Source: Polyangiaceae bacterium
GTDB lineage: Bacteria; Myxococcota_A; Polyangia; Polyangiales; Polyangiaceae
Length of the DNA stretch: 32,194 nt
Direction: 5' to 3'
NCBI GenBank assembly: GCA_020848455.1
Contig: JADLAB010000425.1
Location: forward strand, 1 to 32,194
Below are positions 1 to 32,194 of the stretch, piece after piece. The translations under genes were made by a program, and so were the position numbers. Each line of letters starts with the position of its first letter. The stretch's first letter is position 1. Under the pieces are notes generated by a model. That model made no database searches. It was not told the DNA's origin and saw only the letters and a program-made list of their open reading frames with translations.

Positions 1-2
1 CG

Positions 3-779
3 ATGCCGACCGCCTGGAGCCCCTCGCAGTACGAGCGCTTCCGCAGCGAGCGCCTCGAGCCCGTGCACGATCTCGTCGCGCTCGTCGAGCCGGGCGTGCG
101 GCGCGCGCTCGATCTCGGCTGCGGCACGGGTGAGCCGACCGAGCTCCTGCTCGCGCACCTCGGCGGCGCCGCCGACATCGAGGGGCTCGACAGCTCGCCC
201 GAGATGCTCGCCCGCGCGGCGCCGCGGGCGAGCGCGCGCATGCGCTTCCGGCAGGGCGACATCGCGAGCCTCGAGTCCTTCGCGGGCTTCGACCTCGTGT
301 TCTCGAACGCGGCTCTGCACTGGGTGCCCGACCACCGCGCGCTCTTCCGGCGCCTGCTCGGCACCCTCGCGCCGGGTGCGCAGCTCGCCCTGCAGATGCC
401 GAACAACCAGCATCACCCGGCGCACGTCGCGGCGAGCGAGGTCGCCCGGCAGGAGCCCTTCGCCGGCTGGCTCGGAGGCTTCGTGCAGCGGAGCGCGGTC
501 GAGCCGCTCGAGCGCTACGCCGCCTGGCTCTGGGAGGCACGGGTCGCGCGCGTGCGCCTCTTCGAGCGCGTCTACTGCCACACGCTCGACCGCGCGGCCG
601 ACGTCGCCGAGTGGCTGAAGGGCTCGCTGCTGCTGCCCTACCTCGAGCGGCTCGACGCCGAGCAGGCACGCGCCTTTCTCGACGCCCACGCGGCGCGCCT
701 GCGCGACGTGATCGGCGAGGACGCGCCGTACCTCTACACCTTCCGGCGCATGTTCGTCTGGGCGCGAACGGCGGGCTGA
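3..779 (+). CDS. tam: trans-aconitate 2-methyltransferase-like SAM methyltransferase
   Basis: Class I SAM-dependent methyltransferase of 258 residues, the usual length for Tam, which methylates trans-aconitate so that it cannot inhibit the citric acid cycle. Motif I (LDLGCGTGE) is at residues 36-44, an acidic loop (GLDSSPEM) follows strand 2, and FSNAALHWVPDH is the signature that matches the Tam family (E. coli has FANASLQWLPDH), followed by LQMPNN. The N-terminus MPTAWSPSQYERF aligns with the Tam start MSDWNPSLYLHF, so the ATG at base 3 is probably genuine although almost no upstream sequence is visible. It converges on the next gene with only 21 bp between stops. The methyltransferase fold is certain. 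The exact substrate is inferred from family resemblance. Confidence 0.88.
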   Translation: MPTAWSPSQYERFRSERLEPVHDLVALVEPGVRRALDLGCGTGEPTELLLAHLGGAADIEGLDSSPEMLARAAPRASARMRFRQGDIASLESFAGFDLVFSNAALHWVPDHRALFRRLLGTLAPGAQLALQMPNNQHHPAHVAASEVARQEPFAGWLGGFVQRSAVEPLERYAAWLWEARVARVRLFERVYCHTLDRAADVAEWLKGSLLLPYLERLDAEQARAFLDAHAARLRDVIGEDAPYLYTFRRMFVWARTAG

Positions 780-800
780 CGGCGCCAGAGAGCGCGGACC

Positions 801-1502
801 TCACGCCGCCTCCGTGGCCGCGCGCAGCCGCTCCGACACGTCCGGGCCGCGGAGCGGGGCGCCGTGGGACGGGACGAAGAGCGTCGGCCGGTCGCGCTCG
901 AGCTCGCCGGCCACCCACGCCTTGTAGCCGGCCTTGTCCGCGAGGAAGAAGCGCTTGAAGAACGGGTTCGTCATGAGCCCGGTGCGAAAGCCGAGCAGGC
1001 GCAGGACGAGGCCCGACGTGCCGCGCAGGCGCTCCTCGTTGAGGATGCCGTCCGTCACGAACCAGCCCGTGCCGTCCGCGGTCTTCACCGACAGCCAGGT
1101 CTCGCCCTGCTTCGCCATCGGGGGGCCGAAGAGCCTCACCCCGGCGGGCAGCGCCGCCTCGAGGCCGTCGAGCGCCTCGAAGGGGACGCCGGGCACCTTC
1201 TTGCGGAGGCGCGGCAGGGCGCGCGGATGCGCGACGACCGACGCGTCCGGGAAGCGCTCGTGCCAGGCCGCCAGGCCCGTGTTGTGAAAGTGGTTCGGCG
1301 CGAGCAGGAAGCGCGGCGTGCCCCACGTGGCGAGCCGCTCGAAGGCCACCTCCGCGAGGTGCGCGCCCGGGCTCACGACGAGCAGGCTCCCGCCGCCGAG
1401 CCCCACGACCGCCATGCGCGTCCGCTGCGAGCCGTAGACGGCGCCCGCGAAGGGCAGCGCCGCGTCGTAGATCTCCCAACCATCGTTCGATGCCTTGGTC
1501 AT
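801..1502 (-). CDS. DUF4336-like protein (degenerate metallo-beta-lactamase superfamily)
   Basis: A 233-residue soluble protein with no signal peptide. The segment APNHFHNTGLAAWHERFPDA followed by VVAHPRALPRLRKK resembles DUF4336 proteins, which look like relatives of the metallo-beta-lactamase fold but lack the full HxHxDH metal motif; only HFHNT is seen here. Other recognisable parts are GWFVTDGILN in the middle and LFVPSHGAPL near the C-terminus, where the MBL fold places late Asp and His residues. The start is supported by GAGGAG about five bases upstream of the ATG. It lies 27 bp downstream of the DUF2277 gene on the same strand and may be cotranscribed with it. Function is unknown; the family name is by recollection of the pattern. 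Confidence 0.7.
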   Translation of the reverse strand: MTKASNDGWEIYDAALPFAGAVYGSQRTRMAVVGLGGGSLLVVSPGAHLAEVAFERLATWGTPRFLLAPNHFHNTGLAAWHERFPDASVVAHPRALPRLRKKVPGVPFEALDGLEAALPAGVRLFGPPMAKQGETWLSVKTADGTGWFVTDGILNEERLRGTSGLVLRLLGFRTGLMTNPFFKRFFLADKAGYKAWVAGELERDRPTLFVPSHGAPLRGPDVSERLRAATEAA

Positions 1503-1529
1503 GGGCTCCTCGCCGGGCCTTCCGAGCCG

Positions 1530-1796
1530 TCAGCCGAAGCGCGCGTGCGACCGCGCCCGCGCCTTGTCGGCCTCTTGTTCGCGGTTGCGCGGGCTCGCCG
1601 TCGTCGTGAGCGAGTCGACGAGACGCCGCGCCGTCGCGCTCACCTCGAGGACGGCGCGCTCGAACGCGGCCTCGTTCGCGCGCGACGGGCGCGCCGTACT
1701 GGAGAGCTTGCGCACGAACTGCAGCGCCGCGGCGTGGATCTCCTCGTCGGTCGCCGGAGGCGCGAAGTTGGCGAGCACGCGGATGCTCCGACACAT
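1530..1796 (-). CDS. DUF2277 family small protein
   Basis: An 88-residue protein of the DUF2277 family. The family hallmarks are an N-terminal MCRSI, then NFxPPATDEEI, ALQFVRKLS, KANEAAFERAV-like and the C-terminal pattern PRNREQEADKARAR followed by RFG, and all are present. The start was set at the ATG giving MCRSIRVL; the frame stays open a further six codons to an ATG at 1814, but family members start at MCR. The function of the family is not established; the conserved Cys right after Met is its most unusual trait. It probably heads a two-gene unit with the DUF4336-like gene. Confidence 0.88.
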   Translation of the reverse strand: MCRSIRVLANFAPPATDEEIHAAALQFVRKLSSTARPSRANEAAFERAVLEVSATARRLVDSLTTTASPRNREQEADKARARSHARFG

Positions 1797-2108
1797 GGGA
1801 GGCAACGCTAGCACGCGGCGCTCCCGCCTCGGGGGTGGCCGCGCCTCCGGGCGACGCGACCCTGATCCCGCGCAAGCGCGGGGGCTTCAGGCTGCAGGCT
1901 TCGGGCTTCAGGAGGGAAATCCGTCCGAACCGACCTCCGGTTGCTCACCCAGCGGGTGCGGGGTGCGGGGCTCTCCAGCCCTGGAGTCTGAAGCCGGGAG
2001 CCTGGAGCCCCAGAGCAGGGCAAGAACCTTGCCGCCGGATTAGGGGCGACCGAGACCCATGGCGGCCGCGACGGCGCTGGCCTAGGCTGCCGCCGGAGAT
2101 TTCCCCCC
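1797..2108. other. Divergent intergenic region with dispersed repeat
   Basis: No gene is supported here. The region separates the minus-strand DUF2277 gene from the plus-strand lipoprotein at 2109, so promoters for both directions must lie in it, although no convincing -35/-10 pair stands out. It holds the large imperfect inverted repeat described at 1881-2011 and a GGAGA Shine-Dalgarno element (about 2095-2099) for the lipoprotein gene. Confidence 0.6.
1881..2011. repeat. Imperfect inverted repeat of CTTCAGG-type (dispersed family, copy A)
   Basis: The left arm 1881-1912 and the reverse complement of the right arm 1980-2011 match at 26 of 32 positions without gaps, enclosing a 67-base loop. 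Both arms carry the blocks GGGGCT.CAGGCT and GGCTTC. A related pair of arms occurs at 10911-11021, so this is probably a dispersed non-coding repeat family of this genome rather than a gene-specific site. Its role is unknown. Confidence 0.65.
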
Positions 2109-3806
2109 ATGCGCAGCCTTGCCCTCGCCACTCTGCTCGGTGCCTGTCTCGTCCCCGCGTGCGCTCCCGAGACGGAGCCCGAACCGACGCCCGTCGAGGC
2201 GTCGAACCCGTTCCTCGAGGACCAGAGCTTCGCGGGCAAGGAGGACAGCGCCTACCTCAACCCGGCCGGGATCGAGGTCGAGGTCGATCTCGAGGGTGAC
2301 ACGACGGTCACGGGCACGAAGCAGCGCGTCTCGCCCGCGTACATCGGGCAGTTCGCGACGACGTACCTGCGTCAGCGCGGCGAGTTCTACCTCGAGTCGC
2401 TGGCCGAGGACGCGACCGTCGCCTCGCGCATCGAGTGGCGGGTGAACGGCACCTGGCTGAGCGCCGCGCAGGCAGCGAACGCCCCTGCCTCGAGCCTCAC
2501 GCACTTCCGCATCCGGGGCGTCAACTCCGTGCTGCTCCACGGCGCCAAGACGGGCGTGAAGGTCGGCACCGTCTTCCAGGCCGAGGTGCCGCTCAACCCG
2601 TTCACGGTGCTGTCGCAGGCGGCCGCCACGTGTGCGGACCCCGACGACCACATGCCGCTCGACGCGGCCGTCTACTGGTACCTGTGGAACCCCGATCTGC
2701 CGGCGTGCAAGCTCGCGACGCAGCAGCTGTCGGTGACGGTCTCGAAGATGTTCCCGGCCGCGAAGACCGTGTACCCCGAGTACGACAAGCTCGTCGCGGA
2801 CGGCAAGATCACCTCCGTCATCCTCTTCGGGCAGATCGGCGACGGCGCCGTCGCCGCCGACGACGTGGGCGTCGTCGGCATGAACCAGATGGCGAAGTGG
2901 CTGAAGGACGCGAGCTTCGCGGAGCTCGTGCCGGCCCCCGTCGGCCGCCGCTTCACGAAGAAGGTGTCCGGCGTCGACTTCGAGATCGACCTCTACTCGC
3001 CCTACGACTTCTCCGGCCTCGACGACACCGCCCACTTCGGCAACTTCCAGAAGGCCATCCTCGAGCACGAGATCGTGACCTATGACGGTCACAGCATGCT
3101 CGGGGCAAGCGACTTCTGGGCCACGCCGACCTACCCGAGCTTCTACCAGATCTTCCTCTATGGGGGCTGCCTCGGGTACGAGTACTACGTCGCGCCGATC
3201 CTCGAGCAGAAGGGCGGCTGGGCGAGCCTCGACATGCTGTCGAGCGTCGTCGAGGTGTCGGCGGGCGCCAACGAGTTCGCGGGGCCGGTGCTCGCCAAGG
3301 TGATCTGGGCGCTGCAGCACGGCTACGGCGTGAGCTGGAAGGACATCCTGCTCGCGATACGAAAGCGCGTCGGGGACTCGACCTTCGGCGTGAGCGGCGT
3401 GCGCGACAACTGCTTCTCGCCGGGCGGGTCGCTCTGCGTGGGGGCGGGCGAGAAGGGGACGCACACCTACTCGAACACGACCGCGACCGCGATCCCGGAC
3501 AACAAGCCCGCGGGCGTGACGAGCACGATCAGCGTGCCCGACGTGCTCACGGCCGGGAGCGTGAAGGTGGATCTGCGCGTGACCCACACCTGGGTCGGCG
3601 ATCTGCGCATCACGCTCGAGCACGGCGGCGTGACCGCGACCTTGTGGGACCAGGCCGGCGGCGCGACCCAGAACATCTCGCAGTCCTTCGCCCTCGCGCC
3701 GTTTGCCGGCACGAGCGCCAAGGGCCCGTGGACCCTCAAGCTCGCGGACCTCGCCGCCGACGACACCGGCACCCTCGACCGCTGGACGCTCGCCATCGGC
3801 CCGTGA
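2109..3806 (+). CDS. Lipoprotein with clan CD-like His/Cys pair and C-terminal P-domain
   Basis: A 565-residue secreted lipoprotein; the signal peptide ends near VPAC (C18; C13 in LGAC is the alternative). After a Glu/Pro-rich stretch comes FAGKEDSAYLNP, which looks like a propeptide-type tag. The central part contains VTYDGHSMLG (H328) and, 26 residues later, LYGGCLGYEYY (C354), each at the end of a hydrophobic beta-strand. This resembles the catalytic His and Cys of caspase/gingipain-fold (clan CD) peptidases. Residues about 452-565 form a proprotein-convertase P-domain: it starts at a Cys-rich turn, then has IPDN, the VTHTWVGDLRITLEHGG signature, GPWTLKLADLAADDTGTLDRWTL and the end. P-domains usually follow secreted protease domains, which supports a protease-like role. 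The activity is inferred; the P-domain is clear. GGAGA precedes the ATG by nine bases. Confidence 0.82.
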   Translation: MRSLALATLLGACLVPACAPETEPEPTPVEASNPFLEDQSFAGKEDSAYLNPAGIEVEVDLEGDTTVTGTKQRVSPAYIGQFATTYLRQRGEFYLESLAEDATVASRIEWRVNGTWLSAAQAANAPASSLTHFRIRGVNSVLLHGAKTGVKVGTVFQAEVPLNPFTVLSQAAATCADPDDHMPLDAAVYWYLWNPDLPACKLATQQLSVTVSKMFPAAKTVYPEYDKLVADGKITSVILFGQIGDGAVAADDVGVVGMNQMAKWLKDASFAELVPAPVGRRFTKKVSGVDFEIDLYSPYDFSGLDDTAHFGNFQKAILEHEIVTYDGHSMLGASDFWATPTYPSFYQIFLYGGCLGYEYYVAPILEQKGGWASLDMLSSVVEVSAGANEFAGPVLAKVIWALQHGYGVSWKDILLAIRKRVGDSTFGVSGVRDNCFSPGGSLCVGAGEKGTHTYSNTTATAIPDNKPAGVTSTISVPDVLTAGSVKVDLRVTHTWVGDLRITLEHGGVTATLWDQAGGATQNISQSFALAPFAGTSAKGPWTLKLADLAADDTGTLDRWTLAIGP

Positions 3807-3976
3807 GCGCCCGCGGACCCTCGAGCTCGCGGACCTCGTCCCACACCTTCGGTGTCACGGAAGCCCTGCATGCCGTCGGTCTCCGAGCCGAGAACTGATG
3901 GCTGATAGCTGACGGCTCGAGCGCAAACGAACTGGGATTTGCACCCAGCTGCGCTCGCTGGTCGTATGCTGGGAGA

Positions 3977-4675
3977 ATGACTTTCACGACCCGGCGCACC
4001 CGGACCCTCACGCTCGTCGCCGCCGCCCTCGCCTGGATCGCCGCGACGGTGACCGCCGCCGCCTGCACCAGCAAGCCCGCCGACGACACCGCCGCCCCCC
4101 TCGTGTGCACCGACCTCTTGGCCGGCGACGAGACGACCGAGGTCGTGGTCCGCTTCGTCAACCAGACGAACGCCGACCTCTACCTCGGCGACAACGCTCC
4201 CTGCGACACCAGCCCTTCGTTCCGCATCTACGACGCAGCGAACCACGAGGTCGTCTACCGGTACGGCAACGCCTGCGGCCTCAGCTGCGCCGACAACGCG
4301 ACCACCTGCACCTGCACGATGACCACCACCTGCTACCCCTCGTACTTGCGGCGCATCGCCCCCGGCGGCGCCTACGAGCTCTACTGGAGCGGCGCGCGCA
4401 TCGTCGAGCGGACGGTGCCGGGCTCGTGCGTCTCGTGCCTGGGCGGCCAGGACCCGGCGAGCTGCGAGGCGCCGGAAGCCCCCGGCGACGGCCCGCTGAC
4501 CTTCACCGGCACGGCCTGGACCGCGTTCGACTGCATGGCACCGCCCTGCGACTGCACGCCGGGTCCCGAAGGCTCCTGCACGACGACCGGCCAGGGGACG
4601 ATCACCGGCACCCAGCTCGTCGGCACCGGCACGTTCACCCCTGGCAGCGGGACCGTCGACGTCGTCTTCCAGTGA
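3977..4675 (+). CDS. Cysteine-rich lipoprotein of unknown function
   Basis: A 232-residue protein with an Arg-rich n-region, a long hydrophobic segment and a lipobox-like TAAAC (C30), so probably a lipoprotein. The mature part starts with VVVRFVNQTNADLYLGDN and SFRIYDAANHEVVY, which reads as a beta-sandwich of the kind used by extracellular adhesion or inhibitor domains. It contains many paired Cys (CTCTMTTTC, SCVSCLGG, CMAPPCDC), suggesting disulphides in the periplasm or outside. A TATGCT box lies six bases upstream of the ATG, so the transcript might be leaderless; the only purine-rich element (GGGAGA) directly abuts the start codon. I do not recognise a family. Confidence 0.75.
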   Translation: MTFTTRRTRTLTLVAAALAWIAATVTAAACTSKPADDTAAPLVCTDLLAGDETTEVVVRFVNQTNADLYLGDNAPCDTSPSFRIYDAANHEVVYRYGNACGLSCADNATTCTCTMTTTCYPSYLRRIAPGGAYELYWSGARIVERTVPGSCVSCLGGQDPASCEAPEAPGDGPLTFTGTAWTAFDCMAPPCDCTPGPEGSCTTTGQGTITGTQLVGTGTFTPGSGTVDVVFQ

Positions 4676-4748
4676 CGCACGGCGCGCGGGCCCGGCGGCT
4701 CGTTGACGCGCTGCAGCATGGCGCGCCGTGTGGTAGGGACTCGACAGG

Positions 4749-7700
4749 ATGGAACAAGTTCTAGGGCTCGCCGAGCGCATCCGGGCCTTGAAGGCGATCG
4801 CCGCAGAGATGCGCGAGGGGCGGATCCACATCCTGCTCCTGCCCGAGATCGACCGCATCCTGGCCCTGCCCGAGGACGTGACGAGCGCCTCGGTCGGCGA
4901 GCGCGAGGCCATCGCGCGGCAGCTGCGCGAGTACGAGCAGACCTTCGATCGGCTCGGCTACACGCTGCTCGAGCAGGTGATGCCGACGACCGGCGTCTCG
5001 CCGATCTTCCGCATCGTGCAGGCCGCCGACGAGTTCAAGGCCGCCCTGCGCCACCGCATCGGCAAGACCTTCACCGTGGCGGGCCAGGCGCTCGTGCTCG
5101 ACGCCACCCACCTCGAGGCGCTCGGCCGCTACTCCCTCAGCATCGGCACGCCCCCCGTCACCAACGGCATGCGTGCGCTCGTGGCGCGCACCGTGTTCGG
5201 CAAGGAGCTCCGCGAGCTCGGCGGCTACACCGAGACGCTCGCCTGCGATCCGGTGCCGCTCGAGCGCCTGCTGTCGCTCTTCGGCGAGCTCGTCGATCAG
5301 AGCCTGCACTACTCGACCGCGAGCGAGGAGCGCGCCTTTCTCGCCGAGGCGGCCGAGTTCGTCAACTTCGAGGGCGCGACGCTGTTCATTCGCGCGGTCA
5401 TCACCGAGAGCCCGGACCGCGTCATCGACCTCATCCGCGACCACGTGTTCGACAAGTTCGGCGCGCGCGCCTCCACGCCGGTCACGGTGGTGCCGGGCGA
5501 GGACCGGCTCGACGACGCCCTGCTCGCTCGCATGCGCGCCGAGCCGAACCACGTCTACGTGGCGCGCGTCACGCGCATCCCGCACCACCTGTTCGACGTC
5601 GAGCCGGGTCACGCGAGCGACTGGCGCAGCGTGATCGGCCGGCTCTTGCTCATCGACTGCTCGCGCCGCGCGCGCATGTCGAACTCGACCGTGGTGTTCA
5701 CGCTCTTCCCGCACGTCGCGCGCACCCTGCGCAACGTGCAGACGAGCTTCGCCGGGCGCCCGGCCAACACCCAGCTCGTGCTGCGCCGCATCCTCGAGCG
5801 CTTCTCGCCCGGGGCGCTCGGCGCCATGCGCGCGGCCCTCGAGCGCGGCATCGCCTTCCACGAGAGCGAGGGCGCCGACGCCGCCACGGTCGAAGAGGTG
5901 CGGGCGCAGGAGTGGCGCCGTCAGGCCCTGTTCGACTACCTCGGCCTGAAGAAGCTGCGCCGCATGGTGGCGTTCCTCGAGCGCGTCGCGGCGAGCGACG
6001 ACGCCGCTCGCCGCGTCCTGTCCGACGAGCTCGAGGAGAGCGTGGCCGCGAGCTGGATGCACTACCTCTACAAGAGCCTGCCGCCGAGCTACCACGCGGC
6101 CGTGGTGCCCGGTGGCGGGCGCGGCGCCCTGACGCTGGTCGGCGAGTGGCACGCGCGCGAGGTCGAGGCGGCGCTCGAGCATTTCCTGGCGAACGATCTC
6201 GACGCTTGCCGTGCGCGGCTGGAGGAGATCAAGCGCGGCCTCGCCATCCCGACCACGAGCTCGGACGAGATCGAGGCGGCGATGCGCTACTCGCAGCTCC
6301 AGAGCGCCTCGCCCACGCAGTGGCGGCCGGCCGAGCCGGGCCCGACCCACGCCGACTACCTCGGCCGCGCCGCCGCCTACCGCTTCGCCGACCTCGGCGC
6401 GCGCCTCGCGCGCCGCGCCGAGGAGGGTCTCGACCGCGCGGCCTTCGCCAACGTGACCGGCGCCGCGGCCGCGTTCCTGAAGCAGGCCATGGCGAAGGCC
6501 GGCCTCGGTGCGCTGCACGGGCACCTCGAGGCGCGCGTGGGCCAGAAGGTGGGGCGCGCCGAGCGCACGGTGCGGCGGCTCGTGACGCCGTTCCAGGACG
6601 TGGTGCGCGCGCTGCAGCGCTCGATGGACGGCTTGAAGGGCGACCTCGATCCCCAGGCCGTAGGCGAGATCGAGGCCCTCTTGCAGCTCATCGGGCGCGG
6701 CGCGTTCTACCCCACGCTCGTGCTGTCCGAGATGTCGTGGAGCTACCCCGACGTCTTCCCCGAGAAGGACTTCCCGGCGGCCTCCACCCTGCGCGTGCCG
6801 CTCAACGACGCCCACGAGATGGACCCGATGGCGCTCTGCGCGCGGCTCGAGGAGCTGCGCTACCTGTTCCGGCGGTTCCCCGAGATCTTCCGGCTCTACT
6901 GCCGCAGCATGCTCGTCGTCGTCAACTCGCCCAACAACCCGACGGGCGTCGTTTACCGGCGCGAGACGGTGCTCAAGCTCCTGCAGATCGCCGCGGCGTA
7001 CGACCTCACGGTGCTCGACGACGACGCCTACCACAAGCTCGTCACGCGCAGGCGGAAGGCGCGCGAGGGCGACGCCAGCATGGCGCAGATCTACGAGCGG
7101 CACCGCGGCCAGCTCGGCCGGCCGGTGCGCATCGTCACCGTGGGCGCGACCACGAAGGCCCTGCAGGGCTCGGGCGACCGCACCGGCCTCGTGCACTCGA
7201 ACGTGCGCGAGGTCGTGGCCTTCACGCGCGAGCGCGCCCCCGAGCCGCACCTCATGTCGCTCTACCTCACGCTCGTGAAGCTCGAGTCGGGGCGCGCGGC
7301 CGCACGCTACACCGGCGCGGTCGAGGCGCTCGCCGGTGCGCTGCTCGACCCGCGCGCGCGCGTCACGCCGTCCGAGCGGCTGCGCGCGCTCTGCGCGGAG
7401 GCGCACGCCGACGTGAAGGACGAGCGCTTCCCGGTGCTCGCCTTCGAGACGCTGCTCGAGGGCTACGAGGAGCTCCTGCGCCTCGAGCACCGCGACGCCA
7501 GCCGGGCCGAGCTGTCCGAGGCCCTGAGCGCGCTCGTGCGGCAGCTCAAGATGCTGCGCCTCGAGGTCCGGCTGCGCACCGACATCGAGGAGCGCTTCGC
7601 GGCCGTCGCGGCCGCGCGCGCCAAGGCCATGCCGGGTGCCGAGTTCATCGAGCCCGAGGGCGCCTTCTACGCCTGCGTGCGGCTCTGTCCGGCGGGCGAC

Positions 7701-10700
7701 GACCGCGGCGTCCAGGAGTTCCTGCGCGCGCTGGCGCGGGCGCGCAAGGTCGACCTCACCTACGCGGGACGCGGCTACGTGCGCCTGTCGCTCGGCGGCG
7801 CCCTCGACGGCACCGAGCAGGGCTACCGGCGCTACGCCGCCGTCATCGAGCTCTACCTCGGCCTCGTCGCGCGCTACTGGCAGGCCTTCGACGCTGCCGG
7901 GCGCGATCCGGCGGTGCTCGAGCGCCTGTTCACGCCTCACGGCGGCGATCCGGTCGCGGCGGCGCTCGACGATCTCGCGCCGCTGCTCGCGGCGGCGGAC
8001 CGCGCCGCGCGGCCCCGGGGCCTCGGCGTCGAGCCGAGCGAGCGCGGCATCGTGCACTGCATCGAGGAGGGGCGCTCGTCGGCCGACAAGGTGTTCGTCG
8101 CCTGGCAGCCGTGCGCGACCGTCGACGAGATGCTCCAGGCGCGCACCTTCCAGGTGCTCTACCGGCGCCTCCTGCGGCGCGTGTGGCGGCGCCACCCCGA
8201 CCTCGTCGACTGGTCGTTCGAGCGCGTCGAGAACCAGTACGGGCCGCTCGCCTGCCTCGCCGCCTACCACGACCGGCAGCTCATCGACCCGGTGTTCCGC
8301 GACCTGCTCCTGCGCCTCTACGACGAGTGGCACGGGCCGAACACCGTCAAGGTGCTGGCGGCGCGGCTCGAGACCGGCTCGCACGGCGAGAAGGTCGCGG
8401 CGCTGCACGGCATCCACCGCGCGGTGCACGACCTGTTGAACGAGCTCCTGCACGCCTTCGAGGTGCCGGAGGAGCGCCTGCGCGCCAGCACGACCTTCGA
8501 GATCGGCTACGAGGAGCTCGAGGGCCTGCACGCGCACGCGGCGTTGCCGGCCTTCCTCGGGCGCATCGTGGAGGGCACGCACTTCGCGGGCGCCATCACC
8601 GCGCTCGATCCGGCGCCGAGGTACACGACCGGCGCCGCCACGCGCGTGTCGGACTACCGCTACGGCTTCGGCCGCCGCGACGGGGGCGCGGCGCAGAAGG
8701 GCCGGAGCTTCCCCGAGCGCGCCTTCTTCCTGCGCCGGCTCGAGCGCTTCGCCGACGGCGCCAACCTCGCGCACTACGTGTGCCTCGCCCTGCCGGTCGG
8801 GCCCTTCAAGATGCTCGTCCTCATCCACAAGGCGTGCTTCCACCTGGTGAGCGATGCCTTGCGCCTGTTCCCGCAGATCGAGGCCTACCAGCAGCGCCGC
8901 GAGCTCGACGGGCTCGAGTGGGACGCCGTCCTGCTCTTCGGCATCCCCTCGAAGATCCTCGGGGACAGCTACAAGACGGGCTACGTGCTCGAGCCGAAGG
9001 CGAAGGGCGGCATCCTGCCCATCGCCTGGGTCGCGCGCGAGGACGCCACCGACTACGTGGGCTTCTTCAAGAAGTCGCTGCTCACGATGCACAACGAGCT
9101 CACGAAGGCGCTGGGTGGCATGCCGATCCACGGCGCCATGTTCACCATCACCTTCAAGAACGGCCTCCGGAAGACCCTGGTCTTCTCGGCCGACAGCGGC
9201 ACGGGCAAGAGCGAGACCATCACGGCGATGATGGACCAGCTCGTGTCGGGCGAGGGCGTGGCGGCGGAGGTCAGGCGCGTCGACATCCTCGCGGGCGACA
9301 TGCTGTCCCTGTGGCGTGGCGCGGACGCGCAGCTCTACGCCTTCGGCACCGAGCAGGGCGACTTTCTGCGCCTCACGGACATCACCGAGAGCTGGAAGGC
9401 GCGCTTCGGCGATCTGTTGCAGCGCGGCAGCTACTCGAACCTCGACCACCCGAAGAACCCGCGCGTCACGATCCCCGGCATCTGCGACCCGAAGAAGCTG
9501 CTCATGCCGACGCGCGTCAACGGCTTCTTCTACATCGACAACTACGCGGCCGTGGAGCGCCACGCCGTCGAGCTCGCCGAGGACCCGCACCACGTCCTGA
9601 AGCACGTGCTCGTGCGCGGCCTGCGCAAGAACAAGGGGACCAGCGGCGACCAGCCGAGCCTGCGCGCCGGGCTCGAGTTCGCCGGACAGGGCGCGCTCGT
9701 CACGCGCTACCGCCACGCCATCGACGAGCTGCTCGACTGGCAGGAGCGCACCGTCGAGGGCAAGCGCGAGACCTGCCTCGCCTACCGCGACGGCGCCGAC
9801 GACGTGCGCACGGCTCGCGACGTCGTCGACGCCGCCTTCCGCGGTCGCACCTTCCGCCACGACGGCCAGAGCCATGCCGTGCTGTCGGTCCGTCACGACG
9901 TGCTCGCCAACCTGTTCTGGCTCGAGTGCGAGGGCGGGCGCAGCGTGGCCCTGTCGCGCCCGGTCTACGACCAGATCTACGAGCCGCTCGTGTCGACTTT
10001 CTGCGGCAACCCCTTCGTCGATCCGGAGGGCATGGACGCCGTGCTCGGGCGCTTCGCCGACACGATGCGCGACGCCAAGGTGCACACGGGCGTCATCCGC
10101 ACCGAGCTCGCGCGCCCGGGCTTCGAGTTCGCCGGCCCGGCGCGCGCCGCGCGCGACATCATCGCCTTCCTGCTCGAGGACGAGGAGGTGAGCGCGCGCT
10201 TCCAGCGCAACAAGGACAAGGTGCAAAAGGCGATGCGCCGCACCTACGGTGGTGTGCTCGAGGCCGGCACGAACCTCCCGATCGAGCTCGAGGGCTACAA
10301 CCTGCTGCTGCTCGAGGCGCACGAGAGCCTGCACGTCGCCTTCACCGACGCCGCCGGCGCCTCCTTCACGCTCGCGACGCCCTATTACCACTACCAGCCG
10401 ACCGCCGAGCCGCCGGACAAGACCTTCACCCCGGCCATTGCGATGCCCGACATGCTGGCCGCCATCGCCGACATCTGCCGCAACCCCGACTACGCCTTCG
10501 ACCTCGCCGAGCTCTACGTCGATCCTGCCCATTACGATTGCATTCGCTTCTGGAACAGCCGCGAGGAGCTCGTCTACCAGGTGCTGCTGGTCCACGGCGT
10601 CGTGATGCTCGGCTCGCCCGCGAGCGAGGTCGCGCGCTTCCCCTCCGAGGTGCGCAAGGCCGACCACGTCGCCGGGCACATCCTGGCGCGCCGCGCCCCG

Positions 10701-10799
10701 CTGCAGGGTGCGGCTTCCCGCCCCGAAGCCACGCCCGCCGACGGCGTCCCGGCTCCGCCGCCGTCGGCGCCGTATGGCGTGCCGATCGGCCAAGCGTGA
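4749..10799 (+). CDS. Giant fusion: PLP aminotransferase-like domain plus PEPCK/HprK-like P-loop domain
   Basis: A 2016-residue cytoplasmic protein with no signal peptide or membrane segment. Residues 1 to about 580 match nothing I recognise. The aminotransferase class I/II core follows: SPNNPTG at 727-733 (cofactor-contacting Asn), DDDAY at 757-761, the Schiff-base lysine K803 in GATTKAL, the phosphate-binding R811 in GDRTG, and a late YVRLSLGG (substrate carboxylate Arg). About 1040-1400 is helical and unassigned. At 1480-1490 there is SADSGTGKSET, a P-loop (K1487) resembling both HPr kinase (GDSGxGKSE) and ATP-dependent PEP carboxykinase, which share a fold; AGDMLSLW and YAFGTEQGDFLRL follow where metal-binding strands are expected. 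The last 62 codons are duplicated at 14548-14735. The catalytic residues look intact. The combined reaction is unknown; an aminotransferase coupled to a kinase or carboxykinase step is inference. Confidence 0.9.
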   Translation: MEQVLGLAERIRALKAIAAEMREGRIHILLLPEIDRILALPEDVTSASVGEREAIARQLREYEQTFDRLGYTLLEQVMPTTGVSPIFRIVQAADEFKAALRHRIGKTFTVAGQALVLDATHLEALGRYSLSIGTPPVTNGMRALVARTVFGKELRELGGYTETLACDPVPLERLLSLFGELVDQSLHYSTASEERAFLAEAAEFVNFEGATLFIRAVITESPDRVIDLIRDHVFDKFGARASTPVTVVPGEDRLDDALLARMRAEPNHVYVARVTRIPHHLFDVEPGHASDWRSVIGRLLLIDCSRRARMSNSTVVFTLFPHVARTLRNVQTSFAGRPANTQLVLRRILERFSPGALGAMRAALERGIAFHESEGADAATVEEVRAQEWRRQALFDYLGLKKLRRMVAFLERVAASDDAARRVLSDELEESVAASWMHYLYKSLPPSYHAAVVPGGGRGALTLVGEWHAREVEAALEHFLANDLDACRARLEEIKRGLAIPTTSSDEIEAAMRYSQLQSASPTQWRPAEPGPTHADYLGRAAAYRFADLGARLARRAEEGLDRAAFANVTGAAAAFLKQAMAKAGLGALHGHLEARVGQKVGRAERTVRRLVTPFQDVVRALQRSMDGLKGDLDPQAVGEIEALLQLIGRGAFYPTLVLSEMSWSYPDVFPEKDFPAASTLRVPLNDAHEMDPMALCARLEELRYLFRRFPEIFRLYCRSMLVVVNSPNNPTGVVYRRETVLKLLQIAAAYDLTVLDDDAYHKLVTRRRKAREGDASMAQIYERHRGQLGRPVRIVTVGATTKALQGSGDRTGLVHSNVREVVAFTRERAPEPHLMSLYLTLVKLESGRAAARYTGAVEALAGALLDPRARVTPSERLRALCAEAHADVKDERFPVLAFETLLEGYEELLRLEHRDASRAELSEALSALVRQLKMLRLEVRLRTDIEERFAAVAAARAKAMPGAEFIEPEGAFYACVRLCPAGDDRGVQEFLRALARARKVDLTYAGRGYVRLSLGGALDGTEQGYRRYAAVIELYLGLVARYWQAFDAAGRDPAVLERLFTPHGGDPVAAALDDLAPLLAAADRAARPRGLGVEPSERGIVHCIEEGRSSADKVFVAWQPCATVDEMLQARTFQVLYRRLLRRVWRRHPDLVDWSFERVENQYGPLACLAAYHDRQLIDPVFRDLLLRLYDEWHGPNTVKVLAARLETGSHGEKVAALHGIHRAVHDLLNELLHAFEVPEERLRASTTFEIGYEELEGLHAHAALPAFLGRIVEGTHFAGAITALDPAPRYTTGAATRVSDYRYGFGRRDGGAAQKGRSFPERAFFLRRLERFADGANLAHYVCLALPVGPFKMLVLIHKACFHLVSDALRLFPQIEAYQQRRELDGLEWDAVLLFGIPSKILGDSYKTGYVLEPKAKGGILPIAWVAREDATDYVGFFKKSLLTMHNELTKALGGMPIHGAMFTITFKNGLRKTLVFSADSGTGKSETITAMMDQLVSGEGVAAEVRRVDILAGDMLSLWRGADAQLYAFGTEQGDFLRLTDITESWKARFGDLLQRGSYSNLDHPKNPRVTIPGICDPKKLLMPTRVNGFFYIDNYAAVERHAVELAEDPHHVLKHVLVRGLRKNKGTSGDQPSLRAGLEFAGQGALVTRYRHAIDELLDWQERTVEGKRETCLAYRDGADDVRTARDVVDAAFRGRTFRHDGQSHAVLSVRHDVLANLFWLECEGGRSVALSRPVYDQIYEPLVSTFCGNPFVDPEGMDAVLGRFADTMRDAKVHTGVIRTELARPGFEFAGPARAARDIIAFLLEDEEVSARFQRNKDKVQKAMRRTYGGVLEAGTNLPIELEGYNLLLLEAHESLHVAFTDAAGASFTLATPYYHYQPTAEPPDKTFTPAIAMPDMLAAIADICRNPDYAFDLAELYVDPAHYDCIRFWNSREELVYQVLLVHGVVMLGSPASEVARFPSEVRKADHVAGHILARRAPLQGAASRPEATPADGVPAPPPSAPYGVPIGQA

Positions 10800-10810
10800 C
10801 GGGTCGCCCG
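10612..10810. repeat. 199-bp direct repeat, copy 1 (3' end of giant gene)
   Basis: Identical to 14548-14746 at 195 of 199 positions with no gap (constant offset of 3936). It covers the last 62 codons and stop of the giant gene plus 11 bases. Of the four differences three are synonymous in the gene's frame and one changes Ala to Val. It marks the left border of the caspase/MBL insertion. Confidence 0.95.
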
Positions 10811-10910
10811 AGGCGAGGGGCGTGCGGCGCGGCGCGGCGCGGGCCCCGACCCGACTCGCGCTGCGGCGCGGGCACCGAGCTCGACTTCGCCCCTTCCGGC
10901 GGAGTCTCGC

Positions 10911-11021
10911 GGCTACAGGGATCGGGCCTCAGACTTCAGGTACGAGACTCGAGGGGCGCGTGCGGCGGTAGACCTCCGGCACGAGCCAGGCCGAAGCCTG
11001 AAGCCACGCCACGCTGGAGCC
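10911..11021. repeat. Imperfect inverted repeat of CTTCAGG-type (dispersed family, copy B)
   Basis: The left arm near 10911-10940 (GGCTACAG, then CCTCAGACTTCAGG) and the right arm near 10990-11021 (CCGAAGCCTGAAGCC, then GCTGGAGCC) are imperfect reverse complements with a two-base gap. The arm sequences resemble copy A at 1881-2011. It fills most of the 232 bases between the giant gene and the convergent MBL gene, just inside the left border of the insertion, and may contribute a hairpin between the converging transcripts. Confidence 0.5.
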
Positions 11022-11031
11022 GAGATTCCGT

Positions 11032-12249
11032 CTAGAAGATCTCGACCTGTTTCACGACGTTGCCGGCGCGCGAGAGCGCGATGGTATGCCCGTCCGTCGC
11101 GGTGCCGTAGCGCGTCTCGTAGCCGTGCGTCGCGCGCCAGTCGTCGCGGTCCCACCAGCCGTTGAAGTGGCTCGGCTCGTTGAAGTGCAACACCGGATGC
11201 GTGGGGGACGCGTAGCGGATCACGCGGGCCACGGCCTGGGCGTCGGGGTGGTAGTGCTTCGCGCCGTTGCTCGAGAACAGCCAGTGCCGACACTCGACCG
11301 CCTCCACGAGCTCCCGCGACACGTTGTTCTGACTTCCGTGGTGCGGTAGCTTGACGGCCGTGAAGCGCGGGCGCGCGGGCGCGTCGACGAGCCTCAGCGC
11401 AGCCACCACGTCGGCCGGGAACGCGTCGCCGGCGAGCAGGAGGCGCACTTTCTCGTACTCGAGCAGCAAGGTGATGCTGCTGCCGTTCGGTGGGCTCGTG
11501 TCCCCCTGCGACGAGGACTCCGCGAGCGTCTCGAGCTTGTCCGCCGAGTCGACCTTGGGGGCAGACGGCCTCTTCCTGCCCATGGGCTCGAGCCCGGCGG
11601 GCACGAGCACCGGGGCCACGTCGTTTGGATCGAGCTGGCCCTTCTGGAGCGCCGCGGCGACCTCCTGCTTCCATTTCGGCATCAACTCGGCGAGCCGCCG
11701 CGTGGTCGGGCCGAGCACCGTCAGCCTGAGACCGTGCGCGAGCTCCACGGTCCGGCCGAGGGTGCCGTCCGGTCGCGCCACCGCCGCCCCACCGAACGCG
11801 CGGTTCCACGGCTGGCGCCGCAGCCAGACGCTGAACTCCTCGCCCTGTTTGCCGCCGTAGGGCTCGTGATCGTCGCCGAACACGTGCGTCCTGGCGTCGG
11901 ACACGAGCGCAGCTCCGTCTCGGAGGCGCCGCCGATCGAGGGCTGCCACGGTGCTCCCTTCGAGGTGCGTCCAGCCGTTGAACCAGACGTCGCCGAACGC
12001 CAGGCCGTCGAGCGGCTCGGCGTGGACGAACGCGCTCAGGACCCCGTTGATGTGGTCGGTGTCCACGTGCGTGACGACCAGGAGGTCGAAGCACCGCTGC
12101 TCCCTCGGCAGCGCCTCGAGCCGCGCGCGCAGCGCCTTGCCCGTTGCGTCGACCCCGAGATCGACCAGCATCTTGCGACGGTCGTCCCGCGGCCCCCACT
12201 CGAGCCACAGCGCATCGCCCTCTCCTGCCGGCAGCATCGTGAGCTTCAT
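11032..12249 (-). CDS. ComEC-like metallo-beta-lactamase-fold hydrolase
   Basis: A 405-residue soluble protein and the last gene of the three-gene cassette. The metal motif HVDTDH (residues 61-66) fits HxDxDH; LLLAGDA supplies D275, LPHHGS supplies H303/H304, and SNGAKHYHPD (327-336) is the C-terminal block typical of the ComEC/Rec2 hydrolase domain, but there are no membrane segments. Related proteins are nucleases or phosphodiesterases, so nucleic-acid or nucleotide hydrolysis is a reasonable guess. Residues about 220-257 form a Ser/Pro-rich insertion that may be disordered. The ATG overlaps the upstream stop as ATGA, which fixes the start; the frame is open further upstream only as a shadow of the middle gene. 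No signal peptide, so it acts in the cytoplasm. Confidence 0.88.
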   Translation of the reverse strand: MKLTMLPAGEGDALWLEWGPRDDRRKMLVDLGVDATGKALRARLEALPREQRCFDLLVVTHVDTDHINGVLSAFVHAEPLDGLAFGDVWFNGWTHLEGSTVAALDRRRLRDGAALVSDARTHVFGDDHEPYGGKQGEEFSVWLRRQPWNRAFGGAAVARPDGTLGRTVELAHGLRLTVLGPTTRRLAELMPKWKQEVAAALQKGQLDPNDVAPVLVPAGLEPMGRKRPSAPKVDSADKLETLAESSSQGDTSPPNGSSITLLLEYEKVRLLLAGDAFPADVVAALRLVDAPARPRFTAVKLPHHGSQNNVSRELVEAVECRHWLFSSNGAKHYHPDAQAVARVIRYASPTHPVLHFNEPSHFNGWWDRDDWRATHGYETRYGTATDGHTIALSRAGNVVKQVEIF

Positions 12250-13352
12250 GGTTCCTCGTGGCACGTGAAGGTGAACGCGTTCCAGTCCACGCGCCCGGCG
12301 TCTCGCGCGAGCACGGTGAGGGCCGCCCGCGCCTCCGCGCGGCTGTCGTCGAGCGGCCAGCGGCGCAGCGTGTCGAGCAAGACCGAGTAGCTCGTCGTGA
12401 AGAGTGGACGCCGGCCGGCCGCCCCGAGCAGCAGTCGAGCGCCCGCCGCACGCGTGGCTTCGTCCTGCAGCCAGAGGGCGCCCAGCAGGACCGCACCGTC
12501 GGGAAGCCAGGCGAAGTCGCGCGCCAGATTCTCGAGCCAAGACAGACGGTCGCGCAGCGTTCCGGCCCGATACATCACGAGCGCCCCGAGCGCTGCACCG
12601 ACCGGATCGGAGTACTTGGCCTGCAGCATGTCGTCGGCCGTTCCGGCCACGACCGACTGCGCGTGGAACACGCGCCCCTCCGCCAGCATGTGCTGCACGG
12701 CGCTCGACACCTTTCGCTCGGGGTGGATCCAGGCGCGCGCTTCGGTCCCTTCGCGATAGTGCTCGAGGCGCAGGACGCAGGCGGTCTCGGCGCGGCGATG
12801 CCCACAGGGGTTCAGCGGGAGGCAGACGCGCCTGCGCCGCCCCCCGAGGTCGAGCACGGCGTGGGGGACCTCGGTCAAGGTCCCGGCAGGCACGAGCTCC
12901 CACGTGCCCCGCGCCGCTCCGTCCAGCACCGCGCCTTCGAGCGCGACGATGCGGCACACGTCGCTATCCGGAGCTGCCCAAGCCTCGTCACCGCGCTCGC
13001 CGCCGGCGCGGCCGCCGCCCTCGTCGTCGCCGTAGTCGATGAGCCCGTCGCGATCGCGTGCTGCCGACCGCGTGAAGCGCGCCGATGAAGGGGCGGTCAT
13101 GAGCCCGGCGGGATCGACCTTCGAGAATTCGACTTTCGTCTCCTTGCCCTCCGTCACCGTGACGAGACGCGCATGGGCGCGGCCGTCGTCCATGACCGCA
13201 CGCACCTGGTACACACCGGGCGTGAGCTGGGCCTCCCCACCGTTCCGAATCTCGCACACGAGGGCGAGCGAGCTGTCGCGGATCTCGATGGGCGTGAGGC
13301 TCGTCAGCCGGTAGGACGAGATGTCGAGGGCGGCCCTGATGGTCCCCTTCAT
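12246..13352 (-). CDS. Unknown middle protein of the caspase/MBL cassette
   Basis: A 368-residue protein with no signal peptide, overlapping both neighbours by four bases (ATGA), so its translation is coupled to them. Residues 1-76 read as a small beta-sandwich (IEIRDSSLALVCEI, then LTPGVYQVRAVMDDG and LVTVTEGKETKVEF). A low-complexity acidic/Gly linker (DYGDDEGGGRAGGERGD) follows, then a beta-rich part with several Cys, and from about residue 230 an all-helical region (DPVGAALGALVMYRAG, LSWLENLARDFAWLPDGAVLLGALWL) that looks like stacked helices. The order suggests an adaptor: a beta-domain that may bind the caspase or a ligand, and a helical scaffold. I do not recognise a named family. Its fixed position between protease and hydrolase genes is the main clue to its role. 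Confidence 0.82.
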   Translation of the reverse strand: MKGTIRAALDISSYRLTSLTPIEIRDSSLALVCEIRNGGEAQLTPGVYQVRAVMDDGRAHARLVTVTEGKETKVEFSKVDPAGLMTAPSSARFTRSAARDRDGLIDYGDDEGGGRAGGERGDEAWAAPDSDVCRIVALEGAVLDGAARGTWELVPAGTLTEVPHAVLDLGGRRRRVCLPLNPCGHRRAETACVLRLEHYREGTEARAWIHPERKVSSAVQHMLAEGRVFHAQSVVAGTADDMLQAKYSDPVGAALGALVMYRAGTLRDRLSWLENLARDFAWLPDGAVLLGALWLQDEATRAAGARLLLGAAGRRPLFTTSYSVLLDTLRRWPLDDSRAEARAALTVLARDAGRVDWNAFTFTCHEEP

Positions 13353-14497
13353 GACGCGACCTCCACTTCGGCCCTGCTGGCAGGCGGTTCGACGCTGATG
13401 ATCTCCTGCGTCTCGGCATAGGGTGCGCGCGGCAGGACGCTCACCCGATAGAGGCCCGCCGCGAGCTTGCGTACGAGCGGCCAGGCGGCGTCGTGCTCGA
13501 GCACCTTAGTGTTGCCCCGAAACAGCGCAGCCCTGGCCTCGGGCTCCGCCGCGGGCGGCGACAGCCCGAGCGTGAGCTCCGCGGTCGGAGGCTGCGGAAA
13601 GACGTGGAGGACCTCGGCCGTCGTGCCCACGAGGCCCGTGAGCTGCACCACCTGCTGGGCCGAACCGGAGGCTTCGAGCACCAGGGGACGAAGCTTCTCG
13701 GCGAGGCTCGCGGTGGTGACCCGCCACGAGCCGCCCGCGTGCTTCGGCCCCACGGCGGCGTCGCACCGCAGGCAGCGGAGCAGCGCCTCGTTGAAGAGGC
13801 TCACGCCGTGCGTCCTCGCCCAGGCGATCCCCCGCGGTCCCGAGGCGAGGAACAACGGCGACGCCTCGACCTCTCCGACCGGCCTATCGCCCCCGAAGGC
13901 TCCCTGCAGCGACTCGAACTGCCGTGCCACCTCGGGACGCTGGCGACAGCTATCGACGAACCAGAACTGGCGAGCCGCGGCCGTGCTGCCGGCGAGCGAC
14001 TCGTGGAGCCCCTTCATGTCGAAGGCGGCCCACAGCGCAGCCTCCTGCCCATCCCCGGCGTAATCCTCGAGCAACACGATGGCGCCGTCGGCCGTGAGCT
14101 GCACGCCGTGGCCGGCGACGTAGACGATGGCGGTCGCGTCGCGCTCGGCACGACAACGGCGCCGGAACTCGAGCCAGTCGGCCATGACGACGCTCCGCGT
14201 CGCGCCGTCCGCTGCACCCAGGCGTGCGCGCACCTCGGCGTGTACCGCCTCGTCCTCCGATGGAGCGAGGCACACGAAGAGGCTCGCGAGGCTCGTACTC
14301 GGGTTCCTGTACTCGCCGAGGACCCACGCCGCGAACTCCGACGCCGACCGTGCCGCGCTCGTCAGCTGCTCGAGGTTGGAATCGATGCCCGCTTGCGTGG
14401 GCTCGCTACCGTCTTCGAGGTGGCGATAGCGACTGACCCCGAGCACGAACACGTGGGTCCGAGGTCCGGCGGGCCTTTCGTCGAGGATGGCAACCAT
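13349..14497 (-). CDS. Caspase-like protease (C14 family) with C-terminal beta-domain
   Basis: First gene of the cassette, 382 residues from the ATG at 14497. That start has GGGAG five bases upstream and gives MVAILDERPAGPRTHVFVLGVSRY, the usual first strand of a caspase fold; the longer open frame runs back into the direct repeat and is not used. The catalytic pair is visible: H130 in IVYVAGHGVQ and C184 in FWFVDSCRQ, both after hydrophobic strands, with LFLASGPRGIAWA as a later strand. Residues about 305-382 form a beta-rich domain (ELTLGL, AALFRG, LAAGLYRVSVL, IISVEPP) resembling the N-terminal domain of the next protein. Bacterial caspase-like proteases often act as effectors in anti-phage or cell-death systems; that role here is inferred from family and context. 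No signal peptide. Confidence 0.88.
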   Translation of the reverse strand: MVAILDERPAGPRTHVFVLGVSRYRHLEDGSEPTQAGIDSNLEQLTSAARSASEFAAWVLGEYRNPSTSLASLFVCLAPSEDEAVHAEVRARLGAADGATRSVVMADWLEFRRRCRAERDATAIVYVAGHGVQLTADGAIVLLEDYAGDGQEAALWAAFDMKGLHESLAGSTAAARQFWFVDSCRQRPEVARQFESLQGAFGGDRPVGEVEASPLFLASGPRGIAWARTHGVSLFNEALLRCLRCDAAVGPKHAGGSWRVTTASLAEKLRPLVLEASGSAQQVVQLTGLVGTTAEVLHVFPQPPTAELTLGLSPPAAEPEARAALFRGNTKVLEHDAAWPLVRKLAAGLYRVSVLPRAPYAETQEIISVEPPASRAEVEVAS

Positions 14498-14516
14498 GGT
14501 TCTCCCAAGGCCCACG

Positions 14517-14545
14517 ATCCCACCACCGTCCCGCGTGCGAGGCAA
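14517..14545 (-). promoter_or_regulatory. Candidate promoter for the caspase cassette
   Basis: On the minus strand TTGCCT and TGGGAT are separated by 17 bases, ending 19 bases before the caspase start codon. The match to sigma-70 consensus is partial. Only 50 bases lie between the start codon and the direct repeat, so the cassette promoter must be here or inside the repeated gene tail. Confidence 0.28.
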
Positions 14546-14547
14546 CC

Positions 14548-14735
14548 GCTCGCCCGCGAGCGAGGTCGCGCGCTTCCCCTCCGAGGTGCGCAAGGCCGAC
14601 CACGTCGCCGGGCACATCCTGGTGCGCCGCGCCCCGCTGCAGGGCGCGGCGTCCCGCCCCGAAGCCACCCCCGCCGACGGCGTCCCGGCTCCGCCGCCGT
14701 CGGCGCCGTATGGCGTGCCGATCGGCCAAGCGTGA
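14548..14735 (+). pseudogene. Displaced 3' end of the giant gene
   Basis: This copy of the last 62 codons (SPASEVARFPSEV to YGVPIGQA and stop) has lost its gene body. The frame is open upstream to an ATG at 14487, but that part is antisense to the caspase start region and has no visible ribosome site. The tail differs from the intact copy by one residue (Ala to Val). It probably represents the original gene end from before the insertion. Confidence 0.8.
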
Positions 14736-14746
14736 CGGGTCGCCCG
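14548..14746. repeat. 199-bp direct repeat, copy 2
   Basis: Partner of 10612-10810, with 195 of 199 identical positions and no gap. It ends seven bases before the stop codon of the neighbouring lipoprotein gene and marks the right border of the insertion. Confidence 0.95.
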
Positions 14747-14756
14747 CGCCCGTCAC
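14732..14756. terminator. Hairpin spanning two convergent stop codons
   Basis: GTGACGGG (14732-14739) pairs perfectly with CCCGTCAC (14749-14756) around a nine-base loop. The stem contains the TGA of the displaced giant-gene tail and the stop of the convergent lipoprotein gene, so it may be a two-way terminator of the pre-insertion locus. There is no T-run. The matching half is absent downstream of repeat copy 1. Confidence 0.4.
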
Positions 14757-15961
14757 CCGGGCGGGTGAGCGTAGATCCGCGCCACGATGTAGCCAGCTCC
14801 CGCCGTCGCCTCGACGTGGACCTCGAGCAGGGGCGGCTCGCCGGGGCCGACGCAATGAGTCAGCCGCGCGGTCGAGGCGCCCACCGAGCGCGCGAGGGGC
14901 GGATCGTCGAAATGCGCGAGCGACACCGTGATGTCGGGCCAAGCTCGCCAGACGCCGAGGCGGAGGCCCGACAGATCGGCGGTCGAGCGCGCGACGACCG
15001 TGTAGCAGTCGCCCGGGTGCACGGGGACGTCGGGCTCGAGCGCCTGGCCGCGGCGGAGGTGATGGACGAGCTCGGACTCCCGGACCCAGTCCGGACGTGT
15101 CCGCTCCTCGTCCTCGAACGCGGCGCGCAGCGACGCGACCGCGACGTCGCGGATCGGCACCTGGCGCAGGATTTCCTGCGCGCGACCCTCCGCGTCGTGC
15201 TCGATGCCGAGCGGATCGGCGCCGAAGGGGAGCCGCGTGAAGCCGCCCGGATCGAGGCGAAAACGAGTCCGTGGGGCGCCGAAGTAGAGAAAGTCGTCGT
15301 TGCTCTGGGCCGTGTCGGCGACGATCCATTCGCCGGTCGGCAATCGGCCCTCGACCTCCGGACACTCGGCCGGCGACGCGAGCGCGCGTCGCGCGAGGCT
15401 CCGGCCGAAGGTGTCGTAGCTCTCGAGGTGCAGCGTTCCGCAGGCAAGGGTGCCGTCGTAGAGGGGCACGGGCTCGTAGGGCTCGGCCTCTCCGCACCCG
15501 AAGCAGGTGAGCTCGGGCGGTTGCTCGGAGAACCTCGGCGAGGCGCAGGCGCTGTGCGGAAGCACGACGGGCGCGAGTCGCCCCTCGTGATAGATCGCCA
15601 CCCGGCCCGAGGTGCGGGGGTCCGAACGGGGCTCGTCCGGCACGGCGGCGTATTGGTCGAGGGCGACCGCGTCGCCGACGCGATGGACACGGAAGGTGCC
15701 ACGACCGACGCCTTCGCGTGCCAGCTCGTGCCACCGGCCGTCGACCCGCGTCTCGGCGCTTCGTAGGCCGCCCCACTCGATGGCGTGTGGCGCCAGCACG
15801 TAGCGCGGGGACGTCGCAACCCGGAACCATGGCCGCACGTAGTCGTACTGCGCAGCCCCACAACCGACGAGCCACGGCGCGAGCGCGAGCAGCGCGAGCG
15901 ACACGCCCGCGCGCAAGGCGCTCGCGCGGACGGCGTTCGCGCGGCAACGGGGACCCGACAT
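14753..15961 (-). CDS. Lipoprotein of unknown function
   Basis: A 402-residue lipoprotein starting at MSGPRCR, chosen because it gives an Arg-containing n-region, a hydrophobic segment (SLALLALAPW) and the lipobox LVGC (C34). The frame stays open upstream, but that stretch is Arg/Pro-rich and looks non-coding. The mature part has a Cys cluster (CFGCGEAE, then LACGTLHLESYDTFG) and a long beta-rich C-terminal half (IVADTAQSNDDFLYFG, PGDCYTVVARST). I do not recognise a family. It converges on the giant-gene tail and would have been its direct 3' neighbour before the insertion. Confidence 0.75.
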   Translation of the reverse strand: MSGPRCRANAVRASALRAGVSLALLALAPWLVGCGAAQYDYVRPWFRVATSPRYVLAPHAIEWGGLRSAETRVDGRWHELAREGVGRGTFRVHRVGDAVALDQYAAVPDEPRSDPRTSGRVAIYHEGRLAPVVLPHSACASPRFSEQPPELTCFGCGEAEPYEPVPLYDGTLACGTLHLESYDTFGRSLARRALASPAECPEVEGRLPTGEWIVADTAQSNDDFLYFGAPRTRFRLDPGGFTRLPFGADPLGIEHDAEGRAQEILRQVPIRDVAVASLRAAFEDEERTRPDWVRESELVHHLRRGQALEPDVPVHPGDCYTVVARSTADLSGLRLGVWRAWPDITVSLAHFDDPPLARSVGASTARLTHCVGPGEPPLLEVHVEATAGAGYIVARIYAHPPG

Positions 15962-16219
15962 GCGGCCCCGGCCCGCAAGCGGCGTGCCACGGCGCCGCCC
16001 GAGCTGCCCGCGCCGTGGCCAGAGCCCAGGAGAGACACGCCGAGAATCGGACGCACCGGCGCGTCGGCTCGTTCGCGCTTCCGCGGCGAGAGGACCGCGG
16101 TCGCCCACCTCGCCGGCAAGATCACGCGGTGGGGCGCGGGGGGGGTGCCGCACGCCCCTCGCCGCGGGCGACCCGAAAAATCATGCCTCGCGCCCACCGG
16201 ATTCCGATAGGGTGCGCCC

Positions 16220-16861
16220 ATGCGAATCAGCGCGCTCATCGGGCTCTTCTCGGCAACGGTCCTCCTCGGCTGCGGCGACTCGGGCGGCCCGGGCTCGGCG
16301 TCCACGAGCTCGAGCGCGGCGCCCGCGCCGACCCCGAAGCCGACGACGAGCACCGCGGCGACCACGAGCTCCGAGCCGGACGCGCCGCCGCGCAGCGACT
16401 GCCCGAAGGACTCGAAGGGCGGCGGGACGCTGAAGCAGCCCTGCGAAGCGACCGGCTCCGCGCGCCTCATGGAGGCGAAGTGGAACAACAAGATGGACGC
16501 CAAGGGCCCCTTCTTCAACGTCCAGAACAAGTCCGGGAGCGTCGTCAACTACGGGCAGGTCCAGATCTACTTCTACGACAGCGCCGGCAAGCAGCTCGAG
16601 ACGAAGGACGGCAAGAAGCGCAAGACCTGTGCGGGCGCGAACCTGTTCATGGGCACGCTCAAGCCCGACGAGAAGGCGCTCCTCCAGTTCGCGTGCCTGA
16701 AAAAGGACGGCGTCCCGGACGGGGCCACGGCCATCGAGGCCGAGCTCGACGTGGTCGGGCTCGCCGACAAGGCGGACGAGAAGAAGGTCGATCTCTACTG
16801 GCGCAACCAGGAGCTCGGGCCCGACGAGCGCCCGAAGGGCGGCGCGAAGCCGGCCAAGTAG
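16220..16861 (+). CDS. Lipoprotein with FxLYD-like domain
   Basis: A 213-residue lipoprotein with a classic signal peptide and lipobox LLGC (C18). A Ser/Thr/Pro/Ala-rich spacer of about 40 residues follows, typical for outer-surface lipoproteins. The C-terminal domain has FFNVQNKSGSVVNYGQVQIYFYDSAGKQL, FMGTLKPDEKALLQFAC and AIEAELDVVGL, which reads as an FxLYD/DUF4352-like beta-sandwich: conserved Asn-Lys-Ser turn, then the YFYD strand, then a strand after a L-x-P-x-E motif. A Cys pair probably forms a disulphide. Its specific function is unknown. Confidence 0.78.
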   Translation: MRISALIGLFSATVLLGCGDSGGPGSASTSSSAAPAPTPKPTTSTAATTSSEPDAPPRSDCPKDSKGGGTLKQPCEATGSARLMEAKWNNKMDAKGPFFNVQNKSGSVVNYGQVQIYFYDSAGKQLETKDGKKRKTCAGANLFMGTLKPDEKALLQFACLKKDGVPDGATAIEAELDVVGLADKADEKKVDLYWRNQELGPDERPKGGAKPAK

Positions 16862-16913
16862 CCGCCGGGGCGGAGCGGGGCCGAGCCGCGCGTCGTGCGG
16901 CGCGACGCGTGCG

Positions 16914-17954
16914 GTGCTACCGGGCTCGGCCGTGGATCCCCTCGACGCCGCCCCCATCCGCCGCTGGCACGCGCTCACGGGCGCCGACTTCGCGGCCCTC
17001 GACCGCGCGCGCACCATCGTGCTCGTGACCTTCTCGCCCATCGAGGTGCACGGGCCGCACCTGCCCGTCGCCGCCGACGTGCTCGAGGGTGACGCGCTCT
17101 TGCTGCGCTCGGTCGGCAAGCTGCGCGCGCGGATGCCCGAGCTCGAGTTCGTGCACGTCGCGCCGTTCGGCGTCGGCGCGCAGGTGCTGCCGCACCCGGG
17201 GTCGCTGCCCTTCGACGTCGGCACCGTCGAGCGCGTCCTCTACGAGCTCGGTCGCGCCCTCGCCCTGCAGGGCTTCGTGCACGTGTGGGTCGGCAACTTC
17301 CACGGCGGGCCGGGGCACTTCCTCGCGCTCGAGCGCGCCGCGTGGCGCTGCAACCGCGCGTACGGCACGCGCATGATCGCGCTCTTCTCGCTCCTGCTCG
17401 GGCGGCTCGACAACGAGCACGCCGCGCTCGACGACGGGCCGCTCCAGAAGCTCCTCGGCGACATTCCGGGCGTGCCGTGGAGCGCGCTCGCGGGCGACGC
17501 GCACGCCGGTACCATCGAGACCTCGCTGCTCTTGCACCTCACGGGCGCGGGCATCCCGGCCGCGAGCTACCGTACCCTGCCGCGCCGCACCTTCGAGCTG
17601 CGGCGCCGCGAGCAGGGCGCGCCGCGCTCGCCCGGCCGCGGGCTCCGCGCGGTGGTGCGCGATCTACTCGAGAAGGTGGCGTACTTCGGGGCCGAGACCT
17701 ACGCGGGCGATCCCGCCATCGCGACCGCGGAGGCGGGCGCGCACCTGCTCGAGCGCCTGTCCGACGCCGGCGCCGACGCGCTCGCGGCCGTGATGCGCGG
17801 GGAGGTCTCGCTCCGCGACGCCCACTCGCCGATCTGGCGCCGCCGCTGGCTGCTCCTGAATCCGCTCGTCACGCGCCTCGCGGATGCCTACCTGCGTCGC
17901 GTGCTGCGCCGGCGCAGCAGGGAGCTCGCCGGCCCGCCGCGGGGCACGCGCTGA
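16914..17954 (+). CDS. Creatininase-family amidohydrolase
   Basis: A 346-residue protein of the creatininase superfamily, metal-dependent amidohydrolases that include creatininase and the FAPy deformylase/MftE types. The metal motif ExHGxHLPxxxD is present as E44, H46, H49 and D55, with the same E-to-D spacing of 11 as the characterised enzyme. NFHGGPGH replaces the usual NGHGGN, and HAGTIETSLLL matches HAGxxETS, though the acidic residue often found after HAG is Thr here. The C-terminal 100 residues are long for the family and Arg-rich. GTG at 16914 is used; another in-frame GTG at 16932 is possible. The substrate cannot be told from the sequence. Confidence 0.82.
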   Translation: MLPGSAVDPLDAAPIRRWHALTGADFAALDRARTIVLVTFSPIEVHGPHLPVAADVLEGDALLLRSVGKLRARMPELEFVHVAPFGVGAQVLPHPGSLPFDVGTVERVLYELGRALALQGFVHVWVGNFHGGPGHFLALERAAWRCNRAYGTRMIALFSLLLGRLDNEHAALDDGPLQKLLGDIPGVPWSALAGDAHAGTIETSLLLHLTGAGIPAASYRTLPRRTFELRRREQGAPRSPGRGLRAVVRDLLEKVAYFGAETYAGDPAIATAEAGAHLLERLSDAGADALAAVMRGEVSLRDAHSPIWRRRWLLLNPLVTRLADAYLRRVLRRRSRELAGPPRGTR

Positions 17955-17994
17955 AGGCCTTGCTCCCTCGGCGAATCGAGCCGACGGAGACGGC

Positions 17995-18462
17995 ATGGTC
18001 GCCGCGCACAGGTACTGGTTCGCCTTCGTGCTGCTCTTCGCCGCCGGTTGCTCGCGCGAGAGCTTGCTGCGGAGTGCGCTCGCCGATCCGGTCGAGCGCA
18101 AGGAGACGATGGAGCTCACGCTCGCGATCTGCGACGAGCACGTCGAGTACGTCGACGACCTGTTCGTGCTGGCGCGCGGTCACGAGCCCACCTTCGACCG
18201 CCTGGTGAAACAGGCCGCCGTCGCCCTCGAGGACCCGGCGTTCGCGGCCGAGATCGCCGCGAAGCTCGCCCCGAGCACGCGGGCGGTCGAGACCATCACG
18301 CGCGCCACCCTCGCACGGGCGCGCCACGATCCGGAGCTGCGGCGCGCCCTCGCGGCCGCGACGCTCGCCGAGGGCGACGTCATCCAGCAGATCGCCGCCG
18401 AGCACCCAGAGCTCGTGCAGCAGGTGTTCATGCGGATCCTCTCGGGCGCCCCGACCCCGTGA
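17995..18462 (+). CDS. Small helical lipoprotein of unknown function
   Basis: A 155-residue protein beginning MVAAHRYW with a hydrophobic segment and lipobox AAGC (C19). The mature part is almost wholly helical, with VERKETMELTLAICDEHVEYVDDLFVLARGH and repeated Ala-rich helices ending in IIQQIAAEHPELVQQV-like sequence. The start is the internal ATG that exposes the signal peptide; the upstream open frame overlaps the creatininase gene. It ends 37 bp from the convergent RND permease gene. No family recognised. Confidence 0.7.
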   Translation: MVAAHRYWFAFVLLFAAGCSRESLLRSALADPVERKETMELTLAICDEHVEYVDDLFVLARGHEPTFDRLVKQAAVALEDPAFAAEIAAKLAPSTRAVETITRATLARARHDPELRRALAAATLAEGDVIQQIAAEHPELVQQVFMRILSGAPTP

Positions 18463-18499
18463 ACGCCGGCCCGGCGTGCCGCGCGACCGGGCGCGCCCG

Positions 18500-21400
18500 T
18501 CACTCCGCCGGCGCCGCGAGCCTTCGCGAGGTCGCGGGCAGGCCGCGCCAGCGGCGGAGCGTCGCCTTCATGCCCTCGATGGTGAGGTAGAAGGCGGGCA
18601 CGACCAGCAGCGACAGCAAGGTCGAGCTCACGACGCCGCCGATCACGGCGATGGCCATCGGGGCGCGGAACTCGGAGCCCTCGCCGCGTCCGATGGCCGT
18701 CGGCAACATGCCGAGCACCATGGCGGCGCTCGTCATGAGGATGGGCCGCAGCCGCTCGGGCCCGGCGGCGAGGACGGCCACGAGCGGCGTGTCGCCGCGC
18801 TCGCGCACCCGCACGATGGCCCGGTCGATGAGCAAGATGGCGTTCTTCGTCACGAGGCCCATCAAGAGGATGATGCCGATGAGCGAGCCCATGGCGATGG
18901 TGTTGTGCGAGAGGAAGAGCGCCAGGATGGCCCCCACGAGCGCCAGCGGCAGGGTCAGCATGATGGTGAGCGGGTGGATGAAGCTCTCGAACTGCGAGGC
19001 CAGGACGAGGTAGATGAACACCACGCCGAGCAAGAGGGCGAGGAGCATGTTCTCGTTGGTCTCGCCCATCAGGCGGATCTGGCCGTCGTAGAAGATGCTC
19101 GTGCCCTCGGGCATCGTGAGCGCCGCCACGCGCGGCCGGAACTCGGCGAACACGTCGCCGAGCGCGCGCCCCCGCGGCGTGGCCCACACCTGGACCTGCC
19201 GGCTGCGGTTCTCGCGCTCGATGACCTGCGGGCCCTCGCCGCGCTCGAAGCGCGCCACGTCGGCGAGCTTCACGGGCCCGCGCGGCGTGTTCAGCGTCAC
19301 GCGGGCGAGCGCGTCGCTCGTGGCGCGGAAGTCCGCGGCGTAGCGCACGCGGATCGGGATCTCGTCCGTGCCGTCGCGCAGGCTGCCCGCCTCGCCCCCC
19401 TCGAGGGCCGTGCGCAGGGCCATCGCGATCTGCGCGACCTCGATGCCGAGCTCCGCCGCGCGCTGCCGATCCACCTCGACCCGCAGCTCGGGCCGGCCCG
19501 GCGAGTACTTGACCTGGACCTCCGCGACGCCCGGCGTCGTACGCAGCACCTCGGCCACGCCCGCGGTCACCAGGTTCACGTCCTCGTAGCTGTTGCCGCG
19601 CACGTCCACGATGATCGGCGCCTCGGTGGCGGCGCCCTCCACGATGGGCGGGTCGGCGATCACGACCTTGGCCCCGACGAGGTCGGCCGTCGCGTCGCGC
19701 GCCACCTGCTTCAGGCCCTCGAGGTCGAGGGTGCGCTCGTGCTTCGGGCTCGTGAGCACGCGCCAGCGCGTCTTGTTCGCGGCCCCGTCGAGCCCGATGG
19801 TCGCGAAGACGAGGCGCACCTCCGAGTGGGCCCGCAACCGCTCGGCGGCAGCGGTCGAGAGCCGCTCCGTCTCGGCGAGCGAGGTCCCTGCGGGGAACTC
19901 GATCTCCACCATGTACTGGCCGCGGTCCTCGGCGGACAGGAACTCGACGCCCGTCAGGCCGGCGAGGTAGCCCATGCCGCCGAGGCTCCCCACCGCGCCG
20001 AGCAGCACGAGCGCCTTGTGGCGCACCGTCCAGCCGAGCATGGCGCGGTAGAGCCCGTCGATCCCGTCGAGGACCTTGCGGATGGGCGCCTTCAACCGGG
20101 CGAAGCGGTCGCGGCCGCCGAGCGGCTTGGAGAAGCGCGCCGAGAGCATCGGGTCGAGGGTGAAGGCGACGAACAGCGAGAGCATCACGGCGACGGCCAC
20201 GGTGATGCCGAACTGCCGGAAGAACTGCCCGACCATGCCCTTGACGAAGGCGACGGGCACGAACACGGCCACGATGGTGAGGGTCGTGGCGAGCACCGAC
20301 AGGGCGATCTCCTTCGTGCCGTCGAGCGCCGCTTGCGCCGGCGATTTCCCGCGCTCGAGATGCTTGAAGATGTTCTCGCGCACCACCACCGCGTCGTCGA
20401 TGAGCAGCCCGATGGCGAGCGACAGGCCGAGCAGCGTCATCATGTTGAGCGAGTAGCCGAGCAGATCCATGAAGAAGAACGTGCTCACCACGCTGGTCGG
20501 CAGCGCCACCGCCGAGATCAAGGTGGAGCGCAGATCGAGCATGAAGAGCAGGATGATGAAGATCGCCATCGCGCCGCCGAACACGATGGAGAGCTGCACC
20601 TCGTCCACGTTCTCGCCGATGAACTTGGACTGATCCAGGATGAGCGACAGCGCGACGCCCTCGGGCAGGCCGCGCTCGAGCTCCGCCAGGCGCGTCTTGG
20701 CCCGGTCCGAGACGGCCACGGTGTTGGTGCCGGACTGCTTGAAGATCTCGAACGACACGGCCTCGCGGCCGTTGTCCCGCACGATGGTGGTGCGATCCTC
20801 GAAGGTGTCGTCGACCTCGGCCACGTCGCGCAGGCGGGTGACCGAGCCGTCCTTGCCGGTCGACACGACGAGGTTCCGGATCTCCTCGACCCCCGCGTAC
20901 TCGCCGACCGTGCGCACGCTGACCTCTTGCTTGCCTTCGTCGTACGTGCCGGCGGGCACGGTGAGGTTGGCGGCGCGCAGGCGCATGACGAGCTGCAGGG
21001 GGTCGACGCGCTGCGCGTCGAGCCGCGTGCGGTCGAGCGAGATGCGGATCTCGCGCTCGGCCCCACCCTTCACCTCGACCGCGGCCACGCCCTCGAGCTG
21101 CTCGAGCGCCGGCTTCAGCACGTCGACGGCATGCCGGCGCGTCTCGGCGAGCGAGCGCGTGCCGGCCAGGGCGTAGATGAGCACGGCGCTGCCCGTGGCG
21201 TCGAAGCGCCGGATGGTGGGCTCCTTGACGTCGTCGGGCAGCTTGTAGCGCACGGCGGAGATGCGCTCACGCACCTCGGTCGAGGCGTTGCCGACGTCGA
21301 CCCCGAGCTTGAAGAACACGAGCGACATGGACACGCTCTCGCGCGAGAAGGTCCTGACGCGATCGATGCCGCTGATGCCGATGACCGCGTCCTCCACGGG

Positions 21401-21595
21401 GCGGGTCACCAACGTCTCGACCTCCTTGGGGCCGGCTCCGGGGTACGGGATGGTCACGGCCACCACGGGAAAGGACACGTCGGGGAAGAGGTCGGTCCCG
21501 AGCGAGCGGTAGCCCACGATGCCGAGCACCAGGAGGCCCATCGTGACCATGACCGTGAACACCGGCCGCCGGATGGCGATCGCCGAGATGTTCAT
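18500..21595 (-). CDS. RND efflux permease (AcrB/HAE-type)
   Basis: A 1031-residue inner-membrane RND transporter, the normal length for AcrB-type drug exporters. The first helix [20 protein letters not shown] and [25 protein letters not shown] are family signatures. The proton-relay aspartates D400 and D401 are in [14 protein letters not shown] of TM4. The two periplasmic loops sit after TM1 and TM7, as expected, and the last helices include [19 protein letters not shown]. The gene overlaps the fusion-protein gene by four bases (ATGA), so the two are translationally coupled. No TolC-type outer-membrane channel gene lies next to it; one must be supplied from elsewhere. The exported compounds are not predictable. 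Confidence 0.95.
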
Positions 21596-22836
21596 GGCTC
21601 ACCTGCGGGCACGGGCGCCGCGCCGTCGGCCAGCGTGGTCACACTCTGGCCCGGCTGGGCGTCCGGCGGCGGCGCGAGCGCGACGAGCTCGGCGCTCGCG
21701 AGGCCCTGCCGCACGAGGAGCGTGCCGTCGTCGGCGCGCACGTAGGCGATGCGCCGCAGGCGCAGGGCGGCGCCCTCCACGACGAAGATCTCGTCCTGGC
21801 TGCCGGGGCGCAGCACCGCGGCCGGCAGACGCAGGAGCTCGAGGGGCTCGGCTCCCACCACCGTCGTCTGCACGAAGCTCCCGGCGAGGAGTGGCGCGTC
21901 CGGGTCGTTCGGCACCTCCGCCTCGACGGGAAGCCGCCGCGTGGCCGGATCGAGCGTGGGCAGGACCACCGTGAGCTTCGCGCCCCGGATGGTGCGTCCA
22001 CCGAGCTCGAGCTCGAGCAGGGCGCCGGCGCGCATGAGCGGCGCGTCGGCGGCCGCGACCGTGCCCACGAGCCGGAGCTTCTGGAGATCTTGCAGGTGGA
22101 ACACCGGCACACCGGGAGCGACGAGCCCTCCGACGGCGGTCGGCGCCTGCGTGACGAGGCCCGCGAAGGGTGCGCGCAGGCGGTGGTGCTCGATGTTCGA
22201 ACGGGCGAGCGCCTGTTGCGCGCGCGCACCTTCGAGCTGGGCAGCCACCAGATCGAGCTGCCCCTTTGCCTGCGTGCCCATCGCTTCCGGCAGGGCACCG
22301 GCGCCGAGCAGCGCTCCGGTGCGCGTGACGTTGTCGCGCGCCACGAACAGCTGGGCCTCGGCCGCCGCGATCTGGGCCGACGCCGCGCGCTCCTGGAGCA
22401 GGGCGTCGCGCGCATCGAGCTCGGCGAGGAGCTCGTCCGCCGCGACGCGGGCCCCCTTGCGCACGTGGAGCTTCGCGAGCGTGCCGCCGACCTTGAAGGC
22501 CAGATCCACCTCGGCCACGGGGTGGAGCGTGCCCTCGAGCGGGACGTGCGGCTGCCAGGTGAATCGCTCGGGACGCACCACCGCGAGCGCGAGCGTGGCG
22601 CTCTCTTCCTTGGCCCGCGCGGCGATCCGCTCGCGCTCCTCGGCGCGGCGCTCGCGCTCGGCGAGGGTGGCGGCCACGCGCATCGCGATGAGCACGCCGA
22701 GCCCAGCCACGCAGAGCGCGAGCAGGAGCTTGGCGAGCCAATGGCTGCGCGCGGGACGGGGCTCGTCCTCGCCGGAGGGGTGTGGCGCCGACGGCGTCGA
22801 AGCGTGCGAGGGGGATGGCGAAGCGGGCTCGTCCAT
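21592..22836 (-). CDS. RND efflux periplasmic adaptor (membrane fusion protein)
   Basis: A 414-residue HlyD/AcrA-type adaptor that bridges the RND permease and an outer-membrane channel. A Ser/Pro-rich cytoplasmic start of about 32 residues precedes one membrane anchor (WLAKLLLALCVAGLGVLIAM), instead of the lipoprotein anchor of AcrA. VPLEGTLHPVAEVDLAFKVGGTLAKLHVRKGARV is the first lipoyl half, an Ala-rich coiled-coil hairpin follows (about 145-215), and LRAPFAGLVTQAPTAVGGLVAPGVPVFHL is the second lipoyl half. The beta-barrel and C-terminal membrane-proximal domains complete it. First gene of a two-gene operon. Confidence 0.93.
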   Translation of the reverse strand: MDEPASPSPSHASTPSAPHPSGEDEPRPARSHWLAKLLLALCVAGLGVLIAMRVAATLAERERRAEERERIAARAKEESATLALAVVRPERFTWQPHVPLEGTLHPVAEVDLAFKVGGTLAKLHVRKGARVAADELLAELDARDALLQERAASAQIAAAEAQLFVARDNVTRTGALLGAGALPEAMGTQAKGQLDLVAAQLEGARAQQALARSNIEHHRLRAPFAGLVTQAPTAVGGLVAPGVPVFHLQDLQKLRLVGTVAAADAPLMRAGALLELELGGRTIRGAKLTVVLPTLDPATRRLPVEAEVPNDPDAPLLAGSFVQTTVVGAEPLELLRLPAAVLRPGSQDEIFVVEGAALRLRRIAYVRADDGTLLVRQGLASAELVALAPPPDAQPGQSVTTLADGAAPVPAGEP

Positions 22837-23367
22837 GGGGTGATCCTTCGGCTCGCGCGGGGCCGGCCCACGGCGCGGTGCCGATGAGGCGGGCCGTCGC
22901 CGGGGCGTCGCACGAGCTGCTGCCCGGACGCGGAGGCCGGTTCGGCGACCTTCCGACGTGTCAGGCTCGAGAAGTTCGTAGCGACGCGCCCGTCACGCCG
23001 CAACGCGCGAGAAGCGCCCGACCGCGCAGACCCGACGCAGGTCGCGCGCGGGCTTCACACGTGCCGAACCGTAACGTCTACGGGCGCGCGGCCGCAGCCA
23101 CGGGTGGGTCTGCTGCAGACCGCGCAAGACGAGCCGGGTGGGGCAAGTGGGCACCCTGGGGCAATCTTGCTCGGCTCGATCGGTCCGGCGGCGGCCATCC
23201 ACCCGGATTCACGGTCATGCGCCGGCATGGAACGCGACTTGATGGGGCTCCCGGCGGGGACGAGCCGCCGCCCTCGCGTCCGGGCGCGTGCCGCGCCGGC
23301 GCCCCTCACTTCGTCCGTGTGGCTCGAGGCCCTGCGGCTCGGGCGTCGTTCGCGAAAGGAGCACGTC
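22837..23367. other. Divergent intergenic region upstream of the RND operon
   Basis: A 531-base stretch between the minus-strand RND operon and the plus-strand lipoprotein gene at 23368. Open frames cross it but have no plausible start, composition or homology. It must hold both promoters; I see no strong consensus. It contains a perfect 15-base palindrome at 23107-23121 and a weaker one (CCGTA and TACGG arms) at 23069-23083. AAAGGA at 23355-23360 is the Shine-Dalgarno element of the downstream gene. Confidence 0.55.
23107..23121. promoter_or_regulatory. Perfect palindrome, possible operator
   Basis: GGTCTGC and GCAGACC are perfect inverted arms around a single T, in the middle of the divergent region between the RND operon and a lipoprotein gene. 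RND pumps are often controlled by TetR- or MarR-type repressors at such sites, but no regulator gene is adjacent, so this is only a candidate. Confidence 0.27.
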
Positions 23368-23787
23368 ATGCGCTACCTCATCCTCACCACCGCCATGGTC
23401 GCCGCTCTCGCGGCAGGGTGTGTCGTCCGCGCGCGGGGCGTCGTGGTCGCAGACCCGCCCATCGTGTTCTACGAGGAGCCGGCGCTCGTGCCCGTCGACG
23501 CCGACGTGTACGTCGTCGGCGACTACCCGGTCGCCGTCTACTACGTGGGTGGCGTCTACTGGCACTACCGGGCAGGCGCCTGGTACCGCGCCAGCTCGTG
23601 GAGCTCGGGCTGGACGGTCGTCGACGTGCGCACCGTGCCGACCACGATCGTGCACCGCGACCACGGTGCGTATGCCCACTACCACGGTCGGGGCGCCCGG
23701 GCGCGCGGCGCTGCGCCGAACGTGCCCGCCTACCCGGCCGCGCCGCACAAGAAGCACCACCCGGGCGCGGGGCACGGGCCCCATTGA
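23368..23787 (+). CDS. Small lipoprotein rich in Tyr, Val and His
   Basis: A 139-residue lipoprotein starting MRYLILTTAM with lipobox LAAGC (C18) and AAAGGA seven bases before the ATG, which decides the start against a long upstream extension. The middle is a run of short beta-strands rich in Tyr and Val (YVVGDYPVAVYYVGGVYWHYRAGAWYRAS), a pattern seen in many outer-membrane-associated proteobacterial lipoproteins. The C-terminus is basic and His-rich (APHKKHHPGAGHGPH), which could bind metal. Function unknown. Confidence 0.78.
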   Translation: MRYLILTTAMVAALAAGCVVRARGVVVADPPIVFYEEPALVPVDADVYVVGDYPVAVYYVGGVYWHYRAGAWYRASSWSSGWTVVDVRTVPTTIVHRDHGAYAHYHGRGARARGAAPNVPAYPAAPHKKHHPGAGHGPH

Positions 23788-23903
23788 CCGCCCCGCCGGG
23801 CGCGCTGGCTCGTCGGCGCGCGCCGGTGGCGCATTCGTGCCGGGGCAGGGGATTTCGCGCCGCCGCGGGCGTATAGGGCAGCGACCGAAACGGAGAACTC
23901 CCC

Positions 23904-24365
23904 ATGAAGCTCCTGCCCCTCGCCCTGCCGCTCGCGCTCGCCCCGCTCGCTCTCGGCGGCTGTTTCCTCTTCACTCCTGCCCAGGGCACCGGCGGCCCCA
24001 CCGGCCCCACCGGCGTCGGGCCGACGAACGGGCCGGCCCCGTCGAGCGCCGGACCGAGCGCGAGCGAAGGGGCGACGACGAGCGGCGGCGCGGCTCAGCC
24101 CGAGCCGCAGTCGACCCACTACTCGCTCAGCCTGCACAACTCGTGCAAGCAGACCGTGAAGCTCTTCATCGGCGAGAAGCCGCCCTTCTCGAGCGGCACG
24201 AACACGAGCCTCGGCAGCAACACGACCACCTCGTACTCGGGCTCCGCTCCCGAGAACATCTGGATCGTCGACGACGCGGGCAAGCCCATGTCGAGCTACA
24301 CGTCGCACCCGGGCTCGCAGACGATGCAGATCCTCGAGAGCTGCACCGGTTTTTCGACCTACTGA
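23904..24365 (+). CDS. Small lipoprotein with Gly/Pro/Thr spacer
   Basis: A 153-residue lipoprotein with signal peptide MKLLPLALPLALAPLALGGC (C20). GGAGAA precedes the ATG by six bases and a TATAGG box lies about 25 bases further up. A Gly/Pro/Thr/Ser-rich spacer (about residues 26-70) leads to a compact beta-domain of about 75 residues with two Cys (NSCKQTVKLFIGEKPPF and LESCTG), probably disulphide-linked. The NSCKQTVKLFIG and ENIWIVDDAGKP strands suggest a small sandwich. It ends 11 bases before the Hint-domain lipoprotein and may be cotranscribed with it. No family recognised. Confidence 0.76.
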   Translation: MKLLPLALPLALAPLALGGCFLFTPAQGTGGPTGPTGVGPTNGPAPSSAGPSASEGATTSGGAAQPEPQSTHYSLSLHNSCKQTVKLFIGEKPPFSSGTNTSLGSNTTTSYSGSAPENIWIVDDAGKPMSSYTSHPGSQTMQILESCTGFSTY

Positions 24366-24376
24366 GCGGCGGTGCC

Positions 24377-25366
24377 ATGGTCACGCGTCGGGCGGCGACG
24401 GGACTCCTGCTGCTCGTGGCGAGCGCGGCGTGTGCCGCGCGTGGCGAGTCGCGGGCGGTCGAGGGTGCCGTGCCGCCGGCTGGCGCGGTCGACGCGGGTG
24501 CGCCGGGCCCTTCGGATGCGGGCTCGGTGGGGACGTCGTCCGACGCGTCGGGGGCCGACGCCGCGGCGGTCGAGCCCGGCCCCTGGGCGGCGCCGCCTGC
24601 GCCCGTGCGCGACCCGCACGATCCCTGCTACGAGATCTGGCAGGGCGTCCGGGTGAACTGCTGCGTGAAGCACGCGCAGCAGCACTGCGACCCCGCGGAG
24701 TGCGCGTCGGTCGGCGGCCGGTGCGAGCCGGGCGCCTGCGGCAGCAGCCACTGCGCGCGCCCCGGGACGACGGGCACCGGCACCCCGCCGCCGCCGCCCG
24801 CGCCCACCCCGACCGTGACGCCGCCCGGGTGCGCAGGCCCTCCGCCGTCGCCGTCGCACGTGTGCGTCCGCGATTGCGGACCGGTGGTGGGGCGTGCCGG
24901 TGATCCGCCGCCCGGCTGGAGCTGGCTCACGGCGGCTCAGGCCGAGAACCGCCGGCAGTACGGCTGCCCGATCTGCCTGCCGCACGACGCGCTCATCGCG
25001 ACCCTCGCAGCCAGCGTCCCCATCTCCGAGCTCGCGCCGGGCACGGCCGTGTGGACGCTCGACGAGCGCGGCCGGCGCGCGCCGTCGCGCGTGCTCGCCG
25101 TGCTGTCGACGCCGGCACCTCCGAGCCACGTGCTCGCCGTGCTCGCGCTCGCCGACGGTCGCACGCTGCGGGCCTCGCCGGGCCACCCCGATGCGCTCGG
25201 CCGAGCCGTCGGTGCGCTCGCGCTCGGCGACGTGCTCGACGGGTCCGTCGTGCGCGCGATCCGCGCCGAGCCGTACACGGGGCGCACCTACGACCTCGTG
25301 CTCGAGCGCGGGCGGCACTACTGGGCGGACGGCGTGCTCGTCGAGACCAGCCTGGCCCGGCGCTGA
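24377..25366 (+). CDS. Lipoprotein with Cys-rich region and C-terminal Hint domain
   Basis: A 329-residue lipoprotein (SAAC, C19) with an Ala/Gly/Ser/Asp spacer (20-70), a Cys-rich segment (eight Cys between 84 and 126), a Pro-rich linker and a C-terminal Hint domain at about 197-329. In the Hint part, C200 heads CLPHDALIATLAASVPISELAPGTAVWT, the pattern of the first block where the nucleophilic Cys starts the domain; SPGH gives H270 of the second block; TYDLVLERGRHYWADGVLVE is the last strand pair. The terminal HN of inteins is absent, as in hedgehog-type domains that cleave but do not splice. The domain could autocatalytically release the Cys-rich part; this is inference. Start chosen to expose the signal peptide. 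Confidence 0.82.
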   Translation: MVTRRAATGLLLLVASAACAARGESRAVEGAVPPAGAVDAGAPGPSDAGSVGTSSDASGADAAAVEPGPWAAPPAPVRDPHDPCYEIWQGVRVNCCVKHAQQHCDPAECASVGGRCEPGACGSSHCARPGTTGTGTPPPPPAPTPTVTPPGCAGPPPSPSHVCVRDCGPVVGRAGDPPPGWSWLTAAQAENRRQYGCPICLPHDALIATLAASVPISELAPGTAVWTLDERGRRAPSRVLAVLSTPAPPSHVLAVLALADGRTLRASPGHPDALGRAVGALALGDVLDGSVVRAIRAEPYTGRTYDLVLERGRHYWADGVLVETSLARR

Positions 25367-25425
25367 AGGGCCCCGCGACGCGGCGCAGGCGCGGCGCCCC
25401 GGGTCCTGGTAGTGTGCCGGTCCCC

Positions 25426-26733
25426 GTGCGCTTCCCCGGACGCCGCAAGCACAAGCACTACTTCCCGGTCCACGCTCGTGACCCGCTCTTCCACCACGCG
25501 GGCATCGAGCCTCCGAAGGCGAAGACGCACGTGGTCGGCATCGACCAGACGCTCGTCGACATCGACGCGCGCGTGCCCGAGGAGCTGCTCGCCCGCTACG
25601 AGCTGCCGAAGGGCGCCTCGACGATCATCCCGAGCGACCGGGCGGCGCGGCTCTACGACGAGCTCCTGTCGCAGAAGCTCATCTGCTACGAGTTCGCCGG
25701 CGGCACCGTCGGCAACACGCTGCACAATTACTCCTTGCTCGCCGACGACGCCTCGATCCTGCTCGGCGTGATGAGCGAGAACATTCGCCTCGGCACCTCG
25801 GGCTATCGCTACCTCTCGAACACCTCGAGTCGCGTGAACCTCGACCACCTGCAACCGGTCGACGGGCCCATCGGTCGCTGCTTCGCCCTCGTCACGCCCG
25901 ACGGCGAGCGCAGCTTCGCGATCAGCGCGGGGCTCATGAACCAGCTCCGCCCCGAGAGCATCCCGCCCTCGGTCTTCGACGACGCGTCCTGCCTGGTCAT
26001 CTCGGCCTACCTGATGCGCTGCCAGCCCGGCGAGCCCATGCCCGAGGCCACGCTCTACGCCGTCGAGCTCGCGCGCGCGCGCGGCGTGCCGGTCGTGCTC
26101 ACGCTCGGCACGCGCTTCGTCATCGCCGAGCGCCCGGAGTTCTGGCGCGAGTTCATCCGCGCGAACGTCGACATCGTCGCCATGAACGAGGAAGAGGGCG
26201 AGGCGCTCACCGGCGCCGCCGACCCGCTCTCGGCCTGCGACCGCGCGCTCGAATTGGCGAGTCTCGTGCTGTGCACGGTCGGCCCGACGGGCCTGTACCT
26301 GTCCGGCTACACCGACGACGACGTGAAGCGCGAGACGCGCTACCCGCTCCTGCCCGGCGCCATTCCCGAGTTCAACCGCTACGAGTTCAGCCGGCCCATG
26401 CTGCAGGGCAAGTGCGCCAAGCCCGTCCGCGTCCATGCGCACATCGCGCCCTACCACGGCGGCCCCGCGCACATCACGAGCACCAACGGTGCGGGTGACG
26501 CGGCGCTCGCGGCGCTCCTGCACGACCGGGCGGCGAACCGCTACCACCGCGCCACCGTGCCGAACTCGGCCAAGCACGTGCGCGACTTCCTCACGTACTC
26601 GTCGCTGAGCCAGGTGTGCCGCTACGCGAACCGCGTGAGCTACGAGGTCCTCGTGCAGGCCTCGCCCCGCCTCACGCGTGGCCTGCCGGAGCGCGAAGAA
26701 GGCCTCGACGACGAGAAGTACTGGGCCATGTAG
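25426..26733 (+). CDS. gsk: Inosine/guanosine kinase
   Basis: A 435-residue PfkB/ribokinase-superfamily enzyme that phosphorylates inosine and guanosine with ATP in purine salvage. Similarity to E. coli Gsk (434 residues) runs along the whole length: FPGRRKHKHYFPVHARDPL at the start, VVGIDQTLVDI, FAGGTVGNTLHNYSLLADD, GPIGRCF, RCQPGEPMPEAT, VPVVLTLGTRFVIAE, LLPGAIPEFN, EFSRPM, and SPRLTRGLPEREE at the end. The catalytic base is D358 in TNGAGDAALAALLHD. The GTG start at 25426 is chosen because E. coli begins MKFPGKRKSKHYFPV; the frame is open far upstream but that part is not coding. Such strong likeness to an enzyme best known from gammaproteobacteria may reflect transfer. Confidence 0.95.
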   Translation: MRFPGRRKHKHYFPVHARDPLFHHAGIEPPKAKTHVVGIDQTLVDIDARVPEELLARYELPKGASTIIPSDRAARLYDELLSQKLICYEFAGGTVGNTLHNYSLLADDASILLGVMSENIRLGTSGYRYLSNTSSRVNLDHLQPVDGPIGRCFALVTPDGERSFAISAGLMNQLRPESIPPSVFDDASCLVISAYLMRCQPGEPMPEATLYAVELARARGVPVVLTLGTRFVIAERPEFWREFIRANVDIVAMNEEEGEALTGAADPLSACDRALELASLVLCTVGPTGLYLSGYTDDDVKRETRYPLLPGAIPEFNRYEFSRPMLQGKCAKPVRVHAHIAPYHGGPAHITSTNGAGDAALAALLHDRAANRYHRATVPNSAKHVRDFLTYSSLSQVCRYANRVSYEVLVQASPRLTRGLPEREEGLDDEKYWAM

Positions 26734-26758
26734 GCCGCTTCGCCCCCGCACGTCGCGC

Positions 26759-26772
26759 GCGCCCGCGGGCGC
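26759..26772. terminator. Perfect palindrome between converging genes
   Basis: GCGCCCGCGGGCGC is a perfect 14-base palindrome located between the stop of gsk and the stop of the converging lipoprotein gene (26773). It could end both transcripts, but there is no T-run and GC-rich palindromes arise easily in this genome. Confidence 0.3.
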
Positions 26773-27312
26773 TCACCACGTGCCGAGCCACGGCAGCGTC
26801 CTGGTCACGTCGGGCTCGGCTGGCAGGCAGGGAACACACGCCGGATCCCGCTCGGGATCGCAGCGGTCCGTGACCGTGTCACACACGACCGGTACCTGGG
26901 TGCCTGGGTGTGGGCCGCAGTACGTGCGCGCCGGGATCTCGTGCTCACCATACGTGAAGAGACAGGCGTCGGTTCCGTCGCAATCGGCCTGGCGCGTGCA
27001 CGCGAATCGTCGGTGGCCCGGAACCGCGTCGTACTCGGGGCTTGCTTCTCGCACGCAGCGTGGCCCATCGTCGGTGAGCACGCAGATGGGCTCTTCCGGT
27101 GGGCAGCGCTGCTTCGCGGCGCAGCTCGCACCCGCACGGCGCGACGCCTCGTGCTCGCTCCGACCTCGGGCGTCGCTGGCGCTCGGGTCGCCACCTTCGG
27201 AGCGCGCGAGCGGCAGGGCCACGGGCGTCGAGGCCGGCCGCGGGGGCTCCGAAGGAGCGCAGCCGAGCGCCGTTGCGAAGGCCAGCGCGATGGTCGAGGC
27301 ACGAGCGAGCAT
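26773..27312 (-). CDS. Cysteine-rich lipoprotein of unknown function
   Basis: A 179-residue lipoprotein with signal peptide MLARASTIALAFATALGC (C18) and GGGGG just upstream of the ATG. A short spacer is followed by a Cys-rich domain: CAAKQRCPPEEPICVLTDD, RFACTRQADCDGTDACLF, YCGPHP and CDTVTDRCDPERDPACVPC. The spaced Cys pairs with PICV and ADCDGTDACL resemble the short Cys-rich repeats frequent in myxobacterial lipoproteins, where they probably form disulphides outside the cell. The frame is open a long way upstream but only as antisense of the PilZ gene. Function unknown. Confidence 0.76.
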   Translation of the reverse strand: MLARASTIALAFATALGCAPSEPPRPASTPVALPLARSEGGDPSASDARGRSEHEASRRAGASCAAKQRCPPEEPICVLTDDGPRCVREASPEYDAVPGHRRFACTRQADCDGTDACLFTYGEHEIPARTYCGPHPGTQVPVVCDTVTDRCDPERDPACVPCLPAEPDVTRTLPWLGTW

Positions 27313-27477
27313 GTCCCCCGCTAACCCAACCCGCTCCGCGCCGCGAGCCTCGCACCCTCGAGCGCTCGCGGAGCTCCCGGACGGCCCGCCGGTTCGCCGC
27401 CTGCGTCTTGCGCTTGACGCGGGGGCGCGCGAGTCCGATGGGAGCAGCTTGCCGCACGAGTCGGCCCGAGAGGCACC

Positions 27478-28710
27478 TTGACCGAGGGACACGAGAGGCG
27501 ACAGTACACCCGCAAGGTCGTCGACCTGCCGGGCGAGATCCAGCTGGGCGATGCGCCGCGACGCCCGGTGCACGTCACGGAGATGAGCCTCGGGGGCAGC
27601 TTCATGGAGACCGCGAACGTGCCGCCGTTCGGCGCGGAGCTCACTGCGTTCTTCCGCCTGCCGGGCCACACCGTCGAGTTCGCGCTCCGCTCGGTGGTGC
27701 GCTGGACGTCCAAGATCGGCATGGGCGTGCAGTTCGGCACCTGCAGCGCCCAGGAGACGCACGCGCTGTCGCTCTACCTGGCCGCCCGCCCGCCGGTGCC
27801 CATCCCGGCGCAGCCAGCGCGCCCGCGACCCGCGCTCGGCCTGCGCGCGCTGACGACGGCCGTCCCGCAGCGGAGCGCGCCGGTACCCCAGGGCGCGCGC
27901 GGGGCCGCGCCCGCCATCCCCCTTCCCGCGCCCGCCGCCACGGCTCGAGCCACGCCCACCCACGCGGCCGCGCCTGCGCCCGCTCTGCCGGCGCCCGCGC
28001 CCGCTCCGCCCGCTGCGCCACCGCCCGCCGCGCCCGCTCCGCGCGTCGCGCCACCGCCCGCCGCACCCGCGCCGCGCGTCGCACCGCCGCCCGCCGCACC
28101 CGCGCCGCGCGTCGCGCCGCCGCCCGCCGCACCCGCGCCGCGCGTCGCAGAGCTCGTGGCCGCGCTCGCGGCGGCGCACGCGGAGCGCGCCGATCTCGTG
28201 TCCCGCCACGCGGTCGCCCTGGCGGAGCGCGACGGCCTCGTCGCCCTCCAGGACGACGCCCTGCTCGAGTGCCACGACCTCATCGCGCGACTCGAGGCCG
28301 AGCTCGAGACGCGCACCGCCGAGGTCCAGCGCATCGAGCAGGAGCGCGCGGAGCGCGACACCGCGGTGGCGCGCCTGCGGGCCGAGCTCGCCGAGCGGGA
28401 GCAAGCGCTCGCAGAGAAGGACGCGGAGCTCGCCGCGCTCCGGTCGCGCGGCGCGGGGTCTGCGCCCGCGGCGCCGCCCGGCGACGAGCTCCGGCGCATC
28501 CGGGGCATCGGTCCGACCTTCGCCCGCGCGCTCGAGAGCATGGGGATCCACCGCGTGGCGCAGGTCGCCGCGTGGAGCGAGGACGAGATCGCCGCGGCGG
28601 CGCAGCGGCTCAAGATCCCGGCGGCCCGCATCCGCCGCGAGGCCTGGGTGGCGCGCGCCGCCGAGCTGCTGCGAGACGGCGAGCCGTCGGCCGCAGAGGG
28701 CGGAGCCTAG
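27478..28710 (+). CDS. PilZ / coiled-coil / helix-hairpin-helix protein
   Basis: A 410-residue cytoplasmic protein of three parts. Residues 1-105 form a PilZ domain, which binds cyclic di-GMP: R8xxxR12 in RRQYTR, then TEMSLGGSF, where the usual Asp/Asn of [DN]xSxxG is Glu (E35). Residues 106-223 are a Pro/Ala linker ending in four 11-residue repeats. About 225-320 is a long coiled coil (ERDGLVALQDD, RLEAELETRTAEVQRIEQERAERD). About 335-395 is a helix-hairpin-helix domain (LRRIRGIGPTFARALESMGIHRVAQVAAWS) of the COG3743 type, usually DNA-binding. The start is TTG at 27478 with GAGAGG upstream; no ATG lies before the PilZ motif. It probably links c-di-GMP level to a nucleic-acid or protein partner. 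Confidence 0.85.
   Translation: MTEGHERRQYTRKVVDLPGEIQLGDAPRRPVHVTEMSLGGSFMETANVPPFGAELTAFFRLPGHTVEFALRSVVRWTSKIGMGVQFGTCSAQETHALSLYLAARPPVPIPAQPARPRPALGLRALTTAVPQRSAPVPQGARGAAPAIPLPAPAATARATPTHAAAPAPALPAPAPAPPAAPPPAAPAPRVAPPPAAPAPRVAPPPAAPAPRVAPPPAAPAPRVAELVAALAAAHAERADLVSRHAVALAERDGLVALQDDALLECHDLIARLEAELETRTAEVQRIEQERAERDTAVARLRAELAEREQALAEKDAELAALRSRGAGSAPAAPPGDELRRIRGIGPTFARALESMGIHRVAQVAAWSEDEIAAAAQRLKIPAARIRREAWVARAAELLRDGEPSAAEGGA
28015..28146 (+). repeat. Four tandem 33-bp units (APPPAAPAPRV) in the PilZ gene
   Basis: Four exact-length 33-base units each encode APPPAAPAPRV (residues 180-223). They differ only at synonymous positions, so the array expanded recently or the peptide is under selection. 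It forms the end of the flexible linker before the coiled coil, and copy number may vary between strains. Confidence 0.9.
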
Positions 28711-28749
28711 CCCCCCGGCCTGCCGGCCGGGCCGCGTCGCAGAGCACGC

Positions 28750-29277
28750 TCAGCAGTCGTGCCCGACCCCTGCCTCGAGCAGACTCCACCCCCGGGGGCC
28801 GACGTCGAGCGTCGCCCACACGTAGAAATCGTCGTCACACCGCTCGGGCACCGCGGCGAGGCGCAGGGTGCCGGGGCTCGGCTCGCCGGCGACGACGACG
28901 AGGTAGATCATCTCGGGGTCGAAGTCGTACGCGGCGAGCCGGGCCACGACCTCGCGGCGCGAGGGCAGGCGCAGCGCCGCACGCCACGTGAGGCCACGGA
29001 GGCGCACGAGAGAACGCGCGACGGCCTCGCGATAGGGCGGGTCGTCCGTGATGGCCGCCCGGAGCAGGAGCGCGATCGCGTCCGGGCGGGCGGCGTCCGA
29101 GACGCGGCCGAGGGCGCGCACGAGCGCCAGGCGTCCGGGCCGGGAGAGCCCGGTGTCGGGCCGGAGGCAGGCGTCGAGGGCCCAGAAGTCGATGGGCTCG
29201 GCGGCGGTGCACGCGTCGGCACGCGCCGCAGGCACCGAGACCGCGAGCGCTGCCGCGAGCATCGGGACTCGGAGCAT
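28750..29277 (-). CDS. Secreted alpha-helical protein of unknown function
   Basis: A 175-residue protein with a signal peptide (MLRVPMLAAALAVSVPAARA, cleavage before DAC). The mature part is helical with repeated Leu/Arg/Ala helices (GRLALVRALGRVSDAARPDAIALLLRAAI, YREAVARSLVRLRG) that look like two or three HEAT-type repeats, followed by a short beta-part (MIYLVVVAGEPSPGTLRLAAVPERC). Four Cys suggest disulphides. It ends 39 bp from the converging PilZ gene. No family recognised. Confidence 0.7.
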   Translation of the reverse strand: MLRVPMLAAALAVSVPAARADACTAAEPIDFWALDACLRPDTGLSRPGRLALVRALGRVSDAARPDAIALLLRAAITDDPPYREAVARSLVRLRGLTWRAALRLPSRREVVARLAAYDFDPEMIYLVVVAGEPSPGTLRLAAVPERCDDDFYVWATLDVGPRGWSLLEAGVGHDC

Positions 29278-29360
29278 GGAGGTCCGAACGCCCGCGCGGT
29301 GCGCGACATTCCTCTGCGCCTACGCTCCGCGGCCCGGAGCGCTCCCGTCCGGTCGGACGG

Positions 29361-31697
29361 TCATTCGCTCGTGTTGGTGCTCGCGACGTAGGCGCGGCAC
29401 GGCTGGCCGCGCAGCGACGGGCAGGGAGGCGTGCCGGCCGCGACCGGCACGCCGCTCACCACTGGCAAGAACAGGCGCGACGGCGTCTGCGGTCCGAAGG
29501 CCACGATGTGCTTGGGCGTCGCGCCGCCGTAGTCGGGGCTCTCGAATTGCCAGGTGCCGTGGTTGCGGCCCGGCGTGGCGATGACGACGCGCAGCTGCGA
29601 GCCCGAGCGGAAGGCGTGCGCCACCGACGGGATGGCGATCTTGGCGCTCACCATCTGGCCCGGCACGAGGGGCTCGAAGTCGGCCTCGGCGTAGGTGCGC
29701 CGCACCCGGAACTGGTCCGACGCGGTCTCGTCGACCTTGCGGTGGCCGAGCCGCAGCCAGCCCGACTGCACGAGCACCTCGGTCGCGTCGGGACGCACCT
29801 CGGTCAAGCTCACCTGCACGTCGACGTCGTCGACCTCGCTCGTGAGCCAGAGCTCGGCCCAGCCCGGCCCGGCGACCACCGTGTCCTCGGCGAGCGGGTC
29901 GGAGACGTACGACAGGCTGCGTCCGGTCGGGAACTCGGTCCAGTCGATGTCCCAGAGCTCGGCCGTCAGCTGGTAGCCCTGCGGGCCGAAGAAATTGACG
30001 CTGCCGGCCGTCGGATCGTGCAGGTAGCTGTCGGCTCCGGCGAGCAGGGGCGCGCTCGTGCCGAGCTTGCCGGCGCCGTCGAGGTAGAGGCTCCAGCCGG
30101 TGGCCGCCGGCGGCGGCCAGGACGCGTAGCTCGCCTCGAAGCGTGCCACGGGGGCACCCGGCTCCTGCCCGCCCGCGCCGCTCTCGAACAGCACCCGCAC
30201 CGGGGGCTCGGCCTCGTAGGCCGCGAGCACGGCCGCGTAGTCCTCGTCGGCATAGGCCGCGAAGCGGTTGGCCTCGATCGGCACCACCGTCTGCAGGCCG
30301 AACTCGCCGGAGAGCTGCTCCGACAAGAGGTCGCGGATCCCCTCGTCGAGCCGAGGCACGCGGCGCGCCACGTAGAGCTCCAGGAACTCGAGCCAGCGCC
30401 CCAGCATGAGCGGGCTGTAGCCGTCGGGGTGGCGGCCGTTGAACATCGTGAACCGGTGCACGCTGCCGCCGAACCGATCGAGCATGGCGCCGAACTCGGC
30501 TCCGGTCTGCTCGTCCTGCCAGGCCCCGGTGAGGAACACGGGGGCCTCGATGTCGGCCACGAGCAGCGGCAGGCTGCGGTCGGCCGCGTCGGGCGGGTAG
30601 AACTCGAGCAGCCGGAAGAACGACTCGAAATCGATGTTCTGCCGGCGGAGGTCCTGGTGCGCGGCGCAGCGCGTGTCGCCGGCCTCGATGCGCTTGTCGG
30701 TCCAGCTCTGCCCCCCGGAGGCGGCCGACGCGTCGCGCTGCTCGAGCCACTGCCGCGTGAAGCCGCCGTTGTACACGCCCCCGGGCCACTGCTGCACCCA
30801 CGGGTCGGCGATCACCGACAGGGGCGTCAGCGCGGCGAGGCTCGGCGGCCGCGTGTAGCCCACGAACAGCTGAGCGATCCCCGAGTACGACAGGCCGACC
30901 ATCCCGACCCGATTGTGGAGCACCCACGGCTGGCGGGCGACGATCTCGACGATGTCGTAGCCGTCGGCGTGCTGGGCCGGGTTGAAGACGTCGAACACGC
31001 CGCCCGAGCAGCCCGTCCCGCGCATGTTGACGGCGACGGTGGCGTAGCCGAGCAAGGTGGCGATGCGCGTCCCGGGCTCGGGGCCGTCGGGGTTCGACGG
31101 CGAGTACCCCGAGTACTCGATGACGGTGGGCCACGGGCCGTCGCCCCAGAGGGCTCGGTCGGGGAAGCGGACCATCGCGCTCAGCTCGACGCCGTCGCGC
31201 ATCACGAGGTAGTTGAAGCCCTCGTCGGCGCTGTGACCGAAGGACACGCCGAGCAGACCGTAGCGCACGCCCGTGAGCGACTGGCCTTCGTAGAGGGAGA
31301 CGTCCGGCACGTCGTCCACGCCGAGGACGGCGAACGGCGCCGAGCTCTCGGGCGGGTCGGCGCTGTCGGCGCGCACGACGTACTGCCCCTTCTTCAACGT
31401 GTGGCCGTCGGCCATCGGAACCGTGCCCGCGGCCGAGTCGAGGGTCACGAGCGTGTCGGGGATGTAGGCGAAGTGGGCCTGCCCGAACTCGTCGGTGACG
31501 AGCGTCAGCAGGGCCTGCCCGTCCGCGTCGTAGAGCGTCAGCGGGATCCGCGGCTCGGCCCCCGTCACCGTCGCGATCTCGACGCCCGGTCGCACGTCGA
31601 AGGGCGGAGCGGGCTCGGTCTCTTGCCCGCCACAGGCCCAGGCGCCGACGGCCAGGGCGGCGCAGAGCATCCGAACAGAGAGAGGTAGCTGCTTCAT
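29361..31697 (-). CDS. CocE/NonD-type serine hydrolase (lipoprotein)
   Basis: A 778-residue secreted hydrolase of the CocE/NonD, X-Pro dipeptidyl-peptidase-like family, larger than cocaine esterase (574) because of an added N-terminal domain. The signal peptide ends near AWAC (C22, weak lipobox). Residues about 40-150 form a beta-rich prealbumin-type domain. The alpha/beta-hydrolase triad is S270 in GLSYSG, D395 in GAWQDEQTG and H423 in NGRHPDG; NMRGTGCSGG is the oxyanion-side motif. From about 545 a C-terminal jelly-roll domain follows (AELWLTSEVDDVDVQVSL, GWLRLGHRKVD, LVPGQMVSAKIAIPSVAHAFRSGSQLRVVIAT). The start has GGAGG seven bases upstream. It probably cleaves acyl esters or peptides outside the cytoplasm; the substrate is unknown. 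Confidence 0.92.
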   Translation of the reverse strand: MKQLPLSVRMLCAALAVGAWACGGQETEPAPPFDVRPGVEIATVTGAEPRIPLTLYDADGQALLTLVTDEFGQAHFAYIPDTLVTLDSAAGTVPMADGHTLKKGQYVVRADSADPPESSAPFAVLGVDDVPDVSLYEGQSLTGVRYGLLGVSFGHSADEGFNYLVMRDGVELSAMVRFPDRALWGDGPWPTVIEYSGYSPSNPDGPEPGTRIATLLGYATVAVNMRGTGCSGGVFDVFNPAQHADGYDIVEIVARQPWVLHNRVGMVGLSYSGIAQLFVGYTRPPSLAALTPLSVIADPWVQQWPGGVYNGGFTRQWLEQRDASAASGGQSWTDKRIEAGDTRCAAHQDLRRQNIDFESFFRLLEFYPPDAADRSLPLLVADIEAPVFLTGAWQDEQTGAEFGAMLDRFGGSVHRFTMFNGRHPDGYSPLMLGRWLEFLELYVARRVPRLDEGIRDLLSEQLSGEFGLQTVVPIEANRFAAYADEDYAAVLAAYEAEPPVRVLFESGAGGQEPGAPVARFEASYASWPPPAATGWSLYLDGAGKLGTSAPLLAGADSYLHDPTAGSVNFFGPQGYQLTAELWDIDWTEFPTGRSLSYVSDPLAEDTVVAGPGWAELWLTSEVDDVDVQVSLTEVRPDATEVLVQSGWLRLGHRKVDETASDQFRVRRTYAEADFEPLVPGQMVSAKIAIPSVAHAFRSGSQLRVVIATPGRNHGTWQFESPDYGGATPKHIVAFGPQTPSRLFLPVVSGVPVAAGTPPCPSLRGQPCRAYVASTNTSE

Positions 31698-31716
31698 CCA
31701 CGGCCTCCGCCACGAT

Positions 31717-31728
31717 CTCGAATTCGAG
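31717..31728. promoter_or_regulatory. 12-base palindrome upstream of the hydrolase gene
   Basis: CTCGAATTCGAG is a perfect palindrome starting 20 bases upstream of the hydrolase start codon, just beyond the GGAGG site. Position and symmetry fit a repressor site or an RNA hairpin near the 5' end of the mRNA. Confidence 0.3.
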
Positions 31729-31765
31729 CAGGTTCGCACCGCTCGGGGCCGGGGGCTAGCGTTCG

Positions 31766-31897
31766 GTGCGGGAGCGGGGGCGGGTGCGGGAGCGTGGGCG
31801 GGAGCGGGTGCGTGGGCGGGGGCGGGTGCGGGTGCGGGGGCGGGCGCGGGTGCGGGTGCGTGAGCGGGCGCGGGAGCGGGTGCGGGGGCGGGCGCGG
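31766..31897. repeat. Hexamer array GNGCGG, about 22 units
   Basis: Twenty-two consecutive units of GNGCGG (second base T, A, G or C; a few end in T) cover 132 bases. The plus strand has many closely spaced G3 to G5 runs, so it could form G-quadruplexes; it lies about 70 bases upstream of the hydrolase start. It abuts the 148-bp tandem repeat. Confidence 0.92.
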
Positions 31898-32194
31898 CGA
31901 AGCGGCGAAGCGGAGCGTAACCAAGTGGCACATCTGCTTCGGTCTACCCGGGCTTGGTTACGTTGGAGGCCTGCGGCGCGGGCGCGAACGTGCGGGAGGC
32001 GGCGCCAAGTGCGCGACCGCTCGTCGACGCGACGAGCGCGAGCGGCGAAGCGGCGGTGCGGAGCGTAACCAAGTGGCACCTTTGCTTCGGTCTACCCGGG
32101 GTTGGTTACGTTGGAGGGCTGCGGCGCGGGCGCGAACGTGCGGGAGGCGGCGCCAAGTGCGCGACCGCTCGTCGACGCGACGAGCGCGAGCGGC
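31894..32194. repeat. 148-bp tandem repeat with two hairpins per unit
   Basis: Units 31894-32041 and 32042-32189 match at about 142 of 148 positions, and a third begins at 32190 as the window ends. Each unit has two inverted repeats. In unit 1, CGTAACCAAG (31916-31925) pairs with CTTGGTTACG (31953-31962), and CGCTCGTCG (32018-32026) pairs with CGACGAGCG (32030-32038) around a three-base loop. In unit 2 the first stem has one mismatch and the second is perfect. No coding frame is plausible. Confidence 0.88.

Follow-up and report, generated by a model that had tools for sequence, protein, structure and literature searches.

A single Polyangiaceae gene joins an aspartate-aminotransferase-like domain to a divergent phosphoenolpyruvate carboxykinase-like domain

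We describe a gene, located in a 32,194-nucleotide stretch of DNA (the window; contig C429 of a 742-contig, 9.2-Mb Polyangiaceae assembly), whose 2016-residue product is a new architecture built from two known enzyme families, a pyridoxal phosphate (PLP) aminotransferase and phosphoenolpyruvate carboxykinase (PEPCK). The gene is one continuous frame under purifying selection, both families are recognized in it by homology, and its catalytic positions are invariant. As to function, we favor, at a probability of about 0.4, a bifunctional enzyme that would interconvert aspartate, oxaloacetate and phosphoenolpyruvate (PEP).

The open reading frame (4749–10799, + strand) displays a coding signature (GC3 0.97, GC2 0.46), and its M-E-Q-V start is kept in orthologues. 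Whole-length orthologues, 53–94% identical, were found in seven further genomes (Myxococcales/delta metagenome-assembled genomes, MAGs, of one myxobacterial class): G001 (94%), G076 (63%), G031 (62–63%), G068/HKST-UBA02 (56%), G016/ADurb.Bin207 (55–56%), G084 (one open frame, 53% over residues 1–1301 and 64% over 1340–1964) and G017 (57% and 65% on two contigs with overlapping ends). Given this conservation, the coding bias and a dN/dS of 0.195 overall against the sister genome, the fusion, first proposed in the initial annotation of this DNA, is a real, maintained, single gene. We rejected the possibility that the gene is split or carries a frameshift, since the seven full-length copies lack internal stops and the break in G017 is a contig break only; likewise, the 2010-residue antisense frame (4761–10793, − strand) was rejected as a gene, being a high-GC mirror frame with a GC1 of 0.97. 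The distribution of the fusion is patchy; the scan of genome contigs used two N-terminal peptide patterns only and gives weak grounds for calling the fusion absent from other phyla. PADLOC returned no anti-phage defence match for it. The initial annotation knew of no characterized protein with this domain order, and we likewise found no description of the fusion in the open-access literature (open-licence papers only); the fusion, its inserts and the PEPCK-like subfamily described below appear to be undescribed, while both enzyme families are already known. The features of the gene are as follows, with residue numbers referring to the protein.

4749–10799, + strand: whole gene, 2016-residue aminotransferase/PEPCK-like fusion (open reading frame, coding bias, orthologues, dN/dS)
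4749–4994, + strand: helical N-terminal extension, residues 1–82 (50% invariant; no known family)
4995–5363, + strand: predicted aminotransferase N-terminal segment, residues about 83–205, with the SLSIGTPP loop (VIA-align range; Y188)
5364–6068, + strand: insert 1, residues about 206–440 (strands alternating with helices in a low-confidence model)
6069–6194, + strand: predicted aminotransferase strand and helix, residues about 441–482, with G-G-R458-G-A-L (model; motif aligned by eye)
6195–6698, + strand: insert 2, predicted long helices, residues about 483–650 (model)
6699–7343, + strand: predicted aminotransferase large domain, residues about 651–865 (PF00155, hhalign, W664/N730/D758/Y761/K803/R811)
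7344–7583, + strand: insert 3 within the small domain, residues about 866–945 (hhalign gap)
7584–7892, + strand: predicted aminotransferase small domain with the putative carboxylate-binding R1012, residues about 946–1048 (fold match, hhalign, invariance)
8040–8588, + strand: ancillary region, residues 1098–1280 (also aligned in stand-alone PEPCK-like relatives)
8589–9683, + strand: PEPCK-like core, residues about 1281–1645 (R1299, tentatively; Y1436, K1441, K1442, H1461, P-loop, D1517, R1572, lid G1630-T1631)
9684–9983, + strand: fusion-specific insert, residues about 1646–1745 (not in stand-alone relatives; dN/dS 0.79)
9984–10178, + strand: C-terminal PEPCK-like segment, residues about 1746–1810 (hhalign/alignment)
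10179–10796, + strand: C-terminal domain, residues 1811–2016 (not in stand-alone relatives)

The N-terminal half (about 83–1048) is predicted to be a class I domain resembling the Ibeta aspartate aminotransferases (AspATs), split by three large inserts. Residues 686–827 match Aminotran_1_2 (PF00155) at 45.5 bits, above the cut-off of 19.7, the best NCBIfam match of the aminotransferase part is an archaeal aspartate aminotransferase (8e-14), its nearest solved sequences are the AspATs of Thermotoga and Thermus, and hhalign gave 98.7% for the large domain (about 651–865). An AlphaFold model of residues 1–1097 (six sequences; mean pLDDT 64, pTM 0.60, with low confidence past residue 187) retrieved fold-type I aminotransferases in Foldseek (E about 1e-6) and aligned with a Z of 16–19 in VIA-align over residues 83–1048. 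Based on this range, the aminotransferase starts near residue 83 and is not confined to about 600–1040. The borders of the inserts (about 206–440, 483–650 and 866–945) are estimates from the model, hhalign gaps and motif reading, and insert 1 had no family match in the Pfam scan.

With the Ibeta AspATs of Thermus thermophilus and Thermotoga maritima the fusion shares the fold type, the SPNNPTG and D-x-x-Y motifs, the PLP lysine (K803, codon at 7155–7157), the arginine that contacts the PLP phosphate, the C-terminal VRLS arginine and the SYP[DE] motif. It may also have a basic residue at the position of Lys109 (pig numbering), the AspAT lysine to which acidic substrates bind through their distal carboxylate: the candidate is R458, whose G-G-R-G-A-L context was matched by eye to the G-G-K-Q-A-L of the Thermus enzyme. 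Y188 was matched, also by eye, to AspAT Y70. The fusion differs from these enzymes in its three inserts of about 80–240 residues, its N-terminal extension and its fused second enzyme, and it is 17–21% identical to them over the aligned parts.

The C-terminal half (about 1281–1810) appears to be a full-length, divergent member of the PEPCK superfamily. Single-sequence Pfam and NCBIfam scans gave weak PEPCK matches, and the score against PEPCK_ATP (PF01293), 10.4 bits, is below the cut-off of 26.5. In hhalign, where each comparison was a single profile pair, a profile of this half with two stand-alone relatives matched eight ATP-PEPCKs (the Pck of E. coli, that of the genome itself and six from Myxococcota) with a probability of 97%, and a profile of the stand-alone relatives, including a Limosilactobacillus fermentum protein, did so with 98%. 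Since the AlphaFold model of residues 1096–2016 (five sequences) reached a pLDDT of only 43, the assignment of a PEPCK-like fold rests on profiles and motif spacing. The spacing is identical in the two proteins: Y1436-x4-K1441-K1442 with H1461 19 residues on in the fusion, and Y207-x4-K212-K213 with H232 19 residues on in E. coli Pck. Further on, K1487/S1488, D1517 and N-x-R1572 correspond to K254/T255, D269 and N-T-R333; these residues and the lid motif follow the same order as in ATP-PEPCK (PckA, EC 4.1.1.49). In PEPCK, K212/K213, H232 and D269 (K1441/K1442, H1461 and D1517 in the fusion) serve the Mn site, K254/T255 (K1487/S1488) belong to the P-loop and R333 (R1572) is the PEP/oxaloacetate residue. 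The matches of Y1436 and R1572 are clear, whereas that of R1299 to R65 is tentative. Unlike PckA, the fusion has a P-loop (SADSGTGKSE, with K1487 at 9207–9209) that ends in GKSE and not GKTT, a Gly or Ser in place of D268, the first Asp of the GDD motif, an insert of 100 residues and extra flanking domains.

The initial annotation had called this half a PEPCK/HPr-kinase-like P-loop domain; the first part of that description holds, while the HPr-kinase likeness is limited to local motifs. HPr kinase/phosphorylase (HprK) does share with the fusion a P-loop of the form G-D/x-S-G-x-G-K-S-E, with a His-Gly before it and an Asp after it, yet it has no counterpart of K212/K213 or R333. HprK as the closest family was rejected, as nine HprK sequences matched the C-terminal profile with 11%, against 97% for PEPCK over the same alignment (36% for the stand-alone profile), and PF07475 was absent from the Pfam matches of the fusion up to an E of 1. 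The annotation had also left residues 1–580, 1040–1400 and 1700–2016 unassigned. The first of these is not a separate domain, in view of the aminotransferase fold from about 83, and 1281–1400 and about 1746–1810 appear PEPCK-like; residues 1–82, the inserts, 1098–1280, 1646–1745 and 1811–2016 are indeed without an assigned family.

The catalytic residues which the annotation had read as intact, among them K803 and K1487, are present in all eight genomes without change (the others being N730, D758, Y761, R811 and R1012 in the aminotransferase); Y188, W664 and R458 are equally invariant. All 18 positions that we selected as catalytic from the two enzyme families are invariant across the eight genomes, against a background of 33% over the whole protein (hypergeometric p 1.6e-9). 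Pseudo-enzymes usually lose catalytic positions, and a pseudo-enzyme in either half is thus unlikely, judging by the sequences. The same observation speaks against a sensor or regulator that would report the metabolic state by binding one of PLP, aspartate, oxaloacetate, PEP and ATP, turn over hardly any substrate or none, and use its helical inserts to contact partners, as the catalytic positions of both halves were retained over 53–94% identity. We consider such a role improbable, even though the gene stands alone without pathway neighbors, is patchily distributed, is redundant with canonical enzymes and encodes long helical inserts. That one half alone is catalytic, the other being a structural or allosteric remnant, we consider very improbable: the loss of the first Asp of GDD and the weak constraint on 1646–1745, the least constrained region of the protein, would fit such a remnant, but the core at 1281–1645 is 50% invariant, level with the best-conserved parts of the protein.

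In the function that we favor, the PLP domain would, through K803, interconvert aspartate and oxaloacetate, using a 2-oxoacid (2-oxoglutarate, for example) as the partner, and the PEPCK-like domain would interconvert oxaloacetate and NTP with PEP, CO2 and NDP, at a site composed of Mn2+ held by K1442/H1461/D1517, the P-loop lysine K1487 and R1572. The net outcome would be PEP made from aspartate or, in reverse, CO2 fixed from PEP into aspartate, and the unstable oxaloacetate would possibly never be released between the two sites. We infer aspartate as the donor, oxaloacetate/PEP as the substrate, the direction, the choice of NTP and the channelling. Counting in favor of this converter are the best scores against Ibeta AspATs, the fold matches over 83–1048, the basic R458 matched by eye to the Lys109 position, the preserved set of PEPCK residues, the invariance of all 18 catalytic positions, a relative annotated as PEPCK, a canonical AspAT-PEPCK gene pair in the same order, the co-occurrence of that pair with the fusion and the lack of a detected canonical PEPCK in G016. 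Counting against it are the sub-threshold PEPCK_ATP score, GKSE in place of GKTT, the Gly/Ser at D268, the tentative R65 match, the low pLDDT of the C-terminal half, the ATP- and GTP-PEPCKs that the cell already has, a neighborhood that is not conserved, and the pair and the fusion not always occurring together. A more specific version, a new class of 'aspartate-PEP interconvertase' that passes oxaloacetate directly to the fused carboxykinase, is perhaps anaplerotic in anaerobes and carries a GKSE PEPCK distinct from ATP-PEPCK, GTP-PEPCK and HprK alike, seems doubtful to us.

The main rival to the converter is another phosphoryl acceptor: the PEPCK-like domain would be a kinase acting either on a small-molecule product of the transaminase or on a protein serine of the kind that HPr kinase phosphorylates, with the PLP domain using a different amino acid, in a special pathway outside oxaloacetate/PEP metabolism. 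This we regard as rather unlikely. It would account for the HprK-like P-loops of the fusion and of its stand-alone relatives, for the score under the PEPCK_ATP cut-off and for the presence of canonical PEPCKs in the genome, and the large inserts and the extra 200-residue C-terminal domain could bring another specificity. However, the PEPCK Mn2+ site (K1442, H1461, D1517) and the putative PEP-binding R1572 are kept without exception, the HprK profile match is poor, and we noticed no gene for an acceptor of the HprK type in the vicinity.

The canonical enzymes bear on both readings. In the same genome (G000:C314) a canonical AspAT gene, the only other aminotransferase match of the fusion there, is followed by a canonical ATP-PEPCK gene, the stop of the one overlapping the start of the other; these are the fusion's two families in the same order, but as two proteins, highly diverged from it. 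The genome also encodes a GTP-PEPCK, and with both PEPCKs present the fusion would be dispensable for ordinary gluconeogenesis. Such redundancy points to a special role or to a different acceptor, and it is the reason why we put the converter reading at 0.4. Among 59 relatives, the adjacent pair was found in G000, G001, G017, G025 and G031 and the fusion in G000, G001, G016, G017 and G031, the two occurring together in four (Fisher p 5e-5, shared ancestry ignored). G025 has the pair without the fusion, G016 and G076 the fusion without the pair, and G084 an AspAT without an adjoining PEPCK. In G016, an incomplete MAG, a canonical ATP-PEPCK was not found by protein search, nor a GTP-PEPCK by profile. 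None of the 17 neighboring genes is shared near the other orthologues, barring a short repeated-tail overlap and one weak match.

Oxaloacetate, an unstable compound, is where amino acid metabolism, the TCA cycle and gluconeogenesis branch. If the enzymes on its two sides are fused in nature, substrate channelling could be studied directly in the fusion, and so could the way in which adjacent genes evolve into fused enzymes; if the converter reading holds, one protein may lead directly from an amino acid to a sugar precursor, or back.

By sequence comparison, the C-terminal half belongs to a candidate 'GKSE' subfamily of PEPCK-like proteins, which appears undescribed and also exists in stand-alone form. 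Stand-alone proteins of about 600 residues occur in two Myxococcota genomes (G086 and G300); they share with the fusion the PEPCK-like domain and the ancillary region N-terminal to it, have GDSGxGKSE in place of SADSGTGKSE, and lack the aminotransferase, the 1646–1745 insert and the C-terminal 200 residues. The 569-residue L. fermentum DVR01_11245, annotated as phosphoenolpyruvate carboxykinase, shares 34% identity with a Myxococcota stand-alone protein across 80% of its length (E 7e-80) and the same percentage with the fusion across 249 residues (E 1e-19), and its PEPCK_ATP match (2e-5, 23.9 bits) is slightly below the 26.5 cut-off. The motifs of this subfamily are intermediate between PEPCK and HprK, and the PEPCK annotation in lactobacilli is apparently without biochemical proof. 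Sampling 379 genomes of the phylum gave only four with a match at an E of 1e-10, three of which were fusions, indicating that the subfamily is rare in the phylum.

In addition to the fusion, the genome under study (G000) encodes two canonical PEPCKs, one ATP-dependent and one GTP-dependent; the gene of the first forms a pair with an AspAT gene:

G000:C314 and G000:C157, the contigs carrying the canonical PEPCK genes
Locus L080 (G000:C314), 6387-9298, gene pair for a canonical aspartate aminotransferase (AspAT) and a canonical ATP-PEPCK; the stop codon of one overlaps the start codon of the other

The pair was found again in four related genomes (G001, G017, G025 and G031). Its aminotransferase has a conserved C-terminal tail, RWALDP...VRDW, which is also present in the AspAT of G084, there with no PEPCK downstream.

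The window has a second copy of the fusion gene's 3' end, in the form of a 199-nt direct repeat (10612-10810 and 14548-14746, 98% identical), and in the 3.7-kb stretch separating the copies lies:

13349-14668, minus strand, caspase-like protease gene

In the sister genome G001, the contig ends ~116 nt beyond the fusion gene, and a piece related to the repeated tail lies on G001:C65. The arrangement may have originated by insertion or as a duplicated tail.

An open frame of 2010 aa (4761-10793, minus strand) runs antisense along the entire fusion gene; its GC1 of 0.97 shows that it mirrors the GC-rich coding strand opposite and is no gene.

The GKSE PEPCK-like subfamily, to which the PEPCK-like domain of the fusion belongs, also has a member in Limosilactobacillus fermentum:

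L111:5701-7410, plasmid gene annotated as PEPCK

Its product scores under the Pfam cut-off and further matches DUF4914 weakly; the PEPCK annotation is putative and may be wrong.
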